A program made the translations under genes and the position numbers. Of a stretch of DNA of 64,000 nt, positions 1 through 64,000 are shown piece by piece (position 1 is the first letter of the stretch; each line of letters begins with the position of its first letter). Under the pieces are notes generated by a model that saw only the letters and a list, made by a program, of their open reading frames with translations, had not been told where the DNA came from and ran no database searches. This DNA comes from Cytobacillus firmus (GTDB taxonomy: Bacteria; Bacillota; Bacilli; Bacillales; Cytobacillaceae), in NCBI RefSeq assembly GCF_023657595.1, contig NZ_CP098323.1:3434001-3498000 (forward strand), in the 5' to 3' direction.

Positions 1-18
1 TCTAGAGGAGGCAATATC

Positions 19-234
19 ATGAATGTTCACGAACTACAAATGAAGTTTCATCAGCTGCGGGAGTATACTCCTGAAAATGTTAATGAATTATTGGATTTTG
101 CTAAAAAGGCCTATATCCATAATGAAATTTCCAGTACAGATTATCGAAATCTCGTTCGTGAGCTCGAAGCTCAAGGAGCGGCCGTTCCAGAAAGCTACAG
201 AGATAATACCCTCCAGGATTCAGTAAATGCATAA
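19..234 (+). CDS. yppF: YppF family protein
   Basis: This 71-residue cytosolic protein resembles the small Bacillaceae YppF family, whose function is unknown. It has no signal peptide or membrane segment and is predicted mostly helical (residues 5-45). A strong GAGGAGG ribosome binding site lies 7 bases before the ATG, so the start is secure. It is convergent with yppE, and a hairpin terminator follows directly. Its place two genes from the recU region matches B. subtilis yppF. The family assignment rests on length, sequence feel and synteny. Confidence 0.8.
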   Translation: MNVHELQMKFHQLREYTPENVNELLDFAKKAYIHNEISSTDYRNLVRELEAQGAAVPESYRDNTLQDSVNA

Positions 235-244
235 GAATTTAATG

Positions 245-274
245 AAGGGAGCCTGATTCAGGTTCCCTTTTTTT
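245..274 (+). terminator. Intrinsic terminator of yppF
   Basis: An inverted repeat (GGGAGCCTGA with TCAGGTTCCC) is followed by a run of T. It sits 10 bases after the yppF stop and overlaps the end of the convergent yppE gene. Confidence 0.8.
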
Positions 275-635
275 CATCAATTAATAATATTATCAACTGC
301 TTTAACACATACACAGCCGAATTAACATAATTAATAAATCTGGTTCTGCTTGTTTCAGGAAAAAATGCCTGAATGGAAACCATTTCAATATGTTCAGAAG
401 CAGATTCAATCTGCTGTGAATAAAGATTTCGTGGTTTATGAATGCTAACCCACTCCCGGGCTTCTTCTTTCCATCTGTCATTTATGGATTTAACCTCATC
501 AGCAAAAGGTTTGACTTCATTATAAAAATCACCCTTTTCACCTGATTCCTTAACCTGTTTATACCTGCTGTCCGAGATCTCCACATATTCAAGCAGCATT
601 TCTGTCATTTGCAGCAGGGAATTTTCATTTACCAT
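258..635 (-). CDS. yppE: YppE family protein (DUF1798)
   Basis: This 125-residue all-helical cytosolic protein belongs to the YppE/DUF1798 family, known structurally as a helical bundle but without an assigned role. The ATG at 635 is chosen because GGAG lies 9 bases upstream; an upstream TTG at 650 would overlap that site. It is convergent with yppF and lies downstream of the coiled-coil gene at 707-970. Family membership is supported by sequence character and by synteny with B. subtilis yppF-yppE. Confidence 0.8.
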   Translation of the reverse strand: MVNENSLLQMTEMLLEYVEISDSRYKQVKESGEKGDFYNEVKPFADEVKSINDRWKEEAREWVSIHKPRNLYSQQIESASEHIEMVSIQAFFPETSRTRFINYVNSAVYVLKQLIILLIDEKKGT

Positions 636-649
636 GGGCTTCATCTCCA

Positions 650-681
650 AAAATAAAAGTAGCTAGTCAATTTTAGCTACT
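650..681 (-). terminator. Hairpin terminator downstream of the YppD-like gene
   Basis: AGTAGCTA pairs with TAGCTACT across an 8-base loop. On the minus strand it is followed by a T-rich tract. It lies between the 707-970 gene and yppE and partly overlaps the yppE ribosome binding region. Confidence 0.6.
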
Positions 682-706
682 GAAGGATACTGCTATTCTA
701 TTCCAC

Positions 707-970
707 TTAGAAGCCGAGTTCAAGCTTCATTCGTGCCGATCTTTTTGCGCTCTCTACACTGTCTGCCTCAGACCTGATTGCCGTCATATCTTCTTCAATC
801 ACTTCGAGCCTGCTTTCACAAGCCTCTATTTTTTCTGACTGTTCATAATACCAATCCTGCCGAAGTCCTGACAAATTAGACTCCAGTACATTTTCAAGCT
901 CTTCAAGCTGATCATATATTTCTGAAAGCATGGCCAGCAATTCATCTTTTTCTACCATTTTTCCCTGCAT
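707..970 (-). CDS. Small coiled-coil protein, positional YppD counterpart
   Basis: This 87-residue protein is very acidic and heptad-rich almost throughout (about residues 8-75), with no membrane segment or signal, so it probably forms a soluble coiled coil. A GGGAGG ribosome binding site lies 7 bases upstream of the ATG. It occupies the place where B. subtilis carries yppD, between yppE and the sspM/yppC pair. I do not recognise the sequence well enough to use the name. No function can be inferred beyond likely self-association. Confidence 0.6.
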   Translation of the reverse strand: MQGKMVEKDELLAMLSEIYDQLEELENVLESNLSGLRQDWYYEQSEKIEACESRLEVIEEDMTAIRSEADSVESAKRSARMKLELGF

Positions 971-1215
971 TCAAAAAACCTCCCGATTTCTTTTTCCCCT
1001 TGCCATCTGCCATAAATACAATGAAGGATACAGTGAAAATTTGCTTTGTGCCTACATAAATTCTATCTTCCCTGAAGGTTTCCTCCATGCATGACAAAAC
1101 TAGAAGTGATTCGCCAAAGAAACTACTTATTTGCATAGAAGCGGCAAGGTTTCGACAGCCTCCGAAGAATGAAAATAACATCATTGAACAAACTAATGAA
1201 CGGAGGTGTTATGTT

Positions 1216-1323
1216 ATGGCAAAAAAAGAAAAACAAAATAAAATTCAGCCAAAAAAGCTGGAAGAAACAAAAGCAGGCTATGGCAATAAAAAGCTTGAAG
1301 GTCCTGACCGCCCTTCAACTTAA
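1216..1323 (+). CDS. sspM: Small acid-soluble spore protein M (SspM-like)
   Basis: This is a 35-residue, strongly basic protein rich in Lys and Gln that ends in KKLEGPDRPST. The B. subtilis minor spore protein SspM ends in a near-identical KKLGGPNRPST, and its gene lies in the same neighbourhood. SspM-class proteins accumulate in the forespore core. A strong CGGAGGTG ribosome binding site lies 7 bases before ATG 1216, and a strong hairpin terminator follows. Expression under the forespore sigma factor is expected from the family, but I could not identify a convincing sigma-G promoter upstream. Confidence 0.75.
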   Translation: MAKKEKQNKIQPKKLEETKAGYGNKKLEGPDRPST

Positions 1324-1393
1324 TAGAACAAAAGCGGAAGAGGATTGGCTTCTGACCTCTAGGGGGCAGGCGCTGGAGCTGGATGCAGACACT

Positions 1394-1422
1394 AAAAAAG
1401 CAAGGAACTCCTTGCTTTTTTG
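1394..1422. terminator. Bidirectional terminator between sspM and yppC
   Basis: GCAAGGA pairs with TCCTTGC, flanked by A-run and T-run on both sides, so it can stop transcription from sspM (+) and from yppC (-). Confidence 0.8.
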
Positions 1423-1439
1423 TTTGCAGTTTTATTCTG

Positions 1440-2432
1440 TTAACAAATTGAGCGAAATATTTTTCCCAGCTTGGCAGCCTTGTGAAGCTGGTCCTGCTTA
1501 TGCAAATACCATTTTTTAATATGGACGGGATGTTTTAGGACAACCGATTCTGATGTCCATTTACTCTTTATGCGTTTTTTGACAGACCAATCAGTAAATT
1601 GATGTATGTGATGAGTGATTATTGGGTATGTACAGCGTAAGAAAGGGGTAGTTCTCCGTTTTCTTCCCTTAAAGTATTTCTCATAATCATGCCTTGAACC
1701 AGTATGAACCGTGTTAAAAGCAAATTCATACACGTCGTCATAATAACTTGTGTCAAATAATATTTCTGCCAGCCGTTTTCCAAGATCAATTCTTTTGGAC
1801 ACAGAGCGGAAACCATTAACACTCGCCCCGTATAATTCCCCTTTGCAAGTAGGGAAGATGACTGAACTAAAATGAAGATAATCCTGAAAGGAAAAAAGCA
1901 ATGTATGAAAAACTTTATTTTTATAAATAGAATGCTCCATTACAGGCTCTTGAATAACATTTTGTTCGTTAATAATCAGTGAAATCATTAATCTCTTTTT
2001 ATTTCTATTTTTCCAGAAATACAGCCACTCCTTTTCCATAAAGGCCGATACATGAAAAGTTTTTAATAAATGAAACATTGGCCTATTTAGTTTCGTCGAA
2101 TAATGATAGAGGAGCAGCTGGGGAAATGCATCCTGAAAAATCAGCCAATTGGCCCTTTCATATGTAATATAAAGCATATCCCTGAATTTCTTTCCTATCA
2201 ATTTAGGAAAACAGCTTCCTTCAAGATCGCACATATTCCAGCCGGCATTACGGGATACCATGGAGGCCAGGAACGCCCAGCGTATTTCAGGGTGCTTTTT
2301 GTAAAAATGAAAATAAGCTTCCGTTCTCGAGATATTATCCATGTTATATTTGGCTGTCATTTTCATAATATGATCCTTTATTGCCTGTTCCTTTTTTTCA
2401 TGTCTGTTCAGGAATTTCCCAGAAAGAAACAC
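1440..2432 (-). CDS. yppC: DUF2515 family protein YppC
   Basis: This 330-residue protein matches the YppC/DUF2515 family of Bacillaceae: rich in Trp, Tyr, Phe, His and Lys, with no signal peptide or obvious membrane helix. The function is unknown. Translation probably starts at GTG 2432, preceded by GAGGTG at 8 bases. It is divergently arranged with recU, about 180 bp apart, exactly as in B. subtilis. The C-terminal 90 residues are markedly basic, which might suggest nucleic-acid contact, but that is speculation. Confidence 0.75.
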   Translation of the reverse strand: MFLSGKFLNRHEKKEQAIKDHIMKMTAKYNMDNISRTEAYFHFYKKHPEIRWAFLASMVSRNAGWNMCDLEGSCFPKLIGKKFRDMLYITYERANWLIFQDAFPQLLLYHYSTKLNRPMFHLLKTFHVSAFMEKEWLYFWKNRNKKRLMISLIINEQNVIQEPVMEHSIYKNKVFHTLLFSFQDYLHFSSVIFPTCKGELYGASVNGFRSVSKRIDLGKRLAEILFDTSYYDDVYEFAFNTVHTGSRHDYEKYFKGRKRRTTPFLRCTYPIITHHIHQFTDWSVKKRIKSKWTSESVVLKHPVHIKKWYLHKQDQLHKAAKLGKIFRSIC

Positions 2433-2610
2433 CGCAATTCACCTCAGAAAATGAATGTTCTATATTTGGGCATGAGGCAGCATCCGGGCAAAACCGGAAA
2501 ATACTGCTTAACTGGAGTTTCCTATATACTTTGTTATTTAGAACTTTTTATTCAACCAAATCATGCGTACTTTTGTTATCATAGGGAGTAGCTGAAAATG
2601 AGGTGAATGC

Positions 2611-3222
2611 ATGAATTTCCACTATCCTAATGGCAGGAGATATACCCCGCCTGCTAATAGCGCCAAAAAACTGACTCCAGAGAAGAAATGGACATACAGC
2701 AATCGCGGAATGACACTGGAGGAAGATATAAATGAAACCAATGAATTCTATTTGGAACATGGAATAGCCACTATTCATAAAAAGCCCACGCCTGTTCAAA
2801 TCGTACAGGTCGATTATCCAAAGAGAAGTGCAGCCGTTATTAAAGAAGCTTATTTCAAACAAGCATCAACAACTGATTATAATGGTGTGTATAAAGGCAG
2901 GTATATTGATTTTGAAGCAAAAGAAACCCAGAACACGACCTCCTTCCCTTTAAAGAATTTTCATGAGCACCAGGTAAAGCACATGGAGAAAGTTTTAGCC
3001 CAGAAAGGGATTTGTTTCGTCCTCCTCCGCTTCTCGGCTACCGAAGAAGTTTTCCTGTTAGAGGCACATCATCTGCTCTCATATTGGGAGAGAATGAAGG
3101 ATGGGGGGAGAAAATCAATCACCAAGGGTGAAATTGAAATGAATGGCCATTACATTCCGCTTGGATTTCAGCCCAGAATTGACTATATTAAGATAATAGA
3201 TTATCTTTATACCCTTAAATAA
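2611..3222 (+). CDS. recU: Holliday junction resolvase RecU
   Basis: RecU cleaves four-way DNA junctions made during recombinational repair and chromosome segregation, working with RuvAB. The 203-residue length fits the family. The catalytic metal-binding set is visible as D89, E102 and K104 in the TDYNG ... IDFEAKET segment. The N-terminal basic, glycine-rich tail ([12 protein letters not shown]) is typical. GAGGTGAATGC precedes the ATG. It is followed after about 40 bp by ponA, and co-transcription with ponA is the known arrangement in B. subtilis. Confidence 0.95.
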
Positions 3223-3262
3223 TTAATTTACAGTTCCATTGTCAGAAAGGATGAACATAGAT

Positions 3263-5959
3263 ATGACAGAAAAATATCAATCAAGGGAGGAGCGCCGCAA
3301 ACAGCAATCCAAGCCTAAAAAGAAGGGCAAGAAAAAAGGCACAGGCACTTTTAAACGTATTTTCCTTATTTTAATTGCCCTCGGAATTGCTGGAATGCTC
3401 TTAGGAGCAGGCGCTTTTGCATTTATGGTGAAAGACTCACCAAAGCTTGATGAAAAATTGCTGAAGGATCCCATTTCTTCACAGATTTACGATATGGAGG
3501 GCGAATTCATTACAGATGTAGGCTCGGAAAACCGGGATTATGTCGCATATGAAGACATTCCAAAACTTGTGGAAGACGCCTTTTTAGCAACTGAGGATGT
3601 CCGATTTTATAAACATAATGGAATGGACTTAATCCGTTTAGGCGGTGCTGTTATCGCAAATGTTACGCGCGGATTTGGTTCTGAAGGGGCAAGTACGATT
3701 ACCCAGCAGGTGGTAAAGAACTCCTTCCTGAATAATGAAAAAACGCTTAGCAGAAAAGCCCAGGAAGCCTGGCTTGCCTTCCAGCTTGAACGCAAGTATA
3801 CAAAACAGGAAATCTTTGAAATGTATGTAAACAAGATTTATATGTCTGAAGGCCATGGGGTATTAACGGCATCGAAAATTTTCTTCGGTAAAGAACTTAG
3901 TGAGCTGGAACTGCATGAAGCTGCCCTCTTAGCCGGCATGCCGCAAAGCCCGAACAATTATAATCCTTTTGATCATCCTGACAAAGCAGAGAAAAGGAGA
4001 AATATTGTCCTTTCACTGATGAATCAGCATGGTTTTATTACAAAAGAAGAAATGGAAGCAGCCCAAAAGGTTCCTGTGGAATCTACTCTTGTGGCTGAAG
4101 AAAAAAGAGAAACAAACGAATCAAAATATGATTCTTTCATCGATGTTGTCTTGGACGAAGTCGAAAAAAAATACCCGGATCTTAACCCATATTCTGACGG
4201 GCTGAAAATCCATACGACACTCGATCCAAATGCACAGAAACACGTAGAAAACATTTTAAACACTGATGCAGCAGTAGCGTATCCAGATGACGAATTCCAA
4301 GCAGGAATCACCCTGCTTGATACCAAAACTGGGGAAATCAGAGCAATCGGAGGAGGACGCAATCAGGAAGTAAAACGCGGCTTTAACTTTGCCGTGGATC
4401 AAAGAAGACATGCCGGTTCAACCTTTAAACCAATTGTCGATTATGGACCAGCAATCGAATATCTAAAATGGGGAACTTACCAGACAATAGTTGATGAACC
4501 TCACACATATTCCGGAGGTACAGAAATCAATAACTGGGATGGAAAACACATGGGTCCTATGTCCATGCGTGAGGCCCTTGCCCGCTCACGCAACATTCCG
4601 GCTCTGAAAACACTTCAGGAAGTCGGGACTGATAAAGCATTGGAATTCACCAATAAATTAGGCATTCCAATGAAAGAGATGTATGAGTCCTATTCTATCG
4701 GCGCTTATGAGGTTTCTTCTCTTCAGGTAGCCGGTGCATACAGTGCATTTGGTAATAATGGCTTCTACACTGAACCACATGCCATCAAGCAAATTGAAAT
4801 GCGTGACGGCACGAAGCTTGATTTGAAACCTGAATCTGAAGTAGTGATGAAGGATTATACAGCATTTATGATCAGTGACATGCTGAAAAGTGTAGTTAAA
4901 TCTTCTTACGGAACGGGCCGTCTGGCTGATGTACCTGGATTGCCTGTTGCAGGAAAAACAGGGACTACAAACTATACGGATGAACAGGAACAGGAATTTG
5001 GAATACCTCAAGGTGCCGTGCCTGATGCCTGGTTTGCAGGCTATACAACTAATTATACAGCAGCTGTCTGGACCGGCTATCAGGATAGAAAAAATTACAT
5101 CCCGGCCGGCGATGAGCAAAAAATTGCTCAAAAGCTTTTCAGCAGCTTAATGGCACATGTTTCAGAAGGAAAAGAAACGGAAGACTTCAAGGCCCCTAAC
5201 TCTGTAGAGAAGGTAGCCATTGAAAAAGGCAGCAATCCTGCCAAACTGGCAAGCCAGTACACACCTAAGGAGCAAATCATTTATGAGTACGCTGTAAAAG
5301 GCAATGCTCCGACACAAGTGTCCGAGAAGTTTGATAAACTGGACTCCCCTTCTGGACTGTCAGCGAACTTTGACCAGGATGCAAATGAGATCACATTATC
5401 ATGGAATTACCCGGAAGACGCAGAAGGCACTCAATTTGAAGTGACTGTATCCGTAAATGAAGGCGGAGATCAGCAGCTTAGCGTTACTTCAGAAAAAGGC
5501 TTAAAAATTGCCAACCCTCAGCCAGGTGCTGTGTATACCTTTAAAGTAACAGCATTTAACGGTGACCAGCAAAGTGATCCTGCTTCTGTACAAGTAGAAA
5601 TCCCTGACCCAAGTCTCATCGAAGAAGATGAAACGGAAGATGAAGGGCAGGAAGGAACGGAAGAAGAAGAACAGGAAGATCAGGACAATCAAAATGGTGA
5701 AGGCGGCCAGGACGGAAACCAGGATGGCGATGGTTCTGGAAATGGTAATGGTGAAGGTTCCGGAGATGGCGATACAGGTACTGGAGATGGTGAAGGAGCC
5801 GGAAACGGTGATGGTGAAGGTTCCGGAGATGGCGATACAGGTACTGGAGATGGCGATACAGGTACCGGAGCAGGAACTGGAACTGAAACTGGCGGGACTG
5901 GCGGCGACACCGGAGGAGATTCCGGCAACGGATCTGAATCCAGTGGCGGCCGTAATTAA
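3263..5959 (+). CDS. ponA: Class A penicillin-binding protein 1 (PBP1a/1b)
   Basis: Bifunctional cell-wall synthase, about 898 residues. It has a basic cytosolic N-terminus, one membrane anchor (about 29-56), a GT51 glycosyltransferase domain (catalytic Glu in ATEDVRFYKHNG near 111; ITQQVVKN motif), and a transpeptidase domain with STFK near 386, SRN (RSRNIPAL) and KTGTTN near 565. A fibronectin type III-like domain (about 692-780) and an acidic, Gly/Asp/Thr-rich tail (about 783-898) follow. ATG 3263 is preferred over TTG 3239 because AGAAAGG sits upstream and the start matches B. subtilis PonA (MSDQFNSREARRK). The tail contains direct DNA repeats. Confidence 0.95.
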   Translation: MTEKYQSREERRKQQSKPKKKGKKKGTGTFKRIFLILIALGIAGMLLGAGAFAFMVKDSPKLDEKLLKDPISSQIYDMEGEFITDVGSENRDYVAYEDIPKLVEDAFLATEDVRFYKHNGMDLIRLGGAVIANVTRGFGSEGASTITQQVVKNSFLNNEKTLSRKAQEAWLAFQLERKYTKQEIFEMYVNKIYMSEGHGVLTASKIFFGKELSELELHEAALLAGMPQSPNNYNPFDHPDKAEKRRNIVLSLMNQHGFITKEEMEAAQKVPVESTLVAEEKRETNESKYDSFIDVVLDEVEKKYPDLNPYSDGLKIHTTLDPNAQKHVENILNTDAAVAYPDDEFQAGITLLDTKTGEIRAIGGGRNQEVKRGFNFAVDQRRHAGSTFKPIVDYGPAIEYLKWGTYQTIVDEPHTYSGGTEINNWDGKHMGPMSMREALARSRNIPALKTLQEVGTDKALEFTNKLGIPMKEMYESYSIGAYEVSSLQVAGAYSAFGNNGFYTEPHAIKQIEMRDGTKLDLKPESEVVMKDYTAFMISDMLKSVVKSSYGTGRLADVPGLPVAGKTGTTNYTDEQEQEFGIPQGAVPDAWFAGYTTNYTAAVWTGYQDRKNYIPAGDEQKIAQKLFSSLMAHVSEGKETEDFKAPNSVEKVAIEKGSNPAKLASQYTPKEQIIYEYAVKGNAPTQVSEKFDKLDSPSGLSANFDQDANEITLSWNYPEDAEGTQFEVTVSVNEGGDQQLSVTSEKGLKIANPQPGAVYTFKVTAFNGDQQSDPASVQVEIPDPSLIEEDETEDEGQEGTEEEEQEDQDNQNGEGGQDGNQDGDGSGNGNGEGSGDGDTGTGDGEGAGNGDGEGSGDGDTGTGDGDTGTGAGTGTETGGTGGDTGGDSGNGSESSGGRN
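5748..5853 (+). repeat. Direct repeat within the ponA tail
   Basis: A 43-bp segment at 5748-5790 recurs at 5811-5853, offset 63 bp (21 codons). It encodes Gly/Asp/Thr/Ser-rich residues, including GEGSGDGDTGTGDG. A further partial copy follows. The period is a multiple of three, so copy number can change without breaking the frame. Confidence 0.85.
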
Positions 5960-5970
5960 ATAAAGCTTAT

Positions 5971-6007
5971 AAAAAAGCGCTGATTCAGTTTTGAATCAGC
6001 GCTTTTT
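5971..6007. terminator. Bidirectional terminator of ponA and ypoC
   Basis: AAAAAAGCGCTGATTCA pairs with TGAATCAGCGCTTTTT. It lies just after the ponA stop and overlaps the end of ypoC on the other strand, ending transcription from both sides. Confidence 0.9.
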
Positions 6008-6517
6008 CTTCATTTTTTCTAATGCCAGCATCCTCATATATTGCTTCTCCATTTCAGCTATAAGTTCAGACAGCTGTATGTAAGAATGATAAAAAGCCGG
6101 ACGTGCAAAAATGAAATCCAGCCGTTCTTTACTATTCACTGGCTTTATTGACAACTCTCCGGAATCGGACAAAAGGTTTACCGGCTTCCCGTTTGTCCAA
6201 TAGAGCATCTGTAAAAACAATCCCAAAGATACTTTCATCGGATCTAAAGCAGCTTTCCGGTCCCGGTTTGTGAAGTGCATACCAAGGAGATTCTTCTGTC
6301 CTGCCCACTCATCAAACAAAACCGGAATATAATTAGCATTGTTTTCCCAAGGTCTTACTGCAGGGATACCTGCATAAAAAGCCGCTTCGTATAAAAAGGG
6401 CGGCAGGGGCTGGTAAGCGAAAAGAGATTCTTGGTTTACAGCCACTGAATCACCCCTTTTATAAAACAGGGAATGGCATAATTGTTCTTTAACAGGTATG
6501 ACGATTTCTCCGGTCAT
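5996..6517 (-). CDS. ypoC: YpoC family protein
   Basis: This 173-residue soluble protein corresponds to B. subtilis YpoC, of unknown function. The chosen ATG at 6517 overlaps the nth stop codon in an ATGA tetranucleotide, with AAGGAG just upstream; longer in-frame extensions run back into nth and are implausible. No signal peptide or membrane segment is evident. Its location as the last gene after dnaD-nth is the same as in B. subtilis, which suggests translational coupling to nth. Confidence 0.75.
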   Translation of the reverse strand: MTGEIVIPVKEQLCHSLFYKRGDSVAVNQESLFAYQPLPPFLYEAAFYAGIPAVRPWENNANYIPVLFDEWAGQKNLLGMHFTNRDRKAALDPMKVSLGLFLQMLYWTNGKPVNLLSDSGELSIKPVNSKERLDFIFARPAFYHSYIQLSELIAEMEKQYMRMLALEKMKKKR

Positions 6518-7170
6518 TTTGCCTGCTTCTCCTTCATTCGTTTTTTGCCTTCCCGGCATAAATCGAGCAGCGGGCATATTTCACATTGAGGTTTTTGTGC
6601 CTTACAGTGATATCTTCCAAAAAAGATCATACGATGATGTGTAACTGACCATTCATCCATCGGCACTTTCTTCATCAATGCCTTTTCAACTTCCAGTACA
6701 GAGTCCTTCCAGCGACAGAAACCAAGCCTTTTGCTGACTCGTTCAACATGAGTATCAACCGCAATGGCAGGCAGCCCAAAAGCCACTGAGACAACGACAT
6801 TAGCTGTTTTGCGGCCTACTCCGGGAAGCTTTGTCAGCTCGTCTCTGTCTCGCGGCACTACCCCTCCGTATTCATCGAGAAGCAATTTGCATAGCTTTTG
6901 GATATTCTTGGCTTTGTTTCGATAAAGACCAATGGAGCGGATATCCTCCTGCAACTCCTCTATGGAAACATTCAGGTAATCCTCGGGGGTTTTATACTTT
7001 TGGAACAGGTTCCTTGTCACTTTGTTAACCAGTGCATCAGTACATTGTGCAGACAGTGCCACTGCTATGACCAGTTCAAACGGGTTGGAATGATTCAATT
7101 CGCAATGTGCCTCCGGGAACATTTCTCCCATTGCATCAAGGCAGTGTCTAATTTGTGTTTTATTTAACAA
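6514..7170 (-). CDS. nth: Endonuclease III
   Basis: Bifunctional DNA glycosylase/AP lyase that removes oxidised pyrimidines in base excision repair. The helix-hairpin-helix (LPGVGRKTANVVV) with its catalytic Lys and the following catalytic Asp (AIAVDTHVERV) are present. The C-terminal 4Fe-4S cysteines are present in CKAQKPQCEICPLLDLC. I choose the TTG at 7170, preceded by GGTGAT, because the protein then begins like B. subtilis Nth and has 218 residues against 219; TTG 7182 is an alternative. It lies 50 bp after dnaD and overlaps ypoC by 4 bp. Confidence 0.93.
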   Translation of the reverse strand: MLNKTQIRHCLDAMGEMFPEAHCELNHSNPFELVIAVALSAQCTDALVNKVTRNLFQKYKTPEDYLNVSIEELQEDIRSIGLYRNKAKNIQKLCKLLLDEYGGVVPRDRDELTKLPGVGRKTANVVVSVAFGLPAIAVDTHVERVSKRLGFCRWKDSVLEVEKALMKKVPMDEWSVTHHRMIFFGRYHCKAQKPQCEICPLLDLCREGKKRMKEKQAK

Positions 7171-7221
7171 AGAAATCACCAACTTACTATCTTCATTATT
7201 TTTTCGGGCAGCAGTGCCTGC

Positions 7222-7932
7222 TTACTGTTCAAGCCAATTATAAAAGGGAACAGATTTCGTTGTCTGTGACGGAGTATCCTCCCTCTTTGTCCTTTGCTGT
7301 GCTTGATTCTGCCTGAATTTTTTCCCATAGCTTTTAGCCTGTTCAATCGTTTTTATGCCGTTCTTTTTCCATTCAAAAAGGATCCTGTCTATATATCTGA
7401 AATTCAGTTTACCGGACAGGACAGATTCTCTTAAGGCAGCTTTTATAATATGGGGATCATGGTGGTCATCATCCATCCAAAGAGCAAGTGTTTCACATTC
7501 AAAAGGTGAAAGCGGCCTGCCAAACTCCCTTTCAAAGCAGGTATAAAGGTCTGTTTCCTCCTGCTGCATCTTAGCAGCTTCCTCTTTTTTACCGCTGAGC
7601 AGAAACTGATCAATGAGCTTCTCCCAAAGCGGATCAAGATGGTAACTTTCATATCTGATTCCATCGGCAGAGTAGCTATCTTTAATATCAATAAAGCCTT
7701 TTTGGATTAATTTTCTTAGCATTTCTGTACATTCAGCCACAGAAATGGTCATTCGGGAAGATAATTCTACAGGGGTGGGAAATTTATTTCCATGTTCAAT
7801 ATAGGAAATTACATGAAGTATCAGGACGAGTTCATGCTCATTCAAATTCATTTCTTTATATTGTGAAAGCAGGACTCCAGGTATTGAAATATTACCTTCC
7901 TGCAGCCATTTTAATAAACTATTTTTAGACAT
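7222..7932 (-). CDS. dnaD: DNA replication initiation protein DnaD
   Basis: Primosomal remodelling protein that helps load the replicative helicase with DnaB and DnaI at oriC and at restart sites. The 236 residues comprise an N-terminal winged-helix (about 1-120) and the DDBH2 domain (about 130-205) with the YxxxIxxxW motif (YIDRILFEW). The terminal VPFYNWLEQ is identical to B. subtilis DnaD. ATG 7932 is chosen since GGAGG lies 8 bases upstream; the GTG at 7941 overlaps that site. It heads dnaD-nth-ypoC. Confidence 0.95.
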   Translation of the reverse strand: MSKNSLLKWLQEGNISIPGVLLSQYKEMNLNEHELVLILHVISYIEHGNKFPTPVELSSRMTISVAECTEMLRKLIQKGFIDIKDSYSADGIRYESYHLDPLWEKLIDQFLLSGKKEEAAKMQQEETDLYTCFEREFGRPLSPFECETLALWMDDDHHDPHIIKAALRESVLSGKLNFRYIDRILFEWKKNGIKTIEQAKSYGKKFRQNQAQQRTKREDTPSQTTKSVPFYNWLEQ

Positions 7933-8057
7933 TCGGGACACCTCCTTCTCAGTATATCATGAACATAGTGACCAAAGTGAGTTGAAAAAACGGTAACTTT
8001 TCCATGAAGATTCAGCTTGACTGCCTTCTTCTGAAAGTTCTAACGAAACTGGAAGAA

Positions 8058-8088
8058 GCAAAAAATCCGCGGGAGGCGGATTTTTGCT
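8058..8088 (-). terminator. Terminator downstream of asnS
   Basis: AAAAATCCGC pairs with GCGGATTTTT around a short GGGAG loop. It lies just beyond the asnS stop, and a T-run follows on the minus strand. Confidence 0.75.
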
Positions 8089-8110
8089 TAATTTATTCAT
8101 TCACTTTTTA

Positions 8111-9406
8111 TTATGGATATAGGCGGTTTAATAATCGAGGGAACGGAATTGTTTCACGTACATGCTCGACGCCGCTGATCCAGGCAACTGTTCTTTCAAG
8201 CCCAAGGCCAAATCCGGAATGAGGCACTGAACCATATTGGCGAAGCTCCAAGTACCACTTGTAAGCATCCAAATCTAATTTATGTTCATCAATGCGCTGC
8301 TTAAGCAGGTCATAATCATGTATCCGCTCAGAGCCGCCGATGATTTCTCCATATCCTTCAGGTGCAATCAAGTCGGCACATAGTACAACATCTTCTCTTG
8401 AAGGATCCGGCTGCATATAGAAAGGCTTCAGTGAAGTTGGATAGTGCGTGATAAAGACTGGCTTATCATAGCTTTCTGCAATTGCAGTCTCATGCGGTGC
8501 TCCAAAGTCGTCCCCCCACTGAATATCATCGAAGCCCTTTTCCTGAAGAAACTTAATTGCTTCATCATACGTTATGCGAGGGAATGGAGCTGTAATTTTT
8601 TCAAGCTTCTCTGTATCACGGCCAAGTGTTTTAAGTTCAATTGAACAATTCTTAAGTACGGACTGAACAATATGAGCAACATATTCTTCCTGAACTTTTA
8701 AGTTTTCATCAAATTCGCAGAAAGCCATTTCAGGTTCAATCATCCAAAATTCGATTAAATGACGGCGGGTTTTCGATTTTTCAGCACGGAAAGTCGGGCC
8801 GAATGAAAATACTCTTCCAAGAGCCATCGCAGCTGCTTCCATATAAAGCTGGCCGCTTTGGGATAAATAAGCATCTTCATCAAAATACTTGGTCGCAAAA
8901 AGCTCGGACGTTCCTTCCGGTGCGCTGCCCGTCAGAATTGGCGGGTCAACCTTAGAAAACCCTTGCTCATTGAAAAACTCATAAGTTGCCCGGATAATTT
9001 CATTTCTGATTTTCATGACTGCATGCTGACGGCGGGACCGAAGCCACAAGTGGCGATTATCCATAAGGAATTCAGTTCCATGCTCTTTTGGGGTAATAGG
9101 ATAATCGACAGCCTGATGAAGAACTTCAAGGCCTGTAACCAGCATTTCAAATCCGAAAGGAGAACGCTCGTCCTTCTGGATTCTGCCCGTCACATATACG
9201 GAAGATTCCTGAGTGACTGATTTAGCACCTTGGAAGATTTCCTCCGGCACTTCCGCTTTTACTACAACACCTTGAATAAATCCTGTACCATCGCGCAGCT
9301 GCAAAAACGCAATCTTCCCGCTTGAACGCTTGTTGGCAATCCAAGCACCAATAGTAACTTCCTGGTCAACATATTTATGAACTTGAGAAATTGTTGTTTT
9401 TATCAA
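8111..9406 (-). CDS. asnS: Asparaginyl-tRNA synthetase
   Basis: Class IIb aminoacyl-tRNA synthetase charging tRNA-Asn; 431 residues against 430 in B. subtilis. An N-terminal OB-fold anticodon-binding domain (about 10-100, [24 protein letters not shown]) precedes the catalytic core, with motif 2 ([12 protein letters not shown]) and motif 3 ([13 protein letters not shown]). The start is the TTG at 9406 with GGAGGG 8 bases upstream; no ATG fits. A recognisable housekeeping promoter lies about 60 bp upstream. No T-box leader was seen. Confidence 0.95.
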
Positions 9407-9459
9407 TTTAAGTTCCCTCCAAAAAAATCTAAGCAATCACTTCTTATGTATCGCTATAT

Positions 9460-9488
9460 ATTATACCTTCAAGCACATTGACAAGCAA
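9460..9488 (-). promoter_or_regulatory. Sigma-A-type promoter of asnS
   Basis: On the minus strand, TTGCTT and TATAAT are separated by 17 bases and lie about 55 bp upstream of the asnS start. The -10 matches consensus and the -35 is four of six. Confidence 0.6.
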
Positions 9489-9533
9489 TAACAGTAAATT
9501 AGTAAACGCTCTAATTAGGCTGAAAACATAGAA

Positions 9534-9557
9534 GGAAGCCGGATACGATCCGGCTTT
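9534..9557 (-). terminator. Hairpin downstream of aspB
   Basis: AAGCCGGAT pairs with ATCCGGCTT around ACG, directly after the aspB stop. The T-tract on the minus strand is interrupted, so termination strength is uncertain. Confidence 0.5.
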
Positions 9558-9569
9558 CCCGTTTTACTA

Positions 9570-10760
9570 TTATTTTAAGTTCTTTTCAACAAATCCGTGC
9601 ATCCGTTCCACTGCCTTTTCTAATAACTCAAGAGAAGTTGCATAGGATAAACGGATATTATCCGGAGCGCCAAAACCTGATCCAGGAATGACTGCAACCA
9701 TCGCTTCCTCCAGAAGAGCCTCCACAAATTCATCGACACTCGCAAATCCGGTCAATTCTGCTGCCTTTTTTACATTAGGAAACAGATAAAATGCACCTTG
9801 TGGCTTTACACAGGTAAAGCCCGGAATGCTGATTAATTTATCATAGATAACGTTTAGTCGATGTTCGAATGCTTTTCTCATTTCTTCCAGTGTATCCTGC
9901 GGCCCGGCATATGCAGCGATTGAGCCATATTGTGCTGTTGTTGTCGGGTTGGATGTACTGTGGCTGGCAAGGTTGGTCATGGCTTTGATAATACTTTTAT
10001 TGCCTGCAGCATATCCAATTCTCCAGCCTGTCATAGAATGAGATTTAGATACCCCGTTAATTATTATGGTTTGTTCCTTAAGCTCAGGTGAAAGCTCAGC
10101 AATTGAAGTATGCTGATGGCTGCCATAAACCAGTTTTTCATAAATTTCATCAGAAACAATCAGAACATTATGCTTTAAACATACCTCTCCAAGCTCCTTT
10201 AATTCCTCTGCAGAATAAAGCATGCCTGTCGGGTTGCTTGGAGAGTTGATAATAACAGCCTTGGTTTTATCAGTTATGCTTTTGGCCAGCTGTTCCGGAG
10301 TGATTTTAAAGCCATTTTCTTCTCTTCCCTCTGCATAAACAGGAACACCCCCGGCTAGTTTAACCTGTTCAGGATAGCTGACCCAATATGGAATTGGGAT
10401 AATGACTTCATCCCCTTCATTCAGCAAGACCTGGAACAGTGTATATAAGCCATGCTTTGCCCCATTGGTTACGATGATTTGTGAAGCATCATATTCAAGT
10501 CCCTGATCTTTTTTAAACTTGTTTGCGATTTCTTTCTTTAATGCTGGAAGCCCTGCCGATGGTGTATATTTTGTATGACCCTCATTCATTGATTTCACGG
10601 CAGCATCAATGATATGCTGTGGCGTATTAAAGTCCGGCTCGCCTGCTCCCAATCCGATAACATCATGTCCCTGGGCCTTTAGCTCTTTTGCTTTAGCAGT
10701 GATTGCCAGAGTTGTTGATGGTGTTAATGCTTTTACTCTTTGTGCCAATTGAATCTCCAT
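9570..10760 (-). CDS. aspB: Aspartate aminotransferase
   Basis: PLP-dependent class I aminotransferase (Ib subgroup) interconverting aspartate and oxaloacetate with glutamate and 2-oxoglutarate. The 396-residue protein has the PLP lysine at K239 (NGVSKSHSMTGWR), the substrate-binding start GLGAGEPDFNTP and the NPTG motif. ATG 10760, with GGGAGG upstream, reproduces the B. subtilis N-terminus, so the upstream ATG is rejected. It follows ypmA and ypmB on the same strand, as in B. subtilis. Confidence 0.95.
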   Translation of the reverse strand: MEIQLAQRVKALTPSTTLAITAKAKELKAQGHDVIGLGAGEPDFNTPQHIIDAAVKSMNEGHTKYTPSAGLPALKKEIANKFKKDQGLEYDASQIIVTNGAKHGLYTLFQVLLNEGDEVIIPIPYWVSYPEQVKLAGGVPVYAEGREENGFKITPEQLAKSITDKTKAVIINSPSNPTGMLYSAEELKELGEVCLKHNVLIVSDEIYEKLVYGSHQHTSIAELSPELKEQTIIINGVSKSHSMTGWRIGYAAGNKSIIKAMTNLASHSTSNPTTTAQYGSIAAYAGPQDTLEEMRKAFEHRLNVIYDKLISIPGFTCVKPQGAFYLFPNVKKAAELTGFASVDEFVEALLEEAMVAVIPGSGFGAPDNIRLSYATSLELLEKAVERMHGFVEKNLK

Positions 10761-10811
10761 TGCTTGCTTCCTCCCGATTTTCTCCTGCATTGTGGCGGTG
10801 AATGCCTCAAG

Positions 10812-11285
10812 CTACAGGTTTTCAATTTTTTTCAGCCATTCCCCTGTTTTAAAATCTATATAGTAATAATTTATTAAATTACTGCCCGAACGGTAATGAA
10901 TTTCCCATAATGGAATATTTTTCTCCATTCCCAGCCGAACAGACACGATCTCAGCAGCATTTTTCTCTTGCTTGAGCCTGTTAATGGCTTCATTTTTGGA
11001 AATTCCATCAGATTGCTTCAGTGAGACGATTTTTCCCTTTTTTTCCGGAACCCAGACATATATGCTTGTACCATCATGGTCTTTGCCTTCAATCACATAG
11101 AAGGTCTCTGTTCCATGATATAAATTGAAATCTTCAGCTTCAGAAAGATCCGTTTCCTGTTTTGCAATCTCAACTGCCTTTGATTCTGCTGCCCTCACTG
11201 GCTTCGTGCTGTTTAAGTAAATGAAAGAGCCTGCTCCAATGCTTATGACAAGCAGAATAATGATACCCCATAAAATTTTTTTCAT
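10812..11285 (-). CDS. ypmB: YpmB-like membrane-anchored protein (DUF5590/PepSY-like)
   Basis: This 157-residue protein has an uncleaved-looking N-terminal membrane helix (about 5-25) followed by an extracellular domain resembling tandem PepSY-like folds, such as occur in propeptides and in YpeB. The YYYIDFKTGEWLKKIENL end is typical of such modules. It lies between ypmA and aspB as in B. subtilis. The function is unknown; a role at the cell surface is inferred only from topology. Confidence 0.8.
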   Translation of the reverse strand: MKKILWGIIILLVISIGAGSFIYLNSTKPVRAAESKAVEIAKQETDLSEAEDFNLYHGTETFYVIEGKDHDGTSIYVWVPEKKGKIVSLKQSDGISKNEAINRLKQEKNAAEIVSVRLGMEKNIPLWEIHYRSGSNLINYYYIDFKTGEWLKKIENL

Positions 11286-11300
11286 GTCTCAATCACTCTT

Positions 11301-11471
11301 TTATGTACGATAAATCGTAAAAATCGCTTTATTTTGGTCTTCCTGATCAAGCGCCAAACCGAACATCAAGTCTTTTTCTTTTAACGTTCTATTCAGTGCA
11401 TCAACAATTTTATACAGATCCGGGCTTTGCTGGATCTTCACCGTAGATAAAACCTCAATTTTGCTTTCCAT
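11301..11471 (-). CDS. ypmA: YpmA family protein (DUF4264)
   Basis: A 56-residue cytosolic protein beginning MESKIEVLSTVKIQQSPDLY and ending FTIYRT. GAGGAGG lies about 9 bases before the ATG, and the stop is 15 bp before the ypmB start, so the two are probably co-transcribed. Size, position and sequence fit B. subtilis YpmA. Function unknown. Confidence 0.8.
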   Translation of the reverse strand: MESKIEVLSTVKIQQSPDLYKIVDALNRTLKEKDLMFGLALDQEDQNKAIFTIYRT

Positions 11472-11633
11472 TCTGGAATTCCTCCTCAGCCTCTACAATA
11501 TTTGTAACTTATATACCCAACCGTTAAGGTTAAACTAATTTTACAAAGAAATAATTCTCAGTAACAGTATAACAGCAGAAATGATCAACTGGTATTAAAA
11601 CAATACAAATTTTCTTCTGGTCCACCACGTCAT

Positions 11634-11685
11634 GCTGCGCCATAAGCGCAGCTTTTTCGTTTCCTGCCTTTTCAAAAGGCAGGAA
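11634..11685. other. Two adjacent strong hairpins upstream of ypmA
   Basis: GCTGCGC/GCGCAGC (11634-11652, followed on the plus strand by TTTTTCGTTT) is followed by a near-perfect 25-bp palindrome, TTCCTGCCTTTT with AAAAGGCAGGAA, at 11661-11685. The T-run faces the plus strand, where no gene ends, so these do not act as an obvious terminator for the minus-strand genes around them. The role is unknown. Confidence 0.6.
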
Positions 11686-11725
11686 CTTAGCTGAGTTACA
11701 ATAATTAGCCGCCAAAAATTAATTG

Positions 11726-11762
11726 CCTTCACAAAATCTTCCCTGGGAATTTTTCATGAAGG
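11726..11762 (-). terminator. Imperfect terminator hairpin after the MBL-fold gene
   Basis: An 18-bp arm starting CCTTCA pairs, with wobble and two mismatches, with the arm ending TGAAGG around a CCAGGG centre. It starts 13 bp beyond the stop at 11775 and is followed by a short T-tract on the minus strand. Confidence 0.5.
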
Positions 11763-11774
11763 TTCATTTTCTGT

Positions 11775-12623
11775 TTATTTGAACTCCTCATCCGGGAAAA
11801 TCGTGAATAGCTCATAATTAACGTCTGTAAATTTGATGGTGACCGTACCGTGCTTTCTTGTATAATATACATCAACCCAGGCATCATTTAACAGCCGAAA
11901 CAGATCTGAATCATGTTTTATGGATGGTCTATAAAAAAGAATAGCGATCTGGGGATCCAGATGTTTAATCATCTCTTCTGATATAGAGCCATTCCCTCCA
12001 AACGCAGGAAGTTTAACAATATTAACATTTGATAACTCTTTTTTCATAAGAAATTCTTTGGCTTCCGGACTTGTCGAGTTCATAAACAATACCCGATGTC
12101 TTTGGAATATAAAAGAAATATCCATTCCTTCACCCAGGTCACTGCCTTCGTATAAAACTTCTGCATGTAATCCCGGAAAAAGCTGCTGCTTCGCATTTTG
12201 TTTCCAGGCATGACAATCGAGATCACTTATTCCTTTTTCAGACTTCAGTTCTGAAAGGGCAGATTCATTCGCTATAATTTCCCTTACCCCAAAGTTTTTA
12301 ATAAGCCATTTAAGGCTTGCCTTATTATATAATTCTTCATCTGTCAGGATGACTGCTGAAATCTGATTAACGCCATATAATTCAAGAAGCTTTCTTAATT
12401 CACCCTCAGTTCCCTGCCCACCGGTGTTAATGAGGATTTTTTCGTCATTTCCATGATGAATTAAGGCAGACTCGCCATCCGATAGAGAAAAAAACGTAAT
12501 AGCCAATTCATCACTTTTTAGTTTTAGGTCAATGCTTTCCACTTTAACAGGAACTGCCGGTGAATCTTTCGGTATGTAATACCAATTCGCAAACAGCAGC
12601 ATAAAGGCGAACAGCACGTTCAT
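11775..12623 (-). CDS. Degenerate ComEC/metallo-beta-lactamase-fold secreted or anchored protein
   Basis: This 282-residue protein begins with a hydrophobic leader (about 1-15), so it is probably secreted or anchored. Residues about 40-265 look like the extracellular beta-lactamase-like domain of ComEC: the opening FFSLSDGESALIHHG resembles the family's FLDVGQGDAILI, and LINTGG resembles LIDTGG. The metal motif HxHxDH is missing; the equivalent stretch reads VILTDEELYNKASLKWL. Thus the fold is likely kept but hydrolase chemistry is not. B. subtilis has no gene here that I recall. Function unknown. Confidence 0.55.
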   Translation of the reverse strand: MNVLFAFMLLFANWYYIPKDSPAVPVKVESIDLKLKSDELAITFFSLSDGESALIHHGNDEKILINTGGQGTEGELRKLLELYGVNQISAVILTDEELYNKASLKWLIKNFGVREIIANESALSELKSEKGISDLDCHAWKQNAKQQLFPGLHAEVLYEGSDLGEGMDISFIFQRHRVLFMNSTSPEAKEFLMKKELSNVNIVKLPAFGGNGSISEEMIKHLDPQIAILFYRPSIKHDSDLFRLLNDAWVDVYYTRKHGTVTIKFTDVNYELFTIFPDEEFK

Positions 12624-12670
12624 CTTTCCATCCTCCTACATTGAAACAAAAGCAGACTGAGGGTTTATTT

Positions 12671-12938
12671 AAAAGGCTCTTTTCAAAGATTGTTGTTTTT
12701 GGTTAATGAATTTAGCCCGTTGATTTCCGCTCCAGGCACGCAGCGAACCCGCGGGGAGGAATGCGAGCCTCCTCGGCTTCGCCTGCGGGGTCTCACACTT
12801 CCCTCTCCTCCCGCAGGACATTGAATAAGCTTCCTAGATTGAACACCGCACGAAGGAAATGCGTCAGCATTTTCGAGGATCAAGTGTCCACAGCGAAGAT
12901 CAACTCAGCAAATTAACTAAGTTATGAAAAAGCTACAT
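12671..12938 (+). repeat. Dispersed MITE-like repeat, copy 1 (diverged)
   Basis: This shares with three other copies in the window the left end AAAAGGCTCTTTTC, the core CCGTTGATTTCCGCTCCAGG and GCGGGG, and the blocks ACACCGCACGAAG and CATTTTCGAGGATC. Its right end is diverged. It fills most of the 440-bp gap between the MBL-fold gene and dinG. The short reading frames in it are not conserved as proteins. Confidence 0.8.
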
Positions 12939-13061
12939 ATCACAAATAGCCATTTAAAATTAAAACCCAACAAATTTATAATGTGTTAATCATCTAAATT
13001 TATCCTGCATTACAGACCTTTGTTCATCATAAAGGAATGAAAGTGAAAATACACAAAACGT

Positions 13062-15863
13062 TTATAGCCAATTATTTATCAAATCAACAATTTCTTCAAT
13101 ATGGCTTTTCTCGACAGGAATGGGCGGAATGGAATCCAGGAATGCTTTCCCATATCTTGCGGTGATGATTCTCCGGTCAAATATCACGATGACTCCCCTG
13201 TCGGAACTTGTTCTGATTAATCTCCCTACACCCTGCTTAAAGCGGATAATTGCCTCGGGCAATGAGTATTCGGAAAACGGGTTTTTTCCTTTATTGGCAA
13301 TTTGCTCATTTTTTGCCTGTGCCATTGGTTCATCAGGCGGTGAAAAAGGCAGTCTTACAATAACAAGACAGGAAAGATCCTCACCCGGGATATCCACACC
13401 TTCCCAAAAGCTGCTTGTCCCTAAGAGGATGGCTTTATCAAAACGCTGGAAATTTCTCGTTAGCCTTGACCTGCTCCCGCTTGTCACACCCTGGGCGATG
13501 ATAGCATAGTCCTCCAGAAATCCTGATTCCTTAATAAGCTCATGGGTTTTCCTTAACATTTCATGCGAAGTGAAAAGAATCAGCATTCTTCCCTTTGCTG
13601 CTTCCGCAATGGAAATAATATGCTCGGTTATGGAGGCCACATACTCCTCGAGCGGTACTGCATTAACTTCAGGCAAATCATCAGAAACCACTAGTTTAAC
13701 CTGATTCTGATAATCAAAAGGAGATTGAATCTGCTTTAGAGTGCATTGCTGTTCCTCCAGACCTAATTCTTTTACGATAAAACTAAAGGAATTTTTTACA
13801 GATAAAGTGGCAGATGTAATGACCGCACTTTCCTTTCGGCTGAAGAATTGATCTTTAAGGTATTCAGAAACCGATACTGGCTGTGCATAAACCGTTGTGG
13901 CATTTTGTGCTGCGCGTGTATCCATTTCTACCCATACAACAAATTCGGAGGCCGGCAAATGAAAGATATGCTCTAAGTCTTCTTTCATATCCCGCAAATC
14001 ATCCAAAATAGAAGCCACTTCCTCCATTAATGCCTTTTCCTCAAGAGACAGGACCGATTTAATTGCTGAAACTGCGCATACACGACTGTCTATCGCCTGG
14101 ATTAAATCCTTAAGCATAAATCCAAAACGTTCGGCACCCGCTAATACAGCCTTCGTTTCCTTATTGGCAGTACTATTATTAAATCTTACTGAAATTCGAT
14201 TTACGCTTTTTTTGGCTTTATTGTACTTCTTAGCATAAATCGCTATTATTCTGAACAATTCATCCATTTCATGAAGAATATCAGCTATTAATTGGTTGAC
14301 TTCAAAAGAATGCATGAAATCATCCCGTGTCCCTGCTTTCTCTTCCACCAGCTTCTCAAGCTTATAATAGAGCTGTTTCTGTTCCATCATTCCAATTTGT
14401 CCAAGCATCAGCCGCACTGATAAATAATCCAGCTTGTTTCCGAAATGTTTCCCGGAAGCCTTAACAAAATGATGCCCTTCATCGATCACCACATGGCTGA
14501 ATTCCGGCAAAATAGCAGTACTTGCTGTAAGATCCGTTAATAGCAGTGAATGATTCGTAATAATGATATCTGCCTTTTGTGCTTCCTTTCTTGCCCTCAA
14601 ATAAAAATCTCTCGATATCCACGACTTATCCTGCAAAAAAGCTGTTTCATCATTCTTTATTCTGCTCCAGTAAATCATCCCGCCGCTTGACAGGTTTAAT
14701 TCATCAATATCACCAGTGTCAGTCTCCAGAAGCCATACAAGAATCTGCATTTTGCTGAGGATTGTATCATAATTATCTTCATCATCTCTTAGTGTTTGAA
14801 CGAACCTCGCGAGGCTGATATAGTGGCTTCTCCCCTTCAGCAATACAGTACTAAGCGGGAATGACAGCATTTTTTGCAGCAGAGGAACATCCTTTGAAAG
14901 CAGCTGCTCCTGCAGCTGTGTTGTATATGTACTGATAATGACAGTTCTGCCGCTCTCCTTTGCATGTAAAGCCGCCGGAACAAGGTATGCCAGGGATTTA
15001 CCAACACCAGTTCCTGCCTCTATTAATGCATGCTGTTTATTTTTGAAGGCTTCATAAACCGAATCCATCATGATAAACTGGCCTTGCCTTTTTTCATAGG
15101 ACGGGAAAGCTTTAACGAACAACGCCTGTTTTTCCTCTTCACGGAAAGGAAAGGCCTGAAGTCCGGATCCTGCAGATTCCTGTGGTTCTGTTCCTTTTTT
15201 TAAAGCAATACCTCTGTGAACTTCAATATCATCTGCCAATTGCTCAATCTTGCTTTCATTAATTAAAATGTGCTCGTCCAATAATATATCCAGATCACTT
15301 TTTAAGCCTCCAGACAGCTTATGCAGCCGTTCTATGGTGGTATGAGGAAGGTTATTAAGCTTGTTTAACAATATTAACAGGAGCTCAGCGGTAACATATG
15401 CATCGCTGTCAGCCTGATGGGGGCGTTCATGATCAAGGCCTTCCCTGAGTGCGAGATCCGATAATTTGTAGCTATCTGCAGTGGGAAAAAGAATTCTGGC
15501 CATCTCCACTGTATCAAGAACAGGACCGTAAAACCCGTTATATCCCGCTTCAATCAATTCTTCCTGTAAAAAGGACAAATCAAATAAAACATTGTGAGCC
15601 ACAAAATAGGCACCCTCGAGCAAAGTCAGGACTTTAGGGGCAATCTCCGAGAAAAGCGGGGCATTCTCTACCATTTCATCTGACAAACCTGTCAGTTCTT
15701 CTATGAAAGGGGGAATGGATTGCTCCGGGTTTATAAGGGAGGAATACTGCTCTGTAATTATTCCGTTTTCGATCACCACAGCAGCGAATTGTATTATTTT
15801 ATCGCCTTTTTTCGGGGCGTTACCGGTTGTTTCCAAATCCACTACAACATATTTATTACCCAT
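13062..15863 (-). CDS. dinG: DinG-type exonuclease/helicase-like protein
   Basis: This 933-residue protein joins an N-terminal DEDDh 3'-5' exonuclease (about 1-175: VVDLETTG, HNVLFDLSFL, HQADSDAYVT) to an XPD/DinG-like superfamily 2 core with Walker A EAGTGVGKS near 287-295 and a DEGH box (VVIDEGHHF). The iron-sulfur cysteines of E. coli DinG are absent: the region after LLKGRSHY has no cysteine cluster. This is the Firmicute DinG architecture; in S. aureus the equivalent is a nuclease rather than a robust helicase. ATG 15863 follows GAGGTG by 7 bases. Confidence 0.92.
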   Translation of the reverse strand: MGNKYVVVDLETTGNAPKKGDKIIQFAAVVIENGIITEQYSSLINPEQSIPPFIEELTGLSDEMVENAPLFSEIAPKVLTLLEGAYFVAHNVLFDLSFLQEELIEAGYNGFYGPVLDTVEMARILFPTADSYKLSDLALREGLDHERPHQADSDAYVTAELLLILLNKLNNLPHTTIERLHKLSGGLKSDLDILLDEHILINESKIEQLADDIEVHRGIALKKGTEPQESAGSGLQAFPFREEEKQALFVKAFPSYEKRQGQFIMMDSVYEAFKNKQHALIEAGTGVGKSLAYLVPAALHAKESGRTVIISTYTTQLQEQLLSKDVPLLQKMLSFPLSTVLLKGRSHYISLARFVQTLRDDEDNYDTILSKMQILVWLLETDTGDIDELNLSSGGMIYWSRIKNDETAFLQDKSWISRDFYLRARKEAQKADIIITNHSLLLTDLTASTAILPEFSHVVIDEGHHFVKASGKHFGNKLDYLSVRLMLGQIGMMEQKQLYYKLEKLVEEKAGTRDDFMHSFEVNQLIADILHEMDELFRIIAIYAKKYNKAKKSVNRISVRFNNSTANKETKAVLAGAERFGFMLKDLIQAIDSRVCAVSAIKSVLSLEEKALMEEVASILDDLRDMKEDLEHIFHLPASEFVVWVEMDTRAAQNATTVYAQPVSVSEYLKDQFFSRKESAVITSATLSVKNSFSFIVKELGLEEQQCTLKQIQSPFDYQNQVKLVVSDDLPEVNAVPLEEYVASITEHIISIAEAAKGRMLILFTSHEMLRKTHELIKESGFLEDYAIIAQGVTSGSRSRLTRNFQRFDKAILLGTSSFWEGVDIPGEDLSCLVIVRLPFSPPDEPMAQAKNEQIANKGKNPFSEYSLPEAIIRFKQGVGRLIRTSSDRGVIVIFDRRIITARYGKAFLDSIPPIPVEKSHIEEIVDLINNWL

Positions 15864-16031
15864 GGCTAACACCTCTATATTCAGTCATTCAAAAGGTATC
15901 ATAAAAACGGAAAAAGAAAAAGGCAAATCCTTTTTCTCTTTATTTTCTTCCACCTGCTTAGGTCCCTTATTCACTGACTATTATAAAAAAGAGCCGAAGC
16001 TCCTTAAGAGTTCCGCTCTAGTTAAAATACA

Positions 16032-16415
16032 TTATAGCACTGTACTTTCAGGCTCTGCATGTATCATGTCAGCGATGCGATTGCTGCTGTCCATTATGGC
16101 TACCTTTGGTTCATGATAAGGCACCTTGTCATCCGGAACAAGAGCATAAGAAATGATAATGACAATATCGCCTTCCTGAACAAGACGTGCAGCTGCACCA
16201 TTCACGCAGATTACTCCGCTGCCTCTTTCCCCTGGGATAATATAGGTTTCAAATCTAGCACCATTGTTATTATTAACGATTTGAACCTTTTCATTAGGTG
16301 CCATTCCTACCGCTTCAATAATGTCCGTATCAATTGTGATGCTGCCAACATAATTCAGATTGGCTTCTGTTACTGTTGCACGATGGATCTTGCCATTCAT
16401 CATGGTGCGAAACAT
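16032..16415 (-). CDS. panD: Aspartate 1-decarboxylase proenzyme
   Basis: Makes beta-alanine for pantothenate and coenzyme A. The 127-residue proenzyme has the self-cleavage site G24-S25 (NYVGSITID), which yields the pyruvoyl-bearing alpha chain. The [20 protein letters not shown] start is canonical. It is the last gene of panB-panC-panD, 14 bp after panC, so all three are probably one transcript. Confidence 0.96.
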
Positions 16416-16429
16416 GCTGCCTTCCTCCC

Positions 16430-17287
16430 TTAGCTTTCTTTTTTCACTGATATTATTGCGTTATCTATTAAACGGGCCTTTTTGAATTTAACGGCCATAG
16501 CGATAATGATTTTCTCTTCCAAACAGGAAAGCAGTTTAAGATCTGGATAGGATAGAATCTCAATATAATCTATTTCTCCGCTTGTGTTTTTTTTAATAAA
16601 TTCCCTGATTCTCCGGAGAATCCTCGCTGGATCGTATTCCCCTTCAGCTATTAGAGTCTCCGCCATTATAAGACTTTTATAGAGAGCAGATGCCTGATCG
16701 CGTTCTGCCGGCAGAAGATGCACGTTCCGTGAGCTCTTAGCAAGACCATCTTCTTCCCTGACGGTCTGAACAGGGATAATCTCCACTGGAATATTAAGAT
16801 CTCTTACAAGCCCGTCAACGACAGCCACCTGCTGGGCATCCTTCATCCCAAAATACACTTTATCCGGCTGAACAATGTTGAACAGTTTTATCAGAACTGT
16901 GGCAACACCATCAAAATGGCCGGGCCGTGATTTTCCGCATAAAACATCTGTCCGCTCCTGTACCTTAGCCGTTACCGACAGTGCTGCAGGATACATATCT
17001 TCTGCTGAAGGAAAAAAAAGATAATCGCAGCCCTCTTTCTCTGCAAGGCTGCTGTCACGCTCTAAATCCCTTGGGTATGTCGCTAAATCTTCTTTAGGTC
17101 CAAATTGCAGCGGATTGACAAAGATGCTGACCACTGTAACATCGTTTTCTTTCCTGGCATTCTGTAATAATGAAAGATGGCCTTCATGCAAATAGCCCAT
17201 TGTGGGGACAAACCCGATTGTTTTTCCTTCCCTCTTAAGCTGTAAAGCAATCCTTTGCATTTCTCTTATATCAGTAATCGTTCTCAT
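16430..17287 (-). CDS. panC: Pantothenate synthetase
   Basis: ATP-dependent condensation of pantoate with beta-alanine. The 285-residue protein has the HIGH-like nucleotide-binding motif in [12 protein letters not shown] and the downstream KSSRN ([10 protein letters not shown]-type) signature as [10 protein letters not shown]. The ATG overlaps the panB stop by 4 bp (ATGA), implying translational coupling. It lies between panB and panD in the usual order. Confidence 0.96.
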
Positions 17288-18120
17288 GCTTTTCCTCCAT
17301 ACAGACTCAGCAGCTCTTCCTCTTTCATCCTGAAAGAATGGGAATCATCAGGAAATGCTCCATTCTTCACTTCATCGGAATATTTAGTAAGGCTGTCGCC
17401 GATAATCGGATTCAGATTTTCATACTGTTTCACGAACTTTGGAACACGATCTACACCGTATCCTAATACATCATGGTACACAAGGACCTGTCCATCTGTA
17501 TCCTTGCCGGCTCCGATTCCAATGACTGGAATCGTTAATTCTTCCGTGATCTGCCTTGCCAGCTGTTTTGGAACACACTCAAGGACAAGAGCAAAGGCTC
17601 CGGCTCTCTCACATTCCCTGGCATCATCAATCAGCTTTCTGGCTGCTTCAGCGTTTTTCCCCTGGACCTTATAGCCTCCAAGGACCCCCACGGATTGTGG
17701 TGTCAGGCCGAGATGGGCAACAACAGGAATGCCTGCTTTTGTTAACGCACCAATTTGTTGTGCGACTTCATCACCGCCTTCAAGCTTAACAGCATGTGCA
17801 CCTGTCTCCTGAATGAGCCTTGCCCCATTTAACAGTGTATCTTTTACGGACAAATGATAGCTCATAAACGGCATGTCAATCACAATGAATGTATGTTGTG
17901 CCCCTCGTTTAACAGCTTTTCCGTGATGAATCATATCCTCCATCGTAACAGGAACGGTTGAATCATAGCCCAGCACTACCATCCCAAGCGAATCCCCAAC
18001 AAGTATCATGTCCACATTGGCTTTTTCAGCCTGTTTGGCAGCAGGGAAATCATAGGCGGTCAGCATGACAATTTTCTCATCATTTTCCTTCATTTTTAAA
18101 AAGTCTGTTGTTTGCTTCAT
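17284..18120 (-). CDS. panB: 3-methyl-2-oxobutanoate hydroxymethyltransferase
   Basis: First committed step of pantothenate synthesis: transfers a one-carbon unit from methylene-tetrahydrofolate to 2-oxoisovalerate. The TIM-barrel sequence shows the metal site Asp in LVGDSLGMV, plus MSYHLSV and [19 protein letters not shown]. Two tandem ATGs exist; 18120 has a better spacing (7) from AAGGAGG and matches the B. subtilis N-terminus. First gene of panBCD; a terminator separates it from the upstream birA. Confidence 0.95.
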
Positions 18121-18183
18121 CATTCGTCCTCCTTATGCAGGAAGAGGCAATAAAACTATAATGAGTTATAAAGACAGAACATT

Positions 18184-18214
18184 AAAAAAATCCTTCTGTC
18201 GGCAGAAGGATTTT
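18184..18214 (-). terminator. Terminator of the bsh-cca-birA transcript
   Basis: AAAATCCTTCTG pairs with CAGAAGGATTTT around a four-base loop. On the minus strand it is followed by seven Ts. It separates birA from panB. Confidence 0.85.
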
Positions 18215-18387
18215 ACATTAGCTCATATATCAGTTCATCCCTCTGTCCCGGTCCATTTTTCGGATCTAGGCAGATATATTATATTTGCGTTTCCTTAAGA
18301 AAGGTGCAGTTCTGTTAAGGATACTGCCCATAAAAAGTATATCAAAAAGGCAATTGAGTTGGCTATAAAAAATTTCAGGCCGGCATT

Positions 18388-19371
18388 CTATACATCCAGC
18401 TCAATGTCTGCAGAATATACGTGATGGACTTTCCCGCTGCTGTCTTCAATCATCAGGACCCCATCCTCGGTTATTCCAAGGGCCTTGCCATATATGCTTC
18501 CGGTAATCGTCCTTGCAGTAAGATTTTTGCCAATGCTGACCGCATAACTTTCCCATAAAAGCTTAATCGGATAAAAGCCCTTCTCTAAATAAAGTTTATA
18601 CAGACTTTCCAGTTTGCCAAGCAGGATCTTAATCAGCTCAGCTCTTGAAAGTTTTTCGCCTTTTTCAATGGATAATGAAGTGGCAATTTCTTTAAGTTCA
18701 TCGGGATAATCATCAAGCTGCTGGTTAACATTGATGCCAATTCCTATGATAATAGAAATAATCCGGTCCGCATCCGCCTGCAGTTCTGTCAGAATTCCTG
18801 TAACCTTCTTCCCGTTCATCAAAATATCATTTGGCCATTTAATTTGCGGTGTTAAATCGGTCAGCTCTTCAATTGCCTGTACAACAGCCACTGCTGTAAT
18901 CAGCGTAAGCTGCGGAGCTTTCGGAGGTGGAATGTTCGGTCTTAGAATAACACTCATCCATATGCCTGTTGATTTTGGGGAGTGCCATCTCCTGTCCATT
19001 CTCCCCCTGCCTGAAAGCTGTTCTTCCGCAATGACCACCGTTCCTTCCTGCGCACCCTCGTATGCAAGGCGATGGGCAATCTTCTGAGTTGAATCAACAC
19101 TTTCTTCATGATGGATCTGGCGTCCAAGGGTTTCAGTCTGCAGACCAAGCCTGATTTCATCAGGGGTAACTTTTTCAGGTGTTTTTGTTATCCGATAACC
19201 TTTTCTTCTGACCGCTTCCAATTCAAAGCCTTCTTTCCTCAGCTCTTCAATATGCTTCCATACAGCCGTTCTTGAACATCCAATCAGGTCAGCTAAATAC
19301 TGGCCTGAAAGAAATTCCTCATTGCTTTTCGTAAAAGCATCAATCAATTTGTTCCTGATTTCTGATTGCAC
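18388..19371 (-). CDS. birA: Biotin-protein ligase / biotin operon repressor
   Basis: Attaches biotin to carboxylases and, when loaded with biotinyl-AMP, represses biotin genes. About 327 residues: an N-terminal winged helix (GCSRTAVWKHIEELRKEG, about 30-50), the catalytic GRGRMDR loop near 121-127, and WPNDI/KVTGIL. GTG 19371 is preferred: AAGGGAGTGG lies upstream and the protein then starts like B. subtilis BirA; GTG 19383 overlaps that site. Its start lies inside the end of cca, so it is probably translated from the same message. No BirA operator was found in the window. Confidence 0.92.
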   Translation of the reverse strand: MQSEIRNKLIDAFTKSNEEFLSGQYLADLIGCSRTAVWKHIEELRKEGFELEAVRRKGYRITKTPEKVTPDEIRLGLQTETLGRQIHHEESVDSTQKIAHRLAYEGAQEGTVVIAEEQLSGRGRMDRRWHSPKSTGIWMSVILRPNIPPPKAPQLTLITAVAVVQAIEELTDLTPQIKWPNDILMNGKKVTGILTELQADADRIISIIIGIGINVNQQLDDYPDELKEIATSLSIEKGEKLSRAELIKILLGKLESLYKLYLEKGFYPIKLLWESYAVSIGKNLTARTITGSIYGKALGITEDGVLMIEDSSGKVHHVYSADIELDV

Positions 19372-20552
19372 TTTATGAGCCACTCCCTTATGGATTCATC
19401 ACTATTACTCACTTCGCCGCGCAAGACTGCTTTTTCGGTTTTTTCAAGCTCCGCTTTAATCCAGGGACCAGGAGGTTTGCCAAACCAATCCATCAGCTGA
19501 TCTCCAGTAAGCTGAAGGTCGCTTCTTTCTTTAATCGGCAGAGAATTATATTGACTCAGCAGGCTGTCTGTTCCCCTGCTTGAGTCCTCATGCAAGATTA
19601 CGTTGCGGACCCGTTCCGCGTTCAGGGACTTGTCCCCTGCCTGATAAAGGGAATAGGCCTCCCACTGGTTTTCGGCCCTGTACCGGATCCAGCTGATAAT
19701 CGACACTATCTTTTTTGTTCTCTTTACAGGCAGTTTCCAGTTCTTCAGAAAAGCTTCAGCCTGTGACTCGTCCAACTTAAAGATATACGCAAGAAAGGCC
19801 CACATTTCATCTCCTGTCAGATCTGCTGCATTATAATTTTCTGCTTCTTTTAATTCCTGTTGGAAGCCTGACATTTTTGGCAGATAATTAGACAATCCTG
19901 TTTCCGCAATGACCTTAAGAGCTTTCATCCTGCCGGTTCCCGCTAATAGCTTTTCGAACTCTGCCAGCTTTCTTTCCACTGCTATGTTTTCAAGTAAATG
20001 TGACAGGGATGCCAAAGCATCATAAGTGTTTTTATCAATCTCAAATGCCAGCTGGCTGAAAAAGCGGACTGCTCTCATCATTCGAAGGGCATCTTCAGTA
20101 AATCTCTCAGCCGGGTTGCCTACAGTGCAAATTTTTTTCCCCTCTATAGCGCCCCTGCCGTTAAAAGGATCGATAAGCAGCCCTTCTTTATCCATGGCAA
20201 TCGCGTTCATCGTAAAATCTCTTCTTTTCAAATCCTCTTCCAGTGATCTGATAAATTGCACTTCTGAAGGCCGCCGAAAATCCAGGTATTCAGCCTCTGT
20301 TCGGAAGGTTGTAATTTCATAGGGTATGCCATGATATAGAACCACCACAGTGCCATGTTCAATACCCACATCAAGTGTTCTCGAGAATATGTTTTTTACT
20401 TCTTCCGGGGTAGCCGAAGTAGCAATATCGACGTCTGCAATTTCTTTTCCAAGTATATAATCCCTGACAGAGCCTCCTACAAAATAGGCCTCAAAACCTG
20501 CAGCCTCTAACTTCTCGAGCACAGGAACTGCCTTTGCAAAAGCTTCATTCAT
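19344..20552 (-). CDS. cca: CCA-adding tRNA nucleotidyltransferase
   Basis: Adds or repairs the 3' CCA end of tRNAs without a template. The 402-residue class II enzyme shows GGSVRD, the metal-binding DVDIAT, RRDFTMNA and ERFTEDALRMMRAVRF motifs in the N-terminal half. AAGGTGACCTTTG precedes the ATG, which overlaps the bshA stop by one base. It lies in the tightly packed run from dapB to birA. Confidence 0.95.
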   Translation of the reverse strand: MNEAFAKAVPVLEKLEAAGFEAYFVGGSVRDYILGKEIADVDIATSATPEEVKNIFSRTLDVGIEHGTVVVLYHGIPYEITTFRTEAEYLDFRRPSEVQFIRSLEEDLKRRDFTMNAIAMDKEGLLIDPFNGRGAIEGKKICTVGNPAERFTEDALRMMRAVRFFSQLAFEIDKNTYDALASLSHLLENIAVERKLAEFEKLLAGTGRMKALKVIAETGLSNYLPKMSGFQQELKEAENYNAADLTGDEMWAFLAYIFKLDESQAEAFLKNWKLPVKRTKKIVSIISWIRYRAENQWEAYSLYQAGDKSLNAERVRNVILHEDSSRGTDSLLSQYNSLPIKERSDLQLTGDQLMDWFGKPPGPWIKAELEKTEKAVLRGEVSNSDESIREWLIKCNQKSGTN

Positions 20553-21694
20553 CAAAGGTCACCTTTTTCCAAAAGTTCATAATAAAACTCTTCATATTGA
20601 ATGACAATGCGGCCGGCACTGAACCTGTCTTTTGCAAGCGAAATGGATTGTGAAGAAAACCTGTCAAGCAGTTTCTCATCAGTAAGCAATTTAATTGCTT
20701 TTAGCGAGATATCAGTTATATCACCCAATGTGCAAATATAGCCGGTCTCACCATCGCTGATTACTTCGGGAATTCCACCGACATCTGTACCGATGCATGG
20801 CACTCCGCATGCCATTGCCTCAAGAGCAACAAGTCCAAAGCTTTCCTTTTCCGATAATAAAAGCATTAAATCACTGATGCTGTAAAGCTCCTCCACATTG
20901 TCCTGCTTTCCCAAAAACAAAACCTTGTCTTTAAGCTTCAGGTCATTCACCAGTCTGCATATAACGCTCATTTCCGGTCCATCTCCTACTAACAGCAGCT
21001 TCGAAGGAACTTCTGCAGAAATTTTTGAAAAGGCCTTCACAACATCCGGCACCCGCTTTACACTGCGGAAATTAGATACATGGATGATCACCTTTTCACC
21101 AGCGTTTATGCCATATTCTTCTTTTAGATAAAGAGAATCGGTTTTCCTGTATATTCTTTCATCTATAAAGTTATAAACAGCTCTTATGGACTTATCAGGT
21201 TTGATCAGGTCATAAGTTTGTGATATTAAAGCTTTGGAAACAGCTGTAACTCCATCAGACTTTTCGATTCCAAAACGTATCGCATCTGTAAGGGATGGGT
21301 CGTACCCGAGAACTGTAATATCTGTTCCATGAAGGGTGGTAACAATCTTAATGTCTGTACCGCTCATCTGCTTTGCCAGAATCGCGCAGACTGCATGAGG
21401 AATCGCATAATGCACATGCAGCAGATCAAGTCCCTCGCGTTTTATCACTTCCGCCATTTTACTTGCCAGCGCGATATCGTAAGGAGCATATTGAAATACG
21501 GAGTATTGATTGACATCCACCTGATGATAAAAAATATTGGGGTACATCCTTTTCAGTCTAAAAGGGAGGCTTGATGAAATAAAATGTATTTCATGGCCTT
21601 TTTCGGCAAGCATCTTCCCTAATTCTGTTGCTACAACACCTGAACCTCCCACCGTGGGATAGCAGGTGATACCTATTTTTAATTTTTTTCTCAT
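20552..21694 (-). CDS. bshA: N-acetyl-alpha-D-glucosaminyl L-malate synthase
   Basis: GT4-type retaining glycosyltransferase for the first step of bacillithiol synthesis, joining UDP-GlcNAc to L-malate. The 380-residue sequence shows the N-terminal [12 protein letters not shown] loop and the C-terminal [18 protein letters not shown] nucleotide-sugar signature. Its ATG overlaps the bshB1 stop by 4 bp, so enzyme and deacetylase are probably made together. Order mgsA-bshB1-bshA-cca is the same in B. subtilis. Confidence 0.95.
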
Positions 21695-22407
21695 ATTTCT
21701 CCACCGAATATATCCATATTTACCAGTAAGGGATTCTTCACTTTAAAGCCCTCTGCATATTGCACCCCTGCCTGTTTTCCAAATAAGCTTTCCCTCGCTG
21801 CAACAGTTTCAATATAACCGTTGACAAGCGGTGTATCAAATGAACCTGGGCTTCTTGTAAATTGACTTTGATAGGACTCGAGACCTGCAATTTTTTTATC
21901 CATAAATGAAGAGATATCGATCAGGAAGTCAGGCTTATGGAAGCCGTTTATCATGTAAAAGTGCAGGCTTTTCACCTTATGCGGAGCAAAATTGCCGCCT
22001 GTTTCATATTTCTTGATTCCGGCCGAAAAGACGGCTTCTTCCACCAGGCGGGCACAATGCCCGTGGTCTGGATGCCTGTCCTCCATATATGGCGCAAACA
22101 CAAGGGCAGGTCTATATTTGCGGATCATTTCAGCGATCTTTTTTATGTATTCCTGGTTATAAAATAAGCCCCTGTCCGGCAGATTAAGAGTCTCCCGGAC
22201 ACTAACCCCCAGAATGCATGCTGCTTTCATCGATTCTTCTATACGGATTTCAACTGTCCCATTGGAAGAAAGCTCTGCCCGTGTTAAGTCGCATATTCCA
22301 ATCTTTTTTCCGATAGAGGCAAATTTGGCAATTGTGCCGCCCATGCCGATTTCAACATCATCAGCATGCGCGCCAAATGCCAGTATATCAAGGTTATCCG
22401 GGTTCAT
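21691..22407 (-). CDS. bshB1: Bacillithiol biosynthesis deacetylase BshB1
   Basis: Zinc-dependent LmbE/PIG-L-family deacetylase producing GlcN-malate in bacillithiol synthesis. The zinc motif AHADD at residues 13-17 and the HPDHGH block at 112-117 are intact; the length (238) is normal. The start overlaps the end of mgsA. Neighbouring bshA carries out the previous step. Confidence 0.94.
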
Positions 22408-22816
22408 TCATGTCACCTTTTTCACTTACGATATTTCTCCAAGATAAATCATTGCGTTCAAGGCCTTTAATAATAATTTCAGCTGTGCCCATATTGGTCG
22501 CGAGCGGCACAGCATATACGTCACAGAGACGCACCAAAGCTGAGACATCCGGCTCATGGGGCTGAACAGTCAGAGGATCTCTGAAGAAAAATACAACATC
22601 CATTTTATTGTTGGCAATTAAAGCACCAATTTCCTGGTCCCCGCCAAGAGGTCCTGACTGAAAACGGTGAATGGAAAGGCCAGATTCTTTCATGATGCGG
22701 GAACCGGTCGTTCCGGTAGCATAAAGGGTATGTTCGGCAAGAATGGATTTATAGGCGATCGCAAACCTTACAATATCATCCTTTTTCTTATCATGGGCTA
22801 TTAAGGCAATATTCAT
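22394..22816 (-). CDS. mgsA: Methylglyoxal synthase
   Basis: Converts dihydroxyacetone phosphate to methylglyoxal, a bypass that releases phosphate when triose phosphates build up. The 140-residue protein carries the phosphate-binding GTTGS and SGPLGGDQ (catalytic D60) and [11 protein letters not shown] motifs. It lies between dapB and the bacillithiol genes; since bacillithiol helps detoxify methylglyoxal, the linkage is functionally sensible, though that is inference. Confidence 0.95.
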
Positions 22817-22830
22817 GTCGGCACCCCTCT

Positions 22831-23634
22831 CTAATCAATAATATTTTCGAGACCGTAAACGAGTGTATCAATTTTCAAAACCGTATCAACAGCAAGTTTT
22901 ACTCCTGACATAAAAGAAGCTCTATTATATGAGTCATGACGGATCGTCAATGTCTGGCCCTCAGAGCCGAACATTACCTGCTGATGAGCAATCAGGCCAG
23001 GCAGGCGTACAGAATGTATATGCATGCCATCGAAATTTGCGCCTCTGGCACCAGGAATCGTTTCCTTCTCCTCCGGGTGCCCCTGCTCCTTTTTCGTTCT
23101 TACATCAGCAATCATCTCCGCTGTTTTAACTGCAGTACCAGATGGAGCATCCAATTTCTGGTCATGGTGCAGCTCAATAATTTCCACATCATTAAAATAT
23201 CTTCCTGCCAATTGGGAGAATTTCATCATTAATACAGCACCAAGTGCAAAGTTTGGGGCAATAATGCAGCCAATGCCTTTTTCATGGCAAAGTTCTTCAA
23301 GCTCTTTCAGATTATCCTTCGAAAAGCCTGTTGTTCCAACAACTGGCCTTACACCATATTCCAGGGCAGTTTTTGTATGGAACATTCCTACTTCCGGAGT
23401 TGTCAAATCGATCAGAACGTCGGGACTTAGCTCCTGAAAGGCTAGGGCCAGATCTGTGTATACCGGAACATGGCCAAATTGTGAGAAGCCTTCAAAATCG
23501 CTAAGAAAGCCACCGCCATTTTTATGATCGATCACAGCAGCTAACTCATAGTTCTCTGTTCGATTAACAAGATGGACGGCTTCGCTTCCCATCCTCCCCC
23601 GCGGTCCCGCAATAATAACTTTAACTTTATCCAT
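22831..23634 (-). CDS. dapB: 4-hydroxy-tetrahydrodipicolinate reductase
   Basis: NAD(P)H-dependent step of lysine/diaminopimelate synthesis, also feeding dipicolinate for spores. The 267-residue protein has the Rossmann start [15 protein letters not shown], the catalytic [15 protein letters not shown] block and a typical C-terminal NFAL...[25 protein letters not shown] precedes the ATG. It sits 14 bp after ypjD and before mgsA, as in B. subtilis. Confidence 0.95.
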
Positions 23635-23648
23635 TGTCCTCTCTCCTT

Positions 23649-23981
23649 CTACTCTTCAATTCTTGTCCATCTGTCTTTATCGCGTGTGCTGAATTTTTCC
23701 ATGACGCGATTGTGCGCTTCTTCTAAGTCAATATTTAAGGAATTAGCAAAGCATATTAGAACAAAGAGCATATCTCCAAGCTCTTCCTCGATAGCCTTTT
23801 CTTCCTCTGTGGATTTTTTTGGTTTTTCACCATAGTGATGGTTTACTTCCCTGGATAGTTCCCCAAGTTCCTCGGTCATCCTTGCAAGCATCGCCAATGG
23901 GCTGAAATAACCTTCTTTAAATTGGCTTATGTATTTGTCAACGTCTGTTTGCATTTCTTTCATTGTTTTTGGATTCTCCAT
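23649..23981 (-). CDS. ypjD: MazG-like nucleotide pyrophosphohydrolase YpjD
   Basis: Short (110 residues) all-alpha MazG-type protein. The [15 protein letters not shown] and [16 protein letters not shown] segments give the paired ExxE...ExxD metal-binding pattern expected for NTP pyrophosphohydrolases. AGAGGTGAAAGT precedes ATG 23981. It is the first gene of the ypjD-dapB-mgsA-bsh run and is divergent from ypjC. The substrate is not determined; members hydrolyse (d)NTPs or analogues. Confidence 0.88.
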
Positions 23982-24105
23982 ACTTTCACCTCTGTTTCTA
24001 TTACATGTTTTATATACGAGATTTCCACTTTTCATGTTAAGCTATAGCTCAGCCATTTTACAAATATTTTTTATCATTGCTTATAGATGATCAGTCAGCC
24101 GCTTC

Positions 24106-24134
24106 TTGTCCTTTGATGTTATTGCTCTTATAAT
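24106..24134 (+). promoter_or_regulatory. Sigma-A-type promoter of ypjC
   Basis: TTGTCC and TATAAT are separated by 17 bases, about 60 bp upstream of the ypjC start. Confidence 0.65.
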
Positions 24135-24195
24135 CTGTATCTTATATAATTAGATACGCTTTGGTATTGTGATATTCAGGCAGCGGAGGGATAAT

Positions 24196-25068
24196 ATGTT
24201 TTATGGATTAAAATTTAAGAATATTTTTTTCATTTTGCTAGGTTCGGCCATTTTTTCTTGGGGCCTTGTTCACTTTAATATGCAAAATAACTTGGCCGAA
24301 GGCGGTTTCACCGGTATTACCCTGCTTTTATACTTCCTTTTCGAGTGGGACCCTTCCTATACTAACCTTCTGCTAAATATACCTCTTTTCTTTATTGGAT
24401 GGAAACTTCTGGGCAGGTATGTTTTTCTTTATACCATCATCGGAACGGTCGGTGTGTCCCTATTCCTATGGATTTTTCAGCGGTACCAGATTGAAATGCC
24501 ATTAAAAGAGGATCTGACTCTTGCTTCCTTATTCGCGGGTGTTTTTATCGGGATCGGCCTTGGCACAATTTTCAGGTTTGGAGGCACAACAGGCGGAGTT
24601 GATATAATTGCCAGACTTGTACATAAATATGCCGGAGTCAGCATGGGAAAGACAATGTTCATTTTTGACTTTTTTGTGATTGCCCTTTCATTAATTACAT
24701 ATTTGAACTACAGGGAAGCCATGTATACCCTGGTTGCTGTTTTTGTGGGTGCAAAAGTAATAGATTTCATGCAGGAAGGGGCTTATGCAGCAAGGGGGGC
24801 CATGATCATATCAGAACAAAACGATGCAATTGCCGATAAAATCATGAAAGAAATGGATCGAGGCGTTACAGTATTAAAAGGCCATGGTTCCTTCACCAAA
24901 AAAGAGCGGGAAGTATTATATTGTGTTGTCGGCCGAAATGAAATTGTCCGTTTAAAAAATGCGATTACTTCTGTTGATCCCCATGCATTTGTTTCTGTCA
25001 CAGCTGTACATGATGTGCTGGGGGAAGGCTTTACTTTGGATGAAAATAAAAAGCCGGTTGAACGCTAA
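24196..25068 (+). CDS. ypjC: YitT/DUF2179-family membrane protein YpjC
   Basis: Integral membrane protein of 290 residues with about five N-terminal helices (about 8-195, including the family glycine-rich FGGTTGGVDIIARL) and a C-terminal cytosolic DUF2179 domain (about 210-280, REVLYCVVGRNEI). Transport function is suspected for the family but not established. GGAGGGATAAT precedes ATG 24196. It is the only plus-strand gene between 6 and 54 kb, divergent from ypjD and convergent with the YugP-type gene. Confidence 0.88.
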   Translation: MFYGLKFKNIFFILLGSAIFSWGLVHFNMQNNLAEGGFTGITLLLYFLFEWDPSYTNLLLNIPLFFIGWKLLGRYVFLYTIIGTVGVSLFLWIFQRYQIEMPLKEDLTLASLFAGVFIGIGLGTIFRFGGTTGGVDIIARLVHKYAGVSMGKTMFIFDFFVIALSLITYLNYREAMYTLVAVFVGAKVIDFMQEGAYAARGAMIISEQNDAIADKIMKEMDRGVTVLKGHGSFTKKEREVLYCVVGRNEIVRLKNAITSVDPHAFVSVTAVHDVLGEGFTLDENKKPVER

Positions 25069-25076
25069 AAATTAAT

Positions 25077-25104
25077 GTGATGTCCCAGGGACATCACTTT
25101 TTTT
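25077..25104 (+). terminator. Terminator of ypjC
   Basis: GTGATGTCCC pairs with GGGACATCAC and is followed by seven Ts, 9 bp after the ypjC stop. Confidence 0.85.
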
Positions 25105-25106
25105 CA

Positions 25107-25133
25107 TTAAAAAAGCCGGCATTGCCGGCTTTT
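25107..25133 (-). terminator. Terminator of the YugP-type peptidase gene
   Basis: AAAAGCCGGC pairs with GCCGGCTTTT around AT; an A-tract on the plus strand gives a T-run on the minus strand just after the stop codon. Confidence 0.75.
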
Positions 25134-25812
25134 ACTCAGATCTGGTCATTCCTGTGTAAATAAGAATTAAACGCAGCAATTCCAGCACAGCCACGGCTGC
25201 TGCCGCCACATATGTCAAAGCAGCTGCATTTAAAACTTTCTTAGTCTCTCTTTCTTCATCGTTTCTGATAATTCCAAGGGATACTACCTGATCCATCGCA
25301 CGATTGGAAGCATTGAACTCTACCGGAAGTGTGATCACCTGAAAAACCACTGCAGCTGCCATGAAGATAATTCCAAGCAGCACCATACCGCTCAACCCAG
25401 CAAAAAAACCGATCATGATCAGAATCCAGGAGAAGTTGGAACCAAGATTCGCAACAGGTACGAGTGCATGGCGGAAACGCAGAAAAGCGTAATCCTGATT
25501 ATCCTGAATAGCATGGCCAACTTCATGGGCTGCAATTGCAGCAGCAGCCACAGAATGGCCATGATAATTTGTTGCTGAAAGTCTGACTGTCTTGGATCGC
25601 GGATCATAGTGATCTGTTAGATGCCCCCTTGTTTCTTCAACGCCAACTTTATATAGACCATTCTCATCCAGAATTCTTCTGGCTACTTCAGCACCCCTCA
25701 TTTGAGTGGATGAAGGAACTTTTGAATATTTGCTGTAAGCTCCCTTTACTTTCATTTGTGCCCAAAGCGGAACAAGAATAATTATTGCAAAATAAATGAG
25801 ATATCCTCCCAT
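25132..25812 (-). CDS. YugP-type zinc metallopeptidase
   Basis: This 226-residue membrane protein has an N-terminal helix, the zinc motif HEVGHAIQ (AAHEVGHAIQDNQDYAFLR, about 108-116) and three or four C-terminal helices. It matches the PF04298/YugP family of neutral zinc metallopeptidases. GGGAGGTAACAGA precedes ATG 25812. In B. subtilis yugP lies elsewhere, so its place between ypjC and ypjB differs from that genome. It is followed (upstream in transcription) by a dispersed repeat. The substrate is unknown. Confidence 0.88.
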   Translation of the reverse strand: MGGYLIYFAIIILVPLWAQMKVKGAYSKYSKVPSSTQMRGAEVARRILDENGLYKVGVEETRGHLTDHYDPRSKTVRLSATNYHGHSVAAAAIAAHEVGHAIQDNQDYAFLRFRHALVPVANLGSNFSWILIMIGFFAGLSGMVLLGIIFMAAAVVFQVITLPVEFNASNRAMDQVVSLGIIRNDEERETKKVLNAAALTYVAAAAVAVLELLRLILIYTGMTRSE

Positions 25813-25945
25813 TCTGTTACCTCCCATTAAGCTGTTCATGGTGAATTTTAACCGCTGGCCTGCGAATGCCCAGCATACAAGTCACTCTGCCTATCTCTTC
25901 CCTTTTCTCTTCATTACAAAACAGGAAAAGACTCTCTTTTTTTGT

Positions 25946-26226
25946 AAGGCTCTTTTTGTATAAAATATTGTTTTTCGCCAACAATATCGGCCGTTGATTT
26001 CCGCTCCAGGCTGCTAAGCGAACCGCGGGGCGGGCGGTGTGCCTCCTCGACGCTCCGCGTCTGCGAGGTCTCACCTGTCCCGCTACTCCCGCAGGACGTT
26101 AAATAAGCGCCCTTGAGTAAACACCGCACGAAGAAAATGCGAATGCATTTTCGAGGATCTCGCACCTTCCGCTCCAATCAACTCAGTAATAATATACAAA
26201 AAGCAATAAACCTTGCGAAAACAGCT
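25946..26226 (+). repeat. Dispersed MITE-like repeat, copy 2
   Basis: About 280 bp in the gap between the YugP-type gene and ypjB. The left end AAGGCTCTTTTTG and the right end GCGAAAACAGCT form imperfect terminal inverted repeats. The core is nearly identical to copies 3 and 4 (CGCGGGGCGGGCGG; CGCTCCGCGTCTGCG; CATTTTCGAGGATCTCGCAC). The short reading frame across it recurs in copy 4 only because the DNA is repeated. Confidence 0.9.
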
Positions 26227-26234
26227 CTTTGTAT

Positions 26235-27011
26235 TTAGGATCGATTTTTTTGTCTTGCCCTGTCTCCCTTATATTTTCTCCATCCTACGTAAGATAATGT
26301 AATGATGATTATGCTCCCGGTTGAGATGATCACCCACCAGAGGGATGGATCCGTTTCATCCTCTGTCATTTCATCAAAGATCGTCTGCAGATCATTTTCC
26401 AATGCAGCAAGTTCCTGCTGGCTTGCCTGCTGGGAAAGCACCTGCGGCCGATAATGATCGATAAAATTTATGCGTGCGTTCAGTTTTTGTACCTTTTCTG
26501 CATCCACATCAATCTTCAGACTGGGATAAATAACCTCATATAAAGACAAAAAGGAATTCAAACGTGAATGGAAGTTCTCGTTATTGCCGCTGTAAGCCGC
26601 TTCCTTTACCTCACCAAACACTGACATGATCGGCTTCTCCATTTCAGTCCATAAAGGCTGATATTTGGAGGAAATCGCATCCATTACGAGGCGGAATTTT
26701 GTTGCATGATTCAGCCGTTCTTCATGGCTCATGGATGTATTTACCGCAGCTTGTACAGCATCATCATGAGAGACGGTAATAATCCGCAGTTCGTCCATTG
26801 TAAATGGCCTATCCTTGCCGTTTACAGCAACGAATTGCTCGGAGAAATACTCCAAAAGCTTCTTGGCATCCTCATACCTGTGAAGCTTAACCATCTGTAA
26901 GGCTTCATTAGATAATTGATCTAATTTATCTATTTTTGTTGTCTTATCTGCAGACACCATTCCAGGCAATAACATAATAATGAATAAGAATGCGATTACT
27001 TTTCGCCTCAT
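26235..27011 (-). CDS. ypjB: Sporulation protein YpjB
   Basis: This 258-residue protein has an N-terminal signal peptide (about 1-22, ending MVSADKT), a helical extracytoplasmic domain and one C-terminal membrane helix (about 225-247) with a basic cytosolic tail. That fits the Spore_YpjB family, linked to sporulation in B. subtilis though its molecular role is unclear. ATG 27011 follows GAGGGGGGA by 9 bases. It is flanked on both sides by direct copies of the dispersed repeat. Confidence 0.85.
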   Translation of the reverse strand: MRRKVIAFLFIIMLLPGMVSADKTTKIDKLDQLSNEALQMVKLHRYEDAKKLLEYFSEQFVAVNGKDRPFTMDELRIITVSHDDAVQAAVNTSMSHEERLNHATKFRLVMDAISSKYQPLWTEMEKPIMSVFGEVKEAAYSGNNENFHSRLNSFLSLYEVIYPSLKIDVDAEKVQKLNARINFIDHYRPQVLSQQASQQELAALENDLQTIFDEMTEDETDPSLWWVIISTGSIIIITLSYVGWRKYKGDRARQKNRS

Positions 27012-27110
27012 CAAACTTGTCCCCCCTCAAATTACTATTAGATAAATATGAAAAGAGGGACAAGGTTAGACCAGAAAATAATTTTGGAAGCCAGGTTATT
27101 TCTTTAAAAA

Positions 27111-27388
27111 AGGCTCTTTTCGTATATAATGTTGTTTTTCATCAATATTGCCCGTTGATTACCGCTCCAGGCTGCTCAGCGAAACGCGGGGCAGGCGGTG
27201 AGCCTCCTCGACGCTCCGCGACTGCGGGGTCTCACCTGTCCCGTTACTCCCGCTGGACGTTGAATAGGCTCCCCCGAGAAACACCGCACGAAGAAAATGC
27301 GATAGCATTTTCGAGGATCTCGCACCTTCCGCTCCAATCAACCAGTAAATAAGATACAAAAAAGCAACAAACCTTGCGAAAACAGCCT
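27111..27388 (+). repeat. Dispersed MITE-like repeat, copy 3 (best ends)
   Basis: 278 bp between ypjB and ypjA with the clearest terminal inverted repeats: AGGCTCTTTTCGTATATAAT at the left matches AGGCTGTTTTCGCAAGGTTT on the opposite strand at the right. Inside these, GTTGATTACCGCTCC (left) mirrors GTTGATTGGAGCGG (right, opposite strand). No transposase gene is present, consistent with a non-autonomous element. Confidence 0.9.
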
Positions 27389-27392
27389 AAAA

Positions 27393-27424
27393 AAAGACCC
27401 AAAACACTCAATGGTTTGGATCAT
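27393..27424 (-). terminator. Terminator of ypjA
   Basis: On the minus strand GATCCAAAC pairs, with wobble, with GTTTTGGGTC and is followed by a T-run. It lies 14 bp after the ypjA stop and abuts the right end of repeat copy 3. Confidence 0.6.
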
Positions 27425-27437
27425 GGGAATCAGAGCA

Positions 27438-28034
27438 CTATTTCACTATATCCAGACTAAACCGATTCTTTCTTAGGACGAAGTAATACGCGGTTCCTAG
27501 TGAGAAAATGCTGAGCCAGAATGTAAAATAGCCGATTTGCGGTGTGTAAAGATTTAAAATAGGATAGCGGGGTAGCATGAAAAAGACATAATCAATTACA
27601 TCATTGTGTAAAGTCCAGATACCCGTAATGACTAGATGCCATGTTTTGAAGCGATAGAAAGGTGCGTAAAGAACACCCTGGACTGCCATTGCACCATGGG
27701 AGAAGATTAGCATGAGAGCAACAGGATCCAATTCACCTGTAACCTCAAATACCAGCAAATTCATAACTACGGCCCATATACCGTATTTAATAAGGGTTAC
27801 AATTGCTAAAGCTTCCATTAATGGCCAATTTTTGCCCATTAGAAAGGCAATCAGCACAAACATAAAAAACAGGCTCGCTGTAGGGCTGTCGGGTACGAAT
27901 GGCAAGAAAATAGCCGGTGTATCTACCAGCTGCCACTTATACCATATATAGCCATAGATGGTGCCTGCTGTGTTAATAATCAGAAGCAGTATCAGCATAG
28001 CTCTGCTGCCTAATAAAGGATAGATCCATTTCAT
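27438..28034 (-). CDS. ypjA: DUF1405 membrane protein YpjA
   Basis: Polytopic membrane protein of 198 residues with about five or six helices, belonging to DUF1405. AAGGAGAAAAAAC precedes ATG 28034. It lies just downstream of qcrC (after the qcr terminator), the B. subtilis arrangement, and a link to the bc complex has been guessed from that synteny only. Function unknown. Confidence 0.82.
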   Translation of the reverse strand: MKWIYPLLGSRAMLILLLIINTAGTIYGYIWYKWQLVDTPAIFLPFVPDSPTASLFFMFVLIAFLMGKNWPLMEALAIVTLIKYGIWAVVMNLLVFEVTGELDPVALMLIFSHGAMAVQGVLYAPFYRFKTWHLVITGIWTLHNDVIDYVFFMLPRYPILNLYTPQIGYFTFWLSIFSLGTAYYFVLRKNRFSLDIVK

Positions 28035-28119
28035 GTTTTTTCTCCTTTTCTCTATGTACACGATTATTTCATTATTTTACCACATCAAACTCCTGTAAAA
28101 AAACGAACAATTTTTAGGC

Positions 28120-28152
28120 AAAAAAAAGAAGCTGGCAAAGCCAGCTCCTTTT
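28120..28152 (-). terminator. Terminator of the qcrABC operon
   Basis: GAGCTGGC pairs with GCCAGCTTC around TTT and is followed by seven Ts on the minus strand, directly after qcrC. Confidence 0.85.
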
Positions 28153-28155
28153 AAA

Positions 28156-28923
28156 TTATTTGCTTTCAAGGCCAGAAATGAATTCAGCAAGCTTTTGAAG
28201 TTCTTCATCAGAGCCTTTGAACATTCCTGCAGGCATAGCGCCTTTACCGTTTTTAGCAATGTCAGCAACTTCTTCAGGTGTTAACCCAGTGTCAACAAGT
28301 GCAGGTGAACCTGCACCACCCTGAAGATCTCCTCCGTGGCAGGAAATACAGCCGTTTGCTTCAAAAATCTTGTAGCCTTCGTCTTCTTTATCAAACTCTA
28401 CTTCAGCCACAATCTTACCTTGCTGTGCAGCCGCTTCCCAGTCATGGTGGGCAACTGATTCCCAAGTCAGATAAGTGATGCCGGCTAGAGCCAATAGCAT
28501 AAAGCCGGTTGCTAAAGGACGCTTGGACGGACGGCGTTCAGGTCCGCGGTCAATGAATGGTGCAAGCAGCAATGCTCCGAATGCAAGACCCGGAATAATG
28601 AAAGCACCGATTGCATTATAAGGTCCGGATGCATAGCTGTATTTCAGAAGCTGGTACAAGAACAGGAAGTACCAGTCTGGCAGCGGAATATAAGCTGTAT
28701 CACTTGGATCAGCAATTTTTTCTAACGGCGGCTCATGCGCAATTGTCAAGCATAGGAAACCGATGAGGAATACAGCCCCTACCATCCATTCCTTTAACAG
28801 GAAGTTTGGCCAGAATGCTTCTGTTTTTCCTGGATATTCCGAATAGTCTTTCGGAATATTCGGTTTGCGTTCTGCAGGAACACGAGAGTCACCTACGAAT
28901 TTCATACCTTTACCACGATGCAT
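28156..28923 (-). CDS. qcrC: Menaquinol-cytochrome c reductase cytochrome b/c subunit
   Basis: Fusion of a subunit IV-like membrane part (helices about 45-62, 105-123, 138-153) with a C-terminal cytochrome c domain. The haem attachment site CISCH is at 192-196, with a methionine-rich loop (GKGAMPAGMFKG) for the axial ligand. 255 residues, as in B. subtilis QcrC. GGAGGGG precedes the ATG. Last gene of qcrA-qcrB-qcrC; receives electrons from the Rieske protein and passes them to cytochrome c oxidase. Confidence 0.95.
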   Translation of the reverse strand: MHRGKGMKFVGDSRVPAERKPNIPKDYSEYPGKTEAFWPNFLLKEWMVGAVFLIGFLCLTIAHEPPLEKIADPSDTAYIPLPDWYFLFLYQLLKYSYASGPYNAIGAFIIPGLAFGALLLAPFIDRGPERRPSKRPLATGFMLLALAGITYLTWESVAHHDWEAAAQQGKIVAEVEFDKEDEGYKIFEANGCISCHGGDLQGGAGSPALVDTGLTPEEVADIAKNGKGAMPAGMFKGSDEELQKLAEFISGLESK

Positions 28924-28966
28924 TGGGCGATTTCCCCTCCTTTTGCAATGATCAAAAAATTATTTC

Positions 28967-29641
28967 TTACAACGGTCCTGAAATACCCTGCTTACGAATC
29001 ATAATAAAGTGGGCAGCCATTAACCCGAATAATGCAGCCGGTAAGAAGAATACATGGATAGCAAAGAATCGGGTGATCGTCTGCGCGCCGACAATATCAG
29101 AATGTCCTGCAATAAGTATTTTCAGATATTCTCCAATCAGCGGAGTTGATTCTACGATCTGGATTGTTACTTTTGTAGCGAAAAGGGCTTTCATATCCCA
29201 AGGCAATAAGTAACCAGTCAGTCCAAGTGCAAGCATAATGAAGAAAATAAGCACTCCGACAACCCAGTTTAATTCACGGGGCTTCTTATAAGCTCCCTGG
29301 AAGAAAACACGTAACGTATGTAGGAACATCATTACGATTACCAAACTTGCTCCCCAGTGGTGCATTCCGCGGACAATCTGCCCGAATGCAACATGGTTTT
29401 GAAGATAATACACGGATTCCCATGCATTTTTGATATCCGGAACATAGTACATTGTCAGGAACATACCGGATAAGATTTGAATTACAGTAACGAAGAACGT
29501 CAGACCGCCAAAACAGTAAACGAATGCAGAGAAATGATGTGCAGGGTTTACATGCTCAGGCACTTCATGGTCAGCAATATCCCGCCAGATCGGCGTAATA
29601 TCTAAACGCTCATCTACCCAATCATAAATTTTGTTTAACAA
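28967..29641 (-). CDS. qcrB: Menaquinol-cytochrome c reductase cytochrome b subunit
   Basis: Short b6-type cytochrome b (224 residues, four membrane helices) with paired haem histidines (RGMHHWGASL, TRFFAIHVFFLP). C43 (AFVYCFGG) is the cysteine that binds the extra haem c_i in B. subtilis. The sequence is almost identical to B. subtilis QcrB from memory. The start is TTG 29641, with GGAGG 8 bases upstream; no ATG is available. It overlaps nothing and lies 3 bp after qcrA. Confidence 0.95.
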   Translation of the reverse strand: MLNKIYDWVDERLDITPIWRDIADHEVPEHVNPAHHFSAFVYCFGGLTFFVTVIQILSGMFLTMYYVPDIKNAWESVYYLQNHVAFGQIVRGMHHWGASLVIVMMFLHTLRVFFQGAYKKPRELNWVVGVLIFFIMLALGLTGYLLPWDMKALFATKVTIQIVESTPLIGEYLKILIAGHSDIVGAQTITRFFAIHVFFLPAALFGLMAAHFIMIRKQGISGPL

Positions 29642-29644
29642 TTA

Positions 29645-30151
29645 TTACGCCTCCTTTCGCGGTTCAGCCTTGCCTAAATACAAGAAGCCATCTTTTTCTT
29701 TGTAAGGAAATACATCAAGTGATGCAACCGGCGGTGTACCTGGAACGTTTGTCCCATCCTTTGTATAAAGGCCGCCATGGCAAGGGCAATAGAAATGATC
29801 AGGGTTTGACTTGTCAGTATTCCAGTCAACTACGCACCCTAAATGCTTACATACTGGAGACAATGCAACAATTTCACCTTTATCATCCTTATAAACCCAA
29901 GCAGTGCCGGTAACTTCGGATGTGTACCATGCATCCTGCTGCTCGTAAGTGTAATCAACCCTTGTCGGCTTTTCGGTAATTTCAGCCACTTTTTGCTTTG
30001 TTGGAATAAAATCACTTTCACCAGCTGCCTGCAATACAGGATCAACCGCAAAACGGACCATCGGCATAAGCATGCCTGCTGCCATGAAACCGCCTACACC
30101 AGTAAGTGTATAGTTCAGGAATTGACGTCTAGAAACTCGATTTTTGCTCAT
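29645..30151 (-). CDS. qcrA: Menaquinol-cytochrome c reductase Rieske iron-sulfur subunit
   Basis: Rieske 2Fe-2S protein of 168 residues. Cluster ligands are C101/H103 (CKH) and C122/H125 (CPCH), and C106 with C124 form the usual disulfide. The N-terminus (SRRQFLNYTLTGVGGF) is a twin-arginine signal-anchor. GAGGGGGGAAAAGT precedes the ATG. First gene of the operon, with a clear promoter upstream. Confidence 0.96.
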   Translation of the reverse strand: MSKNRVSRRQFLNYTLTGVGGFMAAGMLMPMVRFAVDPVLQAAGESDFIPTKQKVAEITEKPTRVDYTYEQQDAWYTSEVTGTAWVYKDDKGEIVALSPVCKHLGCVVDWNTDKSNPDHFYCPCHGGLYTKDGTNVPGTPPVASLDVFPYKEKDGFLYLGKAEPRKEA

Positions 30152-30224
30152 ACTTTTCCCCCCTCTATTATGAAGTTAAGTCCAACGGACAAAATTCAAC
30201 ACAATATAAAACTAGGACATAACA

Positions 30225-30253
30225 ATGATATATCAATCTTTATGCAAGGTCAA
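30225..30253 (-). promoter_or_regulatory. Sigma-A-type promoter of qcrABC
   Basis: TTGACC and TATCAT are spaced by 17 bases on the minus strand, about 75 bp upstream of qcrA. Confidence 0.65.
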
Positions 30254-30300
30254 TATAATCCTTTGGCGAAACATGTAAATAGAGCGACTTAACATTCACA

Positions 30301-30765
30301 CTATTCACCATTTTGCCACTTTTGCACAAAAAGATTCAGCAGCTGTTTCACCTGGTCATCCAGAATGGAATTCCGATAATTCTCATCCATATGCTCAAGA
30401 GGCAGGGATGGCAGCCAAATTAAGCCTCCTTGCAGCCGGTCTTCGAACGTTTTCCACATGCTGTCCGAAGTTAATAGGAAAATATGCTTAAATCCCTGTG
30501 CCTTCAATTCTGATTCCCATTGGCCCAGGCCGCTGATCATGCTCTCTTCTGATGCCGGTTTCAGATAGGCATATCCAGGCAGCATGATAAGGCGTCCTCT
30601 GAATTGCCTTTCAAGCTGCACACTTAGAAGTGATATAAATTCTGTCATCGCTACAGACTGCTTGATATCATCGCCAAATGATACAGGAAGGAGCGGCAGA
30701 ACAGCAGTGTCTACATATTGCTTTTCTTTTAGGAACATGTCGATATCCTGTGATATCCATTTCAT
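30301..30765 (-). CDS. ypiF: YpiF family protein (DUF2487)
   Basis: This 154-residue soluble protein matches YpiF/DUF2487. ATG 30765 is chosen because GGAG sits 8 bases upstream; the GTG at 30774 overlaps that site. It lies between ypiB and qcrA as in B. subtilis. The molecular role is not known; the conserved link to qcrABC hints at support of the cytochrome bc complex, which is inference. Confidence 0.8.
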   Translation of the reverse strand: MKWISQDIDMFLKEKQYVDTAVLPLLPVSFGDDIKQSVAMTEFISLLSVQLERQFRGRLIMLPGYAYLKPASEESMISGLGQWESELKAQGFKHIFLLTSDSMWKTFEDRLQGGLIWLPSLPLEHMDENYRNSILDDQVKQLLNLFVQKWQNGE

Positions 30766-30846
30766 ATCATTCACTCCATTACATATATTTGCCTTCCTTA
30801 ATATATCATTAATGCTTAGAGTGCTTCAAATCAGAGAATGCAGGCA

Positions 30847-30880
30847 AAATAAAAGCCCTGCTTTTATAAAAGCAAGGCTT
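30847..30880 (-). terminator. Terminator of ypiB
   Basis: GCCTTGCTTTTAT pairs with ATAAAAGCAGGGC and is followed by TTTTATTTT on the minus strand, overlapping the ypiB stop. Confidence 0.8.
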
Positions 30881-31424
30881 AAGTAGTTTCTAATCTATTC
30901 AGCTGCTGAGTTAGAACGTTAAAAGCTTTTTTATCCTGCTTATCCAATGCTTCATCAATGAGCTCAAGGAGTTTCTCTCTTCTGAACTTTTCCAGGCTTT
31001 CTGTCAGGAACCTTTCGGCGATCAGCCGATCCTTTTCGTTTATCTGAAGTGTCTTTGGCATAAAGGGATTTTCCTCCATGACCGCTGCATACTGATGAGC
31101 CTTATTTGAAGCATGGAAATTAAGCTGGATATAAATCTCTTCATCCCTGTTTAAGCGGATATCATGGAAGGACTTCTCCGCATCTGTGGTCATTACATTC
31201 TCTTTGTAAAAACGGAAAGGAACTTCATCCACACAATGGGTCGACATGATGAGGCCTCTTGGGCAATACTGTGCCTGCTCCACAAAATGCACCTTTTCCA
31301 TAAGCTGGTCATGACTCATCAAATAATTGAGAATCCAAACACATTCTCTTCTTTTGAGCTGATAATGGTTTAAAAACCAGCGGATAAAATCTTTCTTCTC
31401 GTTGACAGATACAGGGGTCGCCAT
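30879..31424 (-). CDS. ypiB: UPF0302/IDEAL-domain protein YpiB
   Basis: This 181-residue cytosolic protein has a conserved N-terminal UPF0302 region ([29 protein letters not shown]) and a C-terminal IDEAL-type helix ([20 protein letters not shown]). AGAGGAGGG precedes the ATG. It lies between ypiA and ypiF. No enzymatic motif is visible; IDEAL helices are usually protein-interaction elements. Confidence 0.85.
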
Positions 31425-31497
31425 TTTTGATTCCCTCCTCTGCTTACAGACAAATTTGGTCTTACTGAAACTGCATTAAGGATAGACACTGCCTTTT

Positions 31498-32760
31498 TTA
31501 ATCAAGTAAATCATCCGTGAGTCGCTGCAGCACATCCAGATATTCCTCATTGCCAGGCTCCAGTTCGGTTAATGTATTAAAAATTTCGGCAGCATCTTCC
31601 CTTTTTCCTTCCTCTGCTAAAAAATATCCGTAATCTGAAAGAAAATCCGGCTGCTGTTTAAAGAAAGTATATGCAAGCTGATATTTGTTTAATGCCTCTG
31701 AATATTTCTCTATATGCTGAAAGGCAACGGCTGAATCCCATATAAGCTGGGGCTCTTCCAGCTCGTTCAGCATTTCAGTGATTTCGATTACATCTTCATA
31801 TCTTTCCTGCTGGAGGAGAAGTTTATTTAAAAGAATGGCTGCCTGGACATATTCGGGATCCAGTGCAAGAGCCTGCCTGAACATATCTTCTGATTCTTTT
31901 TCATTGCCATTTTTCAAGGCAAGCTTCCCGCCATAGAAGAATAATTCTTTGTTAAATTCGTCCTGTTTTATGCCTTCCTTGACTGCTTCCAGGCCGTTGC
32001 CTGCTTCTTCCTCCCGCTCGTATGCCTGAGCAAGGTATAAATACAGTGAATGATACTCGGGATCCAGCTCCTTCAGTTCAGTCAATTTTTCAATGGCTGT
32101 ACGGTTAAAGCCGGCTTGAAGCGCTGTAAAAGCATAACTGAAAAGGGTATTAATCTCCAGTTTGTCATCAAGCGCTTTTTCGTAGTATGGAAGGGCTTCT
32201 TCAAAAGCTCCGCCTGCACTGAGAATATCCGCCAATCTCTGATTTACATTTATGCCTGCAATGATTTCCTCTTTCCTGAGAACATTTTCATAAATCCGCT
32301 TTGCTTCCAGGAACCGTCCCTGCTCTGCATAAAGTTCACCCAGGGCAAAATCTACAATTATCTCATCAGGCAATATTTCTTTTGCTTTCAGGAGCTTTTG
32401 TTCGCTGACCTCAAATAGACCATCCATCTGATAAAGGTCTGCTAATAAGAGAAGCGACTGCGGAAAGCTCGGATCATGTTCATTTATTCTTTCAAGGACA
32501 AGGATGGCTTCCTCTTCATTTCCAAGATCAATATGTGTTTCAGCCAGCAGAACGAGCAGTTCTCCTTCTTCAGGATATGCTTCCAGAAGCCGTTCATATA
32601 AGGCCTTTGATTCCTCAAGGAACCCGTACTGGAACAGTTCTTCTGCCAGCAGGAACCTTTCTTCATGGGAACCATCCAGCAGTATTTGCTGATAGTTCTC
32701 CAACGCTTCTTCATGATGACCGTTTTCTAAAAGAGTAATGATTTTATTTACTTTATCCAT
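31498..32760 (-). CDS. ypiA: Tetratricopeptide-repeat protein YpiA
   Basis: This 420-residue soluble protein consists almost entirely of TPR-like helix pairs (for example residues 16-50, 50-84, 152-186, 323-357) and has no catalytic motif, so it is probably a protein-interaction scaffold. It lies between the unrecognised 301-residue gene and ypiB; in B. subtilis ypiA directly follows aroE. Function unknown. Confidence 0.85.
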   Translation of the reverse strand: MDKVNKIITLLENGHHEEALENYQQILLDGSHEERFLLAEELFQYGFLEESKALYERLLEAYPEEGELLVLLAETHIDLGNEEEAILVLERINEHDPSFPQSLLLLADLYQMDGLFEVSEQKLLKAKEILPDEIIVDFALGELYAEQGRFLEAKRIYENVLRKEEIIAGINVNQRLADILSAGGAFEEALPYYEKALDDKLEINTLFSYAFTALQAGFNRTAIEKLTELKELDPEYHSLYLYLAQAYEREEEAGNGLEAVKEGIKQDEFNKELFFYGGKLALKNGNEKESEDMFRQALALDPEYVQAAILLNKLLLQQERYEDVIEITEMLNELEEPQLIWDSAVAFQHIEKYSEALNKYQLAYTFFKQQPDFLSDYGYFLAEEGKREDAAEIFNTLTELEPGNEEYLDVLQRLTDDLLD

Positions 32761-32779
32761 ACTAAATTCCTTTCGAATG

Positions 32780-33685
32780 CTAATCGGCTATTTTAAAATA
32801 AGCTGGTGTGCTGATTTTAACATGCTCTCCGAAACCTGAACGAAAAATCACTTCTTGTCCGGCTCTAATCACTTTTCCCTTCAGTACAGTGACAGCAAGT
32901 TTATCTCTATGATAATGAAACAGCTGTGATTCTTCAACGGTAAGACCTTCTTCAGGTTTTTTAAATAAATTATAACTGACTTCCCCGCCCTGAAGAATAT
33001 TCCCTTTTAAAGGGTAAATCCCGGCTTTGGACAGAACTGACCTGGATAAAGGCTCGTGTTCCATCAGCTCATTCGGCACCGAAGGTATTTTCTCTTCCTG
33101 CATCAGTTTTGCCCATACTGTATTTATTCTGCTTTTCTCCTTTTCATTCCTGCCTGCAAAGATGGGTGCAAGCGGACAATTATAAGGAAACATTGCTTCA
33201 CGAAGCCATCCCCATGGAACTTGTTCAAGCTCCTGTGCATCCTGTATTTCAACAAAAACAACAGGAACTTTTTCTCTCTTGGATTTCCTCATAAAAGAAG
33301 GGGTGAGGAGACGGACAGGAATTTTCACACCAATAATATAATCAATCGGGCTGCTTAATAATCTTGCCTTAAAGCTTTTAAGATCACTCTTCAAAGAATA
33401 TTCATGCTTTACAGGCACGGCTGTCAGGAAGGCTGTACATCCTTTTAATATGAACTCCCGGATATAATACTCTTTGAGTTCTGAAAAAGGCATTTCCAGC
33501 GGGATAGATGTGTCCAGAACCACATATCCTGCAGACATAATAAATGCACCCGCATCCATTCTTGTAAACTGAAACCTTTTCATTTCAGCCTGCATCAGTG
33601 AAATCTCATTATTTCTTATCAGCATTGATGTTTTTAACAGCTTGTCTCCCTTTAGCAGATTTGCATTCTCAATAATATATGTCAT
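32780..33685 (-). CDS. Unrecognised protein, weakly amidohydrolase-like ends
   Basis: This 301-residue soluble protein is not one I recognise. The first 40 residues (IIENANLLKGDKLLKTSMLIRNNEI) and the last 40 (LKGKVIRAGQEVIFRSGFGEHV) resemble the small beta-domain that frames amidohydrolase barrels. The middle lacks HxH and the other metal ligands, so an active amidohydrolase is unlikely. GAGGGTGG precedes the ATG. It sits between aroA and ypiA, where B. subtilis has no gene that I recall; the 20-bp gap to ypiA suggests co-expression. Confidence 0.55.
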   Translation of the reverse strand: MTYIIENANLLKGDKLLKTSMLIRNNEISLMQAEMKRFQFTRMDAGAFIMSAGYVVLDTSIPLEMPFSELKEYYIREFILKGCTAFLTAVPVKHEYSLKSDLKSFKARLLSSPIDYIIGVKIPVRLLTPSFMRKSKREKVPVVFVEIQDAQELEQVPWGWLREAMFPYNCPLAPIFAGRNEKEKSRINTVWAKLMQEEKIPSVPNELMEHEPLSRSVLSKAGIYPLKGNILQGGEVSYNLFKKPEEGLTVEESQLFHYHRDKLAVTVLKGKVIRAGQEVIFRSGFGEHVKISTPAYFKIAD

Positions 33686-33753
33686 AAAACCACCCTCTTA
33701 AACGGTCTTATGACAAGCTATGAAATTTTCAGATAAATATGACTGCTTTAACA

Positions 33754-33785
33754 GAAAAAAAGAGCTGCAGGAATACAGCCCTTTC
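33754..33785 (-). terminator. Terminator of aroA
   Basis: Imperfect hairpin (AGGGCTGTA with TGCAGCTCT) followed by a seven-T run on the minus strand, 20 bp after aroA. Confidence 0.65.
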
Positions 33786-33804
33786 TTTTTTCAATGAAGG
33801 TATT

Positions 33805-35097
33805 TCAATCTGAAATAAGGCTATCTAAATGATCAAAAAACGACGGATAGGATACAGAGATCGCTTCTTCCTGCTGAAGGTGAACTTCGCCTTTTGAAAT
33901 AGCAGCAGCTATTGCCAGCATCATGCCGATGCGATGGTCTCCATGACTTGAGACAGTTCCACCTGAAAGAGATGATTTCCCCCTGATAACCATCCCATCT
34001 TCTGTAGCAGTAATCACGGCTCCAAGCTTTGAAAGTTCATTGACAACCGTATCAATGCGATTCGTTTCCTTCACCTTAAGTTCCTCTGCATCCTTAATTA
34101 CTGTTTCTCCCTCTGCTTGTGTTGCGAGCAGGGCAATAATTGGAATTTCATCGATAAGCCGGGGAATGAGCGCCCCTTCGATAACTGTTCCTTTAAGTTT
34201 AGAAGTCCTGATGGTAATATCCCCTGCAGGCTCAGCTGATCCATTTTCATACGGCTCAATACTGAAATCTGCACCCATCTGCTGCAGCACTTCAAGGATG
34301 CCGGTTCTTGTAGGATTCAGTCCAACGTTTTTCAAAGTAATTTCACTATTAGGCACAATGGCTCCTGCAGCCAGAAAGAAGGCAGCAGAGGAGATGTCAC
34401 CGGGAACATGAATTTCTGTCCCTGTCAGTGTTTGGCCTCCCTTAATCCGAATGGTTTGCCCATCTGCTGCAACTTCCCCGCCAAATTGTGTGATCATTCT
34501 TTCAGTATGATCACGTGTCTTCACAGGTTCAATAATGACTGTTTCGCCGCTTGCCTGCAGGCCGGCAAAGAGCAGTGCTGATTTAACCTGTGCACTCGCG
34601 ACAGGAAGCTCATATGTTACTCCACACAAGGGGCCGCCAATGACTGATAAGGGGGTGAATTCTCCATTCTTCCTGCCATGAATCTTTGCACCAAATAAAC
34701 TTAGTGGCGCGGTCACTCTTGTCATCGGCCTTTTTGCGATGGATTCATCTCCTACAAGGACTGAATGGAACGGACGGCCAGCCAGAATCCCCATCATAAG
34801 ACGTATCGTCGTACCTGAATTCCCAACATCCAGAATATCAGCCGGTTCCTGTAATCCATCCATTCCCCGCCCCATAATGATAACTTTATTGCCTTCCTGC
34901 TCAATAGTTACTCCGAGCTTGCGGAAGCAGGCTATCGTACTAAGGCAGTCCTCTCCGGGCAGAAAATTAGTTACAGCAGTCTTCCCCTTTGCAATAGACC
35001 CAAACATGACAGAACGATGTGATATGGATTTATCACCGGGTATCGCTATTTCTCCGCTTAAACCTTTGACATTTGACTTCAATTTTGCCAGTTTCAT
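33805..35097 (-). CDS. aroA: 3-phosphoshikimate 1-carboxyvinyltransferase (EPSP synthase)
   Basis: Sixth step of the shikimate pathway, joining PEP to shikimate 3-phosphate. The 430-residue protein has [18 protein letters not shown] (PEP/substrate lysine and Ser-Arg) near the N-terminus and [15 protein letters not shown] (about 93-107), the latter in the class II pattern. Called aroE in B. subtilis. GGGTGATGATAG precedes the ATG. Follows tyrA after 35 bp. Confidence 0.95.
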
Positions 35098-35132
35098 CTA
35101 TCATCACCCTTTGCTGGATTAATAAATTCGCT

Positions 35133-36239
35133 CTATAGACCGATGGTTGTTTCATAGCTTGTATACTGTTCCAGGCAATTGATTGCCCGATCCCTGTCCT
35201 CTTCCGTTTGAAAGCTTATAACCAGAACTCCATAAATTTCTTCTCTTGTCTCCAGGATTCGAATATTCGTTATGCTGATTTCTTCCTTTGCCAAATATCC
35301 AGTGATTTCTGAAATGACACCAGGGTAGTCCGGTACATCCACGAACAGATCATAAAATGCCGGAATTGCCCCTTTTTCTTTTTGCGGCAGTTCATCCCTG
35401 AACATTTTTGCATGGGAAAAATATTCAAATATACCCTCGCTGTTTTCCTGTCTGAGGATTGATTTTACTAACTCCATTTCTCCCTGCCAATCCTCCATTA
35501 ACTTAAGCAGCACTTCTTTATTCTGAAGAAGAATATCCCTCCACATAGCGGGGCTGCTGGAGGCAATCCTGGTAATATCCCTAAAGCCTCCAGCTGCCAG
35601 TCTTGGAATCAGCTTGTGCGAACGGCTTGTTTTTTCTGCCTGATGGACAAGGGAAGCAGCTATCATATGCGGAAAATGGCTGACGATCCCGGTTATATAA
35701 TCATGTTCATCGGGAGCTATGGTAAGAAATTTCGCTTTTGTTCCTGATAGCCATTCTTTTAACCTTTCAACTTCTGCCGGAGCAATATGCTCTTCAGGAG
35801 TGAGCAGATAAAAGGCATTCTCAAAAAGCAAATCTTTTGCTGCAGTGACACCGCTCTTATGGGAGCCAGCCATTGGATGCCCTCCGATAAAAGTAATTCC
35901 TTTTTCCTTTAGCACCTTTGCGCAGCTGACAATTTCTTTTTTCGTGCTGCCTGCATCCGAAATGATGACGCTGTTTTTCAATTCACACTCTTTTAAAATA
36001 TGTATAATTTTTTGAGTCTCCTGTACAGGTGCAGCTATTAAAATCAAATCTGCGTCCCTTGCCCCATCTTTAATAGTAGCAGAAATTTCGTCTGCGACCC
36101 CAAGCATTTGGGCAAGGCGCCCCTGCTCTTTATTTACATCAAAGCCGATGATCATGCTTTCGCTATGTTTTCTTTTTATTGATAGGGCCAAAGAACCTCC
36201 GATCAAACCAAGGCCAATAATAAAGATCTTCCCTCTCAT
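35133..36239 (-). CDS. tyrA: Prephenate dehydrogenase with ACT domain
   Basis: NAD-dependent oxidative decarboxylation of prephenate to 4-hydroxyphenylpyruvate for tyrosine. The dinucleotide fold starts IIGLGLIGGSLA; GGHPMAGSHKSG and the catalytic His region follow. Residues about 298-368 form an ACT domain (DVPDYPGVISEITGYL), likely the tyrosine-feedback site. It lies downstream of hisC but is separated from it by a strong hairpin terminator. Confidence 0.95.
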   Translation of the reverse strand: MRGKIFIIGLGLIGGSLALSIKRKHSESMIIGFDVNKEQGRLAQMLGVADEISATIKDGARDADLILIAAPVQETQKIIHILKECELKNSVIISDAGSTKKEIVSCAKVLKEKGITFIGGHPMAGSHKSGVTAAKDLLFENAFYLLTPEEHIAPAEVERLKEWLSGTKAKFLTIAPDEHDYITGIVSHFPHMIAASLVHQAEKTSRSHKLIPRLAAGGFRDITRIASSSPAMWRDILLQNKEVLLKLMEDWQGEMELVKSILRQENSEGIFEYFSHAKMFRDELPQKEKGAIPAFYDLFVDVPDYPGVISEITGYLAKEEISITNIRILETREEIYGVLVISFQTEEDRDRAINCLEQYTSYETTIGL

Positions 36240-36255
36240 CCTCTCACCGCCTTTA

Positions 36256-36291
36256 TTAAAAATAATTCAGAGGCATACTTATGCCTCTGAA
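36256..36291 (-). terminator. Strong terminator between hisC and tyrA
   Basis: ATTCAGAGGCATA pairs perfectly (13 bp) with TATGCCTCTGAAT around a two-base centre and is followed on the minus strand by TATTTTTAATAAAG. It could split aroH/hisC transcripts from tyrA-aroA. Confidence 0.75.
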
Positions 36292-36335
36292 TGGATATCA
36301 AAAAAGTATTTAATCCTGTTAACCCCAAAAACTTC

Positions 36336-37436
36336 CTACAATGCTGCAGCCTGCTTTGCAAGATATTGACCCATTGCGGCAAGTACACCATCATTCTGTT
36401 CCTTAGAACCTACCGTTACACGGACATAGCCCTGGAAGCCAAGTGCCTTGCCGGACCGGACGATATACCCTTTTTCAAGTAAAAATTGAAACACCTCATC
36501 TGAATCGGCATTAAAATTGATTAATATGAAATTTCCTTGTGAAGGGTAATAACCCAGTCCATGCTCTTCACAGAAAGCATAGAATTGTTCGAGCCCTTCG
36601 CGATTTTTCCGTCTGCACTCTTCAATGAAATTCTGATCTCCTATGGCTGCAGCAGCGGCAGCCTGAGCAAACTTATTTACATTAAATGGCTCTCTTACCG
36701 GTTCGAGGGCTTTGATTGTTTGAGGATTTGCAATTCCATAGCCTACTCGAAGGCTTGCTAAGCCATAAATTTTCGAGAATGTACGCAGGACAATCAAATT
36801 TTCGTAATTCCTGATTAAATCCAATGTATTGCAGTAATCCTCTGCTGTAACATATTCATAATAAGCTTCATCAAGGACAACCAATACATCTTGAGGCACC
36901 TTTTTCAGGAATGAAAGCAATGCAGACTCATTAATATAGTTCCCTGTCGGATTGTTTGGACTGCACACCCAAACTACAGCTGTTTTTTCATCAATGGCAG
37001 CCAGCATTCCATCAAGATCATGCTCTCCTTCAACCAGTGGAATTTCCCTGATTTCCGCACCTTCTACCACAGCATTATGCCTATATTGCGGAAATGTAGG
37101 CGCCGCCATAACAGTATTGGTTTCCGGACTTAATAAAGCTCTGGAAATCATTTGAATAATTTCATCCGAGCCATTGCCAAAAATCAGCTGATCTTCCTGT
37201 ATGCTTAAGTGCCCAGCCAAAACCGACCTCAGCTCAGAAGCATAACCATCGGGATACAGGGCAAAAAATGATGGCGACTGATTCATCGTAAAAAGAACTT
37301 TTTCAGAGCATCCAAAAGGATTCTCATTTGAAGCAAGCTTAACTATTTGATTCAGTCCATATTCCTTTTTTACTTGATCAATTGATTTTCCCGGCTGGTA
37401 AGGAGTTAAATTCAACAGCTGTTCCTTCCATTTCAT
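36336..37436 (-). CDS. hisC: Histidinol-phosphate aminotransferase (also aromatic)
   Basis: PLP-dependent class II aminotransferase of 366 residues serving histidine synthesis; in Bacillus the same enzyme also transaminates aromatic keto acids, which explains its place in the aro cluster. Visible features: NENPFGCS, the NPTGNY motif, DEAYYEY and the PLP lysine in [26 protein letters not shown] precedes the ATG. In B. subtilis trpA would lie just upstream; here aroH does. Confidence 0.94.
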
Positions 37437-37514
37437 TCAAATCCACCTCTTTTTTTATCACTTTCACTAATTATCGTATTAAAGCGTTGTTGATCTGCTC
37501 CTATATTATCACAA

Positions 37515-37535
37515 AACTCTCCATTAAGGAGAGTT
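37515..37535 (-). terminator. Hairpin overlapping the end of aroH
   Basis: AACTCTCC pairs with GGAGAGTT around a five-base loop, and TTTTGTG follows on the minus strand. It includes the aroH stop codon and lies in the 87-bp gap where the trp operon is missing. Confidence 0.6.
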
Positions 37536-37898
37536 CGTGGTATTTAGATCTGGCCGAAGCTTGATGGCTCCACGCAAATAAATATGGCGGATATTCTGCT
37601 GAGGTGCGTCTGTATTCACATGCATCATTACCCGGATACAATTAGGGAGTGACCCTTCAACAGGTATTTCGCTCATGCACATAACAGGAACATATTTCCA
37701 TCCCTCAATTGAACGCATTGCCTTTGCAGGAAAGGCTGCTGTTAATTCTTCCGTAACGGATATAAAGACAGAAGCTACATCCTCAGATACAATATTATTC
37801 TCCTGAATCATTTGCCTGATCACCAGCTCAGTCGCTTCTAATATCTCAGCTTCACAATTCTTATCTACGGTGACGGCTCCCCTCACCCCTCGAATCAC
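37524..37898 (-). CDS. aroH: Chorismate mutase (AroH type)
   Basis: Monofunctional chorismate mutase of the trimeric AroH fold, converting chorismate to prephenate for Phe and Tyr. The 124 residues show VIRGVRGAVTV, FPAKAMRSIEGWKYVPVMCM and NCIRVMMHVNTD, with the active-site arginines. The start is GTG 37898, with GGGAGG 8 bases upstream; GTG 37907 overlaps that site. It lies between the structured region after aroB and hisC. Confidence 0.93.
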   Translation of the reverse strand: MIRGVRGAVTVDKNCEAEILEATELVIRQMIQENNIVSEDVASVFISVTEELTAAFPAKAMRSIEGWKYVPVMCMSEIPVEGSLPNCIRVMMHVNTDAPQQNIRHIYLRGAIKLRPDLNTTNSP

Positions 37899-37946
37899 TT
37901 GCAGCACCTCCCATAGCTGTTTTGTCAGCCTTTTTATCGCAGTCTA

Positions 37947-38139
37947 ACGGGCAGTAAGACCCCCACTTCAATACTCAGAGGAATCAAAGGAGGATAAGCG
38001 GGGATCAAACTGCCCGTAAAGGCCCGAAAAGAAGAACAAAGACTAAGAACGCCACATCCTGTGGCAACGTCTTTGTGACCCACTTTCCGTGGGCCTCAAC
38101 TAACAATCAGTGGGGGATAAGGAACCCCCCCACTGATTG
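37947..38139. other. Highly structured intergenic element between aroB and aroH
   Basis: Four nested or successive stems: (A) ACGGGCAGT 37947-37955 with ACTGCCCGT 38009-38017, extended by GACCCCCACTT 37958-37968 with AAGCGGGGATC 37996-38006; (B) CAAAGAC 38037-38043 with GTCTTTG 38069-38075, enclosing GCCACA/TGTGGC; (C) CCCAC 38079-38083 with GTGGG 38089-38093; (D) CAATCAGTGGGGG 38104-38116 with CCCCCACTGATTG 38127-38139. No T-run marks it as a simple terminator and no reading frame explains it. It could be a structured RNA or a mobile palindromic repeat. Confidence 0.75.
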
Positions 38140-38176
38140 AAGTTTCACTTTATCTCTTAGTCATAGTCAAGCCTAT

Positions 38177-39253
38177 TTATTTTGTAAAAAGAGCAAGCTC
38201 CCGCAAAATCATGTCATCAGAAACCTGATATATGACAGGCTTACCCACTTCCTCTAAAAGAACAAAGCGAACATTCTGGCCTTCTGATTTTTTATCCTGC
38301 TTCATCCGCTCAAGCAGTTTTGAATGTGATAAATCTTCAGGGAGATCTGTTTTGTAGCCAAGCTGATCAAGCCAGAGCTTGAACTCGTTAACATCAAAGC
38401 TAACATCCAGCAGTGTTTTACTTAATTGAAGTGCGAATAACATTCCGACTGCAACAGATTCGCCATGTGTCCATTCTCCATAGCCTTTCTCCGCTTCAAT
38501 TGCATGGCCCAGGGTATGGCCGAAATTCAGAAATGCCCGAACGCCGGCTTCCTTTTCATCCTCTGCAACGATCCTGCCTTTGATCTCTATTCCCTTTGTA
38601 AGCATCCTGCTTAATACATCAGAGGGGAGGTTCTCAAGGGTAAGGATGTTGTTTTTAAGGTTCAGGTAAAAGTTCATATCATCTATCAGGCTATGCTTTA
38701 TGACTTCTGCAAACCCTGAGCGCAGCTCTTTTTGAGGCAGTGAGTCAAGAAACGCCAGGTCATAAAATACTGCCTGGGGCTGGTAAAAAGACCCTACCAT
38801 ATTTTTTCCTGAAGGATGGTTGATGGCAACTTTTCCTCCCACAGCGCTATCATGTGCCAGGATGGTAGTTGGAATCTGAATGAAGGGTACTCCCCTCATA
38901 AATGTGGCTGCCACAAAACCTGCCAAATCTCCGACAGCTCCCCCGCCAAACGCCAGGATCAGAGATTTTCGGTCAAGTTTATGTTCCAGAGCAAATGATA
39001 AGCACTGGTAGTATACTTCAAAGGTTTTGGCTTTCTCGCCTCTTGGCACTGTACAGACTTTTGGCTCCATCCCCTTAAGTGCCGCTTCCAGCTCTGGCAG
39101 ATGTAAGTCCCTAACTGTTTCATCCGTAATGATCATTACATTCGTCAAGGCTGGAAAAGTATCTTTAATATATGATCCCAATCCTTCAATTGCTCCGGTC
39201 CCTATATAAACCGGATAGGCCCTGTCGGGTGTTTTGATTAAAATCCTTTTCAT
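38177..39253 (-). CDS. aroB: 3-dehydroquinate synthase
   Basis: Second shikimate-pathway step, NAD- and metal-dependent cyclisation of DAHP. The 358 residues show FGGGAVGDLAGFVAATFMRG (NAD site), the metal-binding E/H set including FNFGHTLGHAIE, and HGESVAVGM. The ATG overlaps the aroC stop by one base (TAATG), implying coupling. The roughly 280-bp region after it holds the structured element. Confidence 0.95.
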   Translation of the reverse strand: MKRILIKTPDRAYPVYIGTGAIEGLGSYIKDTFPALTNVMIITDETVRDLHLPELEAALKGMEPKVCTVPRGEKAKTFEVYYQCLSFALEHKLDRKSLILAFGGGAVGDLAGFVAATFMRGVPFIQIPTTILAHDSAVGGKVAINHPSGKNMVGSFYQPQAVFYDLAFLDSLPQKELRSGFAEVIKHSLIDDMNFYLNLKNNILTLENLPSDVLSRMLTKGIEIKGRIVAEDEKEAGVRAFLNFGHTLGHAIEAEKGYGEWTHGESVAVGMLFALQLSKTLLDVSFDVNEFKLWLDQLGYKTDLPEDLSHSKLLERMKQDKKSEGQNVRFVLLEEVGKPVIYQVSDDMILRELALFTK

Positions 39254-40425
39254 TAAAACTCCCTCGCAAATTGCCTTTGCTGTTCAACCGATGCTTTTAA
39301 TGTCTCAAACCGGTCAGAATAGAACTGGTCTACAATGGCAGAAGCCAGTTCCCAGGCAATTACATTTTCTGCAACGACTGCAGCTGCCGGCACTGCACAG
39401 CTGTCAGAACGCTCTATGCTTGCTGAGAAAGGTTCCTTTGTTTCAATATCGACACTTTGCAGCGGTTTATAGAGAGTCGGTATTGGCTTCATTACTCCTC
39501 TGATGACGATTGGCATTCCCGTTGACATGCCCCCTTCTAAGCCGCCAAGACGGTTCGTTTTCCGATAATAGCCCTTATCCGGGTCCCATGCGATTTCATC
39601 ATGAACTTCACTTCCAGGCTTCCTTGCAGCCTCGAAACCTATGCCAAACTCCACACCTTTAAAAGCATTAATGCTCACCATTGCACCTGCAAGCTTCGAA
39701 TCAAGCTTTCGGTCATAGTGTACATAACTTCCAACTCCCGGCGGCATTCCTTCAACAATAACCTCCACTACTCCGCCAATGGAATCGCCATTTTCCTTAG
39801 CGGAATCAATCGCAGCCATCATTTTTTGGGCGGCAGCCTGATCCTGACAGCGAACAGGCGATTCTTCTGTAATTTCCTTTAACTCCTTAAGTGAAGAATA
39901 ATCTCTTTGGCCTGAAACAACACCGCCAATTTCAATAACATGTGCTGCAACCTCAATTCCTAGCTGAGAAAGCAGTTTTTTTGCAGCTGCACCGGCAGCC
40001 ACTCTTACTGTGGTTTCTCTGGCTGAAGAACGCTCCAAAACATTTCTCATATCCCTGTGTCCATATTTTAGGGCTCCATTTAAATCAGCATGGCCTGGGC
40101 GAGGACGGGAAATTTTTCTTTTCACTTCTGCCTCATCCTCAGCATTAAGAGGATCCTGGCCCATAATTTTTGTCCAGTGCTTCCAATCATTATTCTCTAC
40201 AACGAGCGCTACCGGGGATCCCAGTGTGTATCCATGCCTGATCCCCGCTGTTATTTGAACAGTATCTTTTTCAATTTGCATCCTTCTGCCTCTGCCATAA
40301 CCTTTCTGGCGTCTGGCAAGCTCTTCGTTTATATCTGAATCTACGAGCGGCATTCCTGCTGGCAGCCCTTCTATTATAGTGGTCAGCTGCGGTCCGTGAG
40401 ATTCACCAGATGTAAGATATCTCAA
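39253..40425 (-). CDS. aroC: Chorismate synthase
   Basis: FMN-dependent last step of the shikimate pathway. The protein is 390 residues, the same as B. subtilis AroF. Signatures: GESHGPQLT at the N-terminus, [34 protein letters not shown] and the C-terminal KPIPTL...[17 protein letters not shown]. The start is TTG 40425 with GGGGGAAAG upstream; the longer frame from 40443 overlaps that site. First gene of aroC-aroB; cheR lies upstream. Confidence 0.95.
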
Positions 40426-40585
40426 AACTCTTTCCCCCTTCAACTCATTAAAGGATTATGTATCAATATAACATAATGATAAATATAAGAATAGATAAAA
40501 TTGAAAATTCCTATAATATTTTATTTCTTCTTATGAATGGAGCCATTTTAACACGAATAGTTATTTACTACCAAACAAAAAAAGA

Positions 40586-40618
40586 AAAGAAAAAGAGGAC
40601 GATTAAAAAATCATCCTC
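40586..40618 (-). terminator. Terminator of cheR
   Basis: GAGGATGATT pairs with AATCGTCCTC and is followed by TTTTTCTTTTC on the minus strand, 10 bp after cheR. Confidence 0.75.
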
Positions 40619-40627
40619 CATGCGTTA

Positions 40628-41401
40628 TTATTCTTTTCTATAAAAGAAAGTTTCAGCAGATGCCAGTTGATAGCGGCCTGAGTTAAATATCTGTTCAGTG
40701 CTCCCAACAAAGAATATCCCATCTTTTCTTAATGCACCGCTGAATTTATGATAAAGCTGATCCTTTGCTTCCTCTGTAAAATATATGAGAACGTTCCTGC
40801 ATACGATGAGATCATACGGACCGCCAAAATCATCTGAAAGGAGATTTTGCTTTTTAAAGGTTACTGTCCTTTTTATATCCTCGGATATTTTATAGAAACT
40901 TCCTTCGCGCTTAAAAAACTTTTGTTTCATCATTTCAGGAACTTCATTTAGCGAACGCTCAGGGTAAATACCCATCCGTGCCCTTGCCAGGGCATTTTCA
41001 TCAATATCAGTTGCAGTTATCTTGATTTGGGACATCGGCAGCATTTTTGATAAAATCATGGCAATTGTATAAGGTTCTTCACCAGTGGAACAGGCTGCGC
41101 TCCAGATTTTCAGATTCCTATTTTGATCTAATAGTCCAGGCAGAATATTTTTTTCGAGCACCTCCCACCTTTGTGCATTTCGGTAAAATTCGGAAACATT
41201 TATTGTCATCCTGTCCAAAAAGTCATTCAGCAGTTCTCTATTCTTGACTATCGCGCTAAAAAAACTTCCAAATGATTGAAAGCCTTTTTTCTCATAAAGG
41301 GATATGAGCCTTCTCTTCATTTGAGCCTCTTTGTACAGAGAAAGATCAATTCCTGTTTTTCTTTTTATATTTTGAATAAATTCCTGATAATCGTCTGCCA
41401 T
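40628..41401 (-). CDS. cheR: Chemotaxis protein methyltransferase CheR
   Basis: SAM-dependent methyltransferase that methylates glutamates on chemoreceptors, opposed by CheB. The 257 residues have an N-terminal helical domain (about 1-75) and a Rossmann core with WSAACSTGEEPYTIA (SAM motif), ATDIDENAL and DLIVCRNVLIYF. CAGAGGGG precedes the ATG. It stands between ndk and the aro genes as in B. subtilis. Confidence 0.94.
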   Translation of the reverse strand: MADDYQEFIQNIKRKTGIDLSLYKEAQMKRRLISLYEKKGFQSFGSFFSAIVKNRELLNDFLDRMTINVSEFYRNAQRWEVLEKNILPGLLDQNRNLKIWSAACSTGEEPYTIAMILSKMLPMSQIKITATDIDENALARARMGIYPERSLNEVPEMMKQKFFKREGSFYKISEDIKRTVTFKKQNLLSDDFGGPYDLIVCRNVLIYFTEEAKDQLYHKFSGALRKDGIFFVGSTEQIFNSGRYQLASAETFFYRKE

Positions 41402-41483
41402 TCTATTTCCCCTCTGATATTACCGGTGAGCTTTTTTCTTTTATCGTTTATACCCATCCAGTTGAAATAATGAATTCGGTTAC

Positions 41484-41516
41484 AAAAAAAGCACTTGTCA
41501 TGGACAAGTACTTTTT
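41484..41516 (-). terminator. Terminator of ndk
   Basis: AGTACTTGTCC pairs with GACAAGTGCT and is followed by seven Ts on the minus strand. Confidence 0.85.
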
Positions 41517-41523
41517 GAAAATA

Positions 41524-41970
41524 TTAGTTAATCCAGTCATTCATTAATTTTTTGTATTCCACTTTTTCTTCTTCTTTGAAGAAAAGGCCAATTTCACGTT
41601 CTGCACTTACAGGTGAATCGGATCCATGGATTACATTTTTTCCAACTGTAATGCCGAGATCTCCTCGGATTGTTCCTGGAGCAGCATCTTTAGGATTTGT
41701 TGAACCCATCATCTGACGAGCTGTTGCGATAACATTTTCACCTTCCCACACCATTGCGAAAACTGGTCCGGATGTAATAAAGTCAACAAGCTCTCCAAAG
41801 AATGGACGCTCTTTATGCTCTCCATAATGCTCTTCCGCAAGTTCCTGGCTAATGCTCATTAGCTTGCCGCCTACTAGCTGAAAGCCTTTCTTTTCGAAAC
41901 GGGAAACGATTTCCCCGATTAAATTGCGCTGTACACCGTCTGGTTTAACCATTAAAAAAGTTCTTTCCAT
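41524..41970 (-). CDS. ndk: Nucleoside diphosphate kinase
   Basis: Equilibrates nucleoside di- and triphosphates by a phosphohistidine intermediate. The 148 residues carry the active-site H115 in [20 protein letters not shown] and the [15 protein letters not shown] start. GGAGTGG precedes the ATG. It has its own promoter, with a CcpA-like site just upstream, and a strong terminator on each side. Confidence 0.96.
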
Positions 41971-42020
41971 TGAATTCCACTCCTAAAACTTATGTATAGT
42001 TATAATGTTAATCCACGAAA

Positions 42021-42049
42021 ATATTAACATTGTTTTGAAAATTTAGCAA
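42021..42049 (-). promoter_or_regulatory. Sigma-A-type promoter of ndk
   Basis: TTGCTA and TAATAT are separated by 17 bases on the minus strand, about 50 bp upstream of ndk. Confidence 0.6.
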
Positions 42050-42056
42050 CAAAAAT

Positions 42057-42072
42057 TTGAAAGCGCTTTTAA
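42057..42072. promoter_or_regulatory. Possible CcpA (cre) site upstream of ndk
   Basis: TTGAAAGCGCTTTTAA fits the catabolite-response consensus TGWNANCGNTNWCA with one mismatch. It lies 8 bp upstream of the ndk -35 box, a position used for activation by CcpA. Sequence match only. Confidence 0.3.
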
Positions 42073-42084
42073 TTTTAACTTCCC

Positions 42085-42125
42085 AAAAACAGAAATTGCC
42101 GGCACCCGGTAGAGTGCTGGCAATT
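42085..42125 (-). terminator. Terminator of the hepS-menG-hepT operon
   Basis: AATTGCCAGCAC pairs with GTGCCGGCAATT and is followed by TCTGTTTTT on the minus strand, directly after hepT. Confidence 0.8.
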
Positions 42126-42136
42126 GGTACAGTAAA

Positions 42137-43099
42137 TTAGAATTTTCTTTTGCCTATAAATTTTGCGATATCCCGCAAAGCTTTCTTGGACCTGGAATGA
42201 GGCAGCTCTTCGAGTACCCCTAAAGCTTTCTGCAGATATTTATCACTAATTTGAAGGGACTTTTCAATTGCACCGGAGTCTTTGACCAAGGCAATTATGT
42301 TCTCTATGTCATACCTTTCAGTTCCTTCATGGACTATCCTGATTTGTTCGGAGATTCTATGATCCTCCATTGCAAATAAAGCAGGAAGCGTAATGTTTCC
42401 CTGATGGAGATCTCCTCCTGCCGGCTTGCCAAGTTCTTTTTCTGTACCGACAAAATCCAGGACATCGTCAATGATCTGATAGGACATACCCACAAAATAG
42501 CCGAATTTAAAAAGCTTTTTATGTATATCTTCCTCTACATTAGCTGCAATTCCGCCAAGCTGACAGCTCACAGCAATCAGCATGGCTGTTTTCCTTTTAA
42601 TTCTCCGGAAATATGTCCTGATATTCTGGTCATAATTATACTTATCTTTAATTTGCTCTATTTCACCTATACACAGCTCCACAAGTGTATGAGAGAGAAT
42701 TTTATGAGCATGCGGATTTTCCACATTTGTTATTAATTCCAGCGCACGCGCAAAAATATAATCACCAGTATACATGGCAATTTTATTATCCCATTTTGCT
42801 TTGATGGTAGGCTGTCCCCTGCGCAGTTCTGCATCATCAATAACATCATCATGGACAAGCGACGCCATATGGATAAGCTCCAGTGATACAGCTACGTTTT
42901 TAATTTTATCAATATCGTATTCTCCGAACTTCGCAGCCAGCAAAACGAAAACTGGGCGGATTCTTTTCCCCCCGGCCTGCAGCAGATGCAGGGAAGCCTG
43001 ATGCAATAGGGGAGACTCAGCTTTAATCGTCTCCTCCAGCTCGTTTTCTATAACATTTAAATCTGAATTTAAAAATGAATACATCATTTTCAATTTCAT
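42137..43099 (-). CDS. hepT: Heptaprenyl diphosphate synthase component II
   Basis: Catalytic subunit that builds the C35 side chain of menaquinone-7. The 320 residues contain the first aspartate-rich motif DDVIDD (84-89) and the second, DDVLDF (about 217), plus GGKRIRPVFV. It works only with the small subunit HepS, whose gene is two upstream. It completes hepS-menG-hepT. Confidence 0.94.
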   Translation of the reverse strand: MKLKMMYSFLNSDLNVIENELEETIKAESPLLHQASLHLLQAGGKRIRPVFVLLAAKFGEYDIDKIKNVAVSLELIHMASLVHDDVIDDAELRRGQPTIKAKWDNKIAMYTGDYIFARALELITNVENPHAHKILSHTLVELCIGEIEQIKDKYNYDQNIRTYFRRIKRKTAMLIAVSCQLGGIAANVEEDIHKKLFKFGYFVGMSYQIIDDVLDFVGTEKELGKPAGGDLHQGNITLPALFAMEDHRISEQIRIVHEGTERYDIENIIALVKDSGAIEKSLQISDKYLQKALGVLEELPHSRSKKALRDIAKFIGKRKF

Positions 43100-43179
43100 C
43101 GCTTACTCACCCAGCTTATCGATCCCGTCTGATCTATTCTCTATCTTCCATGAGAAACATACAGAACAAGTTATTATTT

Positions 43180-43881
43180 TTATTTCGTTCCAATGTGTAC
43201 GGCAGCCACTCCGCCGCTATAAGGCTTGAATGTAACGTTTTTAAAGCCTGCTTCCTCGAACATTCCTGCAAGCTCTTTCATCCCGGGAAAGTCTCTCGCA
43301 GATTCCTGCAGCCAGGAATATTCATTAAAACTTTTGGCAAAAAGCTTTCCGAACATAGGCATAATAAAGCGGAAGTAGAAATAATATGCCTGCTTGTATC
43401 CGAACATTGTTGGCTGAGAAGTCTCCAGACAAACTGCTAAACCCCCTGGCTTTACAACACGGTGCATTTCTTTTAACACCTGCAGGTAATCCGGAACGTT
43501 GCGCAGACCAAAACCGATTGTAACATAATCGAAGGAATTGTCAGCGAATGGAAGCTCCATTGCATTACCATGGACAAGCTCAACTTGCTTCAGTTTCCGC
43601 TCCTTGATTTTTTCCTCACCGATTTTCAGCATATTTTTGCTGAAATCCAAGCCTACCACTTTACCGCTTTCACCTACGGCTTCAGCGAGCGCAATGGACC
43701 AATCGGCTGTACCGCAGCATACATCAAGCGCTTTTGTACCTTTTTGAACATTCATCTTTTTCATTGTATCTTTACGCCATCTTAAATGCTGCTGAAAGCT
43801 GATAACCGAATTCATTTTATCGTAGTTGCCATAAATCTTTTCAAATACGCTATGAACACGTTCTTCTTTTGATTGCTGCAT
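43180..43881 (-). CDS. menG: Demethylmenaquinone methyltransferase
   Basis: SAM-dependent C-methylation, the last step of menaquinone synthesis (UbiE/MenG family, 233 residues). Motifs: [18 protein letters not shown] and the ubiE signatures [10 protein letters not shown] and [11 protein letters not shown]. It lies 3 bp after hepS and 80 bp before hepT. B. subtilis names this gene menH (also gerCB). Confidence 0.95.
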
Positions 43882-43884
43882 ATT

Positions 43885-44694
43885 TTATCCTTCTTCCACA
43901 AATGTTTTAGCCACAGACTGATTATTGTTGAAAATGCAGTGAATACGCTGCTCTAATAATTCATTTGCCATAGGAAATTTAAGCAGTGATTGATCGACAA
44001 TATTCCTTGAAAAATCAATATACCTGTCGCAAATGAGAATTAAATATTTCCGCTGCTCAGCAGACATCTCTTTCACTTTTGGGAAAGTCAGCTTTTTAAG
44101 CGCTTCAAAAACAACTGAGGTGCCTTCCTTCATGAACTGCTGCTTCTCCATAATCAGGCGCTTAATGAATAAAAGATTGGATATTACGTCTTTCCATGCT
44201 GTTTTGCTGAATGCGTCAGCCAGCTTTTCAAAAAGTGACGCCTCAACCTTCCTGACTGAACTCATCAGAGTGTCGACCGCTTCAGGAGATTTCTGATATA
44301 GAGAAATTTTATGCTCATTTACATCTTTGATCCCATCTGCGAAGACCCTGATCATTTTGATATCATCAAGAGCTGCGAGAATCTTGTAATATAATCCGCT
44401 GTAATAAACACCCGCAAGGACAGTAAGCTGTCTATGTTTAAGACCTTTGTCTTCAGATTCATCGTTCTTAACAAGTTCGTGGGTATCAAGGGCGATTTGG
44501 ATAAGCATTGCAGTTACTGCATATTTTTCTGCTATTGATTCAGGTATCTCCACATCATCGAGTAATGAGATAAAAAGCAGAAGCTTGTCTTCATCAATAA
44601 CAGGTGAATCAATATACCTGAGCAGATAAGGGTGGTTAACTTTTTTTTCAATCTGTTCTTTCACATCTGCTAATTTAATCTTCACATCATGCAT
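43885..44694 (-). CDS. hepS: Heptaprenyl diphosphate synthase component I
   Basis: Small non-catalytic subunit needed for HepT activity and chain-length control. ATG 44694, preceded by AAGGGTGATGGC, gives 269 residues, somewhat longer than the roughly 250 of B. subtilis; the frame upstream of this is not plausible. All-helical, with the conserved HPYLLRYIDSPVIDEDKL region. First gene of hepS-menG-hepT, with its own promoter and a leader that contains a terminator-like hairpin. Confidence 0.88.
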   Translation of the reverse strand: MHDVKIKLADVKEQIEKKVNHPYLLRYIDSPVIDEDKLLLFISLLDDVEIPESIAEKYAVTAMLIQIALDTHELVKNDESEDKGLKHRQLTVLAGVYYSGLYYKILAALDDIKMIRVFADGIKDVNEHKISLYQKSPEAVDTLMSSVRKVEASLFEKLADAFSKTAWKDVISNLLFIKRLIMEKQQFMKEGTSVVFEALKKLTFPKVKEMSAEQRKYLILICDRYIDFSRNIVDQSLLKFPMANELLEQRIHCIFNNNQSVAKTFVEEG

Positions 44695-44830
44695 GCCATC
44701 ACCCTTGTTTCCCCTTAATTTTCTTTTCCCAACCGCTATTTCTCCATGTGAATACTGCGACAAAGAGAACGGATACAAAACGCCTTACACATTATTATCT
44801 ATTTTTAGCCAATTCATTGTTTCCTATTAA

Positions 44831-44862
44831 ATATAAAAAGGGCAAAAAAAACCTTTTACCCG
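44831..44862 (-). terminator. Terminator-like hairpin between mtrB and hepS, inside the hepS leader
   Basis: On the minus strand GGGTAAAA pairs with TTTTGCCC and TTTTTATATTT follows. It is downstream of the promoter at 44900-44929, so it would lie in the hepS 5' leader; just upstream is a competing small hairpin TCTTG AATA CAAGA. It may terminate mtrB transcripts, attenuate hepS transcripts, or both. Confidence 0.5.
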
Positions 44863-44899
44863 GTATCTTGTATTCAAGAGAATTAATCAAGCAGAGACA

Positions 44900-44929
44900 A
44901 TTATATCATAAATGACAGGAACATGTCAG
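44900..44929 (-). promoter_or_regulatory. Sigma-A-type promoter of hepS-menG-hepT
   Basis: CTGACA and TATAAT are 18 bases apart on the minus strand. The -35 overlaps the dyad TGACATGTTCCTGTCA, which could be an operator. Confidence 0.6.
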
Positions 44930-44976
44930 GACATTATCTTATGAAAATATTCTGCCCTTTTAATTCCAGGGGAAAC

Positions 44977-45213
44977 CTATTTCTTAGCCTCACTTTCGAG
45001 TTCTCCATAGCTGGTCATGATCCTGGCATTCCCCCTGATCTTAATCGCAGAAGTATGCTCAGTAAATTGCGCAATCATGACTTCTCCCTGGTCAAGTTTT
45101 TCTGAATGGTGGAATCTTGTATCAGATCCTCTTGTTAACCCTATAACATTAACACCGTCTTCTTTTGCTTTAATCACAATATAATCGTTTCCTGATGGAT
45201 TTTTCTTTTCCAT
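44977..45213 (-). CDS. mtrB: Tryptophan RNA-binding attenuation protein (TRAP)
   Basis: 78-residue subunit of the 11-mer ring that, when loaded with tryptophan, binds GAG/UAG repeats in trp leader RNA. The sequence ([52 protein letters not shown]) matches B. subtilis MtrB closely, with the Trp-pocket Thr and Ser and the KKR-type RNA face recognisable. AAAGGATGG precedes the ATG. It follows folE as in B. subtilis but after a terminator. The trp operon it normally controls is not in this window. Confidence 0.95.
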
Positions 45214-45257
45214 TCATACCATCCTTTGCGAAATGTTGGTGATTGATAATTATTTAC

Positions 45258-45292
45258 AAAAAAAGGCTAAAAGTTTTATCTTTCAGCCTTTG
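45258..45292 (-). terminator. Terminator between folE and mtrB
   Basis: AAAGGCTGAAAG pairs with CTTTTAGCCTTT and a seven-T run follows on the minus strand. It lies 45 bp upstream of mtrB. Confidence 0.75.
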
Positions 45293-45333
45293 ACCTGTTT
45301 ATTGCCTAAACTCATTCATAAACAGAGTCCATA

Positions 45334-45900
45334 TTATTGTTTTATCAGTGAAAGGACTTCTGCACGTGCTCTTGCATCCTCTGCAAATACGCCTCTTACT
45401 GCTGATGTCACCGTTTTTGAACCAGGCTTTTTAACTCCGCGCATTGTCATGCACATATGCTCTGCTTCCACAACAACCATCACACCATGCGGCTCAAGCT
45501 TTTCCAGGATCGAATTTGCTACAGTAGATGTAATGCGTTCCTGAAGCTGAGGACGCTTCGCAACTGCCTCTACAGCTCTGGCGAGTTTGCTTAAACCTGT
45601 TACTCTGCCATTCCGCGGGATGTAAGCTACATGCGCAACACCAAAGAAAGGCACAAGATGATGTTCACACATAGAATAGAACGGAATATCTTTAACCAAA
45701 ACAAGTTCCTCATGGTCTTCGCCAAATACTGTTTCAAAGTATTCTTTAGGATCCTGGTTCAGTCCCATAAAAACTTCTTCATACATTTTAGCGACCCGCT
45801 TTGGTGTATCAAGAAGTCCTTCCCGATTTGGATCTTCACCGATTGCTTCCAATATTAAACGCACCGCATCTTCGATCTGGGCACGATTTACCTCTGCCAT
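45334..45900 (-). CDS. folE: GTP cyclohydrolase I
   Basis: First step of tetrahydrofolate synthesis, converting GTP to dihydroneopterin triphosphate. The 188 residues hold the zinc site in [13 protein letters not shown] and the later Cys in [15 protein letters not shown], plus [23 protein letters not shown]. Also called mtrA in B. subtilis because of its operon with mtrB. ATAGGAGG precedes the ATG, and a promoter is visible upstream. Confidence 0.96.
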
Positions 45901-45943
45901 AATTATGCCTCCTATGTATTAACACTGTGGTAATAATATGTTC

Positions 45944-45972
45944 ATATTAGCATAACCCCCTCATTCAGGCAA
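45944..45972 (-). promoter_or_regulatory. Sigma-A-type promoter of folE
   Basis: TTGCCT and TAATAT are 17 bases apart on the minus strand, with a TG extension (TGCTAATAT), about 45 bp upstream of folE. Confidence 0.6.
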
Positions 45973-46061
45973 AACTGAAACTTCTTTCTATGAGTTCAAA
46001 TAAAATATCTGGAACAGAGTGAATCCTCTGCTTTTTAAGAGCCAGTAACGCAAAAAAGAAA

Positions 46062-46087
46062 AAACCGCGAATATATCGCGGTTTTTA
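46062..46087 (-). terminator. Terminator of hbs
   Basis: AAAACCGCGA pairs with TCGCGGTTTT and is followed by TTCTTTTTT on the minus strand, 35 bp after hbs. Confidence 0.85.
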
Positions 46088-46121
46088 GCTCAAGCATAAG
46101 CTTTAAGCACTTGTATGTAGA

Positions 46122-46394
46122 TTATTTAACTGCATCTTTAAGCGCTTTGCCTGGTTTGAAAGCAGGAACTTTGCTTGCAGCGATTTCGATTTCTTCGCCA
46201 GTTTGCGGGTTGCGTCCTTTGCGGGCAGCACGTTCGCGAACTTCAAAGTTTCCGAAACCGATTAGTTGTACCTTATCACCATTTTTCAAAGCATCAAGGA
46301 TTGTATCGAAAACAGCATCAACTGCTTTAGTCGCGTCTTTTTTAGAAAGTTCGCCAGCCTCAGCAACTGCGTTAATTAGTTCTGTTTTGTTCAT
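46122..46394 (-). CDS. hbs: DNA-binding protein HU
   Basis: Nucleoid protein of 90 residues that bends and compacts DNA as a dimer. The sequence [21 protein letters not shown] and the arm region [25 protein letters not shown] are canonical. ATG 46394 follows GGAGGAGGTG; the frame extends further but without a site. The gene has two recognisable promoters and a leader of over 100 bases. Confidence 0.97.
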
Positions 46395-46512
46395 GCCTTT
46401 CACCTCCTCCCAAATATGGATAAAACCCAGTAAAATAAGATTCCTTACATACATTTGTAAACAAAATTACTGAATTCTATACGTTATGGCGTGTTTTTGT
46501 TTAACAAGCCTT

Positions 46513-46541
46513 ATATTAAATGATAAATTGAAATTTTTCAA
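46513..46541 (-). promoter_or_regulatory. hbs proximal promoter
   Basis: TTGAAA and TAATAT are separated by 17 bases on the minus strand, about 120 bp upstream of hbs. Confidence 0.7.
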
Positions 46542-46606
46542 TCAAAAAATCATTATAAACCCTTTTAAAATAAGGGTTTGGCCGCCATAACGGTAATTCT
46601 GTTAAA

Positions 46607-46635
46607 AGATTATCACAATCAAATGCTGTTATCAA
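46607..46635 (-). promoter_or_regulatory. hbs distal promoter
   Basis: TTGATA and TAATCT are separated by 17 bases on the minus strand. A hairpin (AAACCCTT with AAGGGTTT, about 46558-46580) lies between the two promoters. Two promoters are also known for B. subtilis hbs. Confidence 0.55.
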
Positions 46636-46771
46636 GAATATTTCATGATTTAATGGGAATCTTTTCTTATCTGCAACATATTTGTAATACGCTGACCTCG
46701 TTTAATTACCCTTAGCATGCGGGTTGAAACATATTTTTTCAATTTTCAAGGTTTGCCATTTCCTATAAGGA

Positions 46772-47213
46772 GGTCTGGGTTCTGACTTTGAACATTGGAT
46801 TTTAGCTTTTTGTGTCCGAAGTTGGCCCAGGTTCTGACTCTGGGCACTGGATTTTCTCCTCCCGTGTCCGAAGTTGCCACAGGTTCTGACTCTGAGCACT
46901 GGATTTTCTCCTCCTCTGTCCGAAGTTGCCACAGGTTCTGACTCTGAGCACTGGATTTTCTCCTCCTCTGTCCGAAGTTGCCACGGGTTCTGACTTTGGG
47001 CACTGGATTTTCTCCTTCTGTGTCCGAAGTTGCCACGGGTTCTGACTCTGGGCACTGGATTTTCTCCTTCTGTGTCCGAAGTTGCCACGGGTTCTGACTC
47101 TGGGCACTGGATTTTCTCCTTCTGTGTCCGAAGTTGACACAGGTTCTGACTCTGGGCACTGGATTTTCTCCTCCTGTGTCCGAAGTTAGCCCGGTTCCGG
47201 CTCATTTCGCCGG
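46772..47213. repeat. 52-bp tandem repeat array between hbs and spoIVA
   Basis: Seven complete units start at 46814, 46866, 46918, 46970, 47022, 47074 and 47126, with partial degenerate units at each end. The unit contains the blocks GTCCGAAGTT, GGTTCTGACTCTG and CACTGGATTTTCTCC; variation is concentrated at a few positions. Because 52 is not a multiple of three, all three minus-strand frames stay open and cycle through the same three peptides, so the long frames are a by-product. There are no spacers, so this is not a CRISPR. The function is unknown. Confidence 0.95.
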
Positions 47214-47240
47214 CAAAAAAAAAAGACTCCAAAAGGAGCC
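47214..47240 (-). terminator. Terminator of spoIVA
   Basis: GGCTCC pairs with GGAGTC around TTTT and is followed by ten Ts on the minus strand, 5 bp after spoIVA and directly before the tandem array. Confidence 0.8.
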
Positions 47241-47244
47241 TTCA

Positions 47245-48723
47245 TTAAAGGATTATCGCAATTAATCCGCCAGAGCCTTCGTTGATGATTCTTTCTAAAG
47301 TCTCTTTGAGCTTATATCTTGCATTTTCAGGCATTAGTGACAATTTTGCCTGGATTCCTTCTCTTACGATGGAGCTGAGGCTGCGTCCAAAGATGTCGGA
47401 GTTCCAGATTGAAAGCGGATCATCTTCAAAGTCCTGCATCAGGTACCGGACGAGTTCTTCGCTTTGCTTTTCTGTTCCGATGATAGGAGAGAACTCAGAT
47501 TCCACATCTACTTTAATCATATGAATGGATGGAGCAACAGCCTTAAGCCTTACACCAAAGCGTGATCCATGGCGTGTAATTTCCGGTTCATCGAGGCTCA
47601 TATCAGCCAGTGAAGGGGCTGCAATGCCGTAGCCGGTTTGCTTCACCATTCTCAGCGCATCGGAAATTTGGTCATACTCTGCTTTAGCATGGGCAAATTC
47701 CTGCATCAGCTCGAGCAAGTGGTCTTTTCCGCGGATTTCAACGCCCACTATCTCTTTAAGAACCTCATCGTAAAGATCGTCCGGCGCATATAAGTCAATT
47801 TCGGCTACTCCCTGCCCCATCTCAATTCCTGCAAGGCCTGCCCGGTCAATGAATTCAAAGTCGCTGAACTGATGGACCACACGGTCAACATCTCTTAGCC
47901 TCTTAATATCCTTAACCGTTTCTTTAACTGCTTCCTGATAGCTTTCACGAAGCCAGTGATCTTCATGCAGCACCATAACCCAGCTTGGAAGATTTACATT
48001 CACTTCCAATACCGGGAACTCATAAAGAGCTTCACGCATAACATTTAATACATCTGATTCTCTCATGCCCTCTACGCTCATAGCCAGGACAGGGATATCA
48101 TATTTTTCAGCAAGATCATTTCTGAGGGCATCCGTATTTGGGTGGTGAGGCTGGACGCTGTTTATGATCATGATAAACGGCTTGCCAACTTCCTTTAACT
48201 CCTCAATAACTCTTTCTTCAGCCTCAATATAGTTTGCACGCGGTATTTCCCCAATTGTTCCGTCTGTTGTAATCACCACTCCGATTGTGGAATGCTCCTG
48301 AATCACCTTTCTTGTTCCTATTTCAGCAGCTTCGTGAAAAGGAATCGGCTCTTCATACCATGGTGTATTGATCATTCTCGGGCCGTTTTCGTCTTCATAG
48401 CCCTTCGCCCCCGGTACTGTATATCCCACACAATCCACAAGCCTGATATTTACATTCAGCCCTTCTGCTACATGAACTGTAGCAGCCTGGTTAGGAACAA
48501 ATTTCGGTTCTGTGGTCATAATTGTTTTGCCGGCAGCACTTTGCGGAAGCTCATCCTGTGTGCGGGCACGTTCTGCTTCGTTCTCCATATTTGGCAGTAC
48601 AACCAATTCCATGAACTTTTTTATAAATGTAGATTTGCCGGTGCGAACTGCGCCAACTACTCCGAAATATATATCGCCGCCAGTTCTTTCGGCAATATCT
48701 TTAAAAATATCAACCTTTTCCAA
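47245..48723 (-). CDS. spoIVA: Stage IV sporulation protein A (spore coat ATPase)
   Basis: Mother-cell ATPase that polymerises on the forespore surface to form the coat basement layer and anchor cortex assembly. The 492 residues show Walker A GAVRTGKST (24-32), VDCVGYTVPG and the C-terminal targeting region ending GSGGLIAIIL. The start is TTG 48723 behind AGGAGGGG. A candidate sigma-E promoter lies upstream. Confidence 0.96.
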   Translation of the reverse strand: MEKVDIFKDIAERTGGDIYFGVVGAVRTGKSTFIKKFMELVVLPNMENEAERARTQDELPQSAAGKTIMTTEPKFVPNQAATVHVAEGLNVNIRLVDCVGYTVPGAKGYEDENGPRMINTPWYEEPIPFHEAAEIGTRKVIQEHSTIGVVITTDGTIGEIPRANYIEAEERVIEELKEVGKPFIMIINSVQPHHPNTDALRNDLAEKYDIPVLAMSVEGMRESDVLNVMREALYEFPVLEVNVNLPSWVMVLHEDHWLRESYQEAVKETVKDIKRLRDVDRVVHQFSDFEFIDRAGLAGIEMGQGVAEIDLYAPDDLYDEVLKEIVGVEIRGKDHLLELMQEFAHAKAEYDQISDALRMVKQTGYGIAAPSLADMSLDEPEITRHGSRFGVRLKAVAPSIHMIKVDVESEFSPIIGTEKQSEELVRYLMQDFEDDPLSIWNSDIFGRSLSSIVREGIQAKLSLMPENARYKLKETLERIINEGSGGLIAIIL

Positions 48724-48790
48724 GTGATCCCCTCCTGAAATCTTGAGTTAATGGGATAATATTATCCTATCTATTATGTTTGGACATTAT

Positions 48791-48822
48791 ATGTGTATGA
48801 TGTTGTCCTACATTGTTATGAC
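48791..48822 (-). promoter_or_regulatory. Candidate sigma-E promoter of spoIVA
   Basis: On the minus strand GTCATAA is followed after about 16 bases by CATACACAT, resembling the sigma-E pattern (ATA ... CATACANT). It lies about 70 bp upstream of spoIVA, a gene known to need sigma-E. The rest of the 348-bp gap up to yphF shows only the yphF terminator. Confidence 0.4.
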
Positions 48823-49021
48823 AGTTTTTTTCTTTTTTACCCCCCTATCAGGAAAGTGCACTGCACCTGTCAATCGAGCTGGAAATCTCCAATCCTATGA
48901 CAGTCTGGAATGGACAGCAGGCCATTCCAAATTTCCTTTTTATTTTCAAACTCCCCTGCTCCTTTATTTCTTTGCCTTTATGCTTTTAGTCATTAGTTGA
49001 AGAGTGGTTATAAAAATAAAT

Positions 49022-49069
49022 AAAAAAATAACCCTTCTCCTACAATATATTTTGCAGGAGAAGGGTTAT
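49022..49069 (-). terminator. Terminator of yphF
   Basis: ATAACCCTTCTCCT pairs perfectly with AGGAGAAGGGTTAT and is followed by seven Ts on the minus strand. Confidence 0.9.
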
Positions 49070-49071
49070 GA

Positions 49072-49785
49072 CTATTTCACCAAAAAGATTGGATCATTTG
49101 TGCCGGGCTCAATTGTATAAGGCAGTGAATAGGCGGGAACAAAATCAGAATCCTCCACAAGAAGATTTCTAATATCCTTTCCAGGTTCAGGTTTATTCTT
49201 CTTATTCTCCAATGCCTTATACAAATCAACCCGATAATCTACATATACCTCAGCATTGCCGGTTACGACATATGGAAGGCTCTGGCCGCTATAAGGACTG
49301 AGGGCTTTTGGCTCTTCCTTAAATCCTAATTTGTTAAAATCCATTGTATAAACATTTTCAGCAATTTGCTCTTTATATGGCGGGAATCCATGTGCCTTAA
49401 CCCTCAGGTTAATATCCCGGATTGTTTCAGCAATTCTCAAATCAAAAATTTTCACTTTTGGATCTGTTTCTGCGTCAACAATCACATATTGAAAAACTCC
49501 GCCGGATTCAAAGGCATTTCCAGGCGGTTCTGCCATGTATTCAGGAGCAATTTTTTTGAAGTCAATTGGATACTTTTGATAGATAGGGGTTGTCTGGCCC
49601 TTGGTTTTAATTGGAAGGAGACCTCCATTCGCTTCCCTATATTGATCCACTGCAGACTGTACTGACTGAATCTGATCCTTATAGGCTATCTGGTTTTGAG
49701 ATAATTTCTCTTCAGGGTACATACAGCCTGTCAGAATCAAAGCAAAGCTTAGTAAAAGCAAAAACATGTTAAAAGCTTTTTTCAT
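49072..49785 (-). CDS. yphF: Lipoprotein YphF
   Basis: This 237-residue protein has a type II signal peptide with lipobox LILTGC (Cys at about 21), so it should be lipid-anchored outside the membrane. The mature part is soluble and Pro/Tyr-rich with no motif I recognise. AAAGGGTTG precedes the ATG. It lies between spoIVA and yphE as in B. subtilis. Function unknown; the sporulation neighbourhood is only suggestive. Confidence 0.85.
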   Translation of the reverse strand: MKKAFNMFLLLLSFALILTGCMYPEEKLSQNQIAYKDQIQSVQSAVDQYREANGGLLPIKTKGQTTPIYQKYPIDFKKIAPEYMAEPPGNAFESGGVFQYVIVDAETDPKVKIFDLRIAETIRDINLRVKAHGFPPYKEQIAENVYTMDFNKLGFKEEPKALSPYSGQSLPYVVTGNAEVYVDYRVDLYKALENKKNKPEPGKDIRNLLVEDSDFVPAYSLPYTIEPGTNDPIFLVK

Positions 49786-49810
49786 GTAATCAACCCTTTA
49801 TGTAAAAGTG

Positions 49811-50014
49811 CTAGCTGCTTGTCGGACCGCTGAACACGACAATCACTATAATAATTCCGCTTATTATCATTAAAAAGTAGGCAACGATAGCTGTTATAAA
49901 CTTAAAAACTCCAGCTTTCAGCTTGTATCGGCTAAGATAAATCAATATTATAGATAAAAACATGAATCCCATAGAAGCAAGGGAAATCCACATTTTCATT
50001 AAAGCCGGCGACAT
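49811..50014 (-). CDS. yphE: YphE family membrane protein (DUF2768)
   Basis: This 67-residue protein has two membrane helices (about 4-26 and 36-60) and a short tail, matching DUF2768/YphE. ATG 50014 is preceded by AAAGGGAG at 10 bases; the TTG upstream is too close to that site. It lies between gpsA and yphF. Function unknown. Confidence 0.8.
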   Translation of the reverse strand: MSPALMKMWISLASMGFMFLSIILIYLSRYKLKAGVFKFITAIVAYFLMIISGIIIVIVVFSGPTSS

Positions 50015-50098
50015 ACAAATCAACTCCCTTTTCCGAAATGTATTATACCATATTAAATGGATAAATCTAAAAACTTTTCATCACGAAAAAAATGAAGA

Positions 50099-50140
50099 CA
50101 AAAAAAACTGAGGCAAAGAAGGGGCAATTCTTTACCTCAG
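50099..50140 (-). terminator. Terminator of the der-gpsA transcript
   Basis: CTGAGGTAAAGAA pairs with TTCTTTGCCTCAG and is followed by eight Ts on the minus strand. Confidence 0.85.
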
Positions 50141-50233
50141 CCATTTGACTAAATAACCCAGCACCCTGTTCATTACACTAGTTTGCTTCGTTGCATTGTA
50201 TGCAGGAACCTGCTGTCTCGCATCATCTAATGC
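50132..50233 (-). pseudogene. Possible remnant of a small coding sequence between gpsA and yphE
   Basis: A 33-codon frame without a start codon (preceded by an in-frame TAG) reads ALDDARQQVPAYNATKQT ... NRVLGYLVKWLR and stops within the terminator stem. Composition looks protein-like, but there is no ribosome binding site. It may be a decayed 3' end of a gene or chance. The remaining gap to gpsA is AT-rich and empty. Confidence 0.25.
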
Positions 50234-50258
50234 CTATATTTTTAAATTTATATAGATA

Positions 50259-51320
50259 TTAGATTTTTTTATTCCCGCTTTGATCTTCCAAAACGTTCGC
50301 AAGATCTTCCATCTCATGTGTTTTCCCTCTTGCCATCAGAAGATCAACAGCATCCTTCGCATTAACATTATTAAAAAGGACATCATACAGAACAGTGGTA
50401 ATAGGCATTTTGACGTCATATTTTTGAGCAAGCTGATGCGCCGCTTTTGTTGTTCTGACACCCTCTACGACCATGCCCATATTATCCAGAACTTCCTGCA
50501 GATTATGTCCCTTTCCAAGAAGGTTACCTGCTCTCCAATTGCGTGAATGGACGGAAGTACATGTAACGATCAAATCCCCGATACCCGCTAATCCGGAGAA
50601 AGTAAGCGGACTTGCCCCCATCTTCATCCCGAGACGGGCAATTTCAGCAAGACCTCTCGTTATCAGAGCTGCCTTTGCATTGTCTCCATAACCTAAGCCA
50701 TCTGTAATTCCGGCAGCAAGGGCAATGATATTTTTCAAAGCACCGCCAATTTCCACTCCAATGATATCAGGGTTGGTATATACTCTGAAGTTGTTATTGA
50801 TAAACAAATCCTGAATTTTTTCGGCAGCGTCCATATTTTTTGATGATACCGTAACAGTTGTCGGATGTCTGAGACTAACTTCTTCTGCATGGCTTGGGCC
50901 TGATAGCACAACTACACTGTCCAGAAGGTCTCCGTGCATTTCCTCTTCAATCATTTCAGATATCCTGAGAAGTGAATCAGGTTCAATTCCTTTACTTACA
51001 TGTACAATGGTTAGGGGCTCTCTTCTAATTCCCTTGATCTTCCCCACTACTTCACGAATGGCCTTTGTCGGAACTGCCAAAATCAGCGTGTCTGTTCCGG
51101 TTAAAGCCTCTTCAAGTGATGTATATCCTTTTATTTCTGCAGGCAGCTGTATCCCTGATAAATATTTTTGATTAGTATGGTGCTTATTAATTTCCTCTAT
51201 CTGAACAGGATTATGGCCCCACAGTCTGACATCATGCCCATTATCTGCAAGCACCATCGCCAGGGCAGTACCCCAGCTGCCGGCACCAGCTACAGCAACG
51301 CTTTCTTTTTTTCGCTCCAT
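50259..51320 (-). CDS. gpsA: Glycerol-3-phosphate dehydrogenase (NAD(P)+)
   Basis: Makes sn-glycerol 3-phosphate for phospholipids from dihydroxyacetone phosphate. The 353 residues show [19 protein letters not shown], the catalytic lysine region [18 protein letters not shown] and the [12 protein letters not shown] signature. It is 95 bp downstream of der and before yphE, as in B. subtilis. Confidence 0.95.
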
Positions 51321-51414
51321 TTGATCACTGCCTTTTAATGTATTTGATGCATCAAAAATTCATCCGATTCTGCAGCCAGACACATTATAAAGCTATCCGA
51401 CCGGAGTCATCGCA

Positions 51415-52725
51415 TTATTTTCTTTCCCTTGCAAAAATCTTAATAGGTGTGCCTTCAAAACCAAAAGCGTCCCTGATTCGGTTTTCCAGGAACCGTTCAT
51501 ATGAAAAATGAAGAAGTTCAGGATCATTGACAAACACAACAAATGTCGGCGGCTTCACAGCAACCTGTGTGGTGTAATAAATTCTGAGGCGTCTTCCTTT
51601 ATCTGTTGGCGTAGGATTCATTGCAACAGCATCCATGACAACATCATTCAAGACGCTTGTTTCAACACGCAAAGAATGATTTTCACTGGCTGTGTTAATC
51701 ATTGGAATAAGTGTATGAATACGCTTTTTAGTTTTGGCAGAAAGGAAAACAACAGGTGCATAATCCAGGAATTGAAAATGCTCACGGATATTTTGTTCAA
51801 ATGCCTTCATTGTTTTCTCATCTTTTTCAACAGCATCCCACTTATTGACAACGATAACAACAGCTCTGCCTGCTTCATGAGCATAACCGGCTATGCGCTT
51901 GTCCTGTTCAATGATTCCTTCTTCCCCATCAATGACCACCAGGACAACATCGGAACGTTCAATTGCCCTCAAAGCTCTTAGTACACTATATTTTTCTGTT
52001 GTTTCATATACTTTCCCTTTTTTTCGCATACCCGCAGTATCAATGATGACATATTCCTGTCCATCCACTTTTACCTTCGAGTCGATTGCATCTCTTGTGG
52101 TGCCTGCAATATTGCTGACAATGACCCGTTCTTCGCCAAGCATTGCATTTACAAGGGAGGATTTCCCGACATTCGGGCGGCCAATTAATGAAAACTTAAT
52201 GACATCTTCTCCATATTCACTTTGGCCATGTTTTGGGAAATGCTTAGCAGCTTCATCAAGCAAGTCTCCAAGACCAAGACCATGGGAACCTGAAATCGGA
52301 AACGGCTCACCAAAGCCAAGTGCATAAAAGTCATAAATCAAATCCCGCATCTCAGGGTTATCGATTTTATTCACACCCAGAACTACAGGCTTTTTGGCTT
52401 TATATAAAATTTTCGCAACTTCCTCATCTGCGCTTGTGACACCCTCTCTTCCGTTCACAAGAAAGACAATGACATCTGCTTCATCTATCGCAATTTCTGC
52501 CTGAAGACGAATTTGCTCTAAAAATGGCTCGTCCCCAATATCAATTCCGCCTGTATCAATAATATTAAAATCATGAGTCAGCCATTCTGCAGAACTATAA
52601 ATTCTGTCCCTGGTCACTCCCGGAATATCTTCGACAATTGATATCCGTTCTCCTACAATTCTGTTAAATATCGTTGATTTTCCAACGTTAGGACGCCCGA
52701 CAATAGCCAAAACTGGTTTTGCCAT
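51415..52725 (-). CDS. der: Ribosome-assembly GTPase Der (EngA)
   Basis: Essential double-GTPase for 50S subunit maturation. The 436 residues have two G domains, each with G1 GRPNVGKS (about 9-16 and near 184), G3 DTGG and DTAG, and NKxD (NKID, NKWD), followed by a KH-like C-terminus ending [15 protein letters not shown] 52725 is preceded by AAAGGGTG. It lies upstream of gpsA. Confidence 0.97.
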
Positions 52726-52871
52726 GAACATCACCCTTTCGATTCTTTATTCTTAAATTGTTAAACTTTGCGTCTATGATCCATAAATGACTTTTACTTA
52801 AAGTAAGCATACAGATGGCTGTCCACAATAACACTACATTGATGTTAAAACCATCCAAAACGCTTTACATT

Positions 52872-52904
52872 TATAAAATAAACCCTTCTCAAAGATAGAA
52901 GGGT
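52872..52904 (-). terminator. Terminator after the YIEGIA gene cluster
   Basis: ACCCTTCT pairs with AGAAGGGT and is followed by TTATTTTAT on the minus strand, about 60 bp after the small capping-subunit gene. Confidence 0.65.
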
Positions 52905-52965
52905 CTAACTTAGATATTTTAACAAAGAGAAACCTTCACGGCAATGAAAAACTTGGAAACCTCCC

Positions 52966-53151
52966 TTAATGCTTAACAATTACATATAGTTCTTCTGTTA
53001 AGGCATGGGCAATTCCGTCTAGAATTGCTTCAAGATTGGCTGCGATGATTTCCATTTCTTTTTTATCTTCACAATGAAAAACGGCTGTTCCTGAAGGTAT
53101 TTTGGATGGATTTGTTGTAATTGCAGCAAGTATGTATTTTTCAAGCACCAT
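52966..53151 (-). CDS. Small capping-complex subunit for the YIEGIA protein
   Basis: This 61-residue soluble protein (ILAAITTNPSKIPSGTAVFHCEDKKEMEIIA) resembles the short proteins always encoded next to YIEGIA-family genes in spore formers. It starts 3 bp after the YIEGIA gene stop, so it is almost certainly co-translated. Its molecular function is not known; a role in the spore envelope follows from its partner. Confidence 0.65.
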   Translation of the reverse strand: MVLEKYILAAITTNPSKIPSGTAVFHCEDKKEMEIIAANLEAILDGIAHALTEELYVIVKH

Positions 53152-53154
53152 ACA

Positions 53155-54042
53155 CTAACTTCCTTTCCCGTTCGTTTGCCGTTCAGTAGGCATCCTAATC
53201 GCATTTTCGAGTGTTGGGACTGCTTCGATGACTTTTAGGGCTTTATTAATATCCTTTTCCTGGGGCAAGACAAATACCCCTACACGCCCATCATCCAGAT
53301 CCCTTTTCGCCAGAGGAACAAGCGCAGGAGTCCCGGAATCCCGGTAAACACCCAAAGCTGTAGAAACATCATGCAATATAGCCTGCCTCTGTCCCAGATT
53401 AGCAATAGTGGATCGGGCATTGAAATTTTTTGGATTTAAAATAAACCCCATGCCATATCGGAGCACTTCTGCTTGCCTTTCAGGCAAGCCAATATTCATA
53501 ATGTAAATATTGTCCACATACAAGCCTGCTCCATCAAAACGCGGTTCCACAAACTCAACATCAACAATATCCTTCAGCCTGCCACCCGACATTAATTTCG
53601 TGGAAATCAGTAAGGCTAGAACCGCTGCCGCAAGTCCTCCCCATATATTAAACAGCAGATAGCCTAGAGTACTAAGCAATGATGTGAAGATTACAAGATA
53701 ATTCCTGCTTTCAAAGGCTATTGCTACACCTTCTATATATGTTTTGCCTCTTGGAACCATTTCATAGCTGTCCAGCTCAGTAAGTGTGTTTCTCTCCATA
53801 TTTCTGACTTCTCTAAACTGGGATGCTGCAAGAGTCAGAAAGGTGATGGCTGTGAAGTCTTCCTCCATAATTGAAGGAATTGCTACCGTTCCCAGGCCTG
53901 CAGCAATGAATCCCAGTGCAACGTGTATAATTTTCCCATGCAAATATGTAGGATATTGCCGGTAATCGGTCCGAAGCATATAAATACGGGTCAAGGTTCC
54001 TGTTGCCAGACCAAAAAGGATCGGGTACGTGTATTCACTCAT
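53155..54042 (-). CDS. seaA: YIEGIA-domain membrane protein (YphB/SeaA)
   Basis: This 295-residue membrane protein has helices about 5-22, 37-58 and 115-150, and a cytosolic C-terminal half. The diagnostic stretch is YIEGVAIAFESRNYL (about 102-116), the YIEGIA motif. It corresponds to B. subtilis yphB (seaA), a spore-envelope assembly gene. Its ATG overlaps the yphA stop by 4 bp. The symbol is given by synteny and motif. Confidence 0.75.
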   Translation of the reverse strand: MSEYTYPILFGLATGTLTRIYMLRTDYRQYPTYLHGKIIHVALGFIAAGLGTVAIPSIMEEDFTAITFLTLAASQFREVRNMERNTLTELDSYEMVPRGKTYIEGVAIAFESRNYLVIFTSLLSTLGYLLFNIWGGLAAAVLALLISTKLMSGGRLKDIVDVEFVEPRFDGAGLYVDNIYIMNIGLPERQAEVLRYGMGFILNPKNFNARSTIANLGQRQAILHDVSTALGVYRDSGTPALVPLAKRDLDDGRVGVFVLPQEKDINKALKVIEAVPTLENAIRMPTERQTNGKGS

Positions 54043-54647
54043 GATAATTTTTGTTTCTCCCTTTCAAAATGTTTAAAGTTCGCTTCAATATATTTGACCG
54101 TCCAATGCACTGCAATCCATAAAGAAGATATGGAAATTGAAATGGCCATGATATCCAAAAAGGCCAATGATCCAATCGTATACGGAAAGGAAAATGATTT
54201 AAGGATAAATGCATACAAAAATTCTCCCTGAATGCCTCCGAGCAATATTAACGGCAGCCTGAGCATTCTGTTTTTTTGCAGGAGTACAGCCATATAAACC
54301 ATAAGGACTGAAAGCATCCATTCCCGGGAGAAAATCACCCAAACAGGATCAAACAGTTCAAAAAGGTGAAAAGTGACATAGGCCATCATCAGGATGAATG
54401 TGCAAAAAAGGAAATAAAGTCTGCTCAGTTTTTTTAGTCTCCCGGCAAAAACATATAGTGATGCAAGCAGAAAAAGTACAGCAATACCAATTTCAAAATT
54501 AAGGATATTAACTGTCAGGGGTGACATGATCACTAAGCATAAGATCCAGGCAGACAATAAAAACCTGTATTTATTAGTTCGAGCCATAAAAAAAGTCGCC
54601 ATAATCCAAACCATCCAGGAAATCCAATAAAAAATTAACCCTTCCAT
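54039..54647 (-). CDS. yphA: YphA family membrane protein
   Basis: This 202-residue integral membrane protein has about six or seven helices and short loops, matching YphA. AGGAGG precedes the ATG. First gene of yphA-yphB-capping subunit; each junction overlaps or nearly so. Probably sporulation-associated by linkage. No motif points to a mechanism. Confidence 0.78.
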   Translation of the reverse strand: MEGLIFYWISWMVWIMATFFMARTNKYRFLLSAWILCLVIMSPLTVNILNFEIGIAVLFLLASLYVFAGRLKKLSRLYFLFCTFILMMAYVTFHLFELFDPVWVIFSREWMLSVLMVYMAVLLQKNRMLRLPLILLGGIQGEFLYAFILKSFSFPYTIGSLAFLDIMAISISISSLWIAVHWTVKYIEANFKHFEREKQKLS

Positions 54648-54793
54648 CCTCTACCTCCTATCATTTCCATTATGGCTACTTCGTATGTAAATTAACCCTG
54701 TAAGTTCAAAAGCTGCGTCTATGGAATCCCAGTTGCCTTTTTTGCATAATTCTCTTCCGCTCACTTCATCTTAATAACATGGAGGTGTTAAAT

Positions 54794-54937
54794 ATGGGCA
54801 AAGACAGACAGGAAAAAAAGCTGAAGAATAGCGGAAAAGTGGAGTCCGATCGCGACCAGGCACTTCATTATCCTGGAGCTTCCAAGATGCAGAGTCCCGA
54901 AGAAGCCAGATCTCTGAATGATTCGAAATACAGTTAA
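54794..54937 (+). CDS. ypzI: YpzI family protein
   Basis: A 47-residue, highly hydrophilic protein (MGKDRQEKKLKNSGKVESDR ... ALHYPGASKMQSPEEA) matching the small YpzI family of Bacillaceae. GGAGGTGTTAAAT precedes the ATG. It is convergent with fni, with a shared terminator. The composition resembles minor spore or disordered proteins; the function is unknown. Confidence 0.8.
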   Translation: MGKDRQEKKLKNSGKVESDRDQALHYPGASKMQSPEEARSLNDSKYS

Positions 54938-54980
54938 GAAAAGCTGCTGCGCCTTGCTATGCACTGCAGCCATAATGAAA

Positions 54981-56072
<1,092 letters not shown>

Positions 56073-56081
56073 TTATCACCA

Positions 56082-57221
56082 TTACTTTTTTAAATTCTTT
56101 AGCTGGTCGCCAATCATATCACCAAGCGAGAAGCCTTTTGTTTCTTCAGGAAGTTCATAGTCAGTCACTTCTTCCTGCTCTTTTTCAAGAAGATCTTTGA
56201 TGCTCAATGACAAACGCTGATCCTGTTCGTTCACATCAAGAACCTTCACTTTCACTTCCTGTCCTTCGCTTAGAACTTCATGTGGAGTTCCGATGTGCTT
56301 ATGAGCAATTTGAGAAATATGGACAAGTCCTTCAACACCCGGGAAAACTTCAACAAATGCTCCGTATGAAACAAGCCTTCTTACTGTTCCATCAAGTGTG
56401 CTGCCTTTAGGAGCCTTCTCGCTGATATTATCCCATGGTCCAGGCAGAGTCTCCTTAATGGATAGTGAAATGCGTTCATTGTCGCGGTCAACGCTTAATA
56501 CTTTCACTTTCACTTTTTGGCCTTCCTCGACAACATCTGAAGGCTTTTCCACATGCTCATAGGAAAGCTGGGAAATATGAACAAGTCCATCTATTCCGCC
56601 GATATCAACAAATGCTCCAAAGTCAGTAATTCTTTGAACTGTTCCATCCAGGACCTGGCCTGCCTGAAGGGACTCCAGCACTTGATGTTTCTGCTTGCCT
56701 TTTTCTTCCTCTATTACAGCACGATGAGAAAGAATCAGACGATTTTTATCTTTATCAAGCTCAACAATTTTAAATGTCATCGTTTTGCCTTTATAATCAG
56801 TAAAATCTTCAACAAAATGAGCTTCAACCAGGGAAGCAGGAACAAATCCGCGGACACCCAGGTCTACTACTAATCCGCCTTTAACTACATCTTTTATTTC
56901 TGCTTCAAAAACTTCACCCTCATTGAATTTCTTTTCGAGAGCTTCCCATGACTTACTGGCATCAACTTTACGCTTTGAAAGAATAAGAGCATCTTCCTCG
57001 ACTTTTAAAACCTCAAGCTCGAGTTGATCTCCTTCTGATACCGCATCCCCAGCTTTTTCAATGTGCAGGCTTGAAAGCTCGCTGATTGGGATAATCCCGT
57101 CCAGTTTGCTGTCAGCAAGATCAACAATGACTTGCTTTTCTTCAACCTTGGTAACTTGGCCTTTCACCTTGTCACCCACCTCAAAATTCTTAACTTCTAC
57201 TTGATTCATTTCCTCTGACAT
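56082..57221 (-). CDS. ypfD: Ribosomal protein S1 homologue YpfD
   Basis: This 379-residue RNA-binding protein has four S1 (OB-fold) domains at about 12-80, 102-170, 185-255 and 272-342; the third and fourth are the most regular ([20 protein letters not shown]). Bacillaceae S1 homologues have four domains rather than six, and their binding to ribosomes differs from that of E. coli S1. AAGGAGGAATACAT precedes the ATG. Confidence 0.93.
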
Positions 57222-57495
57222 ATGTATTCCTCCTTAATCCAATGGCTGCTTTCAAATTTTTAATCTGTATTCAACTGCCTGCCATCCAGGCAAGAACCCT
57301 GTGTCAGCAGCAGAAATACTCGAATGGCTATTTATTTTGCAGGCTTTTTTTCAACTGTTGTTGAATGTCTCTTTCTGCCCTCATATAAAAATTGTTCAGT
57401 AAAGGACAGCCTAATTTTTCGAATATTTTCGCCTTTTTAAAAAATGCCTTTTTACTAACTTCTTACAAAAGAAGTTTTTTGTCAAGCAAGAAGGT

Positions 57496-58077
57496 CTATG
57501 AGTAATCTTCAATTAATTTACGTATTTCTGACATAATCAATTCGGTGGTTTCCTCTGCCGAAGCCTTTCTTTCTCTTAGCTCTTTCATATCAATTGGTTT
57601 TCCATAAACAACTTTTAATTTTGAAAAAGCTTTATAGGGGCCAATGATGGCGCAGGGAACGACATGCGCTTCTGACCTGAGAGCAAAAAAGCCTGCACCC
57701 GCCAGTCCTTTCCCCAGCTGCCCCGTTTTACTTCTAGTACCCTCTGGAAAAAGCCCTAAAACATTTCCTTCTTTTAAGATTCCAAGCCCTTTTCTTAATG
57801 CTTCCCTGTCACTCATTCCTCTTTTGACAGGAAAAGCGTTTAGATCGGGAAGAATTTTCCCCAGAACCGGTACATTAAAAAGCTCTTCTTTGGCCATAAA
57901 ATAAACTGGCCTTGGAGCATTAATGCCGACTACCGGAGGATCAAGATTATCTATATGATTAGAGCAAAGAAGAACTCCGCCTTCTTTCGGAAAGTTCTCC
58001 TTTCCGAACACTTCAAATCTGTAAATGGGTTTTAGGACTCCATAAACTGCTGCTTTGGCAAAAGAATAGAGATTCAC
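57496..58077 (-). CDS. plsC: 1-acyl-sn-glycerol-3-phosphate acyltransferase
   Basis: PlsC-family membrane-associated acyltransferase making phosphatidic acid. The 193 residues have the catalytic HX4D at H41-D46 (NHIDNLD) and the [10 protein letters not shown] substrate motif. The GTG start overlaps the cmk stop by 4 bp, so it is coupled to cmk. The 270-bp gap to ypfD shows a hairpin with a plus-strand T-run (about 57453-57478) but nothing else clear. Confidence 0.92.
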
Positions 58078-58754
58078 TTTGAACCAATCCTTTCAATAGC
58101 CAGATCCATTATCTTATCGACTACCTGTCCAATTGACAAAGAAGTTGTATCAATCTCTTTTGCATCATCTGCTTTCTTTAATGGAGCTACTTCACGTTCA
58201 GAGTCCAATTTGTCCCTTAAAGAAATTTCTTCCTTCAGCTTTTCAAGATCAGATGGATATCCCTTCTGGATATTTTCGTTATGTCGCCTTACAGCTCTTT
58301 CATCGACAGAGGCTAAAAGAAAAATCTTTACTTCTGCTTGGGGCAGGACATGGGTTCCGATATCCCTGCCATCCATTACCACTCCTCCATTTAAAGCAAA
58401 GCTTTGCTGGCGCGAAACCATTTCTTCCCTAACCAGCCTATGCATGGAGACAACGGAAACAGAATTTGTCACTTCGGAAGTCCTGATTTCATTTGTCACA
58501 TCCTGGCCGTCAAGATGAATTAATTGCCCTTTTTCGCCTGGCTGCAGTTCAATAACTGTATTGTTTAAAATCTCCATAAGAGAGGCTTCATCTTCGAGGT
58601 TTGCATTTTTCTGAATTGCTTTATAAGTCAAGGCTCGATACATGGCACCAGTATCAATATATATGTAAGATAATTTCTCCGCCACGATCTTTGCTACTGT
58701 ACTTTTCCCTGCAGCAGCTGGGCCGTCAATTGCGATTGATATACGTTTACTCAT
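58074..58754 (-). CDS. cmk: Cytidylate kinase
   Basis: Phosphorylates CMP and dCMP. The 226 residues show the P-loop GPAAAGKST (11-19), [12 protein letters not shown] and [11 protein letters not shown] signatures. ACAGGAGG precedes the ATG. First gene of cmk-plsC, followed by ypfD. Confidence 0.96.
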
Positions 58755-58898
58755 AGTTCCTCCTGTGTAACCCTGGCCGCTTTTTCCCCAGGTTCATTCC
58801 GCTTTTATTTTAACATAATAAGTCTGCTTCAGTGCATAAATAAGCTGTATTTTAAGTCTTACAAATTTTCAAAAGCAGTCTCAAAAAAATCTCACCAC

Positions 58899-58924
58899 AA
58901 AAAATAAGCAGGCGCCTGCCTGCT
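58899..58924 (-). terminator. Terminator of ypfB
   Basis: AGCAGG pairs with CCTGCT and is followed by TATTTTTTG on the minus strand, at the ypfB stop. Confidence 0.7.
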
Positions 58925-59108
58925 AATTATTTTTCCTGAAAGTTTCAAGCAGCTCAGTAAAATTCTGATCTGTGACACCTTCATACTGTGTCAGCTGCTT
59001 TAATTCGGGAAAAGCATCCATATGATGAAAAAAAAATTGAGTGATCAGCAGGAAAACAAATTGCACTATTATTAATTTAAGAATAATCCTCTCCACTGTT
59101 TTCATCAT
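58923..59108 (-). CDS. ypfB: YpfB family small membrane protein (DUF5359)
   Basis: This 61-residue protein has a single N-terminal membrane helix (about 8-28) and an extracytoplasmic tail ending TELLETFRKNN. GGAGAG lies 6 bases before ATG 59108. It lies between motI/ypfA and cmk as in B. subtilis. Function unknown. Confidence 0.75.
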   Translation of the reverse strand: MMKTVERIILKLIIVQFVFLLITQFFFHHMDAFPELKQLTQYEGVTDQNFTELLETFRKNN

Positions 59109-59195
59109 TGCCATCTCTCCAACCGGAAATATAAAATCAAGTCAATAGACTTCACCATCTATTATGAGAGATGAATATAAAAATTATTCCTTTAT

Positions 59196-59855
59196 TCATA
59201 TTTCCAGGCCTTTTTTCTTCATGGCCAATTGCCTTTCGAAACAAAAGCGCAGAAGCAATTGCCTGTCCTGCGGGCTTACCTCCATAAACTGAACAGAAAT
59301 AAGCGATTTACCATTTCGGGGTTCAGAGACTCTTATTACCTTACTTTTAAGCTTCAAATAATAATTGACACCGTTTTGCATGGCTAATACGAAATAAGTA
59401 AATATTTGCATATTGGCTTTTAAGGAACTGTCCATCTTAGCAATGATCGCAGCCCCGCCTGCACTAATATCATCCGTAACGGACACAAAAGGAGAGAACT
59501 CATTATTTTCCGCATGGATTGCAACATCAACAGGAGTTTCTACCCGGACAAACTGCCGTCTTTGAATTTTCACTAAATGTTCATCCCCGGGATATGATAA
59601 AATCATCATCGGGATTTTTTGCTTAACTCTTCCAAGAACCTCGCTTTCGAAAAGGTATACCGTTCCATCATCAGCCAAAAAGGTAGCCTTCAGCTGTGTA
59701 CCATCAACCAGAAATGCAGTTTTATTCGTTTCCTGATTTATTGGATAATCAATATATAAGTTATTTCCTTCTCTTTCGGCAAGCTTGCATTTATACTTCT
59801 CAGGTTTTTCAGAGTACGTCAATTCGAGCATCAATGCTTCACCAATATTTATCAT
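59196..59855 (-). CDS. motI: PilZ-domain c-di-GMP receptor (MotI/DgrA, YpfA)
   Basis: This 219-residue protein has an N-terminal YcgR-like domain (about 5-90) and a C-terminal PilZ domain with the c-di-GMP motif RxxxR (R100 QFV R104) and DISAGG (129-134). In B. subtilis this receptor binds the MotA stator and brakes swimming when c-di-GMP is high. ATG 59855 is preceded by GGGGAAG. It lies between ypfB and ypeB, separated from ypeB by repeat copy 4. Confidence 0.9.
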   Translation of the reverse strand: MINIGEALMLELTYSEKPEKYKCKLAEREGNNLYIDYPINQETNKTAFLVDGTQLKATFLADDGTVYLFESEVLGRVKQKIPMMILSYPGDEHLVKIQRRQFVRVETPVDVAIHAENNEFSPFVSVTDDISAGGAAIIAKMDSSLKANMQIFTYFVLAMQNGVNYYLKLKSKVIRVSEPRNGKSLISVQFMEVSPQDRQLLLRFCFERQLAMKKKGLEI

Positions 59856-59974
59856 ACTTCCACACTTCCCCATAATAAAAGGATATTCTTGTCATTTAAT
59901 TATGAACGCTATATAAGAATCCTGCAATAACATTTTGATTTTCTTTAGGTAAAAAGACCCAAACATTCTGAATA

Positions 59975-60232
59975 AATTGCTGTTCTTTAGTGCTGTCCGT
60001 TGATTTCCGCTCCAGGCTGCTCAGCGAACCGCGGGGCGGGCGGTGAGCCTCCTCGACGCTCTGCGTCTGCGGGGTCTCACCTGTCCCGCTACTCCCGCAG
60101 GACATTGAATAAGCTTCATTGGTTAAACACCGCACGAAGAAAATGCGAATGCATTTTCGAGGATCTCGCACCTTCCGCTCCAATCAAATCAGTGAATAAT
60201 ATATAAAAAGCAACAAACCTTCGAAAATAGCC
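59975..60232 (+). repeat. Dispersed MITE-like repeat, copy 4
   Basis: The core and right end are nearly identical to copies 2 and 3 (CCGTTGATTTCCGCTCCAGG to CAACAAACCTTCGAAAATAG), but the left inverted end is missing or diverged. It lies in the roughly 390-bp gap between motI and ypeB and is in the same orientation as the other three. Confidence 0.9.
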
Positions 60233-60235
60233 AAA

Positions 60236-60266
60236 CAAAAAAAAGAAAGCCTATCCGGCTTTCTTT
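60236..60266 (-). terminator. Terminator of sleB-ypeB
   Basis: AAAGAAAGCC pairs with GGCTTTCTTT and is followed by eight Ts on the minus strand, overlapping the ypeB stop. Confidence 0.85.
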
Positions 60267-61614
60267 ACACTACATCTTCAAATATTGGTTCTGCATTCTT
60301 AAGCTTTTCTACTTTTTCTTCCTGTCCAGTTTCTGCATTTATATAAATCCTGTAAGTATCTTCACCCAATGTGCCCATAAATTCATAACAGGAAACTTCA
60401 TGATTCAAATCGTTAATGATTATTGCACGCCTGTCTTCCATGACCTTCAGCTGCGGATTCACCTTGGATCTTGCCTCTTCTGAAGTAATCGCAGGCTCAG
60501 GGATTTCTCGCTGGTGATGAGATTTTAAATAATCTTCGGCAGAAAAAGCAGTCATCCTGCCATTGTCAAGCGCAATTTTTACACGGATGGAGTCCGGATA
60601 AATTCTTACACCATCCTGGTTCGACACGAAGGTGAATACCCCTAAATTGTCATATTGGGCACTCTCGAATAAATCCAGGTCTTTAAAGCCATTGTCCTTA
60701 AGAAATTTAACTGCATTATTGCTTGCCTCATTAAGACTTACTTTTTGTTTCGCCACTTTCCGGTCGAGGATAAACCAGATTGGATAGCCGCCTTTTTTGG
60801 TAATATCCATGTTTGCTTCTTCATTTGTTTTCTCGTTTAGGATACTCACACTGAAAAACCCGTAATCAGATCCCTTGCCGTTTTCCGTTACTCTGATATT
60901 CACATTCTTTCCCAAACCTGCATAACGCTGGCCAATACGTGCAGCTTCTTTTTCTGTTATTTCTTTGCCATTCAGATATTTGTAGTTTTCATCTTTTTTC
61001 TGCATATTTACAAATGCAGGCCCAAAGTCTGTCTCTCCATAGCCTTCAACTGTTTTTTCCACTGTCTTAAAGCCGTCTATGATTGTATTATCTGCAGGTT
61101 CTTTATTGGACGCGAGAGCCATTTCGACATCCATCCATCTTAAGTTCTTTTCAAGAACCATATGCTGTACTTTACGTAAATCCTGCTGAACATCCGCAGA
61201 TTGCTTATAAAGCTGTTTGAGCGTTTGGTATTCCTTCTCAGATAATGGCTCCTTCTCTAAATCTCTTACTGCTGTCCGATAACTGAAATCTCCAATATTG
61301 GATAGAAATTCTTCGGTTTTATTGAAAGGAAGAAGTGTTAGAGGCAGCTGGCCCACATCCGAGTGGGCTTCTGAAGTCAATCTCCATACTTCTGCCAATT
61401 CAGGTGATAGCGAAGTTCTCGAATTCATCGCTAAAGTTGTTCCGATTTTGTCATGCAATAGGTCGACTTGATAAGTTAAATCATGAAATGCTCTTTGATA
61501 ATTATTTTCAGCATTAATGAGGATTGCATTTTTCTCCCGGTGTTCCTGATAACCCCAAAACGCTGTACCGGCAACACCCAGCGCAAGTACTCCAATAAGA
61601 ATTCCTCTAAGCAT
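60265..61614 (-). CDS. ypeB: Germination protein YpeB
   Basis: This 449-residue inner-spore-membrane protein has an N-terminal helix (about 4-20), a long helical N domain and C-terminal PepSY-type repeats (about 225-440). YpeB is needed to localise and protect the cortex-lytic enzyme SleB in the dormant spore. GAGGGGTG precedes the ATG; it follows sleB by 14 bp, so they are coexpressed. Confidence 0.95.
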   Translation of the reverse strand: MLRGILIGVLALGVAGTAFWGYQEHREKNAILINAENNYQRAFHDLTYQVDLLHDKIGTTLAMNSRTSLSPELAEVWRLTSEAHSDVGQLPLTLLPFNKTEEFLSNIGDFSYRTAVRDLEKEPLSEKEYQTLKQLYKQSADVQQDLRKVQHMVLEKNLRWMDVEMALASNKEPADNTIIDGFKTVEKTVEGYGETDFGPAFVNMQKKDENYKYLNGKEITEKEAARIGQRYAGLGKNVNIRVTENGKGSDYGFFSVSILNEKTNEEANMDITKKGGYPIWFILDRKVAKQKVSLNEASNNAVKFLKDNGFKDLDLFESAQYDNLGVFTFVSNQDGVRIYPDSIRVKIALDNGRMTAFSAEDYLKSHHQREIPEPAITSEEARSKVNPQLKVMEDRRAIIINDLNHEVSCYEFMGTLGEDTYRIYINAETGQEEKVEKLKNAEPIFEDVV

Positions 61615-61628
61615 GATTATTCACCCCT

Positions 61629-62465
61629 CTATTTACAGAATATATGTTTTCCAATCCGCTTGATTTGCGGCCGTGTCCAAATCCATCCGCTTGTAGCGGT
61701 ATCCGGATTAAAATAATACAGCGCCTCTCCTGTCGGATCCCATCCATTAATCGCATCCAGTACTGCTTTTTTTGCCGTATCATTCGGCGTTAGCCATATC
61801 TGTCCATCGGCAACGGCAGTAAAAGCACGAGGCTCAAAAATGACACCAGAAACAGTGTTTGGGAATGAAGCACTGTTTACACGGTTTAAGATAACTGCAG
61901 CAACTGCCACCTGGCCTGTATACGGTTCCCCTCTTGACTCTCCATAGACTGCATTGGCCATTAGCTGAATATCATTTTCCGAGAATCCATTAGGGACATT
62001 TGAAGCAGTGGGCTGTTTGGGAGCTTCCTGCTGCTGTGCTGTTCCCCCCGTTGACCCTTGCTGAGGCTTAGTCTGCTTTTCAGTTTCCACCCCGCCATAA
62101 TGGGTAAATTTATTGCCCTTATTGATTTGTTCTTTCACATATTGTTCATTATATTTAGATGCTTTCACGAGCTTGTTTTTTGTTTCCTGGCCGGCAAGCC
62201 CGTCAATGGGAAGTCCAAATTCATATTGGAAGTTCCTAAGTGCCCAATAGGTTCCCCACCCAAAGACTCCATCGATCTTCCCGTTGTAAAAGCCTAAATA
62301 CTGCAGACGGGATTGAAGTTCTATTACATCGTTACCTACAGCCCCGTGCTGAATCACCTGATTTGAAAAGGCATTGGCTTTTTCCATATTCCCGCTCAAT
62401 GGAATTCCCAGAACACAAAGGGAGATTATGATTAACACCTTTCCTGCCATAAATTTCTTTTTCAT
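61629..62465 (-). CDS. sleB: Spore cortex-lytic enzyme SleB
   Basis: Lytic transglycosylase that degrades muramic-delta-lactam cortex during germination. The 278 residues comprise a signal peptide (about 1-32), an N-terminal peptidoglycan-binding domain (about 38-98), a Gln/Pro/Ser-rich linker (about 128-157) and a hydrolase-2 catalytic domain with the likely catalytic E176 (VYGESRGE). GGAGGTTATAATCC precedes the ATG. A forespore promoter is expected but none was clear. Confidence 0.95.
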   Translation of the reverse strand: MKKKFMAGKVLIIISLCVLGIPLSGNMEKANAFSNQVIQHGAVGNDVIELQSRLQYLGFYNGKIDGVFGWGTYWALRNFQYEFGLPIDGLAGQETKNKLVKASKYNEQYVKEQINKGNKFTHYGGVETEKQTKPQQGSTGGTAQQQEAPKQPTASNVPNGFSENDIQLMANAVYGESRGEPYTGQVAVAAVILNRVNSASFPNTVSGVIFEPRAFTAVADGQIWLTPNDTAKKAVLDAINGWDPTGEALYYFNPDTATSGWIWTRPQIKRIGKHIFCK

Positions 62466-62569
62466 GGATTATAACCTCCAAAAGTCAATCTTTTATCATT
62501 GATCCTATTTTTTGTAGTCTCTGGCTTTTTATTCAATAACTTGAATCATTTATTAAGGCTGCCGGCAAA

Positions 62570-62602
62570 TAAAAAACCCTCCATCAGGAATGGAGAGTTT
62601 TC
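62570..62602 (-). terminator. Terminator of prsW
   Basis: AACTCTCCATTCC pairs imperfectly with GGAGGGTT and is followed by TTTTTTATTT on the minus strand, within the prsW end. Confidence 0.7.
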
Positions 62603-63273
62603 TGTATATCAATTTGATTATTCACATGCTTTACGCTATGAGCCCTTGCTTTTTTAACTTTTCTTAAGCCCAGCCACCAAAGGAAGATCATAAATGGAAA
62701 CATGATAAAAATCCAATGCTTAAGGGAAATAAGGATATAGTCGTAAATACCGTGAAGGAGAAAAGGTATAAGAAGTGAAAAGGCTATCCATTTTTTTGTA
62801 GATGTTGCCGAGAATTTTCCTTTTCCTATATAATAGCCCATGATAACACCGAAGAGAGCATGACTGGAAACCGGGAGCAAGGCCCTCCCAAGTGCGTGTT
62901 CCACACCTAGCCCGATGAGATAGAAGATATTTTCTGCCGTAGCAAAGCCGAGTGATACCGAGGCACCATACACAATTCCATCATATGGTTCATCAAAGGT
63001 TATATGCTGATAAATAGTATAGAATAATATAAACCATTTAAAGAACTCTTCCAGCATGCTTGATGATAGAAATGCATCCGCTAAACTGGACTGCAGCACC
63101 CCTTCAGTTTCTAAAACATATTGGATGAACATGATAGGGAACACAAGCAAAGCACCAAATAAAAAAGTTTTAAAAACCATTGAGATAGGTTCTGACTCAT
63201 ATTGATCTTTTAAATAAAAATAACTTAATAGTGCCAGTCCCGGCGCGATGCCAGCGGATAATATTCCCAGCAT
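62584..63273 (-). CDS. prsW: Intramembrane protease PrsW
   Basis: Membrane glutamic-type protease that makes the site-1 cut of anti-sigma factors such as RsiW in B. subtilis. The 229 residues have about seven helices; key motifs are EEFFKW (about 93-98), AENIFYL and SHALFG. ATG 63273 lies 8 bases after AGAGGA; the TTG at 63291 overlaps that site. Convergent or divergent partners give no extra information here: sleB lies downstream and the asparaginase gene is divergent. Confidence 0.92.
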
Positions 63274-63405
63274 GAGCTGTCCTCTTTTCAATCTGTTTTC
63301 TTAATCGTATCATGATATAGTAAGAATTAAAATGATTATTCAAATATTGGAAAATAAATATTTCGGTTCATATTTATTTTTCAAGGCGAAAATTGGGGGA
63401 TTAAC

Positions 63406-64000
63406 ATGGTGAAAAAAAAGATACTTGTTATACACACAGGGGGTACCATTTCAATGAGCGAGGATGCAGAAACAGGTGCCGTAAAACCAACAGATAATAA
63501 TCCATTAACTGAAAAAACAAAGGAACTGCTGTCCCTTGCAGAATTACTGATTGAAGAGCCATTCCACCTTCCTTCACCGCATATTACGCCAAAGGAAATG
63601 CTTAAATTAAAGGAAATCATTGAAAACAGCCTTGCAAAGGAAGAGATTAGCGGCGTAGTGATCACACATGGAACAGATACATTAGAAGAGACAGCCTACT
63701 TTTTGGACTTAAGTGTGAAAACATCCCTTCCGATCGTTGTTACAGGTGCAATGAGATCGAGTAATGAAATCGGTTCAGACGGACTATACAACCTTATTTC
63801 TTCTATTCGTGTAGCTGCTTGTGAAGAAGCAAAAGACAAAGGAGTCCTTGTCGTTTTGAATGATGAAATCCATACAGCAGAAAATGTTACAAAAACACAT
63901 ACGAGTAATGTCTCTACTTTCCAGAGCCCTCAGTACGGGCCAATTGGAATAGTCACAAAGAGAGGTGTATTATTCCATAACGCGCCGACAAATAGAGAAT
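63406..64000 (+). CDS. ansA: L-asparaginase (5' part; runs past the window end)
   Basis: Hydrolyses asparagine to aspartate and ammonia. The visible 198 residues show the two catalytic threonine motifs HTGGTIS (about 9-15) and THGTDTLEE, plus TGAMRSSNEIGSDG and the NDEIHTAENVTKTHT region. This is a type I (cytosolic) form: no signal peptide is present. TTGGGGGATTAAC precedes the ATG. The gene is cut off by the window edge. The symbol is given by family only. Confidence 0.88.
   Translation, partial: MVKKKILVIHTGGTISMSEDAETGAVKPTDNNPLTEKTKELLSLAELLIEEPFHLPSPHITPKEMLKLKEIIENSLAKEEISGVVITHGTDTLEETAYFLDLSVKTSLPIVVTGAMRSSNEIGSDGLYNLISSIRVAACEEAKDKGVLVVLNDEIHTAENVTKTHTSNVSTFQSPQYGPIGIVTKRGVLFHNAPTNRE

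Follow-up and report, generated by a model that had tools for sequence, protein, structure and literature searches.

The window analysed here, 64,000 nucleotides (3434001-3498000) of the chromosome of the soil bacterium Cytobacillus firmus, carries on its minus strand a cluster of aromatic amino acid genes together with the gene pair folE-mtrB (Table 1). In B. subtilis, the corresponding genes are ordered aroF-aroB-aroH-trpEDCFBA-hisC-tyrA-aroE. In the window, aroH is followed after 87 bp by hisC and the interval holds no trp genes; a search of this gap for trp sequence and for a (G/U)AG array found neither. The highest (G/U)AG array score in the whole window was 4.5, given by a broken patchwork within aroH. 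The gene mtrB encodes TRAP, known from textbooks for its control of the trp operon; a TRAP ring has 11 subunits and, with tryptophan bound, attaches to (G/U)AG repeats. The mtrB product matches the solved structures 1wap, 1c9s and 3zte at E values of 1e-32 to 1e-34, and folE lies directly upstream. The products of aroH, hisC, tyrA, aroB, folE and mtrB all scored above the curated NCBIfam cut-offs. The original prediction of a normal TRAP gene in a region whose aroH-hisC junction shows neither trp genes nor a TRAP-binding array was correct as a description.

Table 1. Features of the window, with the model or observation on which each assignment is based.
Feature	Position in window	Strand	Basis
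pan motif	18239-18330	-	RF01749, 70 bits
3-phosphoshikimate 1-carboxyvinyltransferase (EPSP synthase; aroE in B. subtilis naming), end of aromatic cluster	33805..35097	-	ORF; position conserved in relatives
tyrA, prephenate dehydrogenase	35133..36239	-	NF005107, 573 bits (cut-off 414)
hisC, histidinol-phosphate transaminase	36336..37436	-	TIGR01141, 381 bits (cut-off 277)
hisC-aroH gap, 87 bp	37437..37523	-	ORFs, window sequence
aroH, monofunctional chorismate mutase	37524..37907	-	TIGR01796, 154 bits (cut-off 82)
Top-scoring (G/U)AG patchwork, within aroH	37891-37838		Array score 4.5
Bacillaceae-1 RNA element	38027-38093	+	RF01690
aroB, 3-dehydroquinate synthase	38177..39253	-	TIGR01357, 380 bits (cut-off 305)
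Chorismate synthase (aroF in B. subtilis naming)	39253..40443	-	ORF; AroC tree
mtrB, TRAP	44977..45213	-	NF009724, 144 bits (cut-off 117)
folE (mtrA), GTP cyclohydrolase I	45334..45900	-	NF006826, 310 bits (cut-off 162)
HU-like gene	46122-46454
52-bp tandem repeat	46778-47187
spoIVA-like gene	47245-48723

The aroH stop codon lies in the loop of a hairpin (ACTCTCC-TTAAT-GGAGAGT) that is followed by a short T-run, TTTTG. Conservation of this hairpin is limited to close relatives of the C. firmus type (L009, L011-L013, L016, L019, L021 and L023); it is imperfect in other members of the genus and absent further out. It had been proposed to be a scar of trp loss, an idea that we abandon because the hairpin is restricted to close relatives whereas the empty junction occurs throughout the family; the hairpin may instead be a weak terminator or an mRNA-end hairpin.

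Some other features of the window are recorded here in their own right. The gap between aroB and aroH is enlarged and contains a Bacillaceae-1 RNA element, which looks like an inserted repeat because the gap of L010 has the same size whereas those of L009, L011 and L012 are short. Extra sequence of similar look is found in the aroH-hisC gap of L014, L015 and L018. A 52-bp tandem repeat (about 7.9 copies, 93% matches) sits between a spoIVA-like and an HU-like gene, and the ORFs running through it are probably spurious. There is also a pan motif, an element expected upstream of pantothenate genes.

How old is the empty junction? Comparison with related genomes, suggested as a check of the original prediction, covered 80 TRAP-bearing relatives, 74 of them informative: aroH and hisC were adjacent in 73, at a spacing of 25-257 bp, the sole exception being Aeribacillus composti (L078), with trpE-trpD between the two genes. 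Because the genome is a single contig of 4.98 Mb and the adjacency recurs in nearly all informative relatives, the junction does not stem from an error of assembly. At the class level, sampled as the genomes having AroH (88/151), trp genes directly followed aroH in 34 of 40 AroH loci, from 19 families, and only three families (f11, f13 and f16) resembled that of C. firmus (f1) at the junction. As a resident gene against which to gauge the species tree we took that of chorismate synthase (AroC), whose C. firmus sequence is 98% identical to that of L009. In the AroC tree, the families with an empty junction form one clade (98/93), whose neighbours are f10, f12 and Aeribacillus (100/100), and the junction pattern requires no more than a single change of state. 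Since trp genes at this site are wide in the class and a single change explains their absence, the phylogeny indicates that trp between aroH and hisC is ancestral and was lost once, in common to the four families. This is the opposite of the possibility that the clade never had trp genes at this site, which had been named as the finding that would speak against a loss.

Searches of the rest of the genome with TrpA and TrpE both led to one and the same place, about 3.224-3.231 Mb (G000:C1:3216000-3234000), where a trpEGDCFBA operon without missing genes lies some 250 kb from the aroH-hisC junction, with its own trpG between trpE and trpD. The suggestion that the organism might be a tryptophan auxotroph, with the junction as the scar of a recent deletion, had drawn on the gap and its hairpin. 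With a full set of trp genes elsewhere in the genome, an adjacency found throughout the family and a hairpin confined to close relatives, it can practically be dismissed. Upstream of trpE there are two tandem T-boxes (RF00230; 132.8 and 123.8 bits, with a gathering score of 93). Both of them carry GAA-UGG-AC at the specifier position of Stem I, read by eye, UGG being the Trp codon, and UGGC in the T-box bulge, as expected for tRNA-Trp. Because of these specifiers and bulges, tryptophan synthesis, complete in gene content, is predicted to respond to tRNA-Trp in its uncharged form. Of the family's trpE loci, 20 were scanned with Rfam and all of them had tandem T-boxes, and such an arrangement before trpE is well known in Bacillota (PMC12452182). 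A TRAP array, in turn, was sought in the C. firmus trpE leader and none was found (score 1.15 in the SD region and 4.15 upstream, the background level), whereas the trpE leaders of f10, f12 and Aeribacillus, where trp is still in the aro cluster, used as positive controls, gave array scores of 9.0 to 10.25 and one of them also matched Rfam Trp_leader_2.

Is this operon the resident one at a new address? The TrpE tree conflicts with the AroC tree: it unites the four families in a single clade (100/99) and places f10, f12 and Aeribacillus elsewhere, together with f32 (100/99), the grouping expected from AroC. The TrpB tree is concordant (100/98 and 97/97). When vertical descent was forced, it was not rejected by TrpE alone (AU p=0.24), was marginally rejected by TrpB (AU p=0.041) and was clearly rejected by six concatenated Trp proteins (lnL difference 77, AU p=0.0004), the last test being run on a 24-taxon subset of a 47-row concatenation under LG+G4 without mixture. 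A relocation without replacement, in which the resident operon moved and its leader later switched from TRAP attenuation to T-boxes, would account for the identical pathway genes and the preserved D-C-F-B-A order, and the TrpE test by itself is compatible with it. We nevertheless consider it quite unlikely, given the separation in both single-protein trees, the outcome of the concatenated test and the trpG gene lying between trpE and trpD, of which the resident operons of f10 and f12 show no sign. Because the concatenated tree rejects vertical descent, the trees argue that the C. firmus trp operon is of a different lineage and not the resident operon moved. The earlier idea of a relocated operon is thus right in that trp genes lie elsewhere and wrong in that they are not the same genes. 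As to the origin of the new operon, we infer horizontal gain rather than an ancient paralogue; it may still be such a paralogue, as no donor lineage was found. The clade-level exchange would in this sense be ancient and xenologous.

Where, then, would TRAP bind? The original prediction proposed that TRAP controls trp, and perhaps folate, genes elsewhere in the genome. Neither trpE nor pabA carries an array in C. firmus, and the best one in the genome lies before trpP, the gene of the tryptophan importer. It has 7 consecutive (G/U)AG units, or 10 counting weaker ones (CAG-ga-GAG-ac-GAA-ca-GAG-ct-TAG-tca-GAG-aa-TAG-ca-GAG-ga-GAG-at-GAG, followed by aa-TTG), and as CAGgaGAGacGAAcaGAGctTAGtcaGAGaaTAGcaGAGgaGAGatGAG-aa-TTG it overlaps the SD sequence and the start codon TTG. 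The leader of trpP thus has what defines a TRAP-regulated gene by sequence, namely (G/U)AG triplets at 2-3 nt spacing over the ribosome-binding site. A genome-wide scan for four in-register units gave three matches, overlapping or separate, two of them directly before trpP, and a scan for five units with one mismatch allowed gave trpP as the sole exact match, in this genome and in a congener; both scans used a fixed 2-nt spacing, so that arrays with several 3-nt spacers could escape. The trpP array scored 7.55. The empirical background consisted of 1452 gene leaders taken at related loci; 9 loci scored at least 6, most or all of them trp leaders, and the derived p values are conservative because this background includes real trp leaders. 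Across the family, 24 of 31 trpP leaders reached p<=0.01 and all 31 were at p<0.017; conservation of the array extends over several genera. For trpP of B. subtilis, also named yhaG, it is known that TRAP keeps ribosomes from binding and so represses translation (PMC13170310; PMC11255114), and by this likeness TRAP would bind and repress trpP also in C. firmus.

Why has TRAP been kept? Among the 121 genomes of the family, TRAP was found in 106 and TrpP above the cut-off in 101. This distribution fits a TRAP whose presence tracks trpP and not trp, because all 15 TRAP-less genomes are also without TrpP and all 15 keep a trpE of the family's own type. We had expected three independent co-losses of TRAP and TrpP and the TrpE tree gives one: the 15 genomes form one group, so that this is a single co-loss, of limited weight. 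Five TRAP-bearing genomes had no TrpP match, two of them 66-80% complete assemblies. Control of tryptophan transport is probably what TRAP has been retained for, and we infer that trpP is the main reason. That TRAP is instead a relic without present function is suggested by the disappearance of its classic target, the trp leader, from the C. firmus genome. Such a reading is very hard to reconcile with a protein that is intact, highly conserved and kept in most of the family, and with a trpP array conserved beyond the genus, and we give it very little credence.

A target other than trpP could also be what mainly keeps TRAP, be it folate pabA, the ECF transporter gene ecfA or some other gene. 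Folate was rejected as a target after arrays had been sought at pabA (score 0.2) and pabB and found at neither. The second-best array of the genome covers the ribosome-binding site of a gene for an ATPase of an ECF transporter, of ecfA type (L293, G000:C1:155260-155282), and recurs before ecfA in G101; its score of 5.2 (p about 0.010) belongs to the tail of the background, and C. firmus and G101 are closely related. A match near ctaA (score 5.3), at the end of an upstream ORF, was treated as chance. Further cases come from relatives. G022, one of the five TRAP-bearing genomes of the family without a TrpP match, has a strong array of 6-7 units that overlies the start of another trpD, its second, and a trpC-like gene comes after this trpD (L286, G022:C64:3563-3595). 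In f11 (G170 and G272), TRAP is present without TrpP, the trpE leader was searched without finding an array, and no TRAP target was found. Because f11 and G022 keep TRAP without TrpP, these genomes suggest that in certain lineages TRAP has targets other than trpP. As the main reason for keeping TRAP, such a target is nonetheless unlikely, since the trpP array is the strongest and most conserved of all. Anti-TRAP was sought as well: none was found in the genus, and two weak sub-threshold matches turned up in other families.

In some relatives, the new trpE leader itself may have come under TRAP. We found (G/U)AG arrays in the trpE leaders of f16 (8/8) and f13 (1/1) and of three genera of the C. 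firmus family, at p<=0.012 or with scores of 6.6-6.95 upstream. In f16 and f13 they co-occur with a T-box in most leaders (L193 and L196-L203 were noted); L202 and L203, both from f16, are without a simple T-box motif and L202 is also without an Rfam T-box match. In L197 (2700-3300, minus strand), the T-box terminator is immediately followed by the array, which extends over the start of trpE, and in the three genera (L246; L138 and L144; L146 and L150) the arrays lie downstream of the tandem T-boxes. We see an even chance that, after the replacement, the sister families brought the new leader back under control by TRAP and so produced mRNAs with two sensors in cis. In such a leader, the T-box would read the charging of tRNA-Trp and the TRAP array, situated either across the start of trpE or on the 5′ side of the T-box, would read free tryptophan. 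B. subtilis combines these two kinds of sensing in trans through anti-TRAP; if our reading is true, one RNA would do the same in cis, and these sister families would offer a view of how two RNA-based sensors integrate. The literature searched, with the main comparative surveys of trp regulation outside its scope, yielded no description of a T-box/TRAP sensor of this kind.

Taken as a whole, we consider the following history likely, with good confidence. The common ancestor of the C. firmus family and three related families would have lost a TRAP-attenuated trpEDCFBA operon from between aroH and hisC, and a different trpEGDCFBA operon, self-sufficient and located elsewhere on the chromosome, would have taken over tryptophan synthesis, under tandem T-boxes that sense uncharged tRNA-Trp. 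TRAP would have survived through a second job, the control of the importer: the tryptophan-charged ring would bind the (G/U)AG array over the trpP ribosome-binding site and start and block translation. In consequence, tRNA charging would set synthesis and free tryptophan would set uptake. A large clade would then have swapped its trp operon for a T-box-controlled one and kept TRAP, apparently for the importer alone. Uptake control would thereby have parted from synthesis control, which lets the clade serve as a natural experiment on the TRAP target that selection acts upon.

Each part of this arrangement, the T-box and the TRAP-trpP pair, is known and ordinary, and it is the combination that informs. 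Compared with the B. subtilis aro-trp-his supraoperon, all the flanking genes are present in the same order and the trp segment is missing, by one loss common to the C. firmus family and three related families. As in the TRAP regulon of B. subtilis, an intact TRAP is encoded behind folE and a (G/U)AG array covers the trpP start; unlike there, TRAP sites are missing from tryptophan biosynthesis and from pabA and the search for anti-TRAP yielded none, so that, judged from leader sequences, the visible TRAP regulon appears reduced essentially to transport. Finally, the operon shares its gene order and the two contiguous Trp T-boxes before trpE with the tandem T-box trpEGDCFBA operons of Bacillota, such as that of B. 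methanolicus (PMC4342826), but the one in C. firmus coexists with TRAP and would have replaced a resident operon of the TRAP type.
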